A stretch of DNA of 64,000 nucleotides from Methanolobus sediminis (lineage in GTDB: Archaea > Halobacteriota > Methanosarcinia > Methanosarcinales > Methanosarcinaceae): assembly GCF_031312595.1 (NCBI RefSeq), contig NZ_CP133592.1, forward strand, positions 2,542,001 to 2,606,000, in the 5' to 3' direction. Position numbers and translations under genes: made by a program. A model generated the notes under the pieces. It saw nothing but the letters and a program-made list of their open reading frames with translations. It was not told the origin of the DNA and did no database searches. Below, piece by piece: positions 1-64,000 of this stretch (the first letter of the stretch is position 1; every line of letters begins with the position of its first letter).

Positions 1-618
1 GCAAAAGAAGGAAGGATGGTAAGAACTCTCAGGTTCATGATAGATGTGCTTTCAGGGACCCCCTCCATAGTACTTGCTATATTTGGATTAATGGTCCTTG
101 TTATCTATATGCGATATCTTACTGGAGGCTTTTCCTTGATCGCAGGTAGTATAGGTCTGGCAATACTCATATTGCCGGTTATTGAAAGGTCTGCTGAAGA
201 GGCTATTGAGACCGTTCCCCATGAACTGGAAGAAGCAAGTTATGCTCTGGGAGCCAACAAATGGGATACTATTAGGCTGATAACGATTCCATATTCCATG
301 ACCGGAATAATCACAGGTGTGGTTTTAGGTTTGGGAAGAGCTGCAGAAGAGTCTGCAGTTGTGATTCTCACCGCCGGGAATTCACAATTTATGCCAATGT
401 ACAAAGTAGTTCCAGATGCGAGATTTATTTTTGGTGTTCAGGTATATCCTCTTCAGTTTCCTGTTGGTTCTCTTCCTCTTCTAATTTATAAATCCTATCA
501 GTCTCCTCATCTGATACCCATATCCGAAGGTTTTGGAGCCGCCTTTGTTTTAATAATGATTGTTATGCTTATAAATCTGACAACAAAATTGCTTCTCTGG
601 AGGCGCAGAATTGGCTAA
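1..618 (+). CDS. pstA: Phosphate ABC transporter permease PstA (5'-truncated)
   Basis: The reading frame is open from the first base, so the gene starts upstream of the window. About 205 residues are present where PstA is usually near 290. It is the inner-membrane permease that pairs with PstC and is driven by PstB to import phosphate. The sequence shows the PstA signature GTPSIVLAIFG, several hydrophobic segments, the EAA-like loop (EEASYALGANKWDTI, which contacts the ATPase) and the motif GLGRAAEESAVVILTAG, close to the family pattern GRAAGETAP. No pstB follows. Instead the last 8 bases overlap a secretion ATPase gene. Family assignment is firm; whether pstS, pstC and pstB lie upstream cannot be seen. 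Confidence 0.9.
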   Translation, partial: AKEGRMVRTLRFMIDVLSGTPSIVLAIFGLMVLVIYMRYLTGGFSLIAGSIGLAILILPVIERSAEEAIETVPHELEEASYALGANKWDTIRLITIPYSMTGIITGVVLGLGRAAEESAVVILTAGNSQFMPMYKVVPDARFIFGVQVYPLQFPVGSLPLLIYKSYQSPHLIPISEGFGAAFVLIMIVMLINLTTKLLLWRRRIG

Positions 619-2794
619 ACTTCAACTGCGTTCAAGATTCAGTAAAAAAAGACCATCATCTGTATCAGTTGAAACAGCAGATGATATTGAAGTTGAAGCT
701 GATGCAGAATATGTTTCAGATCAGACAGTTGAAATTATCGGATCGGCAGATGATGAGGATTTTTCCGATAAGGGACATATCAGTGAAGAGGAGATTCTTT
801 CTCTTTCAGATGAACTGGATGAGCTTGAAATCATAGATAATCAGGAAATACCCGGAGATGCCTTCCTTAATCCTGAAGAAGACATTAGTGATCTCTCTTT
901 ACAGCCAGAGCTTGTTATTATTGTCGAGGAACCTGAAGTATCTGTTTCAGATGACAAAGTCAAGAAAAAGAATAAATTAAGTTTCAAAATTGGCAAAAAG
1001 GAAAAGAAGCCAAAAAAATCCTCCAATAAAGATAGTCTGACAACTACCGGAGAAGAGGGTGACGAACAAAAATCAAAACCTGCAAAAAAGAAATCCAAAT
1101 TCAATCTTGATTTTAACCTGAATTTTGGAAAGAAAAAGAAAATCACCCAAGAAAACGAAAATAACGATGATATCACGTCCGAAGACAAACAGGAACAAGA
1201 ACCAACCGAAGAATCACCTGTTTCTTTGCTTCTCAAAAAGATAGAACAGATAATAACCCCAAAACCTGAAAATATCGATGAGATGGAATTCATCGTTGGC
1301 GACATCTCTGTTCCTGCCCCCGGAGTTCCACAAAAAGAAGTAAGCATCACCTATGAAGTTACTCCCAGGTTCCAGTATGTCCATATTGAATTTACCGGTG
1401 AGTCGCTTCTATATAGTTGTCTTGAGCCTCCGCTAAGTGAAACTGAAAGAGAGGCCCTGTTCATCATACAGAATGCTTTTGACAAAATGGCACACTCTGA
1501 GATTCTTCTAGTAGAAGAGGAAGACCGTGCCGAAGCTCTCAGGGACAGGTTCGATCTAATTATAGATATCTATCGCCTGAAGCTCACTGAAACCCAGAAA
1601 GACAAGTTCTTCTATTATCTTCATAAAAAATACATGGGTTTTGACAGGATGGACCTTCTGATGAAGGATCCATATATAGAAGATATCACCTGTAACGGTC
1701 CATATACACCTCTTTATGTCAATCACAGGGTATACGGTTCAGTTGCAACGGATGTTGTCTATGAAGAGATTGAGCTCAACAACTTCGTCATGAGGATGGC
1801 GCAGGCGGCTGGAAGACATATTTCCGTACTTGAGCCTATCAGGGATGCAACACTTGTGGATGGAAGTCGTGCAAACCTCACACTTGGAAAAGAGGTCACA
1901 AAAAGAGGTTCCACATTCACCATCAGGCGTTTCAGATCCAATCCGGTCTCCTGCATCGACCTGATGAACTATAAGACCTATGATTCAACTGTCCTTGCAT
2001 ATTTCTGGCTCATGGTGGAATACAAACGTTCAGTACTTGCAGCCGGAGGAACAGCTTCAGGAAAGACGACTACTTTGAATGCTTTAGGAGCATTCATTCC
2101 GCCGGAATACAAGATAGTATCCATTGAGGATACTGCCGAAATGAACCTCATGCATCCTAACTGGACACAATCTATCACAAGAGCCGGTTTTGGTGGTGGT
2201 GAAGGTGGTAAATCCGCAGGTGATATCGAACTTTTCGATCTCCTTAAAGCCGCTTTGAGACAGAGACCTGAATACATCGTGGTTGGTGAGGTTCGTGGTG
2301 CTGAAGCAGGTACGCTTTTCCAGGCTATCTCAGTAGGTCACCCATGCATGGGAACAATCCACGCAGGTTCTATACAGGAATTGCTCTCCAGGGTTGAATC
2401 CGAACCTATGAACGTGCCAAGGAACCTTTTTGCCAGCGTTGATATGGTTATATTCAATTCCATGATCAAGGTGGGTGAACACTTTCTCAGGCGTGCGCTC
2501 AGGATTGTTGAGATAGTGGAGCTTGATCCTGAACGTGGTGACCTCGTTACCAATCCTGTATTCAAATGGAACCCTATTACGGACGAATATGAGTTCAGTG
2601 GCAGCAGTGCCATGTTCGATGATATCAATGAAGAGTTCGGCATCGATCAGAGTGAACTTGTAAGTGAAATGGACCTCAGGGCGAGATATCTGGAAGGACT
2701 TGCACGCGATGGCATCACAGAATATGAAGAAGTTGCAAGGGCCATAAGAAGATACTCACGGCAAAAAGACGAAATGCTGGAGATGACTCATTAA
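611..2794 (+). CDS. Type II/IV secretion system ATPase (GspE/PilB/ArlI-like)
   Basis: Cytoplasmic hexameric ATPase expected to power assembly of an archaeal type IV pilus-like filament. The first 230 residues or so are acidic and lysine-rich low complexity, probably disordered. The catalytic part follows: Walker A GGTASGKTTT near residue 480, Asp box SIEDTAEMN near 505, Walker B region VVGEVRGAEA near 560 and His box GTIHAGS near 583. At 727 residues it is longer than archaellum ArlI because of the charged N-terminus. The start is TTG at 611, chosen because GGAGG at 599-603 lies 7 bases upstream. The start overlaps the end of pstA, so the two are probably co-transcribed. The next gene begins directly after its stop codon. 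Confidence 0.9.
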   Translation: MAKLQLRSRFSKKRPSSVSVETADDIEVEADAEYVSDQTVEIIGSADDEDFSDKGHISEEEILSLSDELDELEIIDNQEIPGDAFLNPEEDISDLSLQPELVIIVEEPEVSVSDDKVKKKNKLSFKIGKKEKKPKKSSNKDSLTTTGEEGDEQKSKPAKKKSKFNLDFNLNFGKKKKITQENENNDDITSEDKQEQEPTEESPVSLLLKKIEQIITPKPENIDEMEFIVGDISVPAPGVPQKEVSITYEVTPRFQYVHIEFTGESLLYSCLEPPLSETEREALFIIQNAFDKMAHSEILLVEEEDRAEALRDRFDLIIDIYRLKLTETQKDKFFYYLHKKYMGFDRMDLLMKDPYIEDITCNGPYTPLYVNHRVYGSVATDVVYEEIELNNFVMRMAQAAGRHISVLEPIRDATLVDGSRANLTLGKEVTKRGSTFTIRRFRSNPVSCIDLMNYKTYDSTVLAYFWLMVEYKRSVLAAGGTASGKTTTLNALGAFIPPEYKIVSIEDTAEMNLMHPNWTQSITRAGFGGGEGGKSAGDIELFDLLKAALRQRPEYIVVGEVRGAEAGTLFQAISVGHPCMGTIHAGSIQELLSRVESEPMNVPRNLFASVDMVIFNSMIKVGEHFLRRALRIVEIVELDPERGDLVTNPVFKWNPITDEYEFSGSSAMFDDINEEFGIDQSELVSEMDLRARYLEGLARDGITEYEEVARAIRRYSRQKDEMLEMTH

Positions 2795-3712
2795 ATGGTC
2801 AAAACCCAGGATGTAGATGTCCATCAGGTTTTCAATGATGGAAGTACTAACAAGTATATTGAAAAATATAAGATGTTCTGTTATGTCTTTGGTAAGCACA
2901 TAGATAAAAAACCACAGGATGATATTGCCAAATCACTTTACCAGGCAGACATGGTACTTACTCCTGGTATGTTTATGTCTCTGGCATTGGTTACTGCCGG
3001 TCTGTCTGCAGGAATTATTTTTATTTTATCTGTCCTGCTTTTTAGAAGTTCATCATCTCCTCTTGTCTACATATCCGTACTGACATTTCTCACGTTCGGC
3101 CTTACAGTGAGTGGGTTCCCGTTCATGCTTTACAACAAGGTATCCAATAAGAACATGAACATAGAGCAGGAACTGCCTTTCACCCTTGGTTATATGACTA
3201 TTCTTGCAAGTTCAGGTTCTTCTCCCATGGATGTCATAAGGAAAGTTGCAATCGAGGACTATGGTGACGTTTCGGTTGAATTTGGCAAAGTAATGTACCG
3301 TGTGGATGTGCTTGGTGAGGATGGTGTCAGTGCCATGAACCACCTTATACGCAACACGTCTTCTGAATCTCTAAGAGCCATTTGCATTGATCTTGCTAAT
3401 GCAATGCAGTCCGGTGGAGGACTACGAACTTATCTGGAAATGAAATCCAGGGAACTAATGGATATGAGGCGTAAAATGCAGCAGGAGTTCGTTGATTCTC
3501 TTGGTGTGTATGGTGAAGGATACCTGAGTGGTGTTGTCATGAGTGTTGTACTTGTAGTCCTGATGATCGTGGTCACAAGTGCTCTTGGAATTGATCTGGG
3601 ACCTTTTACGGCCAAACAGATGTTCCAGTTCTTTGTTTACTTCATGTTGCCTTTCATAAACATTGTTTTCCTGATCTTGTTATGGATGAAATATTCAAGG
3701 AGTACTCTATGA
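2795..3712 (+). CDS. TadC/ArlJ-like pilus platform membrane protein 1
   Basis: Integral membrane platform protein of the type II secretion F (GspF/TadC/ArlJ) family, 305 residues. It should anchor the secretion ATPase and the growing pilus. Four hydrophobic segments are visible (about residues 58-82, 90-113, 243-268 and 278-300). Between them is a cytoplasmic GspF domain with MTILASSGSSPMDVIRKVA and the later DLANAMQSGGGLRTYLEMKSR segment typical of TadC. The ATG abuts the TAA of the ATPase gene, and the 3' end overlaps the next gene by four bases, so translation of the three genes is probably coupled. Confidence 0.85.
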   Translation: MVKTQDVDVHQVFNDGSTNKYIEKYKMFCYVFGKHIDKKPQDDIAKSLYQADMVLTPGMFMSLALVTAGLSAGIIFILSVLLFRSSSSPLVYISVLTFLTFGLTVSGFPFMLYNKVSNKNMNIEQELPFTLGYMTILASSGSSPMDVIRKVAIEDYGDVSVEFGKVMYRVDVLGEDGVSAMNHLIRNTSSESLRAICIDLANAMQSGGGLRTYLEMKSRELMDMRRKMQQEFVDSLGVYGEGYLSGVVMSVVLVVLMIVVTSALGIDLGPFTAKQMFQFFVYFMLPFINIVFLILLWMKYSRSTL

Positions 3713-5070
3713 ATATTGAAAAATATCGTCTGACAGCGCAGCGTTATGTTCAGATGCTGACTATACGTTATGATATCAAACGTGAATATCTCACATTAGG
3801 GATACCTGTCTTCATTGCGTTAATGATCGTGGCTCTGGCAATATTTACCGGTCATTCATTTGTCACAGATGAAGCTGCAGTCGGAGGTGCTGCAGTCAGT
3901 GATGAGGCTGCTGCAAAGCAGGCAGCTTACGAGCAACTTGTAGCTGAAATGGAAGCGGCAGAAGCTGCAGATAGAGGCGAGGTGATAGCAACTGAAGAAC
4001 CAGTTGCAGAACCTGAAACTGAAAAAGATAAACCAAAAGATGATCTTGATCACATTATGGTTTTTGCTGTACTTGTGGCCATTATTCCGTATTCTATTGA
4101 TTCGTTCATAGAAAAGCGAAATCTGCAAAAAAGGGAAGTTGCTTTCAGTGAATTCCTGTACAAACTTTCAGAATTAATGAGAGGTGGTATTGATCCCGTA
4201 AAAGGTTTTATCAATCTCTCCAAGACCAATCTTGGGGCTATCAGCAGTCATGCTCAGGATGCAGCGTCATCAATGGTGCTTGGTAAATCCTTTGATGAAT
4301 CTATGCACAGGATGTCAGATTCAATGAAAAGTCGTCTTGTTTCCAGGTATATAGATGTAGTCGTGCAGGCTGCATATACTGGAGGTAATGTGGCTGACCT
4401 GTTGTTCCGGACTTCCGAGGACATGAGGTCTGTGATTGCCATCCAGAGGGAAAAAGAGGCAAACCTGAAGCAATATATTGTCATTTTCTACCTTGCACAA
4501 GGTATCATTATAATGCTGACCTACATACTTTCAACATCCCTGTTGCCTCTTATTCAGGGTGTGGGAATGGAAATGCTAGGAGGTGCAGGTCTTTCGGATA
4601 TAGACTTTGAGCGTGGTTTTTTCCATATGATCATACTCAATGCTCTATTTGGCGGACTTATAGTCGGACAGATCACAGAGGGTGAGATCAAACACGGATT
4701 CAAGCATTCTGCTATATTGATTGCATTAAGTTATGTTGCATGTGTAACATTGCTGCTTCCGGCAGGTGTAGGCAGCACATACATGGTAACGGTAGCCTCC
4801 GGTGATGCACAGGAGGTTATGGGTGGTATTCCACTGCAGCAGCCTATTATATTCAATGTAACCGATGCAGATGGTAATCCTGCTGCCGGTACGTTTGTCA
4901 AAATGACGATCACACCTACTGGAGTGATTACAAGTTCTATGACAAAGGATGATGGGACAGTCACTGTGTCTCCAGTCCCTGGTTCAAATGCAGGTACTTA
5001 TGTCGTAACAGCGACAGCAGGTGAATCGAAGGGTACAGCAACAATAATTGTGAATGGAGGAGGAGATTAA
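3709..5070 (+). CDS. TadC/ArlJ-like membrane protein 2 with C-terminal Ig-like domain
   Basis: Second TadC/GspF-family platform protein. I prefer ATG 3709 over 3682 because AAGGAG at 3697-3702 sits 6 bases upstream and it makes an ATGA overlap with the previous stop; this gives 453 residues. After the first membrane segment (about 27-51) comes an Ala/Glu-rich linker (about 52-118), then a second segment, the GspF domain (ELMRGGIDPVKGFINL, GKSFDESMHRM), and three more membrane segments up to about 358. The last 90 residues resemble a bacterial Ig-like (Big-1) domain (IIFNVTDADGNPAAGTFVKM, then alternating hydrophobic strands) and should face outside the cell. The tail is unusual for this family. 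Confidence 0.85.
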   Translation: MNIEKYRLTAQRYVQMLTIRYDIKREYLTLGIPVFIALMIVALAIFTGHSFVTDEAAVGGAAVSDEAAAKQAAYEQLVAEMEAAEAADRGEVIATEEPVAEPETEKDKPKDDLDHIMVFAVLVAIIPYSIDSFIEKRNLQKREVAFSEFLYKLSELMRGGIDPVKGFINLSKTNLGAISSHAQDAASSMVLGKSFDESMHRMSDSMKSRLVSRYIDVVVQAAYTGGNVADLLFRTSEDMRSVIAIQREKEANLKQYIVIFYLAQGIIIMLTYILSTSLLPLIQGVGMEMLGGAGLSDIDFERGFFHMIILNALFGGLIVGQITEGEIKHGFKHSAILIALSYVACVTLLLPAGVGSTYMVTVASGDAQEVMGGIPLQQPIIFNVTDADGNPAAGTFVKMTITPTGVITSSMTKDDGTVTVSPVPGSNAGTYVVTATAGESKGTATIIVNGGGD

Positions 5071-5094
5071 ACCCCTCCTATTTTATTTTAAAAT
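5056..5094 (+). terminator. Hairpin plus T-rich tract after pilus platform gene
   Basis: GGAGG at 5056-5060 can pair with CCTCC at 5074-5078, and the run after it is rich in T (TATTTTATTTTAAAA). It lies between convergent genes and overlaps the stop codon. It is a plausible but modest terminator. Confidence 0.4.
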
Positions 5095-5119
5095 ATAAAA
5101 AAAATGTAATAAGCTCGAA

Positions 5120-5818
5120 TTAACCGACTCTTTCTCTCATATCCATTGTAATTCCCTGACTGGTCACATTGTAAGCGATCATCTTATTCAGGGGAATGCT
5201 GCCTTTCATTTTTGGAATATTGATGTATCTGTTAATTTTGCCAGCCATGTACTCGGTCCTGAACTGGATAACACCATCAACCATGGAGCGGATTATCTTC
5301 TCGGCTCTTTCAGGGAGTATACCCATATCTGCTGAAAGCAGGAATGTGATGTTCTCTTTCCTGCTGATACTGATAAGTGCTTCTATGGTCTCGGATATAA
5401 CTTCTGTGTCTTCATGAACGAATAGTGCGGCAAACATGTCAATGATGCAGACATCAGCTTCACTGATATTGTGCAGCAGTGATCCGTTATTCTCTCCGTG
5501 AAGCCTGCTGTAAAGCCTGTGGCGTTTGTAACACATGTCCAGTAAGGCAATATGATCTGAAAAATTGCCAATGGCTGTAAAAAGCTCAGGTTTTGTCAGA
5601 GAATCGAATTTGTTCATTTCATCTTTCAGATCGTTTTCTGAATTTCTGGTAGATATATAGAAAACTTTTTTTCCAGATTTAAGAGCATCAGAAGTGATCT
5701 TGTGGAAAAAGACACTTTTTACATCTCCTATGTCTTCTTCTACCAATAGTACCACATTGGAAGGTACGTTTTTTAAACCAAAGCTAGTCAGCACCATCAA
5801 AACCCTAAAAGTAATCAT
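5120..5818 (-). CDS. KaiC/RAD55-like ATPase homologue with degenerate P-loop
   Basis: RecA-fold protein of the KaiC/RAD55 group, 232 residues, related to the ArlH-like regulators found in archaeal pilus and archaellum loci. The order matches: a strand and P-loop position (NVVLLVEEDIGDVKSVFFHK), the KVFYISTRNSENDL strand, a Walker B-like ADVCIIDMFAAL near residue 120, and a late FLLSADMG. The P-loop keeps Lys-Ser but has lost the second and third glycines, so ATP binding may be impaired. The start may be ATG 5818 or ATG 5797; the latter fits the usual short N-terminus before FGLKNVP. It lies opposite the pilus genes, between platform protein and pilin. A structural or switching role is inference. 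Confidence 0.65.
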   Translation of the reverse strand: MITFRVLMVLTSFGLKNVPSNVVLLVEEDIGDVKSVFFHKITSDALKSGKKVFYISTRNSENDLKDEMNKFDSLTKPELFTAIGNFSDHIALLDMCYKRHRLYSRLHGENNGSLLHNISEADVCIIDMFAALFVHEDTEVISETIEALISISRKENITFLLSADMGILPERAEKIIRSMVDGVIQFRTEYMAGKINRYINIPKMKGSIPLNKMIAYNVTSQGITMDMRERVG

Positions 5819-5869
5819 TGCTTAAATGGTTTTGGAATAAATTATCAAAATCAATAGACTATTGGGTTC

Positions 5870-5877
5870 TATATATA
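5870..5877 (+). promoter_or_regulatory. TATA box of the pilin gene
   Basis: TATATATA lies 46 bases before the pilin ATG. A start of transcription about 25 bases downstream would leave a leader of roughly 20 bases. The pilin is separated from the upstream pilus genes by the opposing KaiC-like gene, so it needs its own promoter. Confidence 0.5.
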
Positions 5878-5922
5878 TTACAGAAACAAAGTATATAATC
5901 GGTAATACACTTCTCATCAAAG

Positions 5923-7062
5923 ATGGCTGGCAACGATATGAAAGCATTTTTGAACGACAACCGTGGTGTCACTGTTATATTTGGCACTTTATTGCTGATA
6001 CTGATCACAATAATTGCTGCTTCCAGCGTTGCTTACATGATATCCACAACCCAGAAACAGGCTATGGATCTGGAAAGCCATCAGAATTCAGTTGAGAATG
6101 AGAACCTGAAAATAGTTTCCATTGATCCACATGGGGATGGTTCTAACTGGGAATCCATTGACCTGAAAATACTTAATCTGAATATTGAAGATTCCTACAT
6201 CTCAGCAATACGAATAAATGACGGATATTTCCTATATTACCGGTCTTATGAAGACGACTCATCTGAAACTTTTGATACTTACAAAGGATACCCGGCTGTT
6301 TACAATGCAAACCACAGGCTGAAGATCCCTGCTACAAAGAGCAAAACTGTCCACCTCAATTTTTCAGATATTTATGTTCAGGGAACTGAAACCATAGACA
6401 CTTCTGCATGGACGAATAATAGTCTTGATTTTACATATTCCCTCAAAAAACATCCATGGGATGCTTATGGTGAATATGCATACAATTTAAATCTCACCTA
6501 TGTAAATGGAACAAACTGCATTGAAACTGGCAATATTACAATGGATGATGAAAACCGACAAATCACATTCCTTGGTAATGTTTCAGGTGGAAATCTTACC
6601 AATACATCAGATTACAATCTCACATATTCATTAAATTTCAAGTCATATCCTGGTATATCACCTTCTGAAAGAGATCCTGTCAGGGTCGAACTTATTACCT
6701 CATACATCAATGTTTTCAGGGAAGTATTTACACCTCCAACGCCGGTGGCAGCAGTACAGTTCAAAGTTGAATATCTGCAAGACGGAAATGGTACCCAGAG
6801 TCCGAATAGCTACCTTATATTAGATGCTTCTGACTCCATAGATATTGATGGTTTCATTACCAGCTATAAATGGGCCATCTGGAAGGATTCAGGTAACGGA
6901 ACAGCAACTCTCTATGACTATAACCTCCAGGGAATGGTTGTAAGGCCAAATGGCATTGATCCGTATAACGATCATAATGTGACCATCGATCTCATGCTAA
7001 CCGATGACGATGGCATGACCTCCAGACTAAGCCAGGTTTCGGGTAATCTGACAATTCTTTAA
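5923..7062 (+). CDS. Archaeal type IV pilin-like protein with PKD-like C-terminus
   Basis: The N-terminus has a class III (prepilin) signal: a short charged segment (FLNDNRG) followed by a long hydrophobic stretch starting GVTVIFGTLLLILITII. Processing by an archaeal prepilin peptidase just before this stretch is expected. The mature protein of about 360 residues is much larger than a typical archaeal pilin. It carries many N-x-S/T sequons. Its last 110 residues look like a PKD/Ig-type domain (YLILDASDSIDIDGFITSYK and DLMLTDDDGMTS). It is probably a minor or tip pilin, or a surface adhesin assembled by the upstream ATPase and platform proteins. ATG 5938 is an alternative start. Confidence 0.75.
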   Translation: MAGNDMKAFLNDNRGVTVIFGTLLLILITIIAASSVAYMISTTQKQAMDLESHQNSVENENLKIVSIDPHGDGSNWESIDLKILNLNIEDSYISAIRINDGYFLYYRSYEDDSSETFDTYKGYPAVYNANHRLKIPATKSKTVHLNFSDIYVQGTETIDTSAWTNNSLDFTYSLKKHPWDAYGEYAYNLNLTYVNGTNCIETGNITMDDENRQITFLGNVSGGNLTNTSDYNLTYSLNFKSYPGISPSERDPVRVELITSYINVFREVFTPPTPVAAVQFKVEYLQDGNGTQSPNSYLILDASDSIDIDGFITSYKWAIWKDSGNGTATLYDYNLQGMVVRPNGIDPYNDHNVTIDLMLTDDDGMTSRLSQVSGNLTIL

Positions 7063-7101
7063 TATTTTGTTTACATCTATATATTAAAAGGAAGGATTTA
7101 C

Positions 7102-8157
7102 ATAGCAGACAAAAGAAAGATCCAGTTAACAGGTGGCTCTACTTATATTGTTTCTCTTCCTATTGAGTGGGTAAGAGAAGGCGGACTCACAGCCGGTGAC
7201 ACTGTGCTTCTCACAGTAAGGCCGGACAGATCACTGCTTATTAGCTCTGACCAGAGTAATGTGAAAAAGAATGTCCGGTTAAAAGTCGATATGATCGCAT
7301 CTGAGGATCAGGAAGAGAATTTCAGGTTGCTTGTTGCTAATTATCTTGTAGGTTATGATATAATCAGGATCCTTTCTCCCCGGGGATTTTCGGCTGCAGA
7401 GCGTAAGTATCTGAAAGAATCTGCCCGCAGACGCCTTATAGGTATTGAAATTGTAGAGGAAACAAGGACAGAGATAATACTCCAGAACCTGCTGAATTTC
7501 CAGGATATTTCCTTTGAAAAGTCTCTCCAGAGTATGTACCGTATCATTTTTTCCATGATGGAGGATTCTATTGTGGCATTAAGGGAAGCTGATGTGGAAC
7601 TTGCAAAGGATATCATTCACAGGGATAATGATGTTGATAAGTTCTATCTTTTAAGTGTCAGGCAAATAAAAGCAGCTCTGGATGATTCTACACTTGCCGG
7701 CAAGATAGGTATAAAAGACACAAAAGACTGTCTTGGTTATCGCTTAATCGTAAAGCTCATGGAACGTATTGGTGATCATGTCCAGGGTATCTCCCAAAGT
7801 GTGATCCAGATGGACGGTGAAAAAGGTGACAACGATGACATTATTGAAATGGGTCTTCTTTCCCAGAAACTTTTCCAGGATTCTTTTAATTCGATAATGA
7901 GCATTGACACTGACCTTGCAAATCATGTGATGCGGACTTCCAAGATATCAATTGCTCTTGGAAATAAGATAATCCAGAAGTCTGAGCACAGTGAAAAAAC
8001 TTATTGCCTTTCAGGTGAGCGCCAGAGAAAAATAATCGAGAGCTTCCAGCGTATCTCAGAATACAGTGCTGATATAGCTGAAATGGTCATCAATATGAAA
8101 GCTACCCACATCAAGCAAACTTTATCAGAAGAAGCCCAGGCACTCGAACAGGCTTGA
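7102..8157 (+). CDS. PhoU-family phosphate regulator with N-terminal AbrB domain; non-canonical start
   Basis: The N-terminal region encodes a SpoVT/AbrB-like DNA-binding element (ADKRKIQLTGGSTYIVSLP...) followed by PhoU helical bundles (MYRIIFSMMEDSIVALREAD and MERIGDHVQGISQS), the usual layout of archaeal PhoU-like regulators. Between the in-frame stop at 7060-7062 and GTG 7204 there is no ATG, GTG or TTG, yet the conserved domain starts before GTG 7204. The best start is ATA at 7102, 6 bases after GGAAGG (7090-7095). That gives 351 residues. A start at GTG 7204 would remove the DNA-binding part. The gene may respond to phosphate together with pstA, although 6.5 kb of pilus genes separate them. 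Function in detail is inferred. Confidence 0.8.
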   Translation: MADKRKIQLTGGSTYIVSLPIEWVREGGLTAGDTVLLTVRPDRSLLISSDQSNVKKNVRLKVDMIASEDQEENFRLLVANYLVGYDIIRILSPRGFSAAERKYLKESARRRLIGIEIVEETRTEIILQNLLNFQDISFEKSLQSMYRIIFSMMEDSIVALREADVELAKDIIHRDNDVDKFYLLSVRQIKAALDDSTLAGKIGIKDTKDCLGYRLIVKLMERIGDHVQGISQSVIQMDGEKGDNDDIIEMGLLSQKLFQDSFNSIMSIDTDLANHVMRTSKISIALGNKIIQKSEHSEKTYCLSGERQRKIIESFQRISEYSADIAEMVINMKATHIKQTLSEEAQALEQA

Positions 8158-8529
8158 TCTTACAGTAATTACCATAAGATTGTTGATGACAAGCACAAGT
8201 CCGAAAATACTTACTCCTGTCCTTGAAAGGTTCCATAGTTTTCTGGCATATGAATGAACTGATGCTTTTGTAGAGCAATAGTTCCAGTAGATAACTGCCA
8301 GTATCATAATTTTTACAATTAGCAGCGACCAGATTCCATGGGTTTCCATTAAGCCGGAAAGAATGCCATTTTCCTCAAATCCGTATCCGTTGCTCAGGGC
8401 ATGGAATGTTGTGAGAAAATCTCCAATTATATAAAGCAGTATAATGAATCTGGCCTCATGCAGGAAGTCGTATATCGCTTCTGTGTTGAACAATCCTTTG
8501 CTGTGTGTATTGATATTATCAGGAAGCAT
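8125..8529 (-). CDS. DUF5658-like small membrane protein
   Basis: A 134-residue protein with three or four hydrophobic segments. The pattern IIGDFLTTFHALSNGYGFEE followed by NGILSGL fits the DUF5658 family of unknown function, where an Asp-x-x-Thr-Thr helix is followed by an acidic E-x-N-P/G-L motif. Its 3' end overlaps the end of the convergent phoU-like gene by 33 bases. No partner is obvious. Confidence 0.6.
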   Translation of the reverse strand: MLPDNINTHSKGLFNTEAIYDFLHEARFIILLYIIGDFLTTFHALSNGYGFEENGILSGLMETHGIWSLLIVKIMILAVIYWNYCSTKASVHSYARKLWNLSRTGVSIFGLVLVINNLMVITVRSSLFECLGFF

Positions 8530-8767
8530 ACTTTCTTAGAAGCTTGCTCATTTATATTGGTGGAATGTAGTTATTTTGGAAAGTTATGTTCATATATTTC
8601 TTAAATAAAAATAAATATAATTAGAATATATATTATCTCTCAAAATCATTTGTTTCTATATATCTTCAGATGCATGTTTGTCATTCAAAATACAAAAAAC
8701 CAGAATAAACCTGTAACTGAAAGAGAGATAAGAAATTAAAGAAAAAAGGGAAGAAAAAGGTTGAATA

Positions 8768-9925
8768 TCAGATATTCAGTTTGCTCATCCTTTCCACAGC
8801 TTCATTGATCCTGTCAACGGAGCGTGTAAGTGCAAATCTGATATAACCTTCACCGTAAGTTCCAAAACCGACACCAGGTGTTGCTACTATTCCTGCTTCC
8901 TCAAGAAGCAGTTTTGCAAATCCCATTGAGTCATAGCCGTCAGGAACAGGAGCCCATACGTAGAATGTTGCCTTTGGAGGCTTTACGTCAAGTCCAAGTT
9001 CATGGAGTCCCTTAAGGAGTGCATCTCTTCTTTCTTCATATATGGTGTTCATGTCAGCAACACACTGCTGTGAACTGGAAAGAGCAGTAATGCCTGCCAT
9101 CTGGATAGCATCGAAAGCTCCAGAATCAACGTTAGACTTTACTTTGCCTACGCCTGAGATTATATCCTTGTTACCCACAGCGAATGCAAGTCTCCATCCT
9201 GTCATGTTATATGTCTTTGAAAGTGAGTAAAGTTCAATTCCTACATCCATTGCACCGTCAACGCTCAGGAAACTTGGTGATTTGTAGCCGTCGTAGGTCA
9301 TTTCAGAATATGCATTGTCATGGATAACAACAATGTCATTATCCTTTGCAAACTGAACAACTTCTTCAAAGAACTTCTTATCAGCGATTGCTGATGTAGG
9401 GTTGTTCGGATAGTTAAGGAACATCAACTTTGCTTTTTCAAGCTTGTCCTTTGGTATTGCATCAAGGTCAGGAAGGAAGTTATTTTCTTCCAGTAAAGGC
9501 ATGATGCAAGGCTCTCCACCTGCAAACTCTGTTCCTATTTTGTATACAGGATATGCCGGATCAGGACAGAGCGCAACATCTCCAGGATTGATAAATGCCA
9601 GTGGTATGTGTGCGATTCCTTCCTTTGAGCCGATCATGGTGAGTACCTGAGAAGCAGGGTCAAGTTCAAGTCCTCTACTTTCTTTGCACCAGTCTGCAGC
9701 TGCTTTCCTAAAGCTCATCATTCCTGTGTAGGATGGATATGTGTGTGTTTCCGGATTGCGCACAGCTTCACACATAGATTCTACTATATGTGCGGGTGTT
9801 GGCTGGTCAGGGTCACCAACTCCGAGATCTATAACATCTACTCCCTTAGCTCTGATCGCTGCCTTGGACGCATCTATTGTCGCAAATAAGTATGGAGGCA
9901 ATGAGTTAATCCTGTCAGAATACAT
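8768..9925 (-). CDS. dapL: LL-diaminopimelate aminotransferase
   Basis: PLP-dependent class I/II aminotransferase of about 385 residues. It most closely fits the DapL type that converts tetrahydrodipicolinate directly to LL-diaminopimelate with glutamate, in lysine synthesis. Visible features are [14 protein letters not shown], the NYPNNPTSA motif, [12 protein letters not shown] and the PLP lysine in [13 protein letters not shown] prefer the ATG at 9925 (GGTG a few bases upstream, protein begins [14 protein letters not shown]) over 9949. It is a single-gene unit with a divergent PAS kinase upstream. A broader-specificity aminotransferase of the same family remains possible. Confidence 0.85.
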
Positions 9926-10111
9926 TTGTTCACCTGTAAGTTCAAGCATGTTTTAGCCTAATGGCATCTTAGGCACCCCATTTATGATCCACATCTATTT
10001 AATATGATGGTATTAGGTAAAGCCCTTTCTCATTTTAGTGAGAGTTCCAACACAACAAAATCTATTAATACCAAAAATATACTATATAATTATATATTAC
10101 TCAACAGTCAT

Positions 10112-12064
10112 GTGGTGCGGACAATTAGCGATGATGAAAAACTGTGCACACTGGAAAAAAGAGAACGGGAGCTCGAATGCATTTACCGTATCTCTGACCT
10201 CTTTGATTTGCATGTGCCTATTGAATCTCTGTTAAAAGGAATTCTTCAAAGATTACCGGATGCTTTTTTATATCCTGAATTTGCAGAAGCCTGCGCAATT
10301 CTGGACGGTAATGAGTATCATACCGAAGGTTATGAAAAGCACAGAAATTCACTATCAAGCGAGATACTAGTCCATGGAGCTAAAGCTGGCATGTTACGTG
10401 TTTCCTATAAAAAAGAGCTTCCTTTTCAAGATATAGGTCCTTTTCTGCATAGTGAGCAAAAGTTACTGAACATGATAACCGCACGTCTTTGCAAGGTAAT
10501 AGAAAGGAAACAAGTTGAAGCAGCCTTACTCGATTCTGAAAAGAGGTACAGACTAATATTTGATGCATCTCCACTTGGTATCTTTGTTGACTGCAAAGGA
10601 ACCATAACTCACTGCAACAGGAGTTTTATGAATATTTTCCATATTCAGAAAGCAGATGTAATAGGCTCGGAAATCTTTGATTTTGTTAATGATGATTCAC
10701 TGAACAGATTACTGGCAGGCTCTTTGTCAGATCAGCGTTCATTCTATGAGAACGAGTATTCTGCAAGGATCTCTGGTAATGAGAAACATTTAAGGTCTTA
10801 TTATGTGCCTCTTAGAGGAAGAGAGAACATTATAGAAGGCGGTATCTGCCTTATAGCGGATATTACCGCCAACAAGAATTTTGAAGAAGAACTGGAAAAC
10901 CAGAAAGAGCTTCTTACAAGCACTTTCAATGCCCTTCAGGATCTTATAATTGTGGTAGACCGTGATATGAGGATTGTCACCAGTAACTGGAAAGGAGATA
11001 TAATTGAACCTCAGCATCCGGATAATCTACATCCGCAGGTACGTGAATCCTTAGGTCCTACTTTAATGCCATGTGACCCCTGTCCTATTAAAGAAGTGTT
11101 CTCTACCGGCTCAATGAATGAATTTGAACACACAGATCTCACTGATAACAGGGTAAGGGATTTCAGGATATTTCCGGTATATGATACCAAAGGTGACGTG
11201 ATGATGACTGTAAGCCACATTCGTGACATCACCGAACGTAAAGAAACGGAAGAGGCTCTAAAGAGATCAACTGCCGAGTTGGAACATGCTTATGAGGAAT
11301 TGAAATCGCTTGACAAGGTCAAGGATGAGTTCCTTTCCAACCTGAGGCATGAGCTAAACACTCCACTCACATCTATTAAAGGATTCAGTGAGCTCCTTTA
11401 TGATGGTACTCTTGGTGAATTGAATGAGGATCAGATGAGGGCCATTGAACGTGTGGTTGTAAAAACGCGTAAATTACAAGATCTTATTAATTCATTACTG
11501 TTTGTGAGCACCAATCAGAATGGTGATGTGAAATATAACTTCGAGCAGATAGATCTTGTTTCAACATTAAATATGGTTTTGAATATTTCAACTGACTCTA
11601 TCAAAGAGAAAAACCTGTCAATTATGACCGATTTAGCCTTTGATTCCTGTTTTATTGATGGTGACAGGACTTACCTGCCACAGGTTTTCCATAACTTGAT
11701 TGACAATGCTGTTAAGTTCACTCCCAAAGGCGGCAATATAACTATATATGCATCAGTAGAAGATAATACAGTGAACATTGTCATAGGTGACACAGGTATT
11801 GGTATTTCAGAAGAGGATATACCTGATCTTTTCACAAAGTTCTATCAGATAGATAGTTCTTCAACCCGCAATTATGGTGGAAATGGCCTTGGTCTCTATA
11901 TTAGTAAAGTAATAGTAGAGAGTCATAACGGGAAAATATGGATAGAAAGTGAGGAAGGGACAGGAACCGATGTTCACATATCCCTTCCACTAAAGCAGAA
12001 ATATCAGTTCTCTGCTACTTCAAGGTCGCCTTCATTATCTGCTGAAAGACCTGTGCTCAGATAA
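10112..12064 (+). CDS. Soluble PAS sensor histidine kinase
   Basis: Cytoplasmic sensor kinase without membrane segments. In order: an N-terminal GAF-like region (about 100 residues), a PAS domain (RYRLIFDASPLGIFVDCKGT), a second PAS (STFNALQDLIIVVDRDMR), a HisKA dimerisation helix with phospho-acceptor His in LRHELNTPLTSIKGF, and a HATPase domain with N box (FHNLIDNAVKFTP), DTGIGIS and GNGLGLYIS. The frame is open from 10004, but a TATA-like AT block covers about 10076-10100 and the first 36 codons are low complexity. GTG 10112 or 10115 is therefore a likelier start. The 3' end overlaps the convergent acetolactate decarboxylase gene by 61 bases. No response regulator lies nearby. Confidence 0.85.
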   Translation: MVRTISDDEKLCTLEKRERELECIYRISDLFDLHVPIESLLKGILQRLPDAFLYPEFAEACAILDGNEYHTEGYEKHRNSLSSEILVHGAKAGMLRVSYKKELPFQDIGPFLHSEQKLLNMITARLCKVIERKQVEAALLDSEKRYRLIFDASPLGIFVDCKGTITHCNRSFMNIFHIQKADVIGSEIFDFVNDDSLNRLLAGSLSDQRSFYENEYSARISGNEKHLRSYYVPLRGRENIIEGGICLIADITANKNFEEELENQKELLTSTFNALQDLIIVVDRDMRIVTSNWKGDIIEPQHPDNLHPQVRESLGPTLMPCDPCPIKEVFSTGSMNEFEHTDLTDNRVRDFRIFPVYDTKGDVMMTVSHIRDITERKETEEALKRSTAELEHAYEELKSLDKVKDEFLSNLRHELNTPLTSIKGFSELLYDGTLGELNEDQMRAIERVVVKTRKLQDLINSLLFVSTNQNGDVKYNFEQIDLVSTLNMVLNISTDSIKEKNLSIMTDLAFDSCFIDGDRTYLPQVFHNLIDNAVKFTPKGGNITIYASVEDNTVNIVIGDTGIGISEEDIPDLFTKFYQIDSSSTRNYGGNGLGLYISKVIVESHNGKIWIESEEGTGTDVHISLPLKQKYQFSATSRSPSLSAERPVLR

Positions 12065-12846
12065 TTCTCATTTTCCGGCAGTTCCAGGTTGAAACCATCA
12101 CAACTGTCAATTTCAATTGTACCGGAAGTTATTGTATAATCCAGTATGTGTCCTCCGGCTGTCCTGTCTGCTGTAATGAAATGCAGGTGGTATCCAGGGA
12201 CATTTATGCCGTAAACAAATTCAGGCATCCAGTATCCTACAATAGTTCCTGAAGTATTATTGAACTCAAATACAGACTGGTCCCTGGTCACATCAACAAG
12301 TCTTGGATATGGTTTTTCCTGGGCAGCTACACTGCGTGTTTTCATGTATGAGAAATTTCCTGTAACCTTAATAGCATACATCAGGTTCTGGCTTGGAAGC
12401 ATGTCTTCAATATATGATGCCATTTCCTGGTTGCTCATCTCTGTGTTTGTGTTGTTCTCAATATCCGCTTCAAAGAATGTGACTGCTGCGAATGGTGAAG
12501 TTTCCGTATCCTCAACTTCGTATGCATTACCATCGGCTTTCACCTGATAGATAACACCATCAAGTTCCAGCATTTCTCCGTTAAGGTCGTCAAATGTGCC
12601 AAGACCAAAATCACCTTTCTCTTTTAGTTCTCCGCAAGTTATTTCACCATCATATACTCCCTCAAGAAGTGCATTGATAACTGAGAACTGGTAGATAGTA
12701 TCAATCTGCGTTTCTGTGCTGACAATATGATTTTCTCCGCTTGCTTCATTGGCAGTTGTATCTTCTGTTTGTTCAGTGATGCATCCTGTTCCAAGAATGG
12801 ATAGTAAAGCTACAAATAAAAGAATGTAAAAGTTTATTTTTTTCAT
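12004..12846 (-). CDS. Exported (lipoprotein-like) alpha-acetolactate decarboxylase
   Basis: Matches alpha-acetolactate decarboxylase (AlsD/BudA), which converts 2-acetolactate to acetoin. Family landmarks are DFGLGTFDDLNGEMLELDG, SVFEFNNTSGTIVGYWMPEF and the zinc-binding block GYHLHFITADRTAGGHILDY with its conserved histidines. The first 22 residues are a signal peptide with a lipobox-like ending LGTGC, so the enzyme is probably anchored outside the cell. The start is ATG 12846, preceded by GGGAGG 6 bases away; an upstream in-frame TTG is less likely. Length (280) is the family's 240-260 plus signal and linker. An acetolactate synthase is not in the window. Enzyme identity is strong; physiological role in a methanogen is unclear. 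Confidence 0.85.
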   Translation of the reverse strand: MKKINFYILLFVALLSILGTGCITEQTEDTTANEASGENHIVSTETQIDTIYQFSVINALLEGVYDGEITCGELKEKGDFGLGTFDDLNGEMLELDGVIYQVKADGNAYEVEDTETSPFAAVTFFEADIENNTNTEMSNQEMASYIEDMLPSQNLMYAIKVTGNFSYMKTRSVAAQEKPYPRLVDVTRDQSVFEFNNTSGTIVGYWMPEFVYGINVPGYHLHFITADRTAGGHILDYTITSGTIEIDSCDGFNLELPENENYLSTGLSADNEGDLEVAEN

Positions 12847-12948
12847 TTTGATTCCTCCCAACCGGTAATCTATAGTTGAATAAAGTAGCAGGCTTCATAG
12901 TAGTTGCCTGAAAAAGTGTATGTGAAAAAAGGAAGATCCTGCAGGCAA

Positions 12949-13425
12949 TTATGCTGCTGCAGTCTCTGTTATGATGTTCTCAAGGTTAAGGAGAATAAGT
13001 AACCTGTCTTCCATCTTACCGACACCTTTCAGGTAATCGGCATTGATCTTTTGTGTGATTATTTCAGGTGTGTGTTCTATGTTAGAACCTTTCAGGCGAA
13101 TGACCTCGCTTACAGAGTCAACAACAAGTCCGATTATTGTTCCTTCAATGTCAACAACTACGATCCTTGATTCGTCTGTCATTTCTGTCTCTTTCATTCC
13201 AAAACGCCTGTCAAGATCCATTACTACAATGATCTTTCCACGAAGGTTGATAACGCCTTTAATGTAATCAGGGGATCGTGGTATTCTTGTAATGTCCGGC
13301 ATGCGGATAATTTCCTGAACCTGCATGATATTGACACCGAACTCTTCAACACCTAAGTTGAAAATAACAAGCTGATGAAGTTCATCGTCAATATTGTTAG
13401 CGTAACTTTCACTCACATTAGCCAT
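12949..13425 (-). CDS. cheW: Chemotaxis coupling protein CheW
   Basis: A 158-residue single-domain CheW that links receptors to the CheA kinase. Recognisable parts are QLVIFNLGVEEFGVNIMQVQ, the RIPRSPDYIKGVINLRGKII signature, and VVDIEGTIIGLVVDSVSEVI. The ATG follows GAGGT at suitable distance. No cheA, receptor or cheY is present in the window, so it stands alone here, next to the decarboxylase gene on the same strand (102-base gap). Coupling for a receptor-kinase complex encoded elsewhere is the normal expectation. Confidence 0.92.
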   Translation of the reverse strand: MANVSESYANNIDDELHQLVIFNLGVEEFGVNIMQVQEIIRMPDITRIPRSPDYIKGVINLRGKIIVVMDLDRRFGMKETEMTDESRIVVVDIEGTIIGLVVDSVSEVIRLKGSNIEHTPEIITQKINADYLKGVGKMEDRLLILLNLENIITETAAA

Positions 13426-13671
13426 AGTCTTACCTCAATGAAAACGAAATTGTATTAGCACAAATACATCTCGTAGATAATTATTATGGCAAATATTATA
13501 TTGCAGTTAGTATAAATAACTTCTCTTAATCTCTTGTATATTATTTCATAGCATATCCCGGTCAGCAACTTTCAAAAAACCGATTCTTATTTAAGTATTT
13601 AGACCAATACCACGCTAAAAATCAGGATTACTTTTAGTTTTTAGTTATATTTCACAATCACGAGGGTTCAC

Positions 13672-15153
13672 ATGAGCGATATTTTAAGGAGAGGACGTTT
13701 ATCTTCAACACCTGATGAGGATATGCTCAATTTTACATCATCAATGTCTGCTGACAAATGGATATTTGAGGCAGATGTCCTTGTGGATATGGCCCACACG
13801 GTCATGTTGCATGAACAGGGAATAATTAAAGAGAACGATTGCAGCAGCATCCTTGCAGGCCTACTGAAGATCAGGGAAGAAGGTATTGAAAAGCTTGACC
13901 ACAGTTATGAGGATATCCATATCTCACTGGAGTCAAGGCTTATAGATATGGTAGGCGAGGACACAGGAGGCAGAATGCACTCCGGTCGCTCCCGTAATGA
14001 TGAAGTTGCAACCTGTATACGCATAAGGCTCAGGGATGAACTTCTTTCTTTAATGGAAGAGCTTTCAGGTCTTAGAAACACACTACTCGAGCGTGCATCA
14101 GAGAATACCGAAACCCTCATGCCAGGATTCACACACCTGCAACATGCACAGCCAACCACTTTTGCACACCACCTTGTTGCACATTCAGATGCTATCGGCA
14201 GGGATATTGAGCGTGTAATCAGTGCATTCTCAAGGGTGAACAAGTCTCCTCTTGGATCAGCAGCTTTTGCATCAACAGGATTTGATCTCAACCGTGAAAG
14301 GACATGTTCACTGCTTGGATTTGATGCTCTTCTTGGAAATTCAATGGATGCTGTAAGCACCCGTGACTTTTTGATTGAATCAGCATCCGTGATGTCTAAT
14401 ATCATGGTGAACCTCAGTAAGATGGCAGAGGAAATCATCATCTGGTCAACTTCCGAATTCTCCTTTGTTGAACTTGATGATATGTATGCATCCACATCAT
14501 CGATTATGCCACAGAAGAAGAACCCGGATTCTGCTGAACTTGTAAGGGGCAAGGCGGGTACTGTAATCGGCTCACTCATGGCTCTGCTTTCTCTCTGCAA
14601 AGCTCTTCCTTTAAGTTACAACCGTGACCTTCAGGAGGCAACACCTAATATGTGGCGTTCTGTTGAAACCACAAGAAGTGCTGTCCGTATCACAAAAGGT
14701 ATGATAGCTACCATGAAAATCAACACTGAAAGCATGGCTGAAAAGTCAGTTCTTGGATTTACAACAGCAACAGAACTTGCAGACACAATGGTAAGAGCTG
14801 GTGGAATTCCATTCAGGACAGCCCATCAGATAGTCGGTGTACTGGCGAGGGGAGATGGAAATCCTACACTCGCTGATGTTGATGCAGTAGCAAAAGATGT
14901 AATCGGGGAAACTTTGAGCAGTCGGGGTCTTACAGAGAAAATGGTAAAGGAAGCCCTCGATCCTGTTCTTAACATCAACAGGCGTTCAATCACAGGTGGT
15001 CCAGCACCTTCAGAAATGGAAAAGGCAATAAAGAGCCGTCTTGAAGAACTTGAAGGCACAAGGGCAAGCATCTCAGAGCTGAATGTCGGTATTGAGGAAT
15101 CATTGAAGGTTCTTTACGGAATTGTTGAAAAGTATACAGGAAACAAGGCTTAG
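13672..15153 (+). CDS. argH: Argininosuccinate lyase
   Basis: Last enzyme of arginine synthesis: cleaves argininosuccinate to arginine and fumarate, a homotetramer of the fumarase/aspartase superfamily. The 493 residues include the superfamily signature SSIMPQKKNPDSAEL with its mobile catalytic loop serine. They also include DIHISLESRLIDMVGEDTGG, HSGRSRNDEVATCIRIRLRD and TFAHHLVAHSDAIGRD. The start ATG has GAGGG a few bases upstream. An open intergenic region of about 245 bases precedes it and holds its promoter. gatD follows 74 bases later on the same strand. Confidence 0.96.
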   Translation: MSDILRRGRLSSTPDEDMLNFTSSMSADKWIFEADVLVDMAHTVMLHEQGIIKENDCSSILAGLLKIREEGIEKLDHSYEDIHISLESRLIDMVGEDTGGRMHSGRSRNDEVATCIRIRLRDELLSLMEELSGLRNTLLERASENTETLMPGFTHLQHAQPTTFAHHLVAHSDAIGRDIERVISAFSRVNKSPLGSAAFASTGFDLNRERTCSLLGFDALLGNSMDAVSTRDFLIESASVMSNIMVNLSKMAEEIIIWSTSEFSFVELDDMYASTSSIMPQKKNPDSAELVRGKAGTVIGSLMALLSLCKALPLSYNRDLQEATPNMWRSVETTRSAVRITKGMIATMKINTESMAEKSVLGFTTATELADTMVRAGGIPFRTAHQIVGVLARGDGNPTLADVDAVAKDVIGETLSSRGLTEKMVKEALDPVLNINRRSITGGPAPSEMEKAIKSRLEELEGTRASISELNVGIEESLKVLYGIVEKYTGNKA

Positions 15154-15227
15154 ACATTTATTTACGATTAACTTATCACATTGAATAGCAATGAATACTT
15201 AGACTTAGACTTACAGGTAATCAAGTG

Positions 15228-16487
15228 ATGATTATGGATTATGAAGAGGGCGACAGAGTAAAGGTCGAGAAGTCCGGTGTGGAATATGAAGGCATTGTGA
15301 TGCCAAGTACAACCGGTCATATTATTATAAAGATGGTCAGCGGATACAATGCAGGTATTGAACCTGAGGGTGCCACTGTTACTATAGTACAGAAAAAATC
15401 AGATATGGAAGCTTCAGCAAAGAAAGCAGTAAAAGCTGAAATAAAGCCAAAAAAAGGTCTTCCAAAGGTTTCCATCCTTTCAACCGGAGGAACAATTGCC
15501 AGTAAAATAGACTACAGAACAGGTGCTGTAACTTCCCAGTTCTCTGCAGATGATATCCTGCAGGCAATTCCTGAACTTACTGAGATCGCAAATTTCAGTG
15601 GAAAGGCTATCTACAACATCCTTTCCGAGAACATGAAAGCAGACTACTGGCAGGAGCTTTCAAGGGCTGTTGTTGAAGAGATCAAGAACGGTGCTGATGG
15701 TATTATCATTGCCCACGGAACAGACACTATGATGTACACTGCTTCTGCATTGTCATTTATGGTTGACACTCCTGTACCTATCGTGTTTGTAGGTTCCCAG
15801 AGAAGTGCTGACAGGCCAAGCAGTGACAATGCCATGAACGCGATTTGTGCTGCAAAGGTTGCTGTAAGTGATATTGCTGAAGTTACCGTTGTTATGCACA
15901 GCGAGTCATCAGACGATAAGTGTTCGATCCACCGTGCAACCAAGGTACGCAAGATGCACACATCCAGAAGAGATGCTTTCAGGTCAATTAACTCTGAACC
16001 AATAGGATATGTTGAGTATTCCACCGGGGATATAACAACCGGTCTTTCCTACATAAAGAGGAATGAAAGGGAACTGACACTTATGGATTCAATCGAACCA
16101 AAATGCGCCCTTGTGAAATTCACACCAGGTTCAAGTCCTGATATTCTTGGTTACTTCATCGATGCAGGCTACAAAGGCATCGTCATCGAGGGAACAGGTC
16201 TTGGTCATGTATCTACAGACTGGATTCCACAGATAGAGAGAGCAACATCACAGAAAATCCCTGTGATAGTCACTTCCCAGTGTCTTAATGGCAGGATTTG
16301 TGACAGGGTATATGACACAGGCAGGGACATCTTAAAAGCCGGAGCAATTGAAGGCGAGGATATGCTTCCTGAGGTTGCACTTGTTAAGATGATGTGGACT
16401 CTTGGTCAGATACAGGATTATGATGATGCAGTTGATATCCTTAAACAGGATATCAGGTGCGAGATTAATGAGAGGAGCCTTGAGTGA
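15228..16487 (+). CDS. gatD: Glutamyl-tRNA(Gln) amidotransferase subunit D
   Basis: Archaeal asparaginase-like subunit of the GatDE amidotransferase, which releases ammonia from glutamine for GatE to amidate Glu-tRNA(Gln). It has a small N-terminal beta domain ([20 protein letters not shown], about 1-65). A type I asparaginase fold follows, with [13 protein letters not shown] (catalytic Thr), [18 protein letters not shown] and [18 protein letters not shown]. Full family length at about 419 residues. In-frame starts GTG 15225, ATG 15228 and ATG 15234 are all close behind AGGT at 15215-15218; I chose 15228. gatE is not adjacent. A hairpin terminator begins at its stop codon. Confidence 0.95.
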
Positions 16488-16508
16488 GTAGCACTCAATG
16501 TTTTTCTG
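16480..16508 (+). terminator. Hairpin terminator of gatD
   Basis: Perfect 7-bp inverted repeat TTGAGTG / CACTCAA with a 5-base loop at 16480-16498, overlapping the gatD stop codon and followed by TGTTTTTCTG. Confidence 0.55.
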
Positions 16509-16557
16509 TAAGTTAAATCAGGCATTATAACCTTAGTTTAGTAATTTGGTAATTAGC

Positions 16558-16565
16558 TTTATAAT
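16558..16565 (+). promoter_or_regulatory. TATA box of aspS-rpiA
   Basis: TTTATAAT lies 64 bases upstream of the aspS start in a gene-free AT-rich stretch after the gatD terminator. The predicted leader is about 40 bases and includes an AAGGTGA ribosome binding site. Confidence 0.4.
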
Positions 16566-16628
16566 GAATAAATTAGGTATTGAAGCAAATTAGTATTATA
16601 ATATTATCAGTCAGATAAGGTGAATATT

Positions 16629-17960
16629 ATGACATTAGCAAATCTCAGGACACACTATGCGTCACAGATCAAACCCGAGGAACTTGGTGACCAGAAGGTT
16701 ACCGTAGCAGGATGGGTTCATGAGGTCCGTGACCTTGGTGGAATTTGTTTTGTTGTGCTCAGGGACCGTACAGGCAGATCCCAGATCACACTGGTTAAAA
16801 AGAAGACCGACCCAGAACTTCTGGAGCAGGCAAGGAAGCTTGTAAGGGAATCCGTAGTTTCAATTACAGGAAGCGTAAAGCCGGAAGGAAAGGCACCAAA
16901 CGGTTACGAGCTTATTCCTGACGAAATTACACTTCTCAATGAGGCAGACTCACCTCTTCCAATGGACACAACCGGAAAGGTAGAAGCAGAACTTGACACC
17001 CGTCTTGATTCAAGATTTATTGACCTCAGACGTGAAAGAACAACATCCATTTTCAAGATAAGACACGAAGTCCTCAAGGCTGTCAGAGGCTACCTTACTG
17101 ACAACGGTTTCATTGAGACCTCCAGTCCAAAAGTCGTAGCAACAGCAACAGAAGGTGGAACATCACTCTTCCCGATCACATACTTTGACAGGGAGGCTTT
17201 CCTTAACCAGAGTCCACAGCTCTTCAAGCAGATCCTCATGTCAGGTGGACTTGACAGGGTATTTGAGATTGGTCCTATTTTCAGGGCAGAGGAACACGAC
17301 ACCCGCAGACACCTCAACGAAGCAACATCCATTGATATCGAAGCAAGTTTCTGTGACCACTTCGATGTAATGGAAGTTCTTGAGAACATGGTTGCCTACA
17401 TCTACGAGCAGGTAATTGCAAATGCATCTGATTCACTTGCAGTGCTCGGTGTTGAACTCCAGGTTCCACAGGTACCATTCAAGAGAGTAACCTATGACGA
17501 GGCAATCGAGATCGTCAATTCAACCACAGACGAGATGCTTAACTGGGGAGATGACCTTGGTACAGCTGCCGAACATGCTATCGGTGAGTATGTATTCAAG
17601 GAAACAGGGGAATCGCATTACTTTATCATCGACTGGCCAACAGAGATCAAGCCATTCTATGCGATGCCATATGAGGATAACCCGATTCTGTCAAAGGGAT
17701 TCGATATGATGCACAGGACAATGGAACTATCATCCGGTGCACAGCGTATACACATCCCTGAACTTCTCATCGAGAGAATAGAGTCACAGGGTCTTGACCC
17801 TGAAGGATTCGAGTTCTATCTCAAGGCTTTCAGATACGGTATGCCACCACATGCAGGCTGGGGTATTGGTTGTGAAAGGCTTGTCATGACAATGCTGGGT
17901 GTTGAGAACATCCGTGATGTCGTACTCTTCCCAAGGGACAGGCGCAGACTTTCCCCATAA
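16629..17960 (+). CDS. aspS: Aspartyl-tRNA synthetase (archaeal type)
   Basis: Class IIb synthetase that charges tRNA-Asp; archaeal forms often also charge tRNA-Asn. It has an N-terminal OB-fold anticodon-binding domain ([20 protein letters not shown], about 1-105). The catalytic core shows motif 2 [17 protein letters not shown], the [13 protein letters not shown] loop, and motif 3 [12 protein letters not shown] near the C-terminus. ATG 16629 is preferred over GTG 16620 because AAGGTGA at 16616-16622 is correctly spaced. Length (443) is that of the short archaeal/eukaryotic type without a bacterial insertion domain. rpiA follows after 22 bases, probably in the same operon. Confidence 0.96.
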
Positions 17961-17982
17961 TTCTTTTTCAGGGTTGATACTC

Positions 17983-18675
17983 ATGAAAGAAAGAAATCCA
18001 ACAGGAGAAAGTCCTGAGAAAAAAGCTGCAGGAATCGCAGCAGCAGACCTTGTGCAGGATGGCATGGTTGTCGGTCTTGGTACCGGCTCCACAACAGCCT
18101 ACACAATAGCCGAGCTTGGAAGGCGTGTTGACGAAGGTCTTGATATCCTTGCAGTTGTAACATCATACCAGTCAGAGATGCTTGCTATTCAGGCAGGAAT
18201 TACACTAACCTCACTTGCAGAACATCCAAACCTTGACCTTGCTATTGATGGTGCAGACCAGATAGATAAAGGTCTGAACGTCATCAAGGGCGGTGGTGCA
18301 GCACACACACGTGAGAAAGTTGTTTCACGTTCTGCAGAGCGTTTTGTTGTTGTAGCAGATGAATCAAAATACAGCGAGCAGCTCAATCACTACGTGCCTC
18401 TGGAAGTACTTCCGTATGCAAAGGAATACGTTTCACAGCAGGTATGCAGGATTGGTGGAAAACCAGAACTGCGTCTTGCAGCCAGAAAAGACGGTCCTGT
18501 AATTACAGACAATGGTAACTTCGTTATCGATGCGAGTTTAGGTGTAATTGAGAATCCTGTGGTAATAGCAGCTATTCTCTCACAGCTTGCCGGAGTTGTG
18601 GAACATGGTATCTTCACCAATGTGGATGAAGTCTACATCGGTAAGAAAGACGGTTCCGTAGAAATAATGGCCTGA
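17983..18675 (+). CDS. rpiA: Ribose-5-phosphate isomerase A
   Basis: Interconverts ribose-5-phosphate and ribulose-5-phosphate; in methanogens this supplies ribose for nucleotides together with the ribulose monophosphate route. Signature blocks are [13 protein letters not shown] (phosphate loop), [20 protein letters not shown] and [13 protein letters not shown]. The frame is open from 17899 inside aspS, but ATG 17983 gives the usual 230-residue enzyme. A hairpin terminator overlaps its stop codon, facing a convergent gene. Confidence 0.95.
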
Positions 18676-18705
18676 TCTTTTCGATCAGGTTCAATTTAAT
18701 TATTT
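18671..18705 (+). terminator. Bidirectional hairpin terminator between rpiA and the PhoU-TrkA_C gene
   Basis: Perfect 7-bp stem CCTGATC / GATCAGG around a TTTTC loop (18671-18689), overlapping the rpiA stop and followed by an AT-rich tract. It lies between two convergent genes, so it may serve both. Confidence 0.6.
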
Positions 18706-18720
18706 TAGTTAATATTTTGT

Positions 18721-19926
18721 TCACTTTCTGTCATCAAGCGGACAGGCACACATCTCGAACAATGCTTCTTCTCCAGTGTGTGATCCTCTTGCTATAAGGA
18801 TGTCTCCGGCTTTTACGACAGTTCTCTTGTTAGGTCTGTAGACCCATCTCTCCTCTCTCTTGATGGCCATTACATGTACGCCGGTTTCGGTTTCCAGTTT
18901 CAGCTGGCCGAATGTCTTCTCAATTATGGGTGAGCATTCCTGAACTACAAGTTTTGTAATGACCTCATCAGATTCCCTTACAGCAATTGTAATGATCGGG
19001 TGCAGGTCTATATCCCTGAGAACCGTATCTGCAATTGTGTATGCTGCATCGGAAATTGCTTCTGCGGAGTTTGCAAGCTGAAGCAGGCCACGGAGAATAT
19101 TTACATCAGGTACATGTTTTGCAGTTTCAAGTACCCAGTGCTGGAGTTCATGCTTCATGCTGTCCATTTCAGACTCAAGGGCTTTTACTTCGTGGGCAAT
19201 GTCCTCATTGTTGAAAAGCAGGGCAGAATAGGCCAGACCTACTGAAAGCTCTCCCATGTTCTTCATTTCAACAATGATATCAACCGCTCTTTCAAGGTCA
19301 ATCAGGAACCTCTCGTGTTCCATAGTCCTTGGTACGTATTTGCGGTTTGTCACAAGTTCAATAAAAAGCGGTACGCCCTCATCATGTCCTCTTGCAAAAA
19401 GAACATCATCCGGTCTTATACGGGTCGCATGGTTTGGATCGTATATCCACTCATCATTGCGGCGAATTGCGATGATCCACATTCCGGCCTCGGTATCAAG
19501 TTCAATATCTTCCAGATTCATACCTGCAAGTTTTGAATCTTCGCTCACTGTTGCTCTTGTGATGGTTTCCTCAGCTTCCCTCATTGCCAGTTTAAGCTCC
19601 ATTGGAATGCCAATATCTCTTAGAACTATCTGGGCAATGTCGCCTGCTGAATTGGCAATGTTTTCAGATGCACGTGCAACCTGAAGCACACCTGACATCT
19701 CCTCTGCTTCCTCAACTCTTCTTGTGCTGAGCATGGCAGCTATCTTCATATGATAGTCAAGTGTATCCATCTTTTCTTCGAGGCGCATAACCTCCTCCGC
19801 AATATCCTCATCATCATAGACCATGGCTGAGTATGCCAGATCCACCATGAGTTCGGATGTATCCTTCATCTCTATCAGGAGGTCCTTGAGATTACGTGGA
19901 ATATACCTAATTTCCTTGGGACTCAT
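18721..19926 (-). CDS. Twin PhoU-TrkA_C (RCK_C) protein, likely regulator of the adjacent MgtE-like transporter
   Basis: Soluble 401-residue protein made of two similar halves (about 1-195 and 196-401). Each half has a PhoU-like helical bundle (DTSELMVDLAYSAMVYDDED; MGELSVGLAYSALLFNNEDI) followed by a TrkA C-terminal (RCK_C) beta domain (GMWIIAIRRNDEWIYDPN; GVHVMAIKREERWVYRPN) that ends in an ARG-x-H motif. TrkA_C domains in other transporters bind small ligands such as c-di-AMP and gate transport. It is the last gene of a three-gene minus-strand unit with two membrane proteins of the MgtE/SLC41 type, 56 bases downstream of them. A gating role is inferred from this context. Confidence 0.8.
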   Translation of the reverse strand: MSPKEIRYIPRNLKDLLIEMKDTSELMVDLAYSAMVYDDEDIAEEVMRLEEKMDTLDYHMKIAAMLSTRRVEEAEEMSGVLQVARASENIANSAGDIAQIVLRDIGIPMELKLAMREAEETITRATVSEDSKLAGMNLEDIELDTEAGMWIIAIRRNDEWIYDPNHATRIRPDDVLFARGHDEGVPLFIELVTNRKYVPRTMEHERFLIDLERAVDIIVEMKNMGELSVGLAYSALLFNNEDIAHEVKALESEMDSMKHELQHWVLETAKHVPDVNILRGLLQLANSAEAISDAAYTIADTVLRDIDLHPIITIAVRESDEVITKLVVQECSPIIEKTFGQLKLETETGVHVMAIKREERWVYRPNKRTVVKAGDILIARGSHTGEEALFEMCACPLDDRK

Positions 19927-19982
19927 AAGTTTCTACCGTTCATTATATTCTTACTTTTTATTGGTTTTTATCTTTTTTGTAT

Positions 19983-20540
19983 TTATATCAGGTTCAGGAT
20001 GTGCATAGCCATGAAAATACCGCTGACTCCTATCAGATCACCAAGTGTGGCGATAAGTGGTATCACGGTATCATCAGGGTCAACTCCGAACCTATGAGAT
20101 GCGAATGCGATGGCTATTGTGGCCGAGAAAACAACCAGCAGTTCAAATGTGCCGGCTAAAAGGCAGAGTGTCAGAAGTGTCAGGAATGCGATTCTCATAT
20201 CAAATAACATTCCAGTTATCCATACTGTGATACTGACAAAAACGCATGCTGTCAGACCTACTATTAGAGCAGCGTAAACACTGTTCCTGACAACAGGGTT
20301 CCTGTGCAGGTGACTTCCAAGACCCATGTGGAAGGATGAGGAAAGTCTTGCTCCAAGCATACTGCCGGTGTCTCCTCCGATTTTGATAAGTGCCGGAATG
20401 AGCACCAGAATGATCGGCATTGATACGAGTTTGTCGATTTCGATGTTAAGTACCTGGCCTGAGAATATGCCTATGATGGATGTTACCAGAAGTATTGGGA
20501 ATCCTCTTCCAACTATGCCTTTGACTGTGTAGTAGGTCAT
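19983..20540 (-). CDS. MgtE/SLC41-type divalent cation transporter half protein 2
   Basis: Single MgtE integral-membrane domain of 185 residues with about five membrane helices. Conserved features are IGGDTGSMLGARLSSSFHMG (like the G-N-x-x-x-x-A-S-R-L-S motif of SLC41) and the metal-site stretch VDPDDTVIPLIATLGDLIG. It lacks the cytoplasmic N and CBS domains of bacterial MgtE. Its ATG overlaps the stop of the upstream half gene (ATGA), so the two are made together. They presumably form one two-domain transporter for Mg2+ or a similar ion, regulated by the PhoU-TrkA_C protein encoded next. Confidence 0.8.
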   Translation of the reverse strand: MTYYTVKGIVGRGFPILLVTSIIGIFSGQVLNIEIDKLVSMPIILVLIPALIKIGGDTGSMLGARLSSSFHMGLGSHLHRNPVVRNSVYAALIVGLTACVFVSITVWITGMLFDMRIAFLTLLTLCLLAGTFELLVVFSATIAIAFASHRFGVDPDDTVIPLIATLGDLIGVSGIFMAMHILNLI

Positions 20541-21160
20541 ATCATAAGCACCACCTTTGCCGCCAAGAAGATCATTATCATGGATACTATATCCCCGATG
20601 GTGGCGATTGCAGGTGTTACTACATTGTCAGGGTCAAATCCGAAACGGAACATTCCCAGAGCAAGCAACACTGCGACTACTGAAAGAAGAAGTCCTGAAG
20701 AAACTCCTGCCAGGACTGCGATAAGTGTAAGGGTAATTGCACCTGCACTTTGCATTCCAAGTGCAATAGTTATGAAATGGCCGGCAATTCCGAGGATCGC
20801 CGACATGATAGTACTTAGGAGAAGAGATCCTGCTACGTTGTTGATGAGTTCAGGATTGCGGTCTATTTTAGTAATAAGACCCATGTGTATGGCACTTCCA
20901 AGACGTGATCCAAGAGTACATGAGATATTACCTCTCATTCCAAGTACTGCCGGTGTTATTACTATCAGTCCTGGGATTAGTGAAAGTTCGTTGCTCATTC
21001 CTGAAAGAATGAGTCCTGAGATCACTCCGCCTATTGTCGCCATGAGTTCGAATGGCAACGCCTCACGCACTATGGAGCGGACACTTCCGTAATCTCCTAT
21101 GTATTCCTCGACGACCTCTATTTCGTATTCTTCGTCTTCATCACTTGTGTCGTAAGCCAT
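20537..21160 (-). CDS. MgtE/SLC41-type divalent cation transporter half protein 1
   Basis: First of two adjacent half-size transporters, 207 residues. After an acidic cytoplasmic N-terminus (DTSDEDEEYEIEVVEEY) comes one MgtE domain with GMRGNISCTLGSRLGSAIHM and FDPDNVVTPAIATIGDIVS; the latter holds the Asp expected at the metal pathway. In animal SLC41 and some archaeal proteins two such domains are fused in one chain; here they are separate genes overlapping by 4 bases. The acidic N-terminus may sense ions or contact the regulator. Exact cation is not determined by sequence. Confidence 0.8.
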   Translation of the reverse strand: MAYDTSDEDEEYEIEVVEEYIGDYGSVRSIVREALPFELMATIGGVISGLILSGMSNELSLIPGLIVITPAVLGMRGNISCTLGSRLGSAIHMGLITKIDRNPELINNVAGSLLLSTIMSAILGIAGHFITIALGMQSAGAITLTLIAVLAGVSSGLLLSVVAVLLALGMFRFGFDPDNVVTPAIATIGDIVSMIMIFLAAKVVLMI

Positions 21161-21290
21161 TATAGTGGCCTATTTTACTTTGTTATTATTTATACGTATC
21201 AGGCATCTATGAGCTTATTCTCATAGTTTCTTCTTCTTCTATGGATAAGAATAAAACCGATGTTCTCCTTTCCTGAATCGAGGAAACCCC

Positions 21291-21593
21291 ATGTTAAAAC
21301 ATATAGTTATGTGGAAATTGAAGGAAAACGCAGAAGGCAACAGCAAGGAAGAGAATGCAAAACTCATGAAGCAGAAGCTTGAGGCTCTTAAAGGTGTTGT
21401 ACCTGAGATCGGCTTTATTGAAGTTGGAATAAATGCTGTACCATCACCTGCTGCTTATGATGTAACCCTGTACTCTGAGTTTAAGGATGAGGCTGCTCTT
21501 AAGACATATCAGGCACACCCTGAACATGTGAAGGTTGCTGAGTTTGTCGGTAAGATCAACGATAACAGGGTTGTTGTTGATTATCTGGTGTAA
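21291..21593 (+). CDS. Dabb-family (stress-responsive alpha/beta barrel) protein
   Basis: A complete 100-residue Dabb domain: MLKHIVMWKLKENAEG at the start, central GFIEVGINAVPSPAAYDVTLYSEFKDEAAL, and YQAHPEHVKVAEFV near the end. These small ferredoxin-like dimers occur in plants, bacteria and archaea with mostly unknown chemistry. The ATG follows GAGG within a suitable distance. Stand-alone, with the flavin-binding protein gene downstream on the same strand. Confidence 0.8.
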   Translation: MLKHIVMWKLKENAEGNSKEENAKLMKQKLEALKGVVPEIGFIEVGINAVPSPAAYDVTLYSEFKDEAALKTYQAHPEHVKVAEFVGKINDNRVVVDYLV

Positions 21594-21682
21594 TTCTATT
21601 CAATATAATTCCGGAATAATCGTGATTTGATTTTAATAAATTTAAGATTTTGATAAATCTGAAACCATATGGTTTGATTGAA

Positions 21683-22177
21683 ATGAAAAGACCTGAGAAA
21701 CAGATAATGGATGAGGATATGTTCCAGACGATCCTCAGTGAATCTATTGTCTGCAGGATTGGCATGTGTCAGGATAATGTCCCGTACGTTGTGCCAATGA
21801 ATTTTGCATACCACGACAATGCTCTTTATCTGCATGCAGCTAGGGAAGGTAAGAAGCTTGATATGATGGCTGAGAATCCCTTTGTCTGTTTTGAGATGGA
21901 GTATAAGACCGAAGTCTCACCTGCTCCTACAAGCTGCGGCTGGAGTATGAAGTATTACAGCATAATCGGATGGGGAAATGCTTCCATGGTCACAGACCCT
22001 GAAGATAAAATAAAGGCTCTGAACCTGCTTATGGATAAGTATGCAGGAGAGACTAATGAGTCATATCCCGATCAAGTTCTCAATAAGGTTGCTATAATCA
22101 AGGTTGAGATTACTGAGATGACGGGCAAGTTCTCAGGTTATCCCAAACCATCCACTTGCGGCAGTGAAAATGACTGA
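21683..22177 (+). CDS. Pyridoxamine 5'-phosphate oxidase-like flavin-binding protein (NimA-like)
   Basis: Split-barrel FMN-binding fold of about 164 residues. The N-terminal part SIVCRIGMCQDNVPYVVPMN and the following LYLHAAREGKKLDMMAENPF match the NimA/PNPOx-like group, which includes nitroimidazole reductases and many uncharacterised archaeal proteins. The frame opens at TTG 21650, but ATG 21683 gives the typical N-terminus KRPEKQIMDEDMF. A late Cys-rich tail (KPSTCGSEND) has no obvious role. Substrate unknown. Confidence 0.8.
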   Translation: MKRPEKQIMDEDMFQTILSESIVCRIGMCQDNVPYVVPMNFAYHDNALYLHAAREGKKLDMMAENPFVCFEMEYKTEVSPAPTSCGWSMKYYSIIGWGNASMVTDPEDKIKALNLLMDKYAGETNESYPDQVLNKVAIIKVEITEMTGKFSGYPKPSTCGSEND

Positions 22178-22296
22178 GTTTGTCCTTTTGCTTTTAAAGG
22201 ACACTTCACAATCCTGGAAGATTTTCATAATTTTGTCGGATTTTTCGGTGATATACACAGTTTTGCCCGGATTTTCGTCTCATCCATCAAAAAAGG

Positions 22297-22303
22297 TTAT
22301 ATA
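22297..22303 (+). promoter_or_regulatory. TATA box upstream of tRNA-Val
   Basis: TTATATA preceded by an A/G-rich BRE-like AAAAAAGG. Transcription would begin near 22325, leaving a leader of almost 50 bases before the tRNA. A weaker TATA-like TTTATT lies near 22355. Confidence 0.5.
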
Positions 22304-22322
22304 CAACTAGTTACATTTAGGG

Positions 22323-22354
22323 GTTGCTCGAGGGCGAAAGCGCCACCGAACAAC
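22323..22354 (+). ncRNA. Structured leader upstream of tRNA-Val
   Basis: GTTGCTCG (22323-22330) pairs with CGAACAAC (22347-22354) with one mismatch. Inside, GGCG-AAAG-CGCC (22333-22344) makes a stable tip. The whole forms a stem-loop of about 32 bases beginning near the predicted transcription start, just ahead of the tRNA. It could be a tRNA 5' leader structure or a separate small RNA; that is not decidable from sequence. Confidence 0.4.
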
Positions 22355-22371
22355 TTTATTCGCAAAACAAT

Positions 22372-22448
22372 GGGCCCGTGGTCTAGCCGGTTATGACATC
22401 GCCTTTACACGGCGGGGGTCATGAGTTCGAATCTCATCGGGCCCACCA
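22372..22448 (+). tRNA. tRNA-Val (anticodon TAC)
   Basis: The cloverleaf can be drawn by eye: acceptor GGGCCCG pairs with CGGGCCC at 22438-22444; D arm GTC...GAC; anticodon stem TCGCC/GGCGG with loop TTTACAC and anticodon TAC; T arm ATGAG/CTCAT with loop TTCGAAT. The discriminator A is at 22445 and the CCA end is encoded at 22446-22448. No intron is present. Confidence 0.95.
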
Positions 22449-22506
22449 CACTTATCTATTTCTCTTAAATCTTCTTTTCGTAGAGTTAATACGCTTTTCT
22501 TCTTAT

Positions 22507-22594
22507 CATTGCGGTGCTGAGCAGAGCTTAGCACCTCGATCCGCACTCCAGAAGCGTCATCTGGGTTGCGAATGGCAGCAGGCCCACCACAATT
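22507..22594 (+). other. Paired hairpins and partial copy of the tRNA 3' end
   Basis: Downstream of the tRNA, TGCTGAGC and GCTTAGCA form a hairpin around AGA, and CCAGA and TCTGG form a second one. GGCCCACCACA at about 22584-22594 repeats the last bases of the tRNA and its flank. No open reading frame fits. It may be a remnant of an insertion at the tRNA or part of a small RNA. Confidence 0.3.
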
Positions 22595-22636
22595 CTTCTT
22601 TTCTAATGATATTGATTCTTGTAAGAGTGAGAGCTG

Positions 22637-23551
22637 TTATATTTTAAATTCCAATGAATTTACATCCCAATTTCCTCTTTTGGCACCGGCCTGATAGACA
22701 CTATCCATGAAATCCAATATTGCCTGTTTTGGGTCGGATGATCTTCTTACATCATTATACATCAAAAGGGCCATGCCACCTCCTTCTGGAGACCAGAATG
22801 CTTTTTCCGGGCTAAGCGGTTCATCGGTAAGCCCTTCTGGTTCAGGGTACACGGAAGCATAGAATGCCGGTTCTCTGACATTCTCATCTCCTGCCCAGAA
22901 ACCAAAGGCGATTAATTCATGTGAATAGGCTTCACGATTCACCATATTAGCTCCTTCCCACAAAGGGGCAGTTCTCCCTGAATAAAATATCAATGACAGA
23001 TCCTTATGATGCCAGAAATATTGGACCGGCGAACATTTTCCCCGAAATGTTCCTCTATAGGTCTGGAAGATCGAGCTTATCTGTACAAGAATACGCCAAT
23101 ATGTGTTCATATATTTCTCATCATATGAAGAATGTTGGTCATCCGTTTCGAATGGTTCTGTGCTGAAAGGCGTATCATAGGGAACTGCCCGGATCTTAAC
23201 AGTTATACCAAGTTCTGAAAGAGCTGAAAATACTTTATTATAGAATTGAGAGACAGAAAGCCCCATTAAAGGTATTATCCTCTCAGAATCTTTGCTTGTA
23301 TTGATGATCAGCACATGGTCAATAAGATCGAATTCTATTTCGAATATCATATCCTCATAGGGAATAGGGCCTGTGGTAATTCCTCTTGTTGACACGTATA
23401 ATGTAATATGCCACCAGTGATTCCTTTTAGGGTACAGTCCAAGCCTGATCTTCCCGATTATTTGGGAGAACAGGTGAAATGTGTTCATTGTATCTTCCCA
23501 TTCTTCAATAGGGAGAGCGGGAAACTGCTCTTCTTGATTTGCATTGCTCAT
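22637..23551 (-). CDS. DUF5996 family protein
   Basis: About 304 residues matching the DUF5996 family: the opening FPALPIEEWEDTMNTFHLFSQ and KRNHWWHITLYVSTRGITTG, the central PYDTPFSTEPFETDD, and later QYFWHHKDLSLIFYSGR and EAYSHELIAFGFWAGD. Function unknown; the family is sporadic in bacteria and rarer in archaea, so acquisition by transfer is possible. The chosen ATG 23551 follows GGGAG; the frame extends 15 bases upstream to a GTG. It is divergently arranged with the SnoaL-like gene. Confidence 0.75.
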   Translation of the reverse strand: MSNANQEEQFPALPIEEWEDTMNTFHLFSQIIGKIRLGLYPKRNHWWHITLYVSTRGITTGPIPYEDMIFEIEFDLIDHVLIINTSKDSERIIPLMGLSVSQFYNKVFSALSELGITVKIRAVPYDTPFSTEPFETDDQHSSYDEKYMNTYWRILVQISSIFQTYRGTFRGKCSPVQYFWHHKDLSLIFYSGRTAPLWEGANMVNREAYSHELIAFGFWAGDENVREPAFYASVYPEPEGLTDEPLSPEKAFWSPEGGGMALLMYNDVRRSSDPKQAILDFMDSVYQAGAKRGNWDVNSLEFKI

Positions 23552-23786
23552 TATTATTACTCCCACAGGGTTCGTTAAAGATAAATTCTCAATAGTCCCA
23601 ATGAAAGTATTAGAACAATGATATAAAAGTGATAGGACTAAAATAATATTTCAATTGTTCCAAATGGAATATATAGTAAAAATACCTAATTATTAGTGGG
23701 GAGCTTAATTATTTATTCTGCCGATGCAGGATTTTTGTTTTAACAGAGAGCTACTGAACTGTAAAGATTAACTAAGAGGGAGTAAA

Positions 23787-24221
23787 ATGACAGTTGAAGA
23801 TAATCTGGAATTGATGATAACACTGGACGATGCTTGGAATGCACAGGACTGGGAAACATTCAACAAACGCCATGCTGAAGACACAGCTGTTTACTGGCCA
23901 GGACAACCTGAGCCAACAAGGGGAAGGAAAGCACATAACGAAGAAGCCATAGAGTTCTACAAGACCTTTCCGGATAATCATGTTGAGAACAGACCGTATA
24001 AAACACTCTTTGGGCAAGGAGACTGGACATGTTCGGTTGCCATATTTTCCGGTACTATGAAAGGTCCCATGAAAGCCCCGGACGGAACTGAGATTCCACC
24101 TACAAACAAGAGCTTCAAAGTGGACTTTTGTACAGTTGCCCATTGGAAAGACGGGCAAATTGTCGAAGAGAAACTCTTTTATGACCTTATAAGCGTAATG
24201 AAACAAATTGGTCTGATGTAA
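23787..24221 (+). CDS. SnoaL-like (NTF2-fold) ester cyclase family protein
   Basis: A 144-residue single NTF2-like cone fold of the SnoaL/ester cyclase group: ITLDDAWNAQDWETFNKRHA, then YKTFPDNHVENRPYKTLFGQ, and HWKDGQIVEEKLFYDLISVM at the end. Members range from polyketide cyclases to proteins of unknown role, so the substrate is open. The ATG follows GGGAG at 7 bases. It probably forms a single-gene unit ending at paired inverted repeats shared with the convergent ABM gene. Confidence 0.8.
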   Translation: MTVEDNLELMITLDDAWNAQDWETFNKRHAEDTAVYWPGQPEPTRGRKAHNEEAIEFYKTFPDNHVENRPYKTLFGQGDWTCSVAIFSGTMKGPMKAPDGTEIPPTNKSFKVDFCTVAHWKDGQIVEEKLFYDLISVMKQIGLM

Positions 24222-24246
24222 GCTTTATTTTTAATCAAAATAGTAT

Positions 24247-24285
24247 GTTATCTGTGCTTCTGCAGGTTCAGAGATAACGAACCTG
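24247..24285. terminator. Two mutually exclusive stems between convergent genes
   Basis: GTTATCT (24247-24253) matches AGATAAC (24272-24278), and CAGGTTC (24263-24269) matches GAACCTG (24279-24285). Both 7-bp stems are perfect but interleaved, so they should exclude each other. The position between convergent ends suggests termination in both directions. Confidence 0.4.
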
Positions 24286-24299
24286 TAATAGCAACAGTT

Positions 24300-24590
24300 T
24301 CACTCAATTTTATTGTAAACATTGATCTCGGTTTCATTTTCACAGAGATCTGCCATCAAAGGAACTATCTTCTTGAAATGTTCAGAATTAAAGTGCTTTT
24401 CCAGACATTTATTATCTTCCCATTCCTCGATCATTGTCAGGATTAGTGGATTCTCTGAATCCTGATAAAGACCATATTCAATGCAGCCTTCTTCTTTCAA
24501 TGTCTCTTTGACCAATTCTTTGCTCAAATCGATATAGTCTTCTACCTTTTCAGGTTTAACATAATGTTTTGCAACTACTTTAATTGTCAT
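24300..24590 (-). CDS. ABM-domain quinol monooxygenase-like protein (YgiN family)
   Basis: A complete 96-residue antibiotic biosynthesis monooxygenase (ABM) domain: IKVVAKHYVKPEKVEDYIDL, then EEGCIEYGLYQDSENPLILT and EEWEDNKCLEKHFNSEHFKK, the usual E-x-W near the middle. These small dimeric ferredoxin-like proteins oxidise quinols or act in stress responses without a cofactor. The ATG follows GGATGA. The actual substrate in a methanogen is unknown. Confidence 0.85.
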   Translation of the reverse strand: MTIKVVAKHYVKPEKVEDYIDLSKELVKETLKEEGCIEYGLYQDSENPLILTMIEEWEDNKCLEKHFNSEHFKKIVPLMADLCENETEINVYNKIE

Positions 24591-24812
24591 GGAATCATCC
24601 TGGTACTAACAAGGTCCATTATTTTTGACCGTATGAATTGTTGTATATCTTCTCTATTGAACAAAGGATTAACGGACAAAAATCCTATAACTGTTGATGG
24701 AATTTTCCTGCATCATCTAGTTTAGACAATAAGTAAATTCGCCTGAAAGAAGTGATGTCTATAGGATACATATTTCTCAGAAATAGATAACAAGTGCTTT
24801 GACTTTAGTATA

Positions 24813-25673
24813 TCATACCTCGTAAATACTTGTTTTAGCTTCCATATATGAATTGATGGCTATGTCCATCGTTCCATCAATGTTGATTATCTCCATGTCA
24901 AAGATCTTTGCAAATTCGGAAGCATTTCGATGAAAATTGTTATCTTTGTGGTTTTGATTGTTGATCTTAAAAAGAAGGCTGTACATCGGACTGCTGAGAT
25001 ATTTACTGACGTTTTGATAAGATACAGTTGATATGTAATCAGTTTCATTCATGCTGGATAACCACATCGGAGTTGCATAGATGGCTCCTCTGCCGTTGCC
25101 AAGTAGCATCGTTTTCGTGTAAACTTCATTCCCTCCAAGTGCTACGCTAACACAGTCATCAACAATATTTCTTTCATTATCTTTCAGAAAATAAACCGGG
25201 CAATCAAGCCTCTGCAAATCGTTCTGTACTTTTTCAGAATTATAGCCACATTTTCCATAGAAAAGAAGGATTCCATCTGAGATTTTCGACATTTCTTTGG
25301 CATTCTGATATACTTCTGACTGCAAATTATCAATATCAGAATGTAGATCCTTTCTCAGAAGATTTACAACAACCGTTAAATCCTGTTGTTTCTTTCGATT
25401 AAACGTATAGCAAATTTGCCTGAAGACTGGAATCTTTGAAAATATCTTCATGAAATTATCAGGTGATCTTCTATTGCTTTCTGAAACGATAGAATATAAC
25501 CTGTCAGAAGAAAACGTAAAAGGCCTGAGACTCTCAGATTTGAGTTTTTGTACAAATCTGAAACTGTTTCTGTTCTCCACTACAAACAAATGTTTAATTT
25601 CACTGTCTCTTGAGAGAACATAAACTAATTCATCTTCAAGCATTTCGCAGGCAACTATACTTAAAACAGGCAT
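24813..25673 (-). CDS. DUF1638 family protein, paralogue 2
   Basis: About 286 residues. Shares with the gene upstream the opening MPVLSIVACEMLEDELVYVL, the motif SDGILLFYGKCGY, a later DNERNIVDDCVSVALGG and ATPMWLSSM, all typical of DUF1638. In methanogens this family is often found near corrinoid and methylamine-type methyltransferase genes, but its biochemistry is unknown to me. Here Gly-Lys-Cys-Gly-Tyr replaces the more common Gly-Leu-Cys-Gly-Asn, and an extra 40 residues sit in the N-terminal half, so it is the more diverged copy. It begins 8 bases after the first copy and is surely co-transcribed. Confidence 0.8.
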   Translation of the reverse strand: MPVLSIVACEMLEDELVYVLSRDSEIKHLFVVENRNSFRFVQKLKSESLRPFTFSSDRLYSIVSESNRRSPDNFMKIFSKIPVFRQICYTFNRKKQQDLTVVVNLLRKDLHSDIDNLQSEVYQNAKEMSKISDGILLFYGKCGYNSEKVQNDLQRLDCPVYFLKDNERNIVDDCVSVALGGNEVYTKTMLLGNGRGAIYATPMWLSSMNETDYISTVSYQNVSKYLSSPMYSLLFKINNQNHKDNNFHRNASEFAKIFDMEIINIDGTMDIAINSYMEAKTSIYEV

Positions 25674-25681
25674 GATTATTT

Positions 25682-26485
25682 CTACATGATTTTGCTTTTT
25701 ATCTCATCCTTTATTGAGAAGTAGCATTTCTCGAATATTTCCTGACTACCACTAACCTCAAAAGTACTGTATCCAAATAAATTGGCATAATCCTCAATCT
25801 TTGCATCAATATCTTTTACATATGTCAGGCCGGTATTGACCTTTGCAACCCTGGAATATCCTGCCATGTCGTTGACCATTTTTGCCATCTTGAGAGCTTT
25901 TTCAGGATCAGGGTTATATTTATCGATGCTTAGAAGTTCTCTCCATGAACTGGCATACATGGGTGTGAAGAAAAAAGCAGGTTCCTTACTGTGGGTTTTA
26001 AGCAGTTTCAGATAATTTGCTCCACCGCCGACTGTAGCTCCGATACAGTCATCCACAATTCTTTCATCATCCCGGAGTATTCGGACAATGCAACCATCTT
26101 TTTCAAAGCAGAAATCCTCCTCTACTTTACCCAGGACATTACCACAAAGACCATAGAAAAGAAGTATACCATCGGAGAAAGGAATCATTTCCTCAATTCT
26201 CTGGTAAACCTCGGATTTCAGCGTTTTTGGCACTGCATGAAGTCCAAGTTCCAATATGTTAACTACCACAATTGATTCATATTCATCCGTTTTCCTGAGA
26301 ATATCCTGTATATTTTCAAAAGGAACAATCTCGTGAAAGACCTGCTGCTCATTGAGTTTTTCTGTAAATTCAGAAATGTTATTGTTTTCTACGATTATGA
26401 TTTTGTCAAGTTCAGAATCATTGCTAAAAAGCCAGACAATTTCATCCTGCATTATCTTACATGAAATTATGCTCATAACGGGCAT
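25682..26485 (-). CDS. DUF1638 family protein, paralogue 1
   Basis: The more typical DUF1638 copy, 267 residues: MPVMSIISCKIMQDEIVWLF, then SDGILLFYGLCGNVLGKVEE, DDERIVDDCIGATVGGG and FFFTPMYASSWREL. The conserved Cys residues and acidic pair suggest a metal or cofactor site, but that is inference. The ATG is preceded by GGAGGAGAT. An operator-like inverted repeat containing a TATA-like core lies 75 bases upstream and is shared with the neighbouring tetR gene. This makes the pair a likely target of that regulator. Confidence 0.85.
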   Translation of the reverse strand: MPVMSIISCKIMQDEIVWLFSNDSELDKIIIVENNNISEFTEKLNEQQVFHEIVPFENIQDILRKTDEYESIVVVNILELGLHAVPKTLKSEVYQRIEEMIPFSDGILLFYGLCGNVLGKVEEDFCFEKDGCIVRILRDDERIVDDCIGATVGGGANYLKLLKTHSKEPAFFFTPMYASSWRELLSIDKYNPDPEKALKMAKMVNDMAGYSRVAKVNTGLTYVKDIDAKIEDYANLFGYSTFEVSGSQEIFEKCYFSIKDEIKSKIM

Positions 26486-26559
26486 TGCCGATCTCCTCCA
26501 ATTTTACGTATTTTTGTGTCATTTCTTTTGAGCAAATATAATATGAACAATGCATCTCT

Positions 26560-26577
26560 ACCTACATATAAGTAGGT
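26560..26577 (-). promoter_or_regulatory. Operator-like inverted repeat upstream of the DUF1638 pair
   Basis: Reads ACCTACTTATATGTAGGT on the minus strand: 6-bp arms with a 6-base spacer that is itself TATA-like. The same ACCTAC-N6-TAGGT pattern occurs upstream of tetR. It is a good candidate for TetR binding that occludes the TATA box. Confidence 0.6.
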
Positions 26578-26594
26578 TCGAGATGAATAAAAGA

Positions 26595-27185
26595 TCAATC
26601 CCTCCATCCAAGACAGGATTTGATTGTAGAAATCGCTCTGATAAGTGTCTTTCTGCCTTTAATGCTGGATAACAGTCTGGCACCCATTAAAGTTTCAACT
26701 ACCATTTCTGCACGTGATTCGACGGAATCTGAAAAAACAAATTCCCCTTGTTCCAGGCCGGTTCTGAGAATATCGGTAAGCCAGCCAAGTATATCGTCAA
26801 ATAGCAACAGATCCTGTTTTTGAACTTTCTCCGGGAGCTCTTTAAAATCGATTACCACTGAGCCGGGAGGACAGATACATTTTCCTTCATCAAACTCCTG
26901 CAATGCATAATCAAAATAATATTGAAGCTGCTCACGAGCAGACTTTTTGGATTCAACCATTTGTGCAATAGACATAGCTAAGTTGTTCCTCCTTTCTTCA
27001 AGTAAGGCAGCAACTAAGTCTTCTTTTTTAGGATAATAATGGTGTATTGAAGCGTTTTTTATGCCAAGCTTCTGTGAAATGTCCTTGTAACTAAATCCAT
27101 TATAGCCCCCACATTGCAAAAAGTGCCTTGCATAATGGACTATCTGTTGATTAGTAGGGTTAAGATCTGTCATATAAATCCACAT
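26595..27185 (-). CDS. TetR/AcrR family transcriptional regulator
   Basis: A 196-residue TetR protein. The N-terminal helix-turn-helix is complete: ARHFLQCGGYNGFSYKDISQ and KLGIKNASIHHYYPKKEDLV, about residues 18-63. The C-terminal ligand and dimer domain includes GKCICPPGSVVIDFKELPE with two cysteines, and ends near TIKSCLGWRD. The start may be ATG 27185 or 27173. It lies downstream of the YHS-FrhB gene and upstream of the DUF1638 pair, all on one strand. Matching operator-like repeats before itself and before the DUF1638 pair suggest self-repression and control of that pair. The inducer is unknown. Confidence 0.88.
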   Translation of the reverse strand: MWIYMTDLNPTNQQIVHYARHFLQCGGYNGFSYKDISQKLGIKNASIHHYYPKKEDLVAALLEERRNNLAMSIAQMVESKKSAREQLQYYFDYALQEFDEGKCICPPGSVVIDFKELPEKVQKQDLLLFDDILGWLTDILRTGLEQGEFVFSDSVESRAEMVVETLMGARLLSSIKGRKTLIRAISTIKSCLGWRD

Positions 27186-27231
27186 TTTATCTTATTCTTA
27201 TAATAGGTAAATTAAAACTCATACATTAAAT

Positions 27232-27249
27232 ACCTACCTACACATAGGT
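27232..27249 (-). promoter_or_regulatory. Operator-like inverted repeat upstream of tetR
   Basis: Plus strand ACCTACCTACACATAGGT: arms ACCTA and TAGGT in the same spacing as at 26560-26577. On the minus strand a TATA-like TATTTAATG follows immediately. It begins 47 bases upstream of the tetR ATG at 27185. Confidence 0.6.
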
Positions 27250-27356
27250 AGACAATAGTTAAATGAAAAATAAAATAAAGAATAATCTCAAAAGAAGTAA
27301 ATGGTTCAAAGTTATGTTGATGTTTGCATTTACTTAAACAAAAAAAAGATTAAAGG

Positions 27357-28511
27357 TTATTTCCTTTTGTTGAGTCCGTACATCTGCACCTTTTTCATCA
27401 TTGACAGATTAAGAACTTTTTCCATTTCTTGTTTTTCCAGCACCCGGGATTCAATGTATCCACTATCCACAGCCTCATTAAAGATCTCATACCCCATTCC
27501 CGAACGCGCTAAAACTGTAGTCCAGCCATTAGGTGTACCAACTCCTCCAAAAGAAATATCGGCATTTTCGGCAGTCAGATCAGTACAGAATTTGCATGAG
27601 CTGCTTCTATACTGGTCAAATTCTTCCAGTGAGAATACTTTAACTTCTTCATGAGTCTGGAACTCAAACTGTCCCTTGCGGATCTTCATGGCTTCAATAT
27701 CATTAAGCTCCATATTTTTACTTTCAACAAACTCTTTGATACCTTCGTAGTAGAAAGTATCCATGCAGAAAAGGCCCATTTTCAATATATTGGCCCGCAT
27801 GAAAAGATGCAGAAAACCATATGGACTTTTTTGCATTTTTGTAACAGCATCGATATTGCACGCTGTTCCAACAAAGGCAATACTTCTCATGCCCTGTTTG
27901 ATAGCATCCATCATGCCTTCCATGGTCATGCTGTGACTGTAGATGCTCCCTGCAGACTGTATCAGTTCATCATAAGTAGTTGCCACTGTAGGAACAGGTT
28001 TCCATGGCTCCTCCTCTGATTTTGTCGTCACTACAGCACAGTCTATAAGTCCCTCCTCCAGGGCATAGGCAAGCATGGAAGTAACCACAGCACCATCCTG
28101 ACCTTTCAGGTCTTTTATGAGTGTCCTGGAACTGTAAGCGTGTCTTATTTTTCCTATGAGTCCTTCTTCTGTTGTGATCGTCCTTGGGCATTGATTGTAA
28201 CATACACCGCAGGCTGTACATTTATCCACTAGTTTTGGTTGATTTCCCTCAATGGATATGGAGTCACAGGTTGCTGCACACGCTCCGCAAAGGGTGCATA
28301 TTCCCGGTTTAATTATCTCTTTCCTTAATTTTCCAAAAGATATTCGTTCATGATCCTTTAAACTTCTTTTTAGCCTTATAGTTCCCTTTTTCATTTCATC
28401 GAACTTAGATTTACAAAGAGGACAACAGAAATAATAGGTTTTGCCATCATATTCTGTGCTGTATTGACTATCAGGCCCTACTGTTTTTTTGCATATGGGG
28501 TCAGCTGGCAT
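27357..28511 (-). CDS. YHS-domain / two [4Fe-4S] / FrhB-type coenzyme F420 oxidoreductase fusion
   Basis: A 384-residue fusion. Residues 1-45 are a YHS metal-binding domain (DPICKKTV, YYFCCPLCKSKFDEM). Residues 70-130 hold two [4Fe-4S] motifs (CTLCGACAATCDS and CTACGVCYNQCP). The rest matches the FrhB/FdhB family that binds FAD and uses coenzyme F420 (RHAYSSRTLIKDLKGQDGAV; SIAFVGTACNIDAV; CKFCTDLTAENADISFGGVG). It likely moves electrons between F420 or ferredoxin and an unknown partner; the YHS head suggests metal delivery or sensing. The ATG has GGAGGAG upstream. Immediate downstream genes are tetR and the DUF1638 pair. Confidence 0.85.
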   Translation of the reverse strand: MPADPICKKTVGPDSQYSTEYDGKTYYFCCPLCKSKFDEMKKGTIRLKRSLKDHERISFGKLRKEIIKPGICTLCGACAATCDSISIEGNQPKLVDKCTACGVCYNQCPRTITTEEGLIGKIRHAYSSRTLIKDLKGQDGAVVTSMLAYALEEGLIDCAVVTTKSEEEPWKPVPTVATTYDELIQSAGSIYSHSMTMEGMMDAIKQGMRSIAFVGTACNIDAVTKMQKSPYGFLHLFMRANILKMGLFCMDTFYYEGIKEFVESKNMELNDIEAMKIRKGQFEFQTHEEVKVFSLEEFDQYRSSSCKFCTDLTAENADISFGGVGTPNGWTTVLARSGMGYEIFNEAVDSGYIESRVLEKQEMEKVLNLSMMKKVQMYGLNKRK

Positions 28512-29046
28512 ATTTTAAATCTCCTCCAGTTTCCATGCAATAATGGCCACCGGGATCTCGCCACTTAAAAATGAAAGTAATGGGTAGGGAATATACCACA
28601 TTTTCTCTCCGTCAAATTCGCGGTGTATTAATTAAATTCCTGACTATTACTAGATAATATTATCTCTCATTTGTATTGCGATGCTGAACACAACGATGCA
28701 CTTTGATTAGCTTTTTCTCAGTGTTGTTAAAGTTTGTATTTTCCCGGGTTCAGCACAATTAAATATGTCTTATGATACTTGTTCTTTCATAGATTACGTA
28801 CTGTAGGAATCTGTATTAACTGGATATATCTTCTAAATAATTTTACACACTTTGGACAAGGGCAATGAATATCTTTGCAGAGCAGGAAAGAACTGCACTA
28901 TAATTATAACTATAATGTTATGTGACATACAGGCTAATAATTACAAAATAGTTTTACATGAACACCACTTCAAAATATCTTCTGAAAGGCAATAAAATAC
29001 AAGCATGTTTTAAATAATGCTGACCTGAAAAAAGCGGAGAAATAAA
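28512..29046. other. 535-base gene-free region with a long inverted repeat
   Basis: No convincing coding frame. TGCTGAAC at 28682-28689 is matched by GTTCAGCA at 28748-28755, with smaller complementary pieces between (ACAAC and GTTGT). Downstream is AT-rich sequence with several TATA-like elements that could serve the transporter gene at 29047. Its RBS is GGAG just before the ATG. Confidence 0.35.
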
Positions 29047-29892
29047 ATGCTGTCTGTTGAAAATCTTGCAAACATCTTTGGGATTTTAGCTGCACTATCA
29101 TGGGGTGCAGGAGATTTTGTAGGTGGCTGTGCCACCAGGCGGACAAACGCCTATTATGCTGTAATGGCTACACAGATCACAGGTATAATTATGTTCCCTG
29201 TTCTTGCATTGGTCTTTTCAGAAAGCCTTCCTTCACTTTATAATCTCATATGGGGTGGCCTTGCAGGATTTTTCGGAGCAGCAGGACTTATTCTACTTTA
29301 TATGAGCATGGCCAGGGGAAAAATGAGCATCGTAGCCACACTGGCTGCAGTAATAGCGATAATCATACCTGTAATATATTCAGCTATAAATGAAGGTCTC
29401 CCAGGCAGTTTTAAAATTGCGGGTTTTATTTTTGCCCTTATTGGTATCTGGTTCACTGTCAGAATGAATACAGGAATGCAGTTAAAGGTAAAAGATATAG
29501 AATACATAGCAGTTGCAGGTCTATTATTTGGCCTGTTCTTTATTTCTATTGATAAATTCAGTTCTACCGGAATTTACTGGCCACTGACATTTTCAAGAAT
29601 TACGGCACTTATCATGCTGGCAGTATTCATGATAACAACAAAAAAAGTCAATAAACCCATATCCGATGGAACTCTTTTAGTCATCCTTGCAGCAATATTT
29701 AATACAGGAGGTGTTGTCCTCTTTGCTCTGGCTTCTGTAGCAGGAAGGCTGGATGTTGCCACGATCCTGTCATCACTAAGTCCTGCAGTTACCGTACTGC
29801 TGGCTTGCATTATATTAAAAGAACAGCTTGCTCCACGTCAATGGTTAGGAGTAATAGCTTCGATGACTGCTATTGTTCTTATATCGATGTGA
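29047..29892 (+). CDS. EamA/DMT-superfamily transporter
   Basis: A 281-residue membrane protein with ten predicted helices and two EamA repeats. The first begins LANIFGILAALSWGAGDFVG and the second YIAVAGLLFGLFFISIDKFS; each ends near a P-x-x-x-L/A helix, for example SSLSPAVTVLLACIILKEQL. Drug/metabolite transporters of this kind export amino acids or small metabolites, but the substrate cannot be read from sequence. The RBS GGAG precedes the ATG. It is convergent with the large PAS kinase gene, with nine bases between them. Confidence 0.85.
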   Translation: MLSVENLANIFGILAALSWGAGDFVGGCATRRTNAYYAVMATQITGIIMFPVLALVFSESLPSLYNLIWGGLAGFFGAAGLILLYMSMARGKMSIVATLAAVIAIIIPVIYSAINEGLPGSFKIAGFIFALIGIWFTVRMNTGMQLKVKDIEYIAVAGLLFGLFFISIDKFSSTGIYWPLTFSRITALIMLAVFMITTKKVNKPISDGTLLVILAAIFNTGGVVLFALASVAGRLDVATILSSLSPAVTVLLACIILKEQLAPRQWLGVIASMTAIVLISM

Positions 29893-29901
29893 TAATTGTA
29901 A

Positions 29902-32900
29902 TCAGTTATTTTCTGAATCAATAGGAATAGTGAACGTAAACGTGCTCCCTTTGCCAACATCACTTTCAACACTAATATCCCCTGAATGCATTTCTACATA
30001 ATATTTTACAATTGCAAGTCCGAGCCCAGTTCCACCATGGGTGCGGTTAGCTGATGAACTGACTTGCTTGAATGGACTAAAAATAGTCTTTTGTTCTTCC
30101 ATAGCAATACCAATACCATTGTCAGAAACCAAAGTCTGGATTTTGCCATTTACTACTTTAGATTCAACCCTCAATTTACCATATTTAGGTGTAAACTTGA
30201 TTGCATTACTCAGGAGGTTGTACAATATTTGTTTAATTTTTGTCTTGTCAGCATTTACTTTAAGATCATCTAATTTAATATCGGTTTTAAAATCAATGTA
30301 TTTATCTTTGATCAGAGGTTCCATCAAAGTTATACTCTCCTCCAGAACTTCAGACATATTCATTATCTCAGGTTCATATTTCATGTTACCTGACTCTATT
30401 TTTGAAACATCGAGTATGTCATTGATAAGTTTCAGCAGATGATTGCCACTTTTCAATATGTTGGAAACATAGTGGCTTTGTTTTTCATTCAGGTCCCCAA
30501 AGATCTTGTCATTCAGTACCTGAGAAAAGCCAATGACTGAATTAAGTGGTGTACGAAGCTCATGACTCATATTGGCAATGAAATCGGATTTTATCTGGTT
30601 TGATTCTTCAGCCAGGGCTTTAGCTCTAAGTAAAGCCACTTCTGTCTCTTTACGTTCAGTAATATCCCTGCACACGGAGAAAATTTGTGTTTCTCCATTT
30701 AAGGTTGCCATGCTGGAACTGATTTCCACATCGATAAAAGTCCCATCTTTTCGGCGAATAGTTGTCTCTATGTATCGTGGTCTTTCTTTGAAATTCTTAA
30801 AATGCAAACTCATTTCTTCTTGTGTCCACTTGGCATCCAGTTCCCATACATACATCGCCGAAACTTCATCTGGGGAGTATCCAGTCATTTCAGCATACTT
30901 CTTATTAGCCTCCAGTATTTTTCCATTCTGATTGATAATAACGATTCCATCACTGGAATTTTCAATAAGGAGACGTCTTCGCATAACTTCTTCTACAATT
31001 CTCCTCTCGGCCTCTTTTCTTTCAGTAATATCCTGTATCACTCCAATGATAACATTTCTTTCAGCAAAATATTCAGCAGCAGAGTGGATATAACGAATTT
31101 CACCATCATTGACTCGCCGAATCTTAAATTCAACATCGTAACGGATGCCCTTTGTAATCAGATTGCTCATTGAATCTGATAGCATTTGATGGTATTCGGG
31201 TAACGCTAAATTTCGTATATATTCATTAGTATATTCTTTATTACCTTCTATTCCATAGATCTTTCTTGCTTCTTCGGATGCATCGAGCAAATGGGAAGTT
31301 AAGTCGATTTCCCAGCTTCCAACATTCCCCACATTTTGTGCAGTGCGTAGTTGTATGTCTTTTCTGAGTAATTCCATCTCTGACATTTTTCGCTCAGTGA
31401 TATCTGTCAGTAAGAGAGTAAGTCCAATGACAGCACCTTCGTCATCCTCAAGGGGACTATAGGTATTCTCATACCATTTTCTTTCAAGTAATGAGTCACC
31501 GTATTCTTCAACAAGTGTGAAAGCTTCGCCTGCAAGAACCCTGTCAAAATTGTGTTTTGCTTTTTCAACGTCAGCAGAATCTTTAATGTAATCAAGCATA
31601 CAGGCATCAATCTCAATGTCAGCTCCCCATATGTTTTTCATCGTCATTTGATGGTTCTTATTGAATGCAATATACCGATACTCTTTATCAAGAGCAAATA
31701 TAACGATATCTTTTGGACTTTCTATTACTTCCTGCATGAGTTTGTATGCACGTTTATATTTCTGCTCGGTTTGTTTCAGTTTTTCTTCAGCTTTTTTTCT
31801 TTCGGTAATGTCTCTGCATACACAAAAGATGAGTTTTTCACCACCAATGATTGCGGCGTTTGAGCTGACTTCCATATCAAGTAAATTTCCATCTTTTCGA
31901 CGATGTTTCGTCACGAATGTAATTCCAGTTCCCTTAGCATTCTTCGCTCTTTTTCTTAGTTCTTCAGGTTTCGATTGATCATCCCAATCCCATACGTGTA
32001 ACTTGAGAAGCTCATCCATGGAGTAACCTAACATATCTGCATATTTGTGGTTAGCTTCGATGACCTTGCCTTTGTCATTAATAACGACTATACCATCATT
32101 TGACTGTTCCACAAGAATACGTCTTCTGGTAGCTTCTTCTGCAAACTTGGTTTCTGCCCTTTTCTTCTCGGTTATATCGGTATGAGTTCCATACATGAGA
32201 AGTGGGTTTCCATCATCATTCCATTTTATTACTTTACCACGAGCATGTACCCACACCCATTCTCTATTTTTGTGCAGCATACGTATTTCACATTCATAGT
32301 GGTCCAATTCCCCTTCAAAGTGCTTTTTAAGAATTAACTCCGCCTTTTCTATATCTTCCGGATGGACAAGTTCTTTCCATGTCTGAAAATCAAGAGGTTC
32401 CAGTTCATCCAGTGTATATCCTACTATCTCTGCCCAACGTTCATTGAATGAAGTTTTATCTGTCTGAACATTCCACTCCCATGTTCCAACATTTGTACCT
32501 ACAATGATGTTTTCAAGGCGTTCACGCTCTTCTGACAGTTCTTTTTCTGCCAGTTTCCTTTCGGAAATATCCCTGCCAACACCTAATACACCTACAAGGG
32601 TTCCACTCGAATCATACATCGGGGTTTTGATTGTTTCCAGATATTCTGTATGTCCATCTGCAGCAAAGGTGACAATTTCTTCATTAACCAATGGTCTGTC
32701 AGCTTCCAATGCTTCTATATCCTTTTGTCTGAAAAAATCTGCAAGCTCTTTAGCATGGAAATCATAATCGGTTTTTCCAATGATGTCTTGTATACGTGCA
32801 TTAAACAATAGTTCCATTTTAGTATTACATGTGATAAATACACCATTAAGGTCTTTAAGCCATATAATATAAGGAATGGTATCTATAAACGCGTGCAGTT

Positions 32901-33705
32901 GTCTGTCACTATTTTTGAGCGCTATTTCTGCGTTCTTATGTTCAGTTATGTTGATGGCTGCTGACATTACTCTCTGAACACCATTGATTATAACAGGACT
33001 CAATCGGATATATAGCCAAACAAAATCTCCATCCTTCTTTTTGTGAAGCCACTCAAATTCCTGCGGACCTTCTGAGAGAGCTTTGTGTATCAATTTCTGT
33101 GCATCAGCTAATGAGTATGGTGGTTCATACCAGACACCATTCGCATTTAATTCCTCGAATGAAGAATATCCTAAAGAAGTATAAGCTGCAGGATTAGCAT
33201 CAATTATTTCTCCACTATCTTTGTCATGTATCATTGTAGAGATTGGTATCTCTGTAAAAAGGCTCCAGTACTGTTCTTCACTATTTTGAAGCTTCTTTTC
33301 ATATTTTTCTTCAATTTTATTTCTTTCTGTAACATCACGAATAATGGAACATAGCAGATTTTTGTCTCCACTCTTTGTTGGAAATGTGTTTACTTCAACA
33401 TCTCGTATTTCACCGCTGGCGATCCGGTGTTTAAAGAAAAAGTGATTCTGAACTTCATTAATCGCTTTCTGAACAAATGATGAAACTTCGTTTTCGGGTA
33501 GTGAATTAAGGTGGGAAATTTTCTTGTCTGTAAAATCCTCTAATTTCCATCCATAAAAATTACATGCTGCATGGTTTGCATCAACGATATCAAGACTATG
33601 GGGATCTATAAGTAACATAATGACATGGGCATTGTCAAATAGTGTCCTGTATCCTTTGTTTGTAACTTTAGTACTATGATCTGTACTTTTGTGCTGTGTA
33701 CCCAT
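29902..33705 (-). CDS. Very large soluble histidine kinase with eight PAS domains
   Basis: A 1267-residue cytoplasmic sensor kinase. About eight PAS domains follow one another (roughly 18-140, 141-262, 263-390, 391-520, 521-640, 641-775, 776-900, 901-1020), most ending in DITERK-like linkers. The HisKA helix has the phospho-acceptor His in NMSHELRTPLNSVIGF. The HATPase domain shows YNLLSNAIKFTP, DNGIGIAM and GGTGLGLAIV. PAS5 and PAS8 are close copies of each other and of PAS domains in the two kinases downstream (W-D-W/L-D and FCVCRDITERK motifs). There is no membrane helix, so inputs should be internal (redox, flavin, heme or metabolites). No response regulator is present in the window. Confidence 0.9.
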   Translation of the reverse strand: MGTQHKSTDHSTKVTNKGYRTLFDNAHVIMLLIDPHSLDIVDANHAACNFYGWKLEDFTDKKISHLNSLPENEVSSFVQKAINEVQNHFFFKHRIASGEIRDVEVNTFPTKSGDKNLLCSIIRDVTERNKIEEKYEKKLQNSEEQYWSLFTEIPISTMIHDKDSGEIIDANPAAYTSLGYSSFEELNANGVWYEPPYSLADAQKLIHKALSEGPQEFEWLHKKKDGDFVWLYIRLSPVIINGVQRVMSAAINITEHKNAEIALKNSDRQLHAFIDTIPYIIWLKDLNGVFITCNTKMELLFNARIQDIIGKTDYDFHAKELADFFRQKDIEALEADRPLVNEEIVTFAADGHTEYLETIKTPMYDSSGTLVGVLGVGRDISERKLAEKELSEERERLENIIVGTNVGTWEWNVQTDKTSFNERWAEIVGYTLDELEPLDFQTWKELVHPEDIEKAELILKKHFEGELDHYECEIRMLHKNREWVWVHARGKVIKWNDDGNPLLMYGTHTDITEKKRAETKFAEEATRRRILVEQSNDGIVVINDKGKVIEANHKYADMLGYSMDELLKLHVWDWDDQSKPEELRKRAKNAKGTGITFVTKHRRKDGNLLDMEVSSNAAIIGGEKLIFCVCRDITERKKAEEKLKQTEQKYKRAYKLMQEVIESPKDIVIFALDKEYRYIAFNKNHQMTMKNIWGADIEIDACMLDYIKDSADVEKAKHNFDRVLAGEAFTLVEEYGDSLLERKWYENTYSPLEDDEGAVIGLTLLLTDITERKMSEMELLRKDIQLRTAQNVGNVGSWEIDLTSHLLDASEEARKIYGIEGNKEYTNEYIRNLALPEYHQMLSDSMSNLITKGIRYDVEFKIRRVNDGEIRYIHSAAEYFAERNVIIGVIQDITERKEAERRIVEEVMRRRLLIENSSDGIVIINQNGKILEANKKYAEMTGYSPDEVSAMYVWELDAKWTQEEMSLHFKNFKERPRYIETTIRRKDGTFIDVEISSSMATLNGETQIFSVCRDITERKETEVALLRAKALAEESNQIKSDFIANMSHELRTPLNSVIGFSQVLNDKIFGDLNEKQSHYVSNILKSGNHLLKLINDILDVSKIESGNMKYEPEIMNMSEVLEESITLMEPLIKDKYIDFKTDIKLDDLKVNADKTKIKQILYNLLSNAIKFTPKYGKLRVESKVVNGKIQTLVSDNGIGIAMEEQKTIFSPFKQVSSSANRTHGGTGLGLAIVKYYVEMHSGDISVESDVGKGSTFTFTIPIDSENN

Positions 33706-33893
33706 ATCAATCCCTTATCCTTGTCCAAATTAGCTAATCCTTCCTCCTTTTTTCAGGTAGAAACTGATAGCTGCATTTTATATTTGCAATTATTATATAT
33801 TATTGTTTTTATTTACACTTTGTATTATTAGTTTAAATGACAATAAAGGGACTAACTTTTATAACAAGCCAACAAGAAAACAATGGGATTCTA

Positions 33894-35201
33894 ATGACCG
33901 AAAGCAAATCAATGGGATTGTGGTCAGCCACGTCGATTGGTGTCGGTGCCATGGTAGGTGCAGGAATATTCTCCATATTCGGAACAGCAACACAGATATC
34001 CGGTAACGCAGTCTACATATCTTTCATAATTGCCGGAGCAATTGCTTTGTTAAGCACTTATTCTTATGCAAAGCTCGGAGTTAGGTATCCATCGGCAGGC
34101 GGTCCGGTTGAATTTCTCATTCATGGCTTTGGTGACAGAATACTAACCGGGGCTTTGAATCTATTGTTGTGGACAGGTTACATCTTTGCACTGGCATTAT
34201 ATGCAAAAGGATTTGCTCTCTATGCACTGACATTAGTGCCAGTTGCTTCGACCAGCCTCTGGACAAATGTTTTTGCCACATTGATAATAGTCATTTTTAC
34301 AGCCATTAATTTCATCGGTGCAAAGGCTGTAGGAAAATCAGAACTGTTCATAGTGTCAATTAAAGTAGGTATCCTTCTGCTTTTTGCAGTCTCCGGTCTT
34401 TTCTTCATAGATTCTTCAAATCTTTCAGTCACAGAATTTCCATCAACATCAAATATCCTCTTTGGAGCTGGCATAGTATTTCTTGCATATCAGGGGTTCG
34501 GGCTCATAACCAATGCAGCAGAAGATATGATTGATCCTCAAAAGACACTTCCCCGAGCATTGTATCTGAGTGTGATAATTGTAATCTGCATCTATGTTCT
34601 TGTAAGTATCACTGTTATCGGGAATCTGTCAATTTCCACAATATCAACAGCTAAAGACTATGCTTTGGCTGCTGCTGCACAACCTTTCCTGGGAAATTCA
34701 GGATTTACAATTATGGCAATAGCAGCTCTCTTTTCAACATCATCAGCTATCAATGCATCATTGTATGGTGGTGCAAACATTAGTTATCTTATTGCAAAAG
34801 AAGGTGAGTTACCTGCATTTTTTGAAAGGAAAGTATGGAATAGGAGTACAGAAGGACTTTTCATTACGTCAGGTCTTGTAATTCTATGCATCAATCTTCT
34901 TAATCTGGAAGGTATCAGTATGATTGCAAGCGCTTCTCTGTTGGTAATATATGTTGCAGTTAATGCCTCTCATCTGAGATTGGTAAATGAAACAGGTGCA
35001 AAGCACTATATTATATGGTCATCTCTTATTAGTAGCATAGTGTTTTTTGGTATACTGGTGTATTATGAAATATTGAATTCAATAACAACACTGGTAGTCT
35101 TTGCTTTTATCCTTGCATTATGCTTTATAGTTGAATGGGCTTACAGAAACTATTCGAGCAGAATACTAAAAACAAGAACCAATGGCGGTAACAAATTATG
35201 A
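33894..35201 (+). CDS. APC-superfamily amino acid permease 1
   Basis: A 435-residue transporter with about twelve helices. The first helix carries the APC substrate-binding motif GVGAMVGAGIFSIFG, followed by SYAKLGVRYPSAGGPVEFL and AAEDMIDPQKTLPRA, typical of amino acid:cation symporters. The frame is open from 33837, but ATG 33894 (MTESKSMGLW) gives the normal N-terminus. Its end overlaps the start of a second permease by 4 bases. The promoter region is shared with the divergent PAS kinase. Substrate unknown. Confidence 0.88.
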   Translation: MTESKSMGLWSATSIGVGAMVGAGIFSIFGTATQISGNAVYISFIIAGAIALLSTYSYAKLGVRYPSAGGPVEFLIHGFGDRILTGALNLLLWTGYIFALALYAKGFALYALTLVPVASTSLWTNVFATLIIVIFTAINFIGAKAVGKSELFIVSIKVGILLLFAVSGLFFIDSSNLSVTEFPSTSNILFGAGIVFLAYQGFGLITNAAEDMIDPQKTLPRALYLSVIIVICIYVLVSITVIGNLSISTISTAKDYALAAAAQPFLGNSGFTIMAIAALFSTSSAINASLYGGANISYLIAKEGELPAFFERKVWNRSTEGLFITSGLVILCINLLNLEGISMIASASLLVIYVAVNASHLRLVNETGAKHYIIWSSLISSIVFFGILVYYEILNSITTLVVFAFILALCFIVEWAYRNYSSRILKTRTNGGNKL

Positions 35202-36502
35202 GTGATGTTTCGTCAACAAAAAGTATAGGATACCTTTCTGCAGTTTCAATTGGAGTTGGTGGAATGGTTGGCGGAGGAATATTTGCGGTTCTCGGACTTG
35301 CCGTTAAACTTGGCGGAGGCGGAACGCCTGTTGCTTTTGCACTTGCAGGTCTGGTGGCATTGATAACCTCTTATTCCTATGCAAAACTCTCTGTTCGCTA
35401 TCCATCAGAAGGTGGAACTGTTGAATTCCTTAACCAGGCATTTGGTTCCGGTATGATTACCGGTGGACTTAATGTACTTCTATGGCTGAGTTATGTTGTC
35501 ATGCTTTCACTCTATGCCTATGCTTTTGGCAGCTATGGTTCAACATTTTTCCCTGCTTCCATGCAGTCTGTTTCACTTCATATTCTCATTAGTGGAATTA
35601 TAGTACTGATGACCGCGATCAATGTAATTGGTTCCAAAGTTGTGGGCAAATCGGAAGAATGGATCGTAGCATTTAAAATTGCAATTCTTACTATATTCAT
35701 AGCTGGTGGAATATGGAGTCTAAGGTCACAACCTGTTCAGGTTACTTTAGGTTCAAATCCGCTTCAACTGGTTGCAGGTGGAATGATCATTTTCCTGGCG
35801 TACGAGGGATTTGAACTCATAGCCAATACTGCAAATGACATAAAAGATCCTGAAAAGATTCTGCCACGTGCTTATTACACTGCAGTCCTTTTTGTGTTCC
35901 TGCTTTATTTCCTGATAGCATACGTAACTGTTTCAAGTGTTTCAACAGATACCATTGTTCAGGCACAGGATTATGCTCTTGCAGTTGCTGCCAAACCTTT
36001 CCTTGGAAGTTTTGGCTTCAACCTGATTGCAGTTGCTGCTCTCTTATCCACCACTTCTGCTATCAATGCTACATTATATGGTGCTTCACGTGTGAGCTAC
36101 ATTATTGCAAAAGACGGTGAACTGCCGCAAATACTGGAGAAGAAAATATGGAACCGACCTGTTGAAGGTTTGTTGCTGACTTCTTTTATGACTCTGTTTG
36201 TGGCAAATCTCTTTGACCTGTCCAGCATATCAATTATGGGAAGTGCTGGTTTTCTCCTGATATTCGGAGCAGTGAATGCTGCAAATGTTCGTCTTCATAA
36301 GAGGACCAAAAGCAAAAAATGGATATCAATAACAGGAATTGTTGCATGTGCTATAGCTTTACTGACACTTGTCTGGTACGTACTGACAAACTCTCCTGCA
36401 GATATCTATGTACTAATAGTCATGGTATTTCTTGCATTTGTAGTTGAATATGTTTATAGAAAGTATACCGGTAGGGAAATAAAGAAGATTCATTTCTTCT
36501 GA
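35198..36502 (+). CDS. APC-superfamily amino acid permease 2
   Basis: A 434-residue paralogue of the preceding permease with the same helix pattern: GVGGMVGGGIFAVLG in helix 1, SYAKLSVRYPSEGGTVEFL, TANDIKDPEKILPRAYY and the AALLSTTSAINATLYGASRV region. The ATGA overlap with the first permease implies translational coupling. Overlapping expression suggests either two substrate ranges or a heteromeric transporter; APC proteins usually act as monomers or homodimers, so two specificities are more likely. Convergent with a PAS kinase. Confidence 0.88.
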   Translation: MSDVSSTKSIGYLSAVSIGVGGMVGGGIFAVLGLAVKLGGGGTPVAFALAGLVALITSYSYAKLSVRYPSEGGTVEFLNQAFGSGMITGGLNVLLWLSYVVMLSLYAYAFGSYGSTFFPASMQSVSLHILISGIIVLMTAINVIGSKVVGKSEEWIVAFKIAILTIFIAGGIWSLRSQPVQVTLGSNPLQLVAGGMIIFLAYEGFELIANTANDIKDPEKILPRAYYTAVLFVFLLYFLIAYVTVSSVSTDTIVQAQDYALAVAAKPFLGSFGFNLIAVAALLSTTSAINATLYGASRVSYIIAKDGELPQILEKKIWNRPVEGLLLTSFMTLFVANLFDLSSISIMGSAGFLLIFGAVNAANVRLHKRTKSKKWISITGIVACAIALLTLVWYVLTNSPADIYVLIVMVFLAFVVEYVYRKYTGREIKKIHFF

Positions 36503-36512
36503 TATGGGACTT

Positions 36513-38408
36513 TTAGAGGTTTAAAACTTCCATTTTCGACTCAGCAGGTATCACGAACGCAAATGTACTGCCTTGTCCCGGTTTACTCTGGACCCAGATT
36601 TTTCCCTTGTGCATTTCAACATATTTCTTAACAATTGTAAGTCCAAGTCCCGTTCCACCCTGTTCTCTGGTACTGTACTTACTAAGTTGCTTGAATGGCT
36701 CAAAAAGTCGGGCTGTATTCTCACCGGAAATTCCAATTCCGTTGTCCTTAACACTTGTATGGATCATGTCATCAACCCGTTTGATATTAATGCTTATTGT
36801 TCCTCCTTTTTCAGTGAACTTGATAGCATTGCTTACCAGATTGTAAAGTATCTGTTTGAACTTTGTCTTGTCTGCATTCATTATAAGATCAGGTTCAACA
36901 CTTACATTGATATTGATGTTCTTAACTTCTGCAATAGGTATTGTTGTAGCTCTTACTTCTTCAACTACGTCACCTACACAGAAAGGACAGCAGCAAATCT
37001 CCATTTTGCCGGCTTCTATCTTTGAGAAATCAAGAATTGAATTGATAAGTCCCAGCAGGTGTTTGCCACTATTTGCAATATGGTCAATGTACTCAGATTG
37101 TTTATCATTTAACTCACCTACTATTTGATGCGACATGATATCAGAGAACCCGATGATTGAATTAAGAGGTGTTCTTAGTTCATGGCTCATGGTTGCCAGA
37201 AACTCACTTTTGCTGTCGCTGGCCTCTTCTGCCATTTGTTTTGCATGGATAAGAGCTTCTTCCGTATTCTTCCTGTCTGTGATGTCTCTGCACACACAGA
37301 AAATTAATTTCTCATTTCCGAAAATTGCTCCGTTTCCACTAATTTCCACATCAAGAAGAGTTCCATCCTTACACCTTTGCTTTGTTTCATGTGTCACGCC
37401 TACCTCATCAGCAAGACGTACCATTTCTAATAACTGCTCACGGGTATATTGGGTATCCCAGTCCCACATGTGTAGTGAGCTCATTTCTTTTTCTGTGTAT
37501 CCCAGCATATCTGCAAACTTTTTGTTCGCTTCAAACACTTTTCCGTTCTGATCAATAATTACTATTCCGTCTGCAGACTGCTCAATAAGAATCCGTCTTT
37601 TCATAGATTCCATTTCAAGAGCTTTTTCAGCATTTTTGCGGTCAGTGATGTCCTGAAGAGAGCCGGTTACTTTCACAACTTTACCTTCACTCATTTTAGG
37701 ATGACCAGTAGTTCGAACCCATTTCTGAGTGCCTTTTGCAGTTATGAATTCAAGCTCAAGGTCATAGGGTCGTCCTTTTTCGATTACATTCTGAATTGCT
37801 TCTTCAATGATTTCCCTTGAGCCCGGTGCGTAAAATGTCATTCCAAAATCAGGGTTTGTTGAAATATCCAGATCAAGTTCATGTATTCTGGCAACTTGAG
37901 GTGTCCAATTGCCTTTGCCGGACTCTACTTCGAATTCCCATCCACCTATCCTGGCAATTTGACATATATCAGTCAGGAGTTCTTCACTATCTTGTATCTT
38001 GTTCTTTGTTTCTGTAATGTCAATATGTTGCAAAAGGACACCTGTGGGTACTTCACTGGAAAGTGGATGGACTTTCAGCAGGAACCATCCGTGATTGCCA
38101 TTGTATTTGTAGGAATATTCTGTATTGAACGAACTGCTCTTACCAGAGATAACCTCTTTAATCCCATTTTCTATGAGTTTAATTTTTTCCCTGCTGTTAA
38201 TATTAGCATGTTCATCACAAAATGCAAAAAAATCGGAACCTTCTGTACATTGACTGCCAGGTTCATATTTCTCGGAAAAATGTTTCCAGGCTTTGTTGGT
38301 AAATAATACATTGCCATCTGGTGACAGTATGATAACCCCATCTTCCCAGATGTCTATTGATTTTATATCAAAGGTAAAATTTTGAATAATATTATTTTTT
38401 GCAGGCAT
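36513..38408 (-). CDS. PAS sensor histidine kinase (three PAS domains)
   Basis: A 631-residue soluble kinase. PAS1 (about 10-140, DGVIILSPDGNVLFTNKAWK), PAS2 (141-262, IARIGGWEFEVESGKGNW) and PAS3 (263-385, DGIVIIDQNGKVFEANKKFA with the HMWDWD and FCVCRDITDRK motifs) precede HisKA (ATMSHELRTPLNSIIGFSD) and HATPase (YNLVSNAIKFTEKGG, DNGIGISG, GGTGLGLTIV). PAS3 belongs to the shared module found in the neighbouring kinases. HisKA contains an unusual cysteine pair in a short insert (MEICCCPFCVGDVVEE). It is convergent with the permease pair and stands first downstream of the following kinase gene on the same strand. Confidence 0.9.
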   Translation of the reverse strand: MPAKNNIIQNFTFDIKSIDIWEDGVIILSPDGNVLFTNKAWKHFSEKYEPGSQCTEGSDFFAFCDEHANINSREKIKLIENGIKEVISGKSSSFNTEYSYKYNGNHGWFLLKVHPLSSEVPTGVLLQHIDITETKNKIQDSEELLTDICQIARIGGWEFEVESGKGNWTPQVARIHELDLDISTNPDFGMTFYAPGSREIIEEAIQNVIEKGRPYDLELEFITAKGTQKWVRTTGHPKMSEGKVVKVTGSLQDITDRKNAEKALEMESMKRRILIEQSADGIVIIDQNGKVFEANKKFADMLGYTEKEMSSLHMWDWDTQYTREQLLEMVRLADEVGVTHETKQRCKDGTLLDVEISGNGAIFGNEKLIFCVCRDITDRKNTEEALIHAKQMAEEASDSKSEFLATMSHELRTPLNSIIGFSDIMSHQIVGELNDKQSEYIDHIANSGKHLLGLINSILDFSKIEAGKMEICCCPFCVGDVVEEVRATTIPIAEVKNININVSVEPDLIMNADKTKFKQILYNLVSNAIKFTEKGGTISINIKRVDDMIHTSVKDNGIGISGENTARLFEPFKQLSKYSTREQGGTGLGLTIVKKYVEMHKGKIWVQSKPGQGSTFAFVIPAESKMEVLNL

Positions 38409-38526
38409 TATACAGGCACCATTTATTCAACTCTTTTTTATAGAACTATCTATTTATATTTTTTGTTGAAAAGTTCATCAAAATAGCATCTGTAAGATTA
38501 TTCTGTGATATATTTTAGTTTGCATT

Positions 38527-40464
38527 TCATATATCAGCATTTATGTTGTCATATTCCGGTTCAGTTGGAATCGTAAAAACAAAATTGCTTCCTTCACCAG
38601 GCTTGCTTTGAACACTGATCCTGCCTCCATGCATTTCTATGAATTTTTTCGTAATGGCCAGTCCGAGACCGGTTCCCTCAAGTTCATGATTCATATAAGG
38701 TTTTATTTGTCTGAATGGCTGGAAAAGCTTGTCCATGTCATTCATAGAGATACCAATTCCAGTATCCTGTATACTTATGAAGATTGAATTGTCCGATGTA
38801 CTGGCTTCAATTGTAACTTTTCCATTTTCCGGAGTAAACTTTATTGCATTATTTGTGAGATTATAGATTATTTCCTGGAATTTAGTCCTGTCAGCAACTA
38901 TCATTTCTGGTAAAGAATCAAATTTAAGTTCAAGTCCCACTCCCTTTTTCATGGCCAGCGGTGTCACTGCCATCTTTACTTCATTGATACTTTCAAGAAG
39001 GTAGAATTGTTCGTAGTTAAGTTCCATTTTTCCAGCTTCTGTCTTTGAAAGGTCCAGAATATCATTTATCACATTCAAGAGGTGCTTTCCGCTCTTTGAG
39101 ATGTAATCAATATACTCGGCTTGTGCCATGTTTACTTCTCCGAAGTCCTCTCCCATCAGAATTTCAGAAAAGCCAATAATCGAATTGAGAGGTGTTCTTA
39201 GCTCATGGCTCATCGTTGCCAGGAATTCATTCTTGGTCTGACTTGCTTCCTCAGCAGTGATCTTTGCCTTTAGTAGTTCATCTGCATATCTTTTCTTCTC
39301 CGTTATATCCCTGCAGACACAAAAAACGAGTTTTTTTCCGCTATATGCCATGAGATTCGAATTTATTTCAACGTTGAGGATAGTTCCATCTTTACATTTC
39401 TGTTTTGTTTCAAACAGCCTTCCTCTGAAATCCGCACAGTTTATCAGATCGATCAGTTGATCCCTATTGAAATTGGTATCCCAGTCCCATACATGCATCT
39501 TCTGAATTTCCTCTACGGAATATCCAAGCATTTCAGCAAAAGCAGGATTTGTTTCAAAGACACTTCCATCTATCTCCAGTATAACCATTCCGTCCCTTGA
39601 CTGCTCCATGAGAAGACGACGCCAGTGTACCTCTTCAGCAAGCGCATTTTCAGATTTGAGACGTTCAGAAACATCTTTGACAATAGCACAATTATATTCT
39701 TTTCCTCCGTAGAGCGTGTAGTTGACAGTTATCTCAACATGTCGTAGTCTTTTTTCTTTTGTCAGATACATGGAATGAAATGTAAAACTCTTTTTATCTT
39801 TAACCTGTTTCCAGTGCTCATTCCATGTTTCAATTGTCATGGAGGGGTCAATATCCGGTACTGACATCGTCAGGAGTTCCTCTTTAGAATATCCAAGCAG
39901 ATTACAGGCAGATTTGTTGACAAAAAAGAATTCTCCGTTTGTTCTTGTCCATAAAACGGTATCGCTGAAATTTTCCAGTGAGAAACAGGCTATTTTTAAT
40001 CCTTTTTCAGCTTTTTTCTGTTCAGTTACATCCCGGACCACTATATAGTGCAGATATTTTTCTTCAGCAAGCGGAGCACTTCTATAGATCTTCACATCAC
40101 GAATTTCGCCGTTTGCAAGCATGTGTTTTGAAAAAAAGTAATTCTTATCTCCGGCGATTTTGCAGTCAATGGAAAGATCATTTGCTTTTCCTTTCCTTGA
40201 TTCCATAATGCATACATCTATATTACTAATATCAATGGTTTTTAGTTCTTCCAGTGACCATCCATAAAAATCAGAAGCAGCATAGTTAGCATCAAGTATC
40301 TTACAGTTACTCTGATCAATTAAAAGTACGACAGCTTTTTCATTTTGAAAAAGGTCGCGGTAAATTTCTCCATTTTTTAGAAAATAGTCGATCAATGTCT
40401 CCTCATTGCATAGGAGGGACAGATCATCTCCTGCCTGTTTCCAATGATGCACTTTTTCTTCCAT
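38527..40464 (-). CDS. PAS sensor histidine kinase (three PAS domains)
   Basis: About 645 residues, soluble. PAS1 (AVVLLIDQSNCKILDANYAA), PAS2 (DTVLWTRTNGEFFFVNKSAC) and PAS3 (DGMVILEIDGSVFETNPAFA, HVWDWD, FCVCRDITEKK) precede HisKA (ATMSHELRTPLNSIIGFSE) and HATPase (YNLTNNAIKFTPENG, DTGIGISM, EGTGLGLAIT). PAS1 resembles PAS1 of the eight-PAS kinase (DANxAAxxFYGW). I chose ATG 40464; a TTG at 40485 also is in frame. The 118-base gap to the next kinase is AT-rich. Confidence 0.88.
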   Translation of the reverse strand: MEEKVHHWKQAGDDLSLLCNEETLIDYFLKNGEIYRDLFQNEKAVVLLIDQSNCKILDANYAASDFYGWSLEELKTIDISNIDVCIMESRKGKANDLSIDCKIAGDKNYFFSKHMLANGEIRDVKIYRSAPLAEEKYLHYIVVRDVTEQKKAEKGLKIACFSLENFSDTVLWTRTNGEFFFVNKSACNLLGYSKEELLTMSVPDIDPSMTIETWNEHWKQVKDKKSFTFHSMYLTKEKRLRHVEITVNYTLYGGKEYNCAIVKDVSERLKSENALAEEVHWRRLLMEQSRDGMVILEIDGSVFETNPAFAEMLGYSVEEIQKMHVWDWDTNFNRDQLIDLINCADFRGRLFETKQKCKDGTILNVEINSNLMAYSGKKLVFCVCRDITEKKRYADELLKAKITAEEASQTKNEFLATMSHELRTPLNSIIGFSEILMGEDFGEVNMAQAEYIDYISKSGKHLLNVINDILDLSKTEAGKMELNYEQFYLLESINEVKMAVTPLAMKKGVGLELKFDSLPEMIVADRTKFQEIIYNLTNNAIKFTPENGKVTIEASTSDNSIFISIQDTGIGISMNDMDKLFQPFRQIKPYMNHELEGTGLGLAITKKFIEMHGGRISVQSKPGEGSNFVFTIPTEPEYDNINADI

Positions 40465-40711
40465 TGAATCATCTACCCCATCCAAAAGTTAGGATCATCT
40501 GCAAAGATATCCGGCATATTAGATCAGGCAAAATGCCAGAGGACAGAATAAATTTGAAAACTTCTACATTTTCAAAAATAATTTTTATCTTTTATTGGCA
40601 AACCAACCCAAATATTCCTATTTAATCACTATTATTTATAGATGAATGGTTTGATTTGCAAGTTTTGCATCACTCATGGTGAAATCGCAGAAAAGATGTT
40701 GAGTTAAAATA

Positions 40712-43300
40712 TTAAAAAGCTTTTTTCAATGTAATCCAGAATACACTTCCCTTTCCTTGGGGATTATTTTCTACACCATATGCTCCGCCATGCAGTTCTA
40801 TTATACGTTTAACTATGGCAAGACCAAGTCCTGTACCTTTAATTCCTCTTTTATCTGCACGCTGGAATCTATTGAACAACAATGTTTTATCAGAATCCGG
40901 AATTCCTTCACCACGGTCGATAACAGATACTTTCCATGTATTACCTTCATCACTGAAATCTATATCAATGGAACTGTTTTCAGGGCTGTATTTGATGGCA
41001 TTTGACAAAAGATTAGCAAAAACATCTTCTATAATAGGGTTTGCAATTGCAGGACAGCAGGTCTCTCCGGATATATTCACAATTTGCTGACTTGTTTCAA
41101 TCTGTTCCATGAAACTTTCGATGACCATTTTAAACACAGGTACAGCGTCAATGACCTCAAAGTCAATATCATCCTGCTTCTGGAGTTTTGCAAGAGTGGT
41201 GGCAGTTTCAAGCATTTCGATTAGTCTGTCATTATTGTTTTTTACCTTCTGCGCAAGTATCCTTGCCTGTTCATCATTTATTGTATCAAGAAGTTCCTCT
41301 GTATAACCTTTGATAACGCTTGCAGGTGTAAGAAGGTCATGGCGTATGATGTCTGTGAACAAGTCTTTAAGCTCATTTGACTTTTTTAGTTCACCTGCGT
41401 ATCTTTTAAGCCTCTCCTCTGCCTTTTTCCTCTCAGTTATATTTCTGGCAACAGAAAGGATCGCTTGTTCACCTTTATACTCTATCAGCCTGGAATTGAG
41501 TTCAACTGGGAGCAGGGCTCCATCTTTAAGCACAAAAGCAATTTCAAAAATAACACTTTTTTCCTCTATAATGCGCTCAGTATAGCTGTTCATCAATTGT
41601 TTCATTTCAGGTTTTACAATATCTGCCGGAGATATTCCAAGCATCTGCTCTCTAGTATAACCGGTTGAAGATATCATGGCCATGTTAACATCAATGAAAT
41701 TCCCATATGGCCTGTAAATATAAATGAGATCATCAACGTGGTTGAATATAGTCTTAAGATTCTTTTCGGACTCAACCAGCATAGCTTCCATTCTTCTATT
41801 CTCGGTTATGTCCTCACCCGAACTAATAACTCCTATCCGCCTGCCATTTTCGTCTTCTACCGGCACATCATGCCAGAATATCAGCCTTTCTTCGCCTTCC
41901 TTTGTTATAATGTAATTTTCAAAATACTCAGGAGGGTCAAGTTCGTGGTTAATTACTTTGATGAAATTATTTCTGGTTAGCTCCCTGACACTTTCAGGCA
42001 GGAAACAATCAAACCAGTTCTTTCCGATTATATCCTTTTTATCATATCCAAGAACTTCAGCTCCTTTGTTATTAACAAAGATTACATTAAGATCTGTGTT
42101 CACAATTCCTATGATCGAACCTGCAACATCAAGATAGTTGTACAGTTTGTCCCTTTCTATTTTAAGAAGATCTTCTGTTCTTTTTCTTTCACTGATATCC
42201 CTTATGATTAGAAGTTCTGCCGTCTCACCTTCATAATCAATAAGCGAACCATTTATCTCCACAGGGATATTACTATCGTTCCTGGTTGCAATATTAATGT
42301 CGAATATCTCTCTGTCAGCAACCTTACTGCTGCACAATTCGAGCCATTCTGATGCTCCACGCTCATCATTTGCAGGACTGAACTTCATGTAGTTTTCATT
42401 GATTATCTCATCATGTTCATAACCTGTGAGTTCGGAAATCCTTGAATTTGCAAATTTGATGATCCCATTCTGTATGATAAGAATTCCATCATTCCCTTTT
42501 TCCACAATAGTAGAGTACTTCTTCTCGGATTCATGGAGTTCCTGCTCAGCGTTTTTTGTTTCAGATATGTCTTTGCCCACACAAATGAATAGATCTTCTT
42601 TATCGTTATCCATGGGCTTGCAGGTTATACTCATGGGTATTTGTTCCCCGTTCTTGCACGGGTGAACACATTCAAAGGTAAAACGTCCATACTCGATTGC
42701 CTTTTTTATTATAAGCGGAACCTCTTTACTTATAGTACATTGGGGCATAAGCCCGGCCATATTCATCTGACGAAGTTCTTCTGCCGGATAACCTGTAAAT
42801 TCTTGGAAATTCGTGTTAAAATCGATTATATTAGTTTTTGAATCAATAATGAATATGTAATCATCAAGTTTGTTGTAACATTCCCTCATTTTTTTTTCAA
42901 AGGTCTTCAGTTTCGTAATCTCGTTTCTTTTTTCAAAAGCAAGTGTCACGATCCTTGTGAACATATCAAGTTGTTTTTCATATTCTTCGATCCTGCTCTT
43001 GTTCTCTTTGACATCAGGACGAAGTCCCTTAAGGTTAAGCTCTATAAAACCTTCCTTCTTTCCATTAATGACTATTTCGTTAATAAGGGTCATGTCATAA
43101 TTGGTGCAGTCTGAATATTGGCTTTCCTTTCCGAGTAAGCAGATCCTTATAGAAGCAAGTTCAGATCTTTCGAAAAAATGTTTTGCTCTATCTGCAAGTA
43201 AGTTCAGGGATTTTTCTATTGATGACTCGTTTAGCAATATGCCAAAGACATCCGTAACGTTATTTATAACATTTTCATTCTTTTTTGAGTATCCATTCAT
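40712..43300 (-). CDS. PAS sensor histidine kinase (GAF-like plus four PAS domains)
   Basis: About 862 residues, soluble. An N-terminal GAF-like region (about 10-135) precedes four PAS domains (CYNKLDDYIFIIDSKTNIID; NDGILIIQNGIIKFANSRIS; VAGSIIGIVNTDLNVIFVNN; VDDLIYIYRPYGNFIDVNMA). HisKA is of the HDLLTP type (DIIRHDLLTPASVIKGYTEE), different from the HELRTP type in the neighbours, and HATPase shows ANLLSNAIKYSPENS and KGTGLGLAIV. It is therefore not a recent copy of the adjacent kinases. I chose ATG 43300; a TTG at 43321 is also in frame. No response regulator follows. Confidence 0.88.
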   Translation of the reverse strand: MNGYSKKNENVINNVTDVFGILLNESSIEKSLNLLADRAKHFFERSELASIRICLLGKESQYSDCTNYDMTLINEIVINGKKEGFIELNLKGLRPDVKENKSRIEEYEKQLDMFTRIVTLAFEKRNEITKLKTFEKKMRECYNKLDDYIFIIDSKTNIIDFNTNFQEFTGYPAEELRQMNMAGLMPQCTISKEVPLIIKKAIEYGRFTFECVHPCKNGEQIPMSITCKPMDNDKEDLFICVGKDISETKNAEQELHESEKKYSTIVEKGNDGILIIQNGIIKFANSRISELTGYEHDEIINENYMKFSPANDERGASEWLELCSSKVADREIFDINIATRNDSNIPVEINGSLIDYEGETAELLIIRDISERKRTEDLLKIERDKLYNYLDVAGSIIGIVNTDLNVIFVNNKGAEVLGYDKKDIIGKNWFDCFLPESVRELTRNNFIKVINHELDPPEYFENYIITKEGEERLIFWHDVPVEDENGRRIGVISSGEDITENRRMEAMLVESEKNLKTIFNHVDDLIYIYRPYGNFIDVNMAMISSTGYTREQMLGISPADIVKPEMKQLMNSYTERIIEEKSVIFEIAFVLKDGALLPVELNSRLIEYKGEQAILSVARNITERKKAEERLKRYAGELKKSNELKDLFTDIIRHDLLTPASVIKGYTEELLDTINDEQARILAQKVKNNNDRLIEMLETATTLAKLQKQDDIDFEVIDAVPVFKMVIESFMEQIETSQQIVNISGETCCPAIANPIIEDVFANLLSNAIKYSPENSSIDIDFSDEGNTWKVSVIDRGEGIPDSDKTLLFNRFQRADKRGIKGTGLGLAIVKRIIELHGGAYGVENNPQGKGSVFWITLKKAF

Positions 43301-43334
43301 TTCCCATTTCCCCATGAGCAAATAAATGGCTGGT

Positions 43335-43350
43335 GCATTCGCTAATGCAT
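43335..43350. repeat. Small inverted repeat upstream of PAS kinase
   Basis: TGCATT and AATGCA are separated by CGCT, 35 bases before the kinase start. The surrounding 226 bases are AT-rich with no gene. Could be an operator or chance. Confidence 0.25.
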
Positions 43351-43547
43351 AATAAAGCAGCCAATCTCCACACTATCCTATTCATTCTATGCTTCTTTTA
43401 TTTATAAATATATCTACTATATGTATTTTTATAAACACATCCTACTTTATTTAAACTTTATTATAATTTATAATAAAAATAGGATAAACACAAAAAATTA
43501 GTAATTATGGATCTACAATAAAACTTGTAGTTTAATGATCTCAATTT

Positions 43548-44843
43548 TTAGTTATACAGATAGTCTTCTATAAATTCTGTATCTGAGGATGAAACAGAAT
43601 CCATGATCTCAAGGAAATCAGTATTGTCAATTCCGCCAGAGCTTTCCACAAATTCTCTATTTGCCTGCTGAAGTGCCTCTACACCAATTTTCTCATATAA
43701 TGTATATGTAAGGGAGAATGCTTTCTTGTATCCATAGTCCACACGCTCTTCTGTGTCACTGTTGAGGGTTTCCGGTGTGTCCCAGTCAGAAAGTGGAAAG
43801 TCATATTCATCATTGAGGTCTTCGTACTTCTTAAGGAAGCGGTCACGTCTTGACTCAGCATCTTTTGGTTCCGTTTCACTGAGAACAATATATGTGTAAA
43901 GGTCCGCATAACCTTCGTCCATCCATAACTGGTCAAAGTTACAGGCACGTGTCCAGTAATGTGAAAGCTCATGTACAAGGATTCCATGATTGGATGTGTA
44001 AAGCAACCAGATTCCGCTCCTGCCCTGATTGTAACCACCATAACCACCGGTTTCTGTCAGGTTAGCCTCGGTTATCGTAATATTATACTCAGGAGGATAT
44101 GCAACTCCCCAGTTTTCTTCAAGCAATTCAAGGCTTTCAATGGTAGTCTTTATGATATCCTGTGCCCACTGCTCTTCGCCTTCCCAGTACCTGACTTCGA
44201 TGTCCACATCACGTTCTTCAAGATGAGCCGTACCTTTTAATGTAAGACGTGGTGAAGTTCTTACAGAGTTTACCGTACATGCCTCATCCCAGCTTTGTCC
44301 CTTTTCGAAAATGTAGATGCTGGAATACAATTTCTCTTCGACTTTGTAATCATCTCTACTCAGGTGTGTTTCAAAATCATCCGGTACTTCCAGAGTTACT
44401 TCAACATTGTCACCGTATTCGCTTAACGCGAATACAGCTGTGTTCTGATTGACTTCAATTTCATAGTCAACATGGAATGTATAACTTTCTTCGTACCATA
44501 CTTTGTTGTTGAAGTAAAATATATAATATCCGTCCTCTGATTCTCTGAATGCCATGTTGTTCTCTTCATCAAAAACCTTGATGTTGAGGGCTCCGTCAGG
44601 AAGGTATGAGTTATAGCTGGAGTAGTATCCTCTCCAGTATTTTGTGTCAGAATTGTTGTTGTAGAATGTAATCTCCTTTGATACTTTTACTATTCCCTCA
44701 TCAGGTACAAGTTCATAACTTGAATGTATGCCGGTGAAAATATCACTACTTGTTGCTGAACTTATGTTAATAGTACACAGAAGCACCAGTATAAGTATAG
44801 TTCCTGTAAATATCTGACACTTTTTAGAAGATCTCATCACCAT
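43548..44843 (-). CDS. Secreted gluzincin-type metallopeptidase (M1-like)
   Basis: A 431-residue protein with an N-terminal signal peptide (FTGTILILVLLCTINISSAT). An N-terminal beta-rich half (about 35-210) resembles the fold that precedes the catalytic domain of M1 aminopeptidases. The catalytic part has the zinc motif in GILVHELSHYWTRACNFDQ near residue 291. The third zinc ligand is probably the Glu in WMDEGYADLY about 20 residues later. A classical GAMEN motif is not seen, so endo- versus aminopeptidase action is uncertain. Alone on its strand, followed by a divergent CoA ligase. Expected outside the cell. Confidence 0.75.
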   Translation of the reverse strand: MVMRSSKKCQIFTGTILILVLLCTINISSATSSDIFTGIHSSYELVPDEGIVKVSKEITFYNNNSDTKYWRGYYSSYNSYLPDGALNIKVFDEENNMAFRESEDGYYIFYFNNKVWYEESYTFHVDYEIEVNQNTAVFALSEYGDNVEVTLEVPDDFETHLSRDDYKVEEKLYSSIYIFEKGQSWDEACTVNSVRTSPRLTLKGTAHLEERDVDIEVRYWEGEEQWAQDIIKTTIESLELLEENWGVAYPPEYNITITEANLTETGGYGGYNQGRSGIWLLYTSNHGILVHELSHYWTRACNFDQLWMDEGYADLYTYIVLSETEPKDAESRRDRFLKKYEDLNDEYDFPLSDWDTPETLNSDTEERVDYGYKKAFSLTYTLYEKIGVEALQQANREFVESSGGIDNTDFLEIMDSVSSSDTEFIEDYLYN

Positions 44844-44953
44844 CTAATTGCAAGACTGGATGGACACGGTTTAAACCCTTATGACATCATAATTCAAATC
44901 ATGTTCATAAAAAAAGAAGATTTGTACATTGTATGATAATAATTCAGTCAAAA

Positions 44954-44961
44954 TTATAAAT
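44954..44961 (+). promoter_or_regulatory. TATA box of the phenylacetate-CoA ligase gene
   Basis: TTATAAAT lies about 65 bases upstream of the GGAGG at 45009-45013. Transcription would begin near 44987. Confidence 0.4.
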
Positions 44962-45106
44962 TTATGTGCAGATTTTGATGTAACATGTATGTAGATGTGC
45001 ACGCATCTGGAGGTAATTATTGGCTAGGTTCCTGTTAGCGTGTGCCATAATAGCAAACCATTTAAAGATGTACTCCTATGAGAGGATATTTTGCGGAGAT
45101 GTTTCC

Positions 45107-46408
45107 ATGAGATATTGGCAGCCAAAATACGAGACAATGAAAAAAGAAGAACGTTCTGAACTGCAACTAAAACGCTTGAAAAAGACGGCTGCGGCAGTCT
45201 ATAATAACGTTCCTTTCTACAGGGAGAAGTTCAAGCAACTTGGCATAACTCCTGATAATATTAAATCACTTGATGATATCAGCAAATTACCAACCACAAG
45301 GAAGACTGATCTCAGGGATAACTATCCATTCGGTCTTTTTGCAGTACCAAGAGAGGAAATAGTAAGGATCCATGCATCTTCTGGTACAAGTGGAAAGCCA
45401 ACAGTAGTTGGCTATACAAGGAATGATATCGAGAACTGGTCAGATCTCATGGCAAGAAACCTCACAATGGCTGGTCTTGACAGCAGTGATGTATTCCAGA
45501 ATGCAGTTAACTACGGACTTTTTACAGGTGGTCTTGGTTTCCATTATGGTGCTGAAAGAATGGGTGCCATGACTGTGCCAAGTGGTACGGGAAATACAGC
45601 CAGGCAGCTTGAAATGATGATCGATTTCGGTGTAACTGCAGTTCACTGTACTCCTTCTTATGCACTTTATCTTGCAGAAACCGCAAAGGAATTGGATATT
45701 GTAGACAAGCTTTCTCTTAGAGTAGGATGTTTTGGTGCTGAACCATGGTCTGCAAATACAAGAAAACAGCTTGAGAACTCTTTGAACATTAAAGCATACG
45801 ATTCCTACGGTCTTTCAGAACTCATGGGACCGGGTGTTGCTTTTGAGTGTGAGGAACAGGACGGCCTTCACATATGGAGTGATCACTTCTATGTTGAGGT
45901 TCTTGATGAGAATGGTGAGCAGGTTGCAGAAGGCGAGAAAGGAGAACTTGTACTCACATCCCTGACAAAGGAAGCACTTCCTATTATAAGATACAGAACC
46001 GGTGATATTACACGTCTTCTTGAGAGCGAATGTTCATGTGGTCGTACTACACCACGTATTTCAAGGCTTCTTGGAAGAGCAGACGATATGCTCATTGTGA
46101 GGGGTATCAATGTGTTCCCATCACAGATAGAGGATGTCATTGTGGACATTCCGGAAGTCACAGAGCATTTCCAGGTGCTTCTTGACAGAAATGCAAAGAT
46201 GCTGGATGAAATCACTGTCAGGGTAGAGCTCGAAGAGAATGCTTTCACAGGCGAGCTCAAAGACCTTGCAGCTGTTCGCAGGCATGTCGAGAATGAACTC
46301 AAGAGTGTGCTCAACATCAGGACAAATGTTGATCTTGTAGAAAAAGGTTCTATCCCAAGAACAGCAGGAAAGTCACAGAAGGTTGTTGACAGAAGAAATG
46401 CAATCTAA
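45107..46408 (+). CDS. Phenylacetate-CoA ligase family protein (PaaK-like)
   Basis: AMP-forming aryl-CoA ligase of 433 residues. Family features: MRYWQPKYETMKKEER, the P-loop HASSGTSGKPTVVGYT, VHCTPSYALYLAETA, YDSYGLSELMGPG, YRTGDITRLLESECSCGRTTPRISR and the LIVRGINVFPSQIEDVI C-terminal domain. It activates an aromatic acid such as phenylacetate or indoleacetate to its CoA ester. In methanogens this probably feeds reductive carboxylation to aromatic amino acids. ATG 45107 (RBS GGAG at 45094) gives the family N-terminus. A TTG at 45020 with a perfect GGAGG would add 29 residues. A marker 8 gene follows. Confidence 0.9.
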   Translation: MRYWQPKYETMKKEERSELQLKRLKKTAAAVYNNVPFYREKFKQLGITPDNIKSLDDISKLPTTRKTDLRDNYPFGLFAVPREEIVRIHASSGTSGKPTVVGYTRNDIENWSDLMARNLTMAGLDSSDVFQNAVNYGLFTGGLGFHYGAERMGAMTVPSGTGNTARQLEMMIDFGVTAVHCTPSYALYLAETAKELDIVDKLSLRVGCFGAEPWSANTRKQLENSLNIKAYDSYGLSELMGPGVAFECEEQDGLHIWSDHFYVEVLDENGEQVAEGEKGELVLTSLTKEALPIIRYRTGDITRLLESECSCGRTTPRISRLLGRADDMLIVRGINVFPSQIEDVIVDIPEVTEHFQVLLDRNAKMLDEITVRVELEENAFTGELKDLAAVRRHVENELKSVLNIRTNVDLVEKGSIPRTAGKSQKVVDRRNAI

Positions 46409-46447
46409 GTACTTTTTATTATTCATATCATAAATCAAGGTGAAAAT

Positions 46448-47296
46448 ATGCCACATATCATGGAAATTCTTGGAAAGGCCAGAGTTGTTGTAGAAAATGG
46501 AGAGATCACTGAAGTTGGAGAACCTTTGATCGGCTGGTGTCCCATATTTGAAAAGGCTCGTGGCATAACTGAGATCACAAAGGAAGAGATCAGAAAGAAT
46601 ATGGAGTTCCGAATAAAGGATTTCGGTCTCTTCACAAACAAACGTCAGCTAGATATGGATATTTTCGTAGGTTTTGGTGCATCCGAGACAATGATGACAG
46701 GACTTACCAGTGGTCTGCTGGATACAACTGTCACTGCATGTGATGGTGCAGGGACTGTAATTTCCAATAATCCAAATCTTGTTCAGGGAATGGGTGCACG
46801 TATATCGGGTCTTGTTGAAACAGAACCTATAGATGAGACCATAAACGGAATTAGTGAACGTGGTGGAATTGTCCTTGACCCTTCAACTGCCAGGGTCGAC
46901 CCGGTGGCAGGAGTCAGGAAAGCTGCACAGCTTGGTTACAGAAAAATAGCTGTTACCGTTGTTTTCCCGGAAACTGCAAAAGAGCTGCGTGAGGTTGAAA
47001 AGGAACTTGACCTTGAGCTTGTGATCATAGGTGCACACGTTACAGGTATTAACAGACAGGCAGCACAGGATCTGATTGACAATACTGATATTGTGACAAG
47101 TTGTGCTTCAAAAAATATACGTGAACTTGTAAAACCACTGGTTCAGGTTGGCAGTGCAGTTCCTCTTTTTGGACTTACACAGCGTGGAAAGGAATTGCTT
47201 CTGGAAAGGGCAAAGGAAGTGGATTCACCTCTGTTTGTCAGTTCTGCAAAGCTTCCCTCATTGCCTGAAGCAAAACAGCCAAAAGAACTGGTCTGA
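46448..47296 (+). CDS. Methanogenesis marker protein 8 (DUF2099)
   Basis: About 282 residues matching the family confined to methanogens and relatives: HIMEILGKARVVVENGEITE, IGWCPIFEKARGITEITKE, FVGFGASETMMTGL, ACDGAGTVISNNPNLVQGMG and LDPSTARVDPVAGVRKAAQLG. The exact biochemical role is not established, but its distribution follows methyl-coenzyme M reductase. It starts 39 bases after the phenylacetate-CoA ligase gene, with AAGGTGA at the right distance, and ends in a hairpin plus T tract. This is the clearest taxonomic marker in the window. Confidence 0.9.
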   Translation: MPHIMEILGKARVVVENGEITEVGEPLIGWCPIFEKARGITEITKEEIRKNMEFRIKDFGLFTNKRQLDMDIFVGFGASETMMTGLTSGLLDTTVTACDGAGTVISNNPNLVQGMGARISGLVETEPIDETINGISERGGIVLDPSTARVDPVAGVRKAAQLGYRKIAVTVVFPETAKELREVEKELDLELVIIGAHVTGINRQAAQDLIDNTDIVTSCASKNIRELVKPLVQVGSAVPLFGLTQRGKELLLERAKEVDSPLFVSSAKLPSLPEAKQPKELV

Positions 47297-47318
47297 TTAA
47301 CCAGCTTTCTTTTTTAAT
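47288..47318 (+). terminator. Hairpin terminator after marker 8
   Basis: CTGGT (47288-47292) pairs with ACCAG (47300-47304), then CTTTCTTTTTTAAT. The stem overlaps the stop codon. Confidence 0.5.
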
Positions 47319-47345
47319 ACTATTACTTTTTAGTTACCTGACATT

Positions 47346-47762
47346 TCATTTTTCCGGAATGTCAAGTTTATTTTTCTTCCTGTATGTCATTCCGTTAAAT
47401 ATTGCAACGATGTCTCCCTTATCATCAGTTATGTTAACGACGTAGGTTGATATCTTAGGGTTGATAGATGTTTCTTTTGCTTCTGCATAAAGAGTACCTT
47501 CTACAGCAGCTTTAACAAAGGATATATCGGCGTTGATGGCAACGGCAACTGTTCCATATGAATTTGATGCTGCAGCAAACGCCATATCTGCAAGTGTGAA
47601 AATTGCTCCACCGTGCACAGTACCCAGGATATTGTGATGTCTTTTTTCTATTTTCATCTCTGCTTTAGCATAGCCTTTTGAGACTTCAGTTAATTTCATT
47701 CCGGAATTTGATGCGAAACATTCCTGAGAAAAATAACTTTGGATATCATCCATGTTTTCCAT
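47346..47762 (-). CDS. PaaI family hotdog-fold thioesterase
   Basis: A 138-residue hotdog protein: GYAKAEMKIEKRHHNILGTV followed by HGGAIFTLADMAFAAASNSY, the PaaI signature with catalytic Asp, then ATYVVNITDDKGDIVAIFNG-like strands. PaaI enzymes hydrolyse aryl-CoA esters and rescue trapped CoA. Its position beside a phenylacetate-CoA ligase, on the other strand, is consistent with that job. The start ATG lies on the far side from the ligase, with divergent small-gene promoter upstream. Confidence 0.88.
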   Translation of the reverse strand: MENMDDIQSYFSQECFASNSGMKLTEVSKGYAKAEMKIEKRHHNILGTVHGGAIFTLADMAFAAASNSYGTVAVAINADISFVKAAVEGTLYAEAKETSINPKISTYVVNITDDKGDIVAIFNGMTYRKKNKLDIPEK

Positions 47763-47889
47763 ATAAACCCTCGTTTGAGTGATGTGTTCACCCAGTTTGT
47801 TTTCCTGATACTTATACTAGTTGTTAATTACTCATGGAATTGTTCGTATTATGCAAGTAGAACGATTAATCATGACAAATATGAGTAAG

Positions 47890-47898
47890 TTATATATA
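47890..47898 (+). promoter_or_regulatory. Strong TATA box of the 37-codon gene
   Basis: TTATATATA 31 bases upstream of the ATG at 47929, so transcription begins about 8 bases before translation. The short leader and the lack of a ribosome binding site suggest a near-leaderless mRNA. Confidence 0.55.
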
Positions 47899-47928
47899 CG
47901 AATACATACTAGTTTATCATGATAAAAC

Positions 47929-48042
47929 ATGACAGAATATTACGTTAATCGCAATACATACAGTTTTGGAACATTGTTCCTTTCAATGATGATCGCTCTT
48001 ATAACCTACTACTCATTCCTCAGCTACCACGGTGTAGTCTGA
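47929..48042 (+). CDS. Small membrane protein of 37 residues
   Basis: A short open frame starting MTEYYVNRNTYSFGTLFLS and ending YYSFLSYHGVV. It has a polar start, one hydrophobic helix (about residues 14-31), and a short tyrosine-rich tail. A strong TATA box sits 31 bases upstream and a very stable terminator-like hairpin 41 bases downstream, which together support a real short transcript. I do not recognise the protein. It could also be a regulatory RNA that happens to carry this frame. It is divergent from the PaaI gene. Confidence 0.55.
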   Translation: MTEYYVNRNTYSFGTLFLSMMIALITYYSFLSYHGVV

Positions 48043-48083
48043 TTTGTACCACAAAGGATTGGGTCTATGTGGGGTTAGTGTAG

Positions 48084-48129
48084 AAAAGAGTGTAAATGGA
48101 TGCTGCGGTCCATTTACTCTTTTCCCTTC
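48084..48129 (+). terminator. Strong hairpin terminator with pyrimidine tail
   Basis: AAAAGAGT and AAATGGA (48084-48100, interrupted by a 2-base bulge) pair with TCCATTTACTCTTTT (48109-48123), 15 base pairs in all, around an 8-base loop. TTTTCCCTTC follows. The rest of the 396-base gap to the next gene holds no supported frame. Confidence 0.7.
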
Positions 48130-48438
48130 GTATGCGTGTGATTTCTTCCTGTCATCTTTAACTTATTCTTGTTTTTTCTTTCAATCAAAGGTTGGAATAT
48201 ATCTTCTATATAAGTTTTGAGGTATTTTTGATTATTTTGCACACTCGTCATCGTATTTTTTAAACAATGGTGTCTAATTTCATATATATAATATTGTAAA
48301 AATAGAACTTTCTCAAATTTTAATCTATTTTGCAAAATATTTATATTACACGGGGTAATTGCTGCTATTTAACAGAACAAAAAAGATTGTAACTTTTAGA
48401 CATATCAAAAGGTGGAGCATTGAGTTGTCTGTATCCGT

Positions 48439-50127
48439 TTGTTTAAAGTGGCAATTAGAGTAGGGGTAATAGGTGTGCTAGGTAATGATAACTTAGATGA
48501 TGCTACGAATTATGACTCAATGGACATACCTGACTCGGTAAAAAGGGAATTATTTCAAAAAACAGCTCTTCTTTCCGGCTTGCTTCGATCAGTTCCTGAC
48601 CTTGTTTTTTTTAAAGATGCTGATGGTGTTTTTCTTTCGTGTAATGAAATGTTTTCCAGATATGTGGGCAAATCTGCCGGTGAGATTATAGGGAAAACCA
48701 GCCATGATATATTTGACAGAAACAGAGCTGATTTTTTCCGTTCCAATGACAGGAGAGTATTGGAGTCCGGTCACTCATATAAAAGTGTGGAATGGATAGA
48801 TCGTGCAGATGGAATGAGAATTCTTCTTGAAACATTTAAAGCTCCTCTATTCACAGAGGAACATGAACTCATTGGTGTGGTGGGCGTCGGTCGTGATATA
48901 ACAGAACGCAAACGCACAGAGGTCGAGTTACAGGAAAAGAAGAATGAACTATTCCAGATAGTGAATGGTAGTCCTATACCGGCTTTTGTGATCAACAAAG
49001 AGCACGATATCATATACTGGAACAAAGCCTGTGAGAATACAACAGGTATTAAGGCCAAAGATATAATAGGAACCAGAAACTCGTGGATGGCTTTCTATCA
49101 TAATAAGAGGCCGATACTTGCAGATCTGATAGTTGACAATTGCCTTAGTGATATAGAAAAAGCATATGGCAATAAAAAGTTGCAACCTTCTTTTGTAGAA
49201 GGTGGTTATCAGGCAGAAGACTATTTTGAAGCAATAGGCAAATGGCTACTTATAACTGCTGCTCCTTTAAGGGATCATAACAATAATATCATGGGAGCAA
49301 TTGAGACGCTCCAGGATGTAAGTCTCTCCAAACAGGCAGAGCAGGCAATGCTGGAAGCCAAAATGCTGGCAGAGAATACATCACGCACAAAAAGCGAGTT
49401 CCTCTGTAATATGAATCACGAACTCCGAACACCCCTGAATCTGATACTTGGATACGCAGATCTTCTTCTGGCTGAAGAGACTGGAACGCTGAGTGAAGAT
49501 CAAAGGCATTTTACTGAGATTATCAAGTTTGCAGGCTCCAGATTCCTTGACCTGGTTGACTCGTTGATATATATTGCGGAGATTGAAGAAGGGAAGATGG
49601 AGATCGATGTCGATCTGTTCTCATTGCCTAATCTCATGTCTGATATAAAGAGGATGCTGGTTTCTCAGGCACTCAAAAAAGGTGTAAATCTTGAGTTTGA
49701 TGTTGATCCTTCTGTAACAGTTATATATGCTGATAAGTCCAAGATAAAAACAATTTTACATCATCTTATCAGTAATGGAATAAAATTCACTCCTTCCGGG
49801 GGAACTGTTCTTGTCATTGTCAGGCAGAATAGGAATAATGAACTTCACCTGATTGTAAAAGATGATGGCATAGGTATATCGGAAGAAGACCAAAAGATAC
49901 TGTACAATGCTTTCGTACAGCTTGACTGGTCTCTTAATCGTAAATTTGAGGGTTCAGGACTTGGTTTGAGTATTGTGAAGAAATTTGTCGAAGTTCATGG
50001 CGGAACCATCTCTCTTGAGAGTAAACCTGGTGAAGGAAGCACATTTGAAGTTATATTACCACTGCCTTCTTCAGAAACCTTTGGTGTACTTGGAGATGTA
50101 TACAGCAGCACGAGATATACAGAGTAA
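48439..50127 (+). CDS. PAS sensor histidine kinase (two PAS domains)
   Basis: A soluble kinase of about 560 residues. PAS1 (about 38-165, SVPDLVFFKDADGVFLSCNE) and PAS2 (166-305, SPIPAFVINKEHDIIYWNKA, then CENTTGIKAKDIIGT and a RPILADLIVDNCL segment) are followed by HisKA with phospho-acceptor His in CNMNHELRTPLNLILGYAD and a HATPase (HHLISNGIKFTPSGG, DDGIGISEED, EGSGLGLSIVK). PAS1 resembles PAS3 of the eight-PAS kinase at 29902. The first in-frame start is TTG 48439; GTG 48448 is also possible. Stand-alone, convergent with the JAMM peptidase gene. Confidence 0.88.
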   Translation: MFKVAIRVGVIGVLGNDNLDDATNYDSMDIPDSVKRELFQKTALLSGLLRSVPDLVFFKDADGVFLSCNEMFSRYVGKSAGEIIGKTSHDIFDRNRADFFRSNDRRVLESGHSYKSVEWIDRADGMRILLETFKAPLFTEEHELIGVVGVGRDITERKRTEVELQEKKNELFQIVNGSPIPAFVINKEHDIIYWNKACENTTGIKAKDIIGTRNSWMAFYHNKRPILADLIVDNCLSDIEKAYGNKKLQPSFVEGGYQAEDYFEAIGKWLLITAAPLRDHNNNIMGAIETLQDVSLSKQAEQAMLEAKMLAENTSRTKSEFLCNMNHELRTPLNLILGYADLLLAEETGTLSEDQRHFTEIIKFAGSRFLDLVDSLIYIAEIEEGKMEIDVDLFSLPNLMSDIKRMLVSQALKKGVNLEFDVDPSVTVIYADKSKIKTILHHLISNGIKFTPSGGTVLVIVRQNRNNELHLIVKDDGIGISEEDQKILYNAFVQLDWSLNRKFEGSGLGLSIVKKFVEVHGGTISLESKPGEGSTFEVILPLPSSETFGVLGDVYSSTRYTE

Positions 50128-50140
50128 GTTGGGTCTGCTT

Positions 50141-50542
50141 TCAGAGAATCTCGTCATCTTCTATCTCTACATCAAGCACTTCCAGTCTGATCTCTTCCCC
50201 GCTGCCGTTAAAACATTTCCAGTTATCAGGCCCAAAAGGGTGGCCAACTATTATATGATGGTTCCCTGTTTTACTGAACAGCCTGAGATCAGCCTTTGAA
50301 GGTCTTATGATGGAACTTGGATGGCTGTGTACAGAACCAACTGCAGAGATATTTGGCATCATGAAGAGTTTAAGAACTGCATTGATTTCACTGGATTCGG
50401 TTCCGGGGAGTATAAGTACATCCGTAATAATTCCATCTTTTGTTTCCAAAAGGCCGGCAAATTCATTAGGGTAAGTCGACTTGCTGACCTCCATAATAAA
50501 ATCCAGAGTATCTCTGGCAATTCCCTTTATTGCTTCACTCAT
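50141..50542 (-). CDS. JAMM/MPN+ metalloprotease (PAD-1-like)
   Basis: A 133-residue minimal JAMM domain. The zinc motif H-x-H-x7-S-x2-D is seen as HSHPSSIIRPSKAD near residues 78-91, with the upstream catalytic Glu in NEFAGLLE (Glu27). Archaeal single-domain JAMM proteins remove ubiquitin-like SAMP modifiers or process sulfur-carrier proteins. Which of these applies here is not visible, and no SAMP gene is adjacent. The ATG is 143 bases from the divergent or upstream DUF92 gene end. Confidence 0.88.
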   Translation of the reverse strand: MSEAIKGIARDTLDFIMEVSKSTYPNEFAGLLETKDGIITDVLILPGTESSEINAVLKLFMMPNISAVGSVHSHPSSIIRPSKADLRLFSKTGNHHIIVGHPFGPDNWKCFNGSGEEIRLEVLDVEIEDDEIL

Positions 50543-50685
50543 CTTTAAATCTATACATGGAGAACATATAAATTTTTTGAGAACACTATTTTTGTGATGG
50601 GATTATGAGCATCGACCACTTTTTTAGCAATATGGAGTCCAAAACCATTTCTGCACTAAGTTAGAAAAAGATATTAGATTTTTAC

Positions 50686-52113
50686 TTAGTTAAGCAGGAG
50701 ATAGATTATTCCTGAAACAATAGCTCCTGCAAATGTCGCAACAAAATTGACACCACTGTTTGAAAGCATACCACGCTTCTGAAGTGTTGCACCTAGGAGG
50801 CTGTCAATATTTGTTCCAAGGAAACCACCAGCGGTTGTAATGGCTATTGCCATAGTTGCATTTTCAACCCGTCCAAAAAGAACGGGAAGCAGGCCAATTA
50901 CCATGGAACCGAGAAGTGCGGCTACTTCACCAAGTATGGTGACCGCTCCGTCAACACCTGCACGCGTTGGTTTCAGTGTGGTTATCATTATTGGTTGTGA
51001 ATGCGCGGTTGTTCCGATTTCACTTGCAAGAGTATCACCGGTTGCAGTAGCCACGGTACCGAGGTATGCAAATATTATCAGGTCTGCATATTGCGGATAT
51101 ATTCCATAGCATATCGCCAGAATCAGAGCTGCCATGCTGTTGCTGAACACATTCTCATAGCTTCTGACACCGCCTTTGGACTGTGCGAGTCCTATGGATT
51201 CTTTGTATCTGTACTTGTACTTAGTAAAGGCTCCTCCAAGTATGAAGAATGTCAACAGAAGAACGAACCAGAATAGTTCGCTGAATACAATTATCAAAAC
51301 TCCCAGGAGAGCAGCACTGAAAAGGGCCGAAAGATCAGCTATTCTTGTTTTGTATGCAAGATAACCCAATACAAGTGAGAACATCAATGCGAAGAACATC
51401 TGTTGTGGAGGTACGGAGTATCCGAAAGAGCTGAAAAGCCACATTGACATGCCCGAACCAAGTGGAACGGAGAGATTATTATCTATGTTTGATGGGATAG
51501 ATTCAAAGAGTGCTCCTGTTATGGAGCCTATTACCGCAAGGAAAAAGAGCATATTAAGATCAATGTCAATATTCTGCCAGTGTATGAGCCAGAGTCCGGC
51601 TAAATATGTTGTCAGTATTCCCACACCAAGCAGCACAATGCTGGAAGGGAGCAGACAGCACTCTTTTTCCTCAGCATTGGATTTGCAATGCAGGATCTGC
51701 AGTTGCTTGCGATGTCGTATGAAGTTTGCAGAACTTGTTCCAAAAGTTGATATTGCAATTGCACCAGCTATGACATATAATGGAAGTCTATACTGAGTAA
51801 ATTCCAGTAATGCACTTATCAGCATCAGGATGAATACGGATATTGCAAGGTTCTTTGCGCTTTTAAGTCCCTCATTAATTTTATCCGTGAGCATTTCCCT
51901 TGAGCCCGGAAGTGGTTTTTTATACAGATAACGGTTAAGAGGCCAGTCTTCAGGCAGGAATGTCAGTGCGAATATCATTAGAAAACTGAGGATTAGCAGA
52001 ATCTCAGAGCCGATAAATGGAAACAGAAGTATGAGGAAACCGAAAGCAGCATGAAGTAACTGCCTTCTGTATTCATGTTCCATGTTCTCAAATATCTTTG
52101 GTATGCCTGCCAT
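50686..52113 (-). CDS. DUF92 family polytopic membrane protein
   Basis: About 475 residues and roughly thirteen hydrophobic segments. The C-terminal half matches DUF92/TIGR00297 (GVRSYENVFSNSMAALILA; TVATATGDTLASEIGTTA; TTLKPTRAGVDGAVTILGE; GGFLGTNIDSLLGATLQ), related to plant VTE6 phytyl-phosphate kinase. The N-terminal half resembles a CTP-dependent prenol kinase/cytidylyltransferase core (EYRRQLLHAAFGFLILLFPF). In archaea a role in isoprenoid alcohol or lipid-precursor phosphorylation is plausible but unproven. ATG 52113 used; ATG 52083 is possible. The 355-base gap upstream contains promoters for both directions. Confidence 0.8.
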   Translation of the reverse strand: MAGIPKIFENMEHEYRRQLLHAAFGFLILLFPFIGSEILLILSFLMIFALTFLPEDWPLNRYLYKKPLPGSREMLTDKINEGLKSAKNLAISVFILMLISALLEFTQYRLPLYVIAGAIAISTFGTSSANFIRHRKQLQILHCKSNAEEKECCLLPSSIVLLGVGILTTYLAGLWLIHWQNIDIDLNMLFFLAVIGSITGALFESIPSNIDNNLSVPLGSGMSMWLFSSFGYSVPPQQMFFALMFSLVLGYLAYKTRIADLSALFSAALLGVLIIVFSELFWFVLLLTFFILGGAFTKYKYRYKESIGLAQSKGGVRSYENVFSNSMAALILAICYGIYPQYADLIIFAYLGTVATATGDTLASEIGTTAHSQPIMITTLKPTRAGVDGAVTILGEVAALLGSMVIGLLPVLFGRVENATMAIAITTAGGFLGTNIDSLLGATLQKRGMLSNSGVNFVATFAGAIVSGIIYLLLN

Positions 52114-52285
52114 ATTAATCGCTGGTATTTTGCATAATGATTTATGATTTGTTTTGTATTTCAGATAATATTAAAGCTATATATTGATAATGATTATTCC
52201 ATTATTATAATATTAATATATTTTCCTGTTCGTCTCGGTTTTTGTCGTCGTTATTTTCCGAAAAACAACTACAGCAGAATCATGT

Positions 52286-52299
52286 CATGTTATTACATG
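52286..52299. promoter_or_regulatory. Operator-like inverted repeat upstream of the XRE-cupin operon
   Basis: CATGT and ACATG separated by TATT, 14 bases upstream of the TATA box. A possible binding site for the XRE-cupin regulator encoded next. Confidence 0.3.
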
Positions 52300-52312
52300 G
52301 CACATTATAAAC

Positions 52313-52322
52313 AAATATATTA
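52313..52322 (+). promoter_or_regulatory. TATA box of the XRE-acyl-CoA synthetase-oxidoreductase operon
   Basis: AAATATATTA about 155 bases before the first gene. Transcription should begin near 52345, giving a leader of around 125 bases with an embedded hairpin. Confidence 0.5.
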
Positions 52323-52368
52323 AAATAATAGTAACTCTTAAACTCACAGACCTATCTGGAGAATACCG

Positions 52369-52387
52369 GGGAGCAGACTCCCTTTTT
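52369..52387 (+). promoter_or_regulatory. Attenuator-like hairpin in the operon leader
   Basis: GGGAG-CAGA-CTCCC followed at once by TTTTT, about 25 bases after the predicted transcription start and 82 bases before the first start codon. It looks like an intrinsic terminator inside a leader rather than at a gene end. Confidence 0.45.
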
Positions 52388-52468
52388 GAGATTAAATGCC
52401 GCTTTTTGCACTGGCAATCTGCGAAGTTTTTCTTTTGTATTCATATGGCCATTTAGGAAGGTGTTTCT

Positions 52469-53023
52469 ATGCAGGAAAAGATCAAAGAAATTGCAGCCCG
52501 TGTAAGGGAATTACGTGATATTTCCGATATTTCCATTGAGGAAATGGCCGGAAAGCTGGCATTGTCCGTTGACACTTATTCTAAGTATGAGGGTGGAGAG
52601 GAGGATATACCTGCAAGCGTTCTTCTTGAGATCGCCCAGAATCTGAATGTAGATATGTCAGTACTTCTCACCGGAGAAGCCCCAAGGATGCGTGTTTTCT
52701 CAGTCACCCGTAAGGATAAGGGTGTAAGTGCAGAACGTCGCAAGGATTACAAGTACCAGAACATTGCTGCAAACTTTGCTCACAAGAAGGCTGAGCCTTT
52801 TGTTGTAAGGGTTGACCCTAAACCGGAAGGCACATCAATTTCAACCAACAGTCATCCTGGTCAGGAATTCGATTATGTCCTTGAGGGAACACTTAAAGTG
52901 GTCATCCACAACAACGAAATTGTCCTTGAAGAAGGCGATTCCATATTCTTTGATTCTGGCTATGAACATGGAATGCAGGCACTTGGTGGCAAACCAGCAA
53001 AGTTCCTGGCTGTGATATTGTAA
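52469..53023 (+). CDS. XRE-family regulator with C-terminal cupin domain
   Basis: A 184-residue one-component regulator. Residues 8-60 form an XRE helix-turn-helix ([34 protein letters not shown]), and residues 110-184 a cupin ([39 protein letters not shown]). In such proteins the cupin senses the pathway's small molecule. It is the first gene of the operon and sits 72 bases before the acyl-CoA synthetase, so it likely senses an acid or acyl-CoA and controls its own operon. RBS GGAAGG. Confidence 0.88.
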
Positions 53024-53095
53024 ACTTATAATTGTAATTTTGACTTAAATTTCTGCTTAAACTTATGTTCAAACTTATACTTATTCGGAGGTATT

Positions 53096-54772
53096 ATGAC
53101 TTCATTACTTGAAAAATATGTTTCGCGTGTGGAATTTACGTCCTATGAGGACTTCAAAGCAAACTTCAAGATCAATATTCCTGATAACTTCAACTTCGCA
53201 TACGATGTTGTAGATGTCTATGCGGCAGAACAGCCTGATAAGAAGGCTCTTGTCTGGTGTGATGATAACGGTGAAGAAAAAATATTCACTTTCAAGGATC
53301 TCCAGTATTATAGTAATAAAACTGCAAATATGCTCAAGAGCCTTGGTGTAAGAAAAGGCGACAACGTAATGCTCATGCTCAAGAGCCGCTATGAATTCTG
53401 GTTCTGTATCCTTGCACTTCATAGAATTGGTGCCATTGCAGTTCCTGCAACCCACATGCTCACAAAGAAGGATGTTGTCTACAGGGTAGAGCGCGCAATT
53501 ATCAATACTGTAATATGTGCACCTGACGAAGGTATTCTTGATTATGTTGACGAGGCTTATGATGAGGTAAGCAGTATTCTTAAGAACCGCCTTGTAATTG
53601 GTCTTGAAAGAGAAGGATGGCTTGGTTTTACCGGGGAAATGGAAAAAGCATCCGAGGATTTTGAACGTCCGACAGGTGAAGAAGCAACATGCAACGATGA
53701 TATCCTGTTGAACTACTTCTCATCAGGAACCACCGGTTTCCCAAAGATGGTGCAGCACAGCTTTACCTATCCTCTTGCACACATTATAACAGCAAAGTAC
53801 TGGCAGAATGTAACAGATGAAGGTCTCCATTATACTGTTGCTGATTCCGGCTGGGCAAAATGTGTATGGGGTAAGATATACGGTCAGTGGATAGCAGGCA
53901 GTGCTGTTTTTGTATATGACTACGAGAGATTCAGTGCTGACAGGATGCTTGAGAACGCTATCAAGTACGGTGTAACAACATACTGTGCTCCACCAACAAT
54001 ATACAGATTCCTTATCAGGGAAGACCTGAGTAATTATGACTTCAGCTGCCTTAAGTACTGTGTAACAGCAGGAGAACCTCTGAACCCTGAAGTTTACGAT
54101 CAGTTCTACAAGATAACAGGTATGAAACTCATGGAGGGTTTCGGACAGACAGAAACAGTTGTCTCTGTTGCAACTTATCCCTGGCTTGAACCAAAACCAG
54201 GTTCAATGGGAAAACCCTCTCCTGAGTATGATATCATGCTCATTAACGGTGAGGGCAAACCATGTGAAGCAGGTGAAGAAGGAGAGATCTGCATTGACAC
54301 AAGTTTTGGAAACCCGCCGGGAATCTTTACCGGATACCGTTCAGATGAGGCACTTACTGCAAGGGTCTGGCATGACGGTTACTACCACACAGGTGACATG
54401 GCATGGAAAGATGAGGACGGTTACTACTGGTTCGTTGGCAGGGCTGACGATATCATAAAGACATCCGGTTACCGTGTTGGTCCTTTCGAAGTAGAGAGTG
54501 CACTTATTGAGCACCCTGCAGTTCTTGAATGTGCAATCACAGGTGTTCCTGATCCAGTAAGAGGACAGGTTATCAAGGCAACCATAGTTCTTACAAAGGA
54601 CTACACAGCCAGCGATGAGCTTAAGAAAGAACTCCAGGACCATGTAAAGAGAGTCACAGCACCTTACAAGTATCCACGTGTTGTGGAATTTGTTCCTGAA
54701 CTTCCAAAGACTATCAGTGGGAAGATAAGGCGTGTTGAGATTCGTGACCACGATCAGGAAGGTTCACAGTAA
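53096..54772 (+). CDS. Acyl-CoA synthetase (AMP-forming, medium/branched-chain type)
   Basis: A 558-residue adenylate-forming ligase activating a carboxylic acid to acyl-CoA. Motifs: [20 protein letters not shown] (phosphate loop), [51 protein letters not shown] and the catalytic lysine in [11 protein letters not shown] close relative from Methanosarcina acetivorans (Macs) is reported, from memory, to prefer 2-methylbutyrate and short branched acids. Placed before a 2-oxoacid:ferredoxin oxidoreductase, it suggests that branched or aromatic acids are activated and then reductively carboxylated to 2-oxo acids. RBS GGAGG. Confidence 0.9.
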
Positions 54773-54800
54773 CCTTTCTTTTGTTTGCTTTTAATTTACT

Positions 54801-54868
54801 TCCCGGACCATAAAGTAGATAGATATTCAGTTTCTTTATGGAGTATTCCATCCGGGATATTATTTTTA
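54801..54868 (+). terminator. Composite hairpin between synthetase and oxidoreductase genes
   Basis: TCCCGGA (54801-54807) and CCATAAAG (54808-54815) are mirrored by CTTTATGG (54834-54841) and TCCGGGA (54851-54857), with a 9-base bulge, followed by TATTATTTTTAAA. It may terminate part of the transcript and set the ratio of synthetase to oxidoreductase. Confidence 0.45.
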
Positions 54869-54899
54869 AACGTTTAAACTTAAAATGAGGCTTTGAATT

Positions 54900-55133
54900 A
54901 TGTCAGGCAAAAAAGAACCATCCCCGGTTATTAATATCATAGAGTGTAAAGCCTGCGGACGTTGTATTGTAGCATGTCCCAAAGGTGTCCTGAAAATGAG
55001 TGACGATATCAACGAAAGAGGATACCATTACATAGAATATGCAGGTGAGGGCTGCACAGGTTGTGCCAACTGTTATTATACCTGTCCTGAGCCACTTGCC
55101 ATAGAGATACACATTCCGCTTAAGGACGATTGA
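54900..55133 (+). CDS. 2-oxoacid:ferredoxin oxidoreductase, ferredoxin-like (delta) subunit
   Basis: A 77-residue 2[4Fe-4S] protein: [17 protein letters not shown] and [17 protein letters not shown] give the two cluster motifs. It passes electrons between the catalytic subunit and ferredoxin. Followed after 15 bases by the alpha subunit, in the delta-alpha-beta/gamma order seen for VOR/KOR enzymes. The ATG has GAGG 9 bases upstream. Confidence 0.9.
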
Positions 55134-55148
55134 ACTTAAGGTGAGAAA

Positions 55149-56210
55149 ATGGCAACACAATTAGTAAAAGGTAACACAGCAGCTGTCATAGGTGCACTAT
55201 ACGCTGGATGTGACTGTTATTTCGGTTATCCTATCACTCCTGCAAGTGAGATTTTGCAGGAAGCTTCTAAGTATTTCCCAAAACTTGGAAGGAAATTCGT
55301 ACAGGCAGAATCTGAAGAAGCTGCAATTAATATGGTCTACGGTGCAGCATCCACAGGTCACCGGGTCATGACCGCATCATCCGGTCCGGGAATCAGCCTG
55401 AAACAGGAAGGAGTTTCTTATATTGCAGGAGCTGAACTTCCATGTGTCATAGTAGATATCATGAGAGCAGGTCCGGGTCTTGGAAATATCGGTCCTGAGC
55501 AGGGAGATTACAGTCAGGTAGTAAAGGGTGGAGGACACGGTAACTACAAGAATATAGTACTGGCTCCAAACTCCGTGCAGGAAATGTGTGATTTCGTCAT
55601 CAAGGGATTTGAACTTGCTTTCAAATACCGCAATCCGGTAGTTGTACTGGCTGACGGTGTACTTGGGCAGATGGTTGAGTCCCTTCAGTTCCCGGAAGTT
55701 TCAGTAAAACCCGAAATTGACACTGAATGGGCTGTAAGCGGTACAGCAGAAACCAGGGAGAACCTTGTGACATCTATTTTCCTTGACTTCAACCAGCTTG
55801 AAGAATTCAACTATGAAATTCAGGAAAAATACGCAACCATCGAGGAGCAGGAAGTCGAGTACGAGGACTATATGACAAAGGATGCATCCATTATTCTTGT
55901 AGCATACGGAATCAGCAGTCGTATATGCAAATCTGCTGTTGACCAGGCAAGAAAGGAAGGTATTAAGGTAGGTCTTTTCAGGCCAAAGACACTTTTCCCG
56001 TTCCCAAAAGAAGAACTGAAAGCAATTGCAGATTCAAGAGAATGCACATTTGTCTCAGTAGAGATGAGCAACGGACAGATGCTCGAGGACATTAAGCTGG
56101 CAATTGAATGCAGCAGGCCTACCGCACTTGTATATCGTATGGGTGGTAACCTTATTACAATGGACCAGGTTCTTGAAAGCATAAGAAATATCGCAGCTGT
56201 GGAGGAGTAA
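55149..56210 (+). CDS. 2-oxoacid:ferredoxin oxidoreductase alpha subunit (VorA/KorA-like)
   Basis: A 353-residue alpha subunit: [57 protein letters not shown] and [15 protein letters not shown], the pyrimidine-binding domain pattern, then a C-terminal domain with [16 protein letters not shown]. Together with the next gene it oxidises or, in methanogens, synthesises 2-oxo acids from acyl-CoA, CO2 and reduced ferredoxin. The specific substrate (2-oxoisovalerate, 2-oxoglutarate or aryl) is not certain. The neighbouring acyl-CoA synthetase favours branched-chain acids. RBS AAGGTGA. Confidence 0.88.
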
Positions 56211-56212
56211 AT

Positions 56213-57634
56213 ATGGCAGAAAAAGTGATTAAGAGCGCTGGCCTGTACTCTGAATATACCAGAAAGGGCGGTGCAGCTCCAACTGCAACCCACTACTGTC
56301 CGGGATGCGGACATGGTGTGATCCATAAGCTTATCGGCGAGGCAATGCATGACCTTGAAATACAGGACCGCAGTGTTATGATAAGTCCTGTAGGTTGTGC
56401 TGTGTTTGCTTATTACTACTTTGACTGCGGAAACATCCAGGTAGCACACGGACGTGCTCCTGCTGTTGGAACAGGTGTTTCAAGGGCACAGGATGATTCG
56501 GTGGTTATTTCTTATCAGGGAGACGGTGACCTTGCATCAATCGGTCTGAACGAAACCATTCAGGCAGCCAACCGTGGTGAGAAGATGGCAGTATTCTTTG
56601 TCAACAACACCGTTTATGGTATGACCGGCGGCCAGATGGCTCCAACAACTCTCATCGGGGAGAAGACCGTAACCTGTCCTGACGGAAGAGACCCCGGATT
56701 TGCAGGCTATCCAATGCATATGTGCGAGCTTCTAAACAACCTGAAAGCTCCTGTTTTTATTGAAAGAGTTTCAGTTTCCGATATTTCACACATCAGAAAG
56801 GCACGCAAAGCTATCCGCAAAGCACTTGAAATCCAGCGTGATGGAAAAGGATATTCATTTGTGGAGATCCTTTCCACATGTCCTACAAACCTCAGGCAGA
56901 ATTCCGAGCAGAGTACTGCGTTTGTAAATGAGGAAATGGAGAAGGAATTCCCGCTTGGCAATTTCAGGGATCTTTCTGAAGAAACTGAGCCACTTTGCAG
57001 AGGAGACAGTGTATTTGACAAGAATTCAATTGATGACCTCTTCAATCTTGAGACCGAATCATCACCTGATGCTAAACTTGATCCTTCATTCCCTGAAGTC
57101 CAGATAAAAGCAGCAGGCTTTGGTGGACAGGGTGTACTGAGCATGGGTCTGACACTGGCACACGCAGGGTGTGATGCACAGCGCTTTGTTTCATGGTATC
57201 CATCATACGGTCCTGAACAGCGTGGTGGAACCTCCAACTGTTCTGTTGTTGTTTCAGGCGAATCGATCGGTTCTCCGGTAGTCTACACACCTGATGTGCT
57301 TGTGGCAATGAATCGTCCTTCACTGGAAAAGTTTGCTTTTGAGGTAAAGGAAGGTGGATACATTCTTTATGATTCAGCTATCGGAGAATGTGACATTCCT
57401 GAAGGTATTAAAGGCGTAGCTGTTCCGGCTGTAAAGATTGCAGGTGATGCAGGTTCTGAGAAGGCCGCAAATACCGTAATGCTGGGAGTTATCATGGCTC
57501 TTGGAATCACAGGACTTGATGAAAAACATTTCAAGGCAGCTCTTGCTGAGACCTTTGCCAAGAAACCAAAACTTATTCCACTAAACCACGCAGTTCTGGA
57601 AGCAGCAGCTGTGTGGGCAAAAGAGAATATCTGA
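56213..57634 (+). CDS. 2-oxoacid:ferredoxin oxidoreductase fused beta-gamma subunit
   Basis: A 473-residue fusion. Residues 1-240 form the thiamine-diphosphate beta domain ([54 protein letters not shown]). Residues 295-473 form the gamma domain ([39 protein letters not shown]). In many archaea these are separate chains; the joined form is also known. It starts two bases after the alpha subunit stop, behind GGAGGAG. It ends in a perfect 8-bp hairpin with a T tract. Confidence 0.9.
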
Positions 57635-57661
57635 ATTGGTATTATAAATTAATCAATATTT

Positions 57662-57700
57662 CAGGCATGCATCCATGCCTGCTACATTTATTTTTTAAAA
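57662..57700 (+). terminator. Operon terminator after the oxidoreductase genes
   Basis: CAGGCATG-CATC-CATGCCTG, a perfect 8-bp stem with 4-base loop (57662-57681), followed by CTACATTTATTTTTT. Confidence 0.65.
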
Positions 57701-57775
57701 AAGGAGAGATGAGATGGGTTGAAACAAAACTAAACCCGGTCAGTTAAGAGCTATATTCTATACAGCAAATCTTAA

Positions 57776-57961
57776 CTCATATTGACAGGTCCAGATTCAG
57801 GAAAGACGTTCACAAGCACTGTGAAAGTCGTAAATCTTATAGAAAATGGTCTGCAACCCGACAAGACACTTAAACTGCCATTCTCGGAAAATGCAGCAGA
57901 AATAAAAGAGGATTTAATGATCAATCCCCACGCCTGCGAAGAAGAGTTATTGAGACGATGA
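57776..57961 (+). pseudogene. Remnant of a UvrD/Rep-type helicase N-terminus
   Basis: An open frame of 61 codons without a proper start encodes LILTGPDSGKTFTSTVKVVN and then LIENGLQPDKTLKLPFSENA, followed by AEIKEDLM. This matches motif I (GPGSGKT) and motif Ia region (LIENG-x-P-E-x-I-L-x-L-T-F-x-x-x-A-A-x-E) of superfamily 1 helicases such as UvrD. The first 20 or so residues of such proteins (Q motif) and everything after motif Ia are missing. It lies between the oxidoreductase terminator and the surface protein gene and its end overlaps that gene. It is best read as a decayed fragment. Confidence 0.5.
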
Positions 57962-60900
57962 CAATGAGACCTGCCAATATTCCAAATCCAGGACTCTTCT
58001 TACCGTATCCAAAATAATGGCTTAAGTCACTGTCTTGAACCTCAACATCTCCATGCATGGCAGTGACATTCCCATAATTACTATACTGTCCGAGTTCCGC
58101 TATTCCTATAGCTGTACAGGTCATTGATTCACCTGGTTCCAGCGTTGTCTTGGGACAATTTACTTCAATCCCTTTGCTGTCGGTAACATTGATATCTATC
58201 AGATTCACGTTACCGGTATTTGTTACATTGTAAGTCCATGTAACTGTATCCCCTACAATTATTTGAGGGCCAGTTGAATTATCAGCATTCATTCCATTTG
58301 TAGATTTTTCAATGTTGATGGATGGATTATACGCATAAGAAGATATTTCTCGTTCGGCTGTTATTTTTACATTATATGGTTGATTCGGAATATTACTGGC
58401 AGGTACATTTTTATCCAAAATTAAAGTAGTACCTCCTAATGAAACTTCGAGTGTATAGGTTTCAGAGGGTTCAGCATCTTGTTCTGGAATTATTTCTATT
58501 TGGTAATTTCCTTGTTTTAGATTTGGAATTGATACAATGTCATTTAGATCTCCATCCCCATTTATATCTATTTCTCTATACGTTGCCCCCAGAATCTGAT
58601 TTGTTTGTTTTGTGATTAAAAATCCTTCTGGATCCACAACCTCTATATCTATTGGGCAACTGCCGGTAATTGTTAGTGTAGTTGAAAGTGGCAGATAATC
58701 GATATTACTCACTGCCAACTCATACTTATTCAATGGTGAATCACAAAATCCATCCTCATCTGTATCTGCATTGGTCTGGCTGAACCCATTATTATCAGGC
58801 GTTGCCCAGTAATTACCGCCTAGATATGGTCCACCTACAATATTATATTCCATCTCAAGAGTGTTCTCAATAAGCCACAGACCCTCTACTACTACAAGGC
58901 TGTCAACCTGATTCTGGAATACATCTGTAACAAGTACTCTGAATAGGATTATAGCTTCATGGTCACCAACAACTGCTTCATAATTCCATGTAGCTTCGCC
59001 GCTTCCCACATCAATAACTTCATCGCCCAAGGAGACTCCGTCCTTGGAGAATTCCATCCAGACCTTGTCGCCTTCGACAGTGATCTGCTTTATGTTAAGA
59101 GCATAGCCTTCTGGTAGCTTAAATGATGAACCTGTCCTAATAGTGTGTTTCTCATCATCATTAAGAAGCAATTTCATAGTTCCACCTATCCACATGTTAC
59201 CGGTATTGTCTCCTATAAAGTCAGTATTAACTGAATTATTGAAGATGTTGTTGTATATCATGTTGTTATTGGAATATTCCAGAACGATGCCAAAAACATC
59301 ATTGCCTGCTGCACTGTTGTTTGTCAAAATGTTGTTATTGGAACCAGACAGAAGGATACCATCATCAGCATTGAGCGATACTTTATTATTTGTAAGGAAG
59401 TTGTTACTGGAAAAACGCAAATAGATGCCAGAAAAGCTATTGTTTAATGCGTTGTTGTTTATCAACGTGTTGTCTGTGGAAGAATGCAGATAGATACCAT
59501 CCCTGTTCTTCGAAACGTTGTTGTTTGCCAGCATACTGTTGCTGGTACCCCATAGAAAGATGCCGTTGTAATTGTTGGTTGCACTGTTGTTTGTCAACGT
59601 GTTGTAGTCAGAGTAATGCAGACAGATGCCTGCTTTGTAATAATATGTAGCTCCACTTACATTAAAACCATTGATCTTCACTCCATCAGCAGTGACCTCG
59701 AAAACATGATCATTAGTCGATGCGGCAATGACATTCGTGACCGCAGCCCCATCGGTTGACGTGATATTCAGTCGTTTATCTACATTCACGTTTTCAACAT
59801 ACGTACCCGGATACACAAGGACGGTAGCACCGGGAATGGCAGCATTAACCGCTGCCTGTATTGTAGTATAGTCCGCACCACCACCGTCATCTACAGTATA
59901 GATAGAATTTCTAAGTGGAAGCTTGTCAATAGAATTAGGATCTGTGACTATGGTATAGTACGAATTACATATTCCGTCACTGTCCGTGTCATTGTGGGTC
60001 TGGCTGAATCCAGTTCCGTTGGGAGTTGCCCAGTAGTTGCCTCCTAGGTAAGGACCACCTGCTATATTGGTGCCTTCGGTCTTTGTGGTGTTCCAGACAT
60101 TGCCGGTGTTGTAACCGTAAAATTTGGCATTGACAGAGTTGTTGAAGAAGTTGTTGTAAATAAGGTTGTCGTTGGAATAATAACTCAAATAGATGCCTTC
60201 ATTGATATTTTCTGCTATAATATTATTTGTCAGCTTGTTGTTGTCAGAATGACGTAGGTAGATGCCGGAAAAGTTATTGTTTACTGCGTTGTTGTTTGTC
60301 AGCACGTGGTTGTTGGAATACCACAGACGGATACCGTACCAGCTGTTTTTTGCTACTGTGTTGTTTATCAGTGTATTGCTACCGGAATCCGCCAGTTCGA
60401 TGCCAATGTAACTGTTTTCTACTACATTGTTGTTTAACAGTTTGTTTTTGGCGGAACCATACAGATGAATGCCGTAGGTATTGTATGCTACGTTGTTGTT
60501 CGCCAAGATGACGTTATGAAGAGAAGAACCATAGATGCCGCTATCTTCACTAGCTCCACTGATATTGAAACCGCTGATTGTTACATTATCAGAAACAATC
60601 TCGAAAACATGATCATATGCCGATGCAGCAATTACGTGCGTGACCGAAGCCCCGTCGGTTGACATAATCTTCAGTTGTTTACCGACATTCACGTTCTCAA
60701 TATACGTGCCCGGATATACAAGAATGGTAGCATTTGTATTGGAGGCATCGATTGCTGCTTTTATTGATGTATAGTCCGCACCACCACTGTCATCTACAGT
60801 AACAACACCACCATATGGTGTGAGTGGACCATAATCCATATTGTCTACACCAACAACATAGCTCCCATCACAGATGCCGTCAAAGTCCGCATCATAATAT

Positions 60901-61592
60901 GTCTGGCTGAATCCTGTTCCATCAGGTTTTTCCCAACAGTTGCCTCCCAGGTAAGGGCCACCCATGATATTAGGACCTGCAGTCTTTTCGATGTTCCATT
61001 CATTATGGATATTGATACCATTAAAGCCAGCATTGACATCGTTGTTAAACAAGTTGTTGTAAATCAAGTTGTCGTTGCAGTCATAAGACAAAACGATGCC
61101 ATAATTGTAATTTCTTGCTGCTGTGTTATTTGTCAGAATATTGCTGCAGGAATTCGACAAATAGATGCCATTCCTGTTGTTCGAAATATTGTTGTTTGTC
61201 AGTTTGTTGTAACTGGAACCAAACACTTGGATACCTGCTTCATGAGATCCTGTAGCTCCACTCACATTAAAACCATTGATTGTCACTCCGTCGGCAGTTA
61301 TATAGAAAACATGATCGAATGCCGATGCAGCAATTACGTGCGTGACCGAAGCCCCATCGGTTGAGGTGATATTCAATTGTTTATCGACAACCACATTCTC
61401 ATAATACATGCCTGGGTACACGAGAATTGTATCCCCTTTAGTCGCATTGTTTACTGCATCCTGTATCGAAGTGTAGTCTGCGCCACCGTCATCATCAACA
61501 GTTATTGTAACTGCCGATGTAGTTCCTATTGTTATGGTTAAAAAAATAAAGAATGTAACTAATAATAGTATTAGACCTTGCTTAGTTCCCAT
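57921..61592 (-). CDS. Large beta-helix surface protein (NosD-like repeats) with inserted S-layer domain and C-terminal anchor
   Basis: A 1223-residue exported protein. It has a signal peptide (LLLVTFFIFLTITIGTTSAV) and three large parallel beta-helix blocks (about 28-262, 265-560 and 565-955). Each block opens with DDGGADYT(S/T)I and contains runs of NN-x-x-x-N-x-x-G-I-x-L repeats. At about 802-917, in the third block only, an S-layer-like domain (YALNIKQITVEGDKVWMEF, VVVEGLWLIENTL) is inserted between a conserved N-x-W and GGPYLGGNYW. Later come an IEVVDPEG domain and a DUF11-like Asn/Thr-rich domain (TVTWTYNVTNTGNVNLIDIN). The end SPGFGILAGLIVIVSITLL plus RRR looks like an archaeosortase-type anchor. 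Probably part of the cell envelope or a carbohydrate-binding adhesin. Confidence 0.88.
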   Translation of the reverse strand: MGTKQGLILLLVTFFIFLTITIGTTSAVTITVDDDGGADYTSIQDAVNNATKGDTILVYPGMYYENVVVDKQLNITSTDGASVTHVIAASAFDHVFYITADGVTINGFNVSGATGSHEAGIQVFGSSYNKLTNNNISNNRNGIYLSNSCSNILTNNTAARNYNYGIVLSYDCNDNLIYNNLFNNDVNAGFNGINIHNEWNIEKTAGPNIMGGPYLGGNCWEKPDGTGFSQTYYDADFDGICDGSYVVGVDNMDYGPLTPYGGVVTVDDSGGADYTSIKAAIDASNTNATILVYPGTYIENVNVGKQLKIMSTDGASVTHVIAASAYDHVFEIVSDNVTISGFNISGASEDSGIYGSSLHNVILANNNVAYNTYGIHLYGSAKNKLLNNNVVENSYIGIELADSGSNTLINNTVAKNSWYGIRLWYSNNHVLTNNNAVNNNFSGIYLRHSDNNKLTNNIIAENINEGIYLSYYSNDNLIYNNFFNNSVNAKFYGYNTGNVWNTTKTEGTNIAGGPYLGGNYWATPNGTGFSQTHNDTDSDGICNSYYTIVTDPNSIDKLPLRNSIYTVDDGGGADYTTIQAAVNAAIPGATVLVYPGTYVENVNVDKRLNITSTDGAAVTNVIAASTNDHVFEVTADGVKINGFNVSGATYYYKAGICLHYSDYNTLTNNSATNNYNGIFLWGTSNSMLANNNVSKNRDGIYLHSSTDNTLINNNALNNSFSGIYLRFSSNNFLTNNKVSLNADDGILLSGSNNNILTNNSAAGNDVFGIVLEYSNNNMIYNNIFNNSVNTDFIGDNTGNMWIGGTMKLLLNDDEKHTIRTGSSFKLPEGYALNIKQITVEGDKVWMEFSKDGVSLGDEVIDVGSGEATWNYEAVVGDHEAIILFRVLVTDVFQNQVDSLVVVEGLWLIENTLEMEYNIVGGPYLGGNYWATPDNNGFSQTNADTDEDGFCDSPLNKYELAVSNIDYLPLSTTLTITGSCPIDIEVVDPEGFLITKQTNQILGATYREIDINGDGDLNDIVSIPNLKQGNYQIEIIPEQDAEPSETYTLEVSLGGTTLILDKNVPASNIPNQPYNVKITAEREISSYAYNPSINIEKSTNGMNADNSTGPQIIVGDTVTWTYNVTNTGNVNLIDINVTDSKGIEVNCPKTTLEPGESMTCTAIGIAELGQYSNYGNVTAMHGDVEVQDSDLSHYFGYGKKSPGFGILAGLIVIVSITLLRRRGD
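59700..61365. repeat. Near-identical internal DNA repeats in the surface protein gene
   Basis: Segments around 59703-59760, 60608-60662 and 61310-61365 share stretches such as GCAATTACGTGCGTGACCGA with few differences; the last two are almost identical over about 50 bases. They mark the beta-helix blocks and indicate recent duplication or gene conversion. Confidence 0.7.
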
Positions 61593-61763
61593 ACTTGCTC
61601 CACCCTTTTAAAGAATAATGAACACAACATTTTGTGTACAAAACTGTCTGATCCGTGTACTTGAATAGTGCTTTCCTTATTTTCGGGATTCAGTTCAATT
61701 AAGATACTGTAGCTCATTGCATTAACAAGAATCTTGATAGCTTACTTTTCACTCCACAATAAT

Positions 61764-62084
61764 TCACTTGTCCTGCATTTTATTAAATGAAGTTAAAATT
61801 ATTAGATAATCATACATGTTCCCACAAGACTTTAGCCTGTCAACTTCCAGCAAAAATCTTCCAGTCATTTCCAGAGTCATATTGTTTTTCTTTGCAAAGC
61901 GCCCAGCCAGAACTTTCAAGTCTTTTCTGGATGAAAAATTCTTAGAGGTAGTATCATCAATAAAATTGAATATAATACCACATTTTTCATGGCCTATTGT
62001 TCTTGTAGAAGGACTTGCTGAAGAAGGTATATACTCTTTAAATACTGAATTTTTTACAAACTCCCCACATTCACATAAAATCAT
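61764..62084 (-). CDS. Small hypothetical protein
   Basis: About 106 residues, not recognised. It starts MILCECGEFVK and has a possible zinc site from Cys-x-Cys near the start and His-x-x-Cys (GHEKCGIIFNF) at about residue 34. It ends in a helical half with a conserved-looking KNNMTLEMTGRFLLEVDRL. The ATG 62084 follows a run of six G, a good ribosome binding site; an upstream in-frame TTG is less likely. A palindrome (AAATATAC-TGC-GTATATTT) lies about 80 bases upstream. Probably lineage-specific. Confidence 0.5.
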   Translation of the reverse strand: MILCECGEFVKNSVFKEYIPSSASPSTRTIGHEKCGIIFNFIDDTTSKNFSSRKDLKVLAGRFAKKNNMTLEMTGRFLLEVDRLKSCGNMYDYLIILTSFNKMQDK

Positions 62085-62099
62085 GTAATCGCCCCCCAA

Positions 62100-62542
62100 A
62101 TCATAAAATAAAGCTCACGCTAATCAAAAGGAGTTGTCATTGCCCCACCGCTCGCTCCTTAAATTAAATATACTGCGTATATTTTATTAACCCATTTTGA
62201 TTTAGGATGTAAAAGTATATAATAATATCCACATTACCGAATATAATTAGTATTTACGAATCAAGTGCTATAATTTTATGATTTAATTGATTATTTTAGC
62301 TCATTGGATAATTTCATATCAAATTATTTGCAAAATACAATATTGAGTTATCTTCAAAAATCATAAATCATATTATAAATTTTTAATTAAACTATACTAT
62401 TTTGTGATGATATAGATGATATCTTGTCAGAGAAACTCAATACGATTTTACAAATTTTATTTATCTAAATGATGCCAAGATAATTTATTTTAAGATAACA
62501 TTTTAATATCTTTAAGTAGCCTCTTATTATGGGAGCGATAAA
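62100..62542. other. 443-base AT-rich intergenic region
   Basis: No supported frame. A perfect palindrome AAATATAC-TGC-GTATATTT is at 62166-62184, and several TATA-like stretches occur closer to the thioredoxin gene (for example TTTATTTATC near 62459). Confidence 0.35.
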
Positions 62543-62935
62543 ATGGCTGAAAATAATATTTTAGAAGCTAATGATTCTAATTGGGATGAGCTCATTAAAA
62601 ACCAGGAAAAACCAATGGTTGTCATGTTCTATCTGCCAACCTGCGTTCACTGCAAGGAGATAGAGCCATATTTCAGGGATTATTCAATTGAGTTTCACAA
62701 ATCATGTACCTTTGTAATGATGAACGGACTTGACAGTCCTCTGACTGCAAGAAAATATGGTGTTCGCGGAACTCCAACTTTTAAGTTCTTCTGTAAAGGA
62801 CGTGCTATTAAAGAACAGGTGGGTCTTGTTTATCCTTCAATACTCCGCCAATCCATCGAAGAACTCATTAAACATGGTGATGAATGCGTGCTGCATACAT
62901 CCCCGATGCCTGATGAAGTGTCTCCATATGAGTGA
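62543..62935 (+). CDS. Thioredoxin-family protein (CVHC active site)
   Basis: A 130-residue thioredoxin fold: KPMVVMFYLPTCVHCKEIEP places the redox pair at Cys34 and Cys37, and cis-proline is in YGVRGTPTFKFF. The dipeptide Val-His between the cysteines is unlike the usual Gly-Pro and resembles the thioredoxin-like proteins of some methanogens. The C-terminus extends past the fold (DECVLHTSPMPDEVSPYE) and holds a third Cys. No partner reductase in the window. RBS GGGAG. Confidence 0.85.
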   Translation: MAENNILEANDSNWDELIKNQEKPMVVMFYLPTCVHCKEIEPYFRDYSIEFHKSCTFVMMNGLDSPLTARKYGVRGTPTFKFFCKGRAIKEQVGLVYPSILRQSIEELIKHGDECVLHTSPMPDEVSPYE

Positions 62936-63013
62936 AATAGCTTCTGGCTCTGTAGAAATCCTGCTATTATGATAAATCATAGATAAATCTTAGATTGTGA
63001 ATAACTGAAATGA

Positions 63014-63037
63014 TCCCGAAGGGTCCGGCGAAGCCGG
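63014..63037. repeat. Tandem GAA-loop hairpins
   Basis: CCCGAAGGG is followed within two bases by CCGGCGAAGCCGG. A third, CCGCCTTCGGCGG (the complement has the same GAA loop), is at about 63167-63179. All three are between the thioredoxin and phosphoglycerate mutase genes in a gap of 327 bases that has no convincing gene. They resemble short palindromic intergenic elements or terminators. Confidence 0.4.
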
Positions 63038-63262
63038 TGTTTTCCGACAAGATGAAGCAAAATAATTTTCCTAATACCTTATACTTCTTCCAGGACTTCT
63101 GTAGAATTGATAGTATAACTGCACTAATTCATTTGATTTTTTTTATATTACGGCATTGGAATGTGCCGCCTTCGGCGGATGATTGCATTGTTTTTTAATT
63201 GTCAACTGATTTGGTGAACTAATATAAACGCAAAGATTTCTACAAAACCATTATTCTTTCAT

Positions 63263-63928
63263 TTATTTATCTTTAACGAATTTGCCGTTGTTGAAACTGT
63301 AAAATACTGGCTTTCCTGTTTCCAGTTCAAGTTTAGGTATGTCTTCGTCACTGATATTCTCAATATATTTAATCACAGAGCGCAGGCTGTTACCATGTGC
63401 TGAAACGATTACATTTTTTCCATTTTCAAGTTGGGGGATGATTGCTTCTATGAAGTAAGGAATTGTGCGCTCATATGTATCCTTAAGACTTTCACCGCCA
63501 GGAGGTCTAATGTCATAACTTCTCCGCCAGATGAAAACCTGTTCCTCCCCAAACGTTTCCCTTGCTTCCTGTTTGTTCTGTCCCTGCAGATCTCCATAGA
63601 ATCTTTCATTCAGGGCATCGCTTGAAAAGACAGGAATCTCGTTATCCTCGAATCTGACAGGATGCAGTGACCATTCCTTCCTTTTAGTACTTTCATGCAG
63701 GAAAATGCCACTTTTCTTCTGCTTTGCCAGTATAAGGAATAGTGTCTCCTGCGCCCTTATGAGCTTGGAGGTGAATGCAACATCTATCTCCACGTTCTCA
63801 AGTTCAACAGCACAGTCCATTGCTTCCTTGATCCCTTTTTCACTAAGTGGTACATCAACCCACCCGGTGAACCTGTTCTCAAGGTTCCATCTGGATTGTC
63901 CGTGTCTTACCAGTATCAGATAATTCAT
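63263..63928 (-). CDS. gpmA: 2,3-bisphosphoglycerate-dependent phosphoglycerate mutase
   Basis: A 221-residue histidine phosphatase family enzyme interconverting 2- and 3-phosphoglycerate. Signature blocks: LVRHGQSRWNLENRFTGWVD (phospho-His9), SKLIRAQETLFLIL, NERFYGDLQGQNKQEARETF, WRRSYDIRPPGGESLKDTYE and IVSAHGNSLRSVIKYIENIS. Most methanogens rely on the cofactor-independent enzyme, so a dPGM is somewhat unexpected. Bacterial acquisition is possible. The ATG has GGGATGAT upstream. The short flank beyond runs to the window edge. Confidence 0.93.
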   Translation of the reverse strand: MNYLILVRHGQSRWNLENRFTGWVDVPLSEKGIKEAMDCAVELENVEIDVAFTSKLIRAQETLFLILAKQKKSGIFLHESTKRKEWSLHPVRFEDNEIPVFSSDALNERFYGDLQGQNKQEARETFGEEQVFIWRRSYDIRPPGGESLKDTYERTIPYFIEAIIPQLENGKNVIVSAHGNSLRSVIKYIENISDEDIPKLELETGKPVFYSFNNGKFVKDK

Positions 63929-64000
63929 CGTATCATCCCATTTATTCCCATTTACCTAATAGTATTTTGCAGGTTGCATATTAAAAGTTTAAGGTTTTAA

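Follow-up and report, generated by a model that had tools for sequence, protein, structure and literature searches.

We found that a secreted mosaic beta-helix protein of Methanolobus sediminis carries half of an S-layer domain within a turn of its third beta-helix block. The protein (P0001, 1223 aa) is encoded by a single ORF at 57921..61592 on the minus strand of the window, the whole 64,000-nucleotide stretch of DNA that was analysed. A structural unit, subdomain II of an S-layer tile domain of Methanosarcinales, has almost certainly been transferred into one of the beta-turns of the beta-helix. How guest proteins are seated in the closed archaeal S-layer is poorly known, and this is a natural case in which half of a tile domain was excised at structural borders and placed in a beta-helix turn, revealing which piece is an independent unit. 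Judging from sequence comparison, what appears to be new is the S-layer subdomain inside a beta-helix loop, while the end-to-end pairing of both modules is already known.

Layout of the host protein and borders of the insert

The 1223-aa protein belongs to the NosD-type right-handed beta-helix family. It matched the profiles NosD PF05048 (E 9.6e-96, 319.7 bits), Beta_helix PF13229 (E 4.3e-44, 150.4 bits) and para_beta_helix TIGR03804 (E 1.9e-61), and its repeated rungs form three blocks. For the NosD copper maturation subfamily (TIGR04247) it scored 176.8 bits, under the curated cut-off of 300. All of its features lie on the minus strand. Sequence reading alone points to a signal-peptide-like hydrophobic N-terminus (residues 1-30, 61503..61592). 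Profiles, motif positions and repeat comparison then delimit block 1 (residues 27-262, 60807..61514) and block 2 (residues 262-565, 59898..60809), both with an intact W-11aa-GGPYLGGN cap. The N-terminal part of block 3, placed by profiles and motif positions, runs to the conserved W (residues 565-801, 59190..59900) and is followed by the insert (residues 802-916, 58845..59189). Block 3 resumes, according to motif positions and repeat comparison, with the NIV-GGPYLGGNYW cap and a DTDEDGFCD motif (residues 917-970, 58683..58844). The following C-terminal region (residues 970-1088, 58329..58685) has no Pfam match and is likely beta-rich. A DUF7507 Ig-like domain (PF24346, E 1.3e-13) occupies residues 1089-1161 (58110..58328), and a PGF-CTERM-like anchor occupies residues 1200-1223 (57924..57995). 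This C-terminus consists of SPGFG, a hydrophobic stretch and RRRGD, and is probably a membrane anchor, with a TIGR04126 score (18.5 bits) under the cut-off of 24.5.

The three blocks are DNA-level repeats of each other, about 64-75% alike. Every block is closed by a D-x-D-x-DG-x-C-D/N motif (DADFDGICD, DTDSDGICN and, at 58683-58844 in block 3, DTDEDGFCD), and these block ends resemble calcium-binding loops.

We compared the cap region across the blocks. N-x-W ends at W199, W500 and W801 in blocks 1 to 3, and GGPYLGGN stands at residues 211, 512 and 920, so that the W-to-GG spacing is exactly 11 residues in blocks 1 and 2 and 118 in block 3. In block 3, 115 residues (802-916) stand in for a turn of ~8 residues between the conserved W and NI-GGPYLGGN-W. 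At the 5' border GNMW is followed by IGGT-MKLLL, and at the 3' border LEMEY is followed by NIVGGPYLGG, leaving the cap motif intact. We also compared 22 beta-helix blocks belonging to other proteins of the family: 21 kept the W + 11 residues + GG arrangement, and none of the 22 carried an insert. A preliminary description of this DNA had reported shared motif spacing in blocks 1 and 2, about 115 extra residues in block 3 and a clean insertion into that one block at 58842-59187. The measured spacing and intact cap bear this out, and the coordinates agree within 3 bases. The same description had considered that the S-layer segment might occur in all blocks; it was absent from blocks 1 and 2.

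Identity and origin of the insert

The insert matched PF07752 (E 9.7e-32, 110.5 bits), exceeding the curated cut-off of 30, and TIGR01567 (E 3.7e-28, 98.5 bits). A PDB sequence search aligned it with residues 100-209 of 3u2g, the M. acetivorans S-layer protein MA0829 (E 8.4e-25). These three matches indicate that the likeness to S-layer proteins is not due to chance. In the whole-protein search the match covered positions 91-209 of the 259 of PF07752 (102-209 was also given), and the 1223-aa protein contained no flanking match that would complete the domain (subdomain I plus II, ~259 positions). A passage of PMC9012536 describes the S-layer domain as two subdomains. By its profile coverage, the insert is one of these ("II"), the middle of PF07752, and not a whole lattice domain. 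The S-layer domain named in the preliminary description thus stands as Methanosarcinales S-layer homology but narrows to the middle subdomain.

We modelled the insert with AlphaFold2, using as input sequences from the window and related loci only. The model reached a pLDDT of 83, with a core around 95 and mostly within 84-96, and its first and last strands are long (3-15 and 102-119). Joint alignments of beta-helix blocks with S-layer copies placed rungs or caps over the insert and did not enter the modelling. Foldseek matched it to 3u2g (E 3.3e-10, TM 0.76, rmsd 2.2 Å, 41% identity), and 3u2g and 3u2h were the only matches under E 0.001. A viral structure library gave no match to the model under E 0.001; a weak likeness to dengue envelope domain I (Foldseek E 0.39) was set aside. 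The AlphaFold2 model of the entire block 3 was poor (pLDDT 54) and was discarded. Two of the checks proposed in the preliminary description came out in favour of the S-layer homology, the profile search by matching PF07752 as well as the beta-helix families and the structure prediction by returning the 3u2g fold.

Within the host, the repeats of a tandem S-layer protein of 679 aa shared 64% identity with the insert, and that protein itself matched MA0829 over the full domain (E 1.8e-62). Against S-layer tile copies it showed about 57-67% identity and 107-110 bits, while stand-alone copies gave about 20-80 bits. Because the insert is far closer to the tile copies than the stand-alone copies are, we conclude that it derives from tile-type proteins. 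In a subdomain II tree it grouped with L066/L052 (97/75), not strongly, and on a long branch. Its DNA was about 70-73% identical to the closest host S-layer copies, and on this ground we rejected the idea that any of the S-layer genes of the host had recently converted it. Comparison with S-layer relatives gave a dN/dS of about 0.17-0.26, and the GC content of the insert was ordinary and equal on both sides of the junctions. The dN/dS and GC values speak against a decaying fragment.

Distribution of subdomain II and its pairing with beta-helices

PF07752 copies were listed in full for the host genome and 17 relatives. Many matches spanned just about 105-210 of the profile, with borders from ~103-113 to ~201-214. 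These subdomain-II-only copies occurred in stand-alone proteins of ~190-210 aa, in proteins of ~410-445 aa and in tandem arrays next to complete domains. The recurrence of similar borders supports the view that subdomain II is an autonomous module. Since stand-alone copies and a copy fused to a transglutaminase-like domain exist, the subdomain is not tied to lattice building; and as it is found alone, arrayed and fused to unrelated domains, its presence by itself does not imply lattice assembly.

The host has two stand-alone subdomain-II membrane proteins (L013:1336-1917, 194 aa; L014:1021-2346, 442 aa), with similar ones in most relatives checked. Three large proteins (L062, L046 and L063; 1437-2061 aa) contain arrays of at least four subdomain-II-only copies; adjoining these, L062 and L046 have two complete S-layer domains each and L063 has four. 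A 492-aa lipoprotein-like protein (L096:920-2395) joins subdomain II to a domain that reads as transglutaminase-like from its sequence. The subdomain II of the proteins at L013, L014, L062 and L063 has borders on the PF07752 profile similar to those of the insert, but their similarity to tiles is far weaker and the subdomain is not inserted in another domain.

Assembly into a hexagonal lattice is a defining trait of the Methanosarcinales S-layer tile proteins (MSTP, PF07752/DUF1608; MA0829, 3u2g/3u2h). The insert shares homology and fold with residues ~100-209 of 3u2g, whereas the 1223-aa protein carries subdomain II only, as a single, inserted copy without subdomain I and without the tandem repeat. 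The MSTP family is defined by tandem duplicated DUF1608 domains (PMC12369344), of which the 1223-aa protein has one partial copy. The known tiles, the major S-layer proteins, carry complete tandem domains (PMC12369344, PMC3361143), which argues against the protein being a tile itself.

Beta-helix/S-layer fusions such as L051, L052, L047, L048 and L055 likewise combine both modules in a single secreted protein, but their S-layer domains are complete and precede or follow the beta-helix block, with none inside the cap loop. Such end-to-end fusions of beta-helix blocks with whole S-layer domains were common in the genus and also present in Methanococcoides. The pairing is therefore a recurrent solution in the genus, usually in the form of fusion to complete S-layer domains. 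Of two related proteins from different species, L052:1683-5921 has an entire NosD block separating the S-layer domain from the PKD-cohesin part, and L066:5256-8624 lacks it; this is a gain or loss of the beta-helix module between close relatives, with the beta-helix block as the mobile part. Passages of PMC9012536 on ANME multiheme cytochromes propose that the S-layer domain places other modules in the S-layer plane, and mention one cytochrome with both S-layer and pectin-lyase-like domains. Those are heme proteins, unlike the beta-helix host, and the passages do not report subdomain II in a beta-helix loop.

We then assessed how rare the architecture is. In a search of 186 genomes of the order at E 1e-9, only the host matched a query of 67 residues that spans the 5' junction. 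The 3' junction query gave 160 bits in the host and 87 bits in the next best match, placing the junction in 1 of 112 genomes of the family. A pattern scan of genomes of 84,980 species returned ordinary S-layer copies only, and none of the 26 congeners had a full-length orthologue of the 1223-aa protein. The search for the same junction in other genomes, also proposed in the preliminary description, thus found it in the host species only. As other species do not share the architecture, there is no demonstrable selection on the combination of beta-helix and insert.

Possible roles of the insert and its genomic setting

Subdomain II lies mid-sequence in the tile, so its ends should be near each other; it could then take the place of the short turn that precedes the cap and leave the helix undisturbed, a geometry that we infer for block 3. 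The subdomain would then protrude sideways at the C-terminal, membrane-proximal end of the beta-helix rod, at a height where the S-layer could be met, and might help to seat the protein. Its most likely role would be that of a module mounted on the side for docking or spacing, with the membrane-anchored protein packing against or into the S-layer and the beta-helix blocks directed outward. We consider this explanation as a whole, anatomy together with a side-mounted docking or spacer module, to have slightly less than an even chance of being correct. That the insert enables such packing is itself a tentative proposal: the protein lacks subdomain I, the other half of the domain, and any tandem repeat, both of which the known lattice tile has, and docking is something we infer. 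The preliminary description had likewise inferred that the insert could fix the protein to the S-layer lattice. This may be so; the genus usually relies on fusion to complete S-layer domains, and in this protein a C-terminal membrane anchor is probably present already. The wider idea that archaea insert subdomain II, as a portable plug with adjacent ends, into surface turns and so seat proteins in or against the lattice without a full tile is rather unlikely; to our knowledge this would be the first such case. A compact construct could serve to test whether subdomain II suffices for S-layer docking and for the display of other proteins on methanogens.

The main rival holds that the beta-sandwich insert is a structurally tolerated decoration that plays no part in the lattice; it would be a promiscuous extracellular module, comparable to PKD or Ig domains, that serves as a spacer or binds a ligand (a glycan, a metal or a partner surface). 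We regard this as a serious possibility, and the data do not separate it from docking. Subdomain II occurs alone, in arrays of 4-5 copies and fused to the transglutaminase-like lipoprotein, the beta-helix-loop architecture is not conserved, and major S-layer proteins have the complete tandem tile (PMC12369344, PMC3361143), all of which fit a decoration; the resemblance of the insert to tile copies, far greater than that of the stand-alone copies, argues against it.

The restriction to one species, the location of the gene in a block missing from relatives and the lack of a full-length orthologue in the congeners would also fit an accidental, nearly neutral recombination of beta-helix and S-layer genes, possibly not expressed. 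This is improbable given the intact reading frame and two junctions that fall at structural borders with the cap motif untouched. In addition, the ~30% DNA difference from host S-layer copies and the low dN/dS argue against a recent fragment, although the divergence may partly predate the insertion. The uniqueness of the junction could likewise reflect an assembly or annotation artefact such as a chimeric contig, but a single ORF spans both junctions, GC is the same on both sides, no S-layer copy of the genome is identical to the insert and completeness of the genome, in 2 contigs, reaches 99.97%, which makes an artefact extremely improbable.

The beta-helix gene and a 111-aa ORF make up a ~4.8-kb block (57697..62491) that separates iorB from a thioredoxin-like gene and that six related species lack. 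In these six, the thioredoxin-like gene lies 114-130 bases past iorB, and the host flanks align with both halves of the spacer. A seventh relative (L090) carries a different cargo of ~3 kb at the same site, with two radical-SAM-like ORFs and a glycosyltransferase-like ORF. The variable content of this site suggests that the region past the iorB terminator is a hot spot for insertions. Near the end of the beta-helix gene, the plus strand holds an open stretch without a start codon (57785-57920, LTGPDSGKTFTSTVKVVNLIENGLQPDKTLKLPFSENAAEIKEDL), which is possibly a remnant of another gene.
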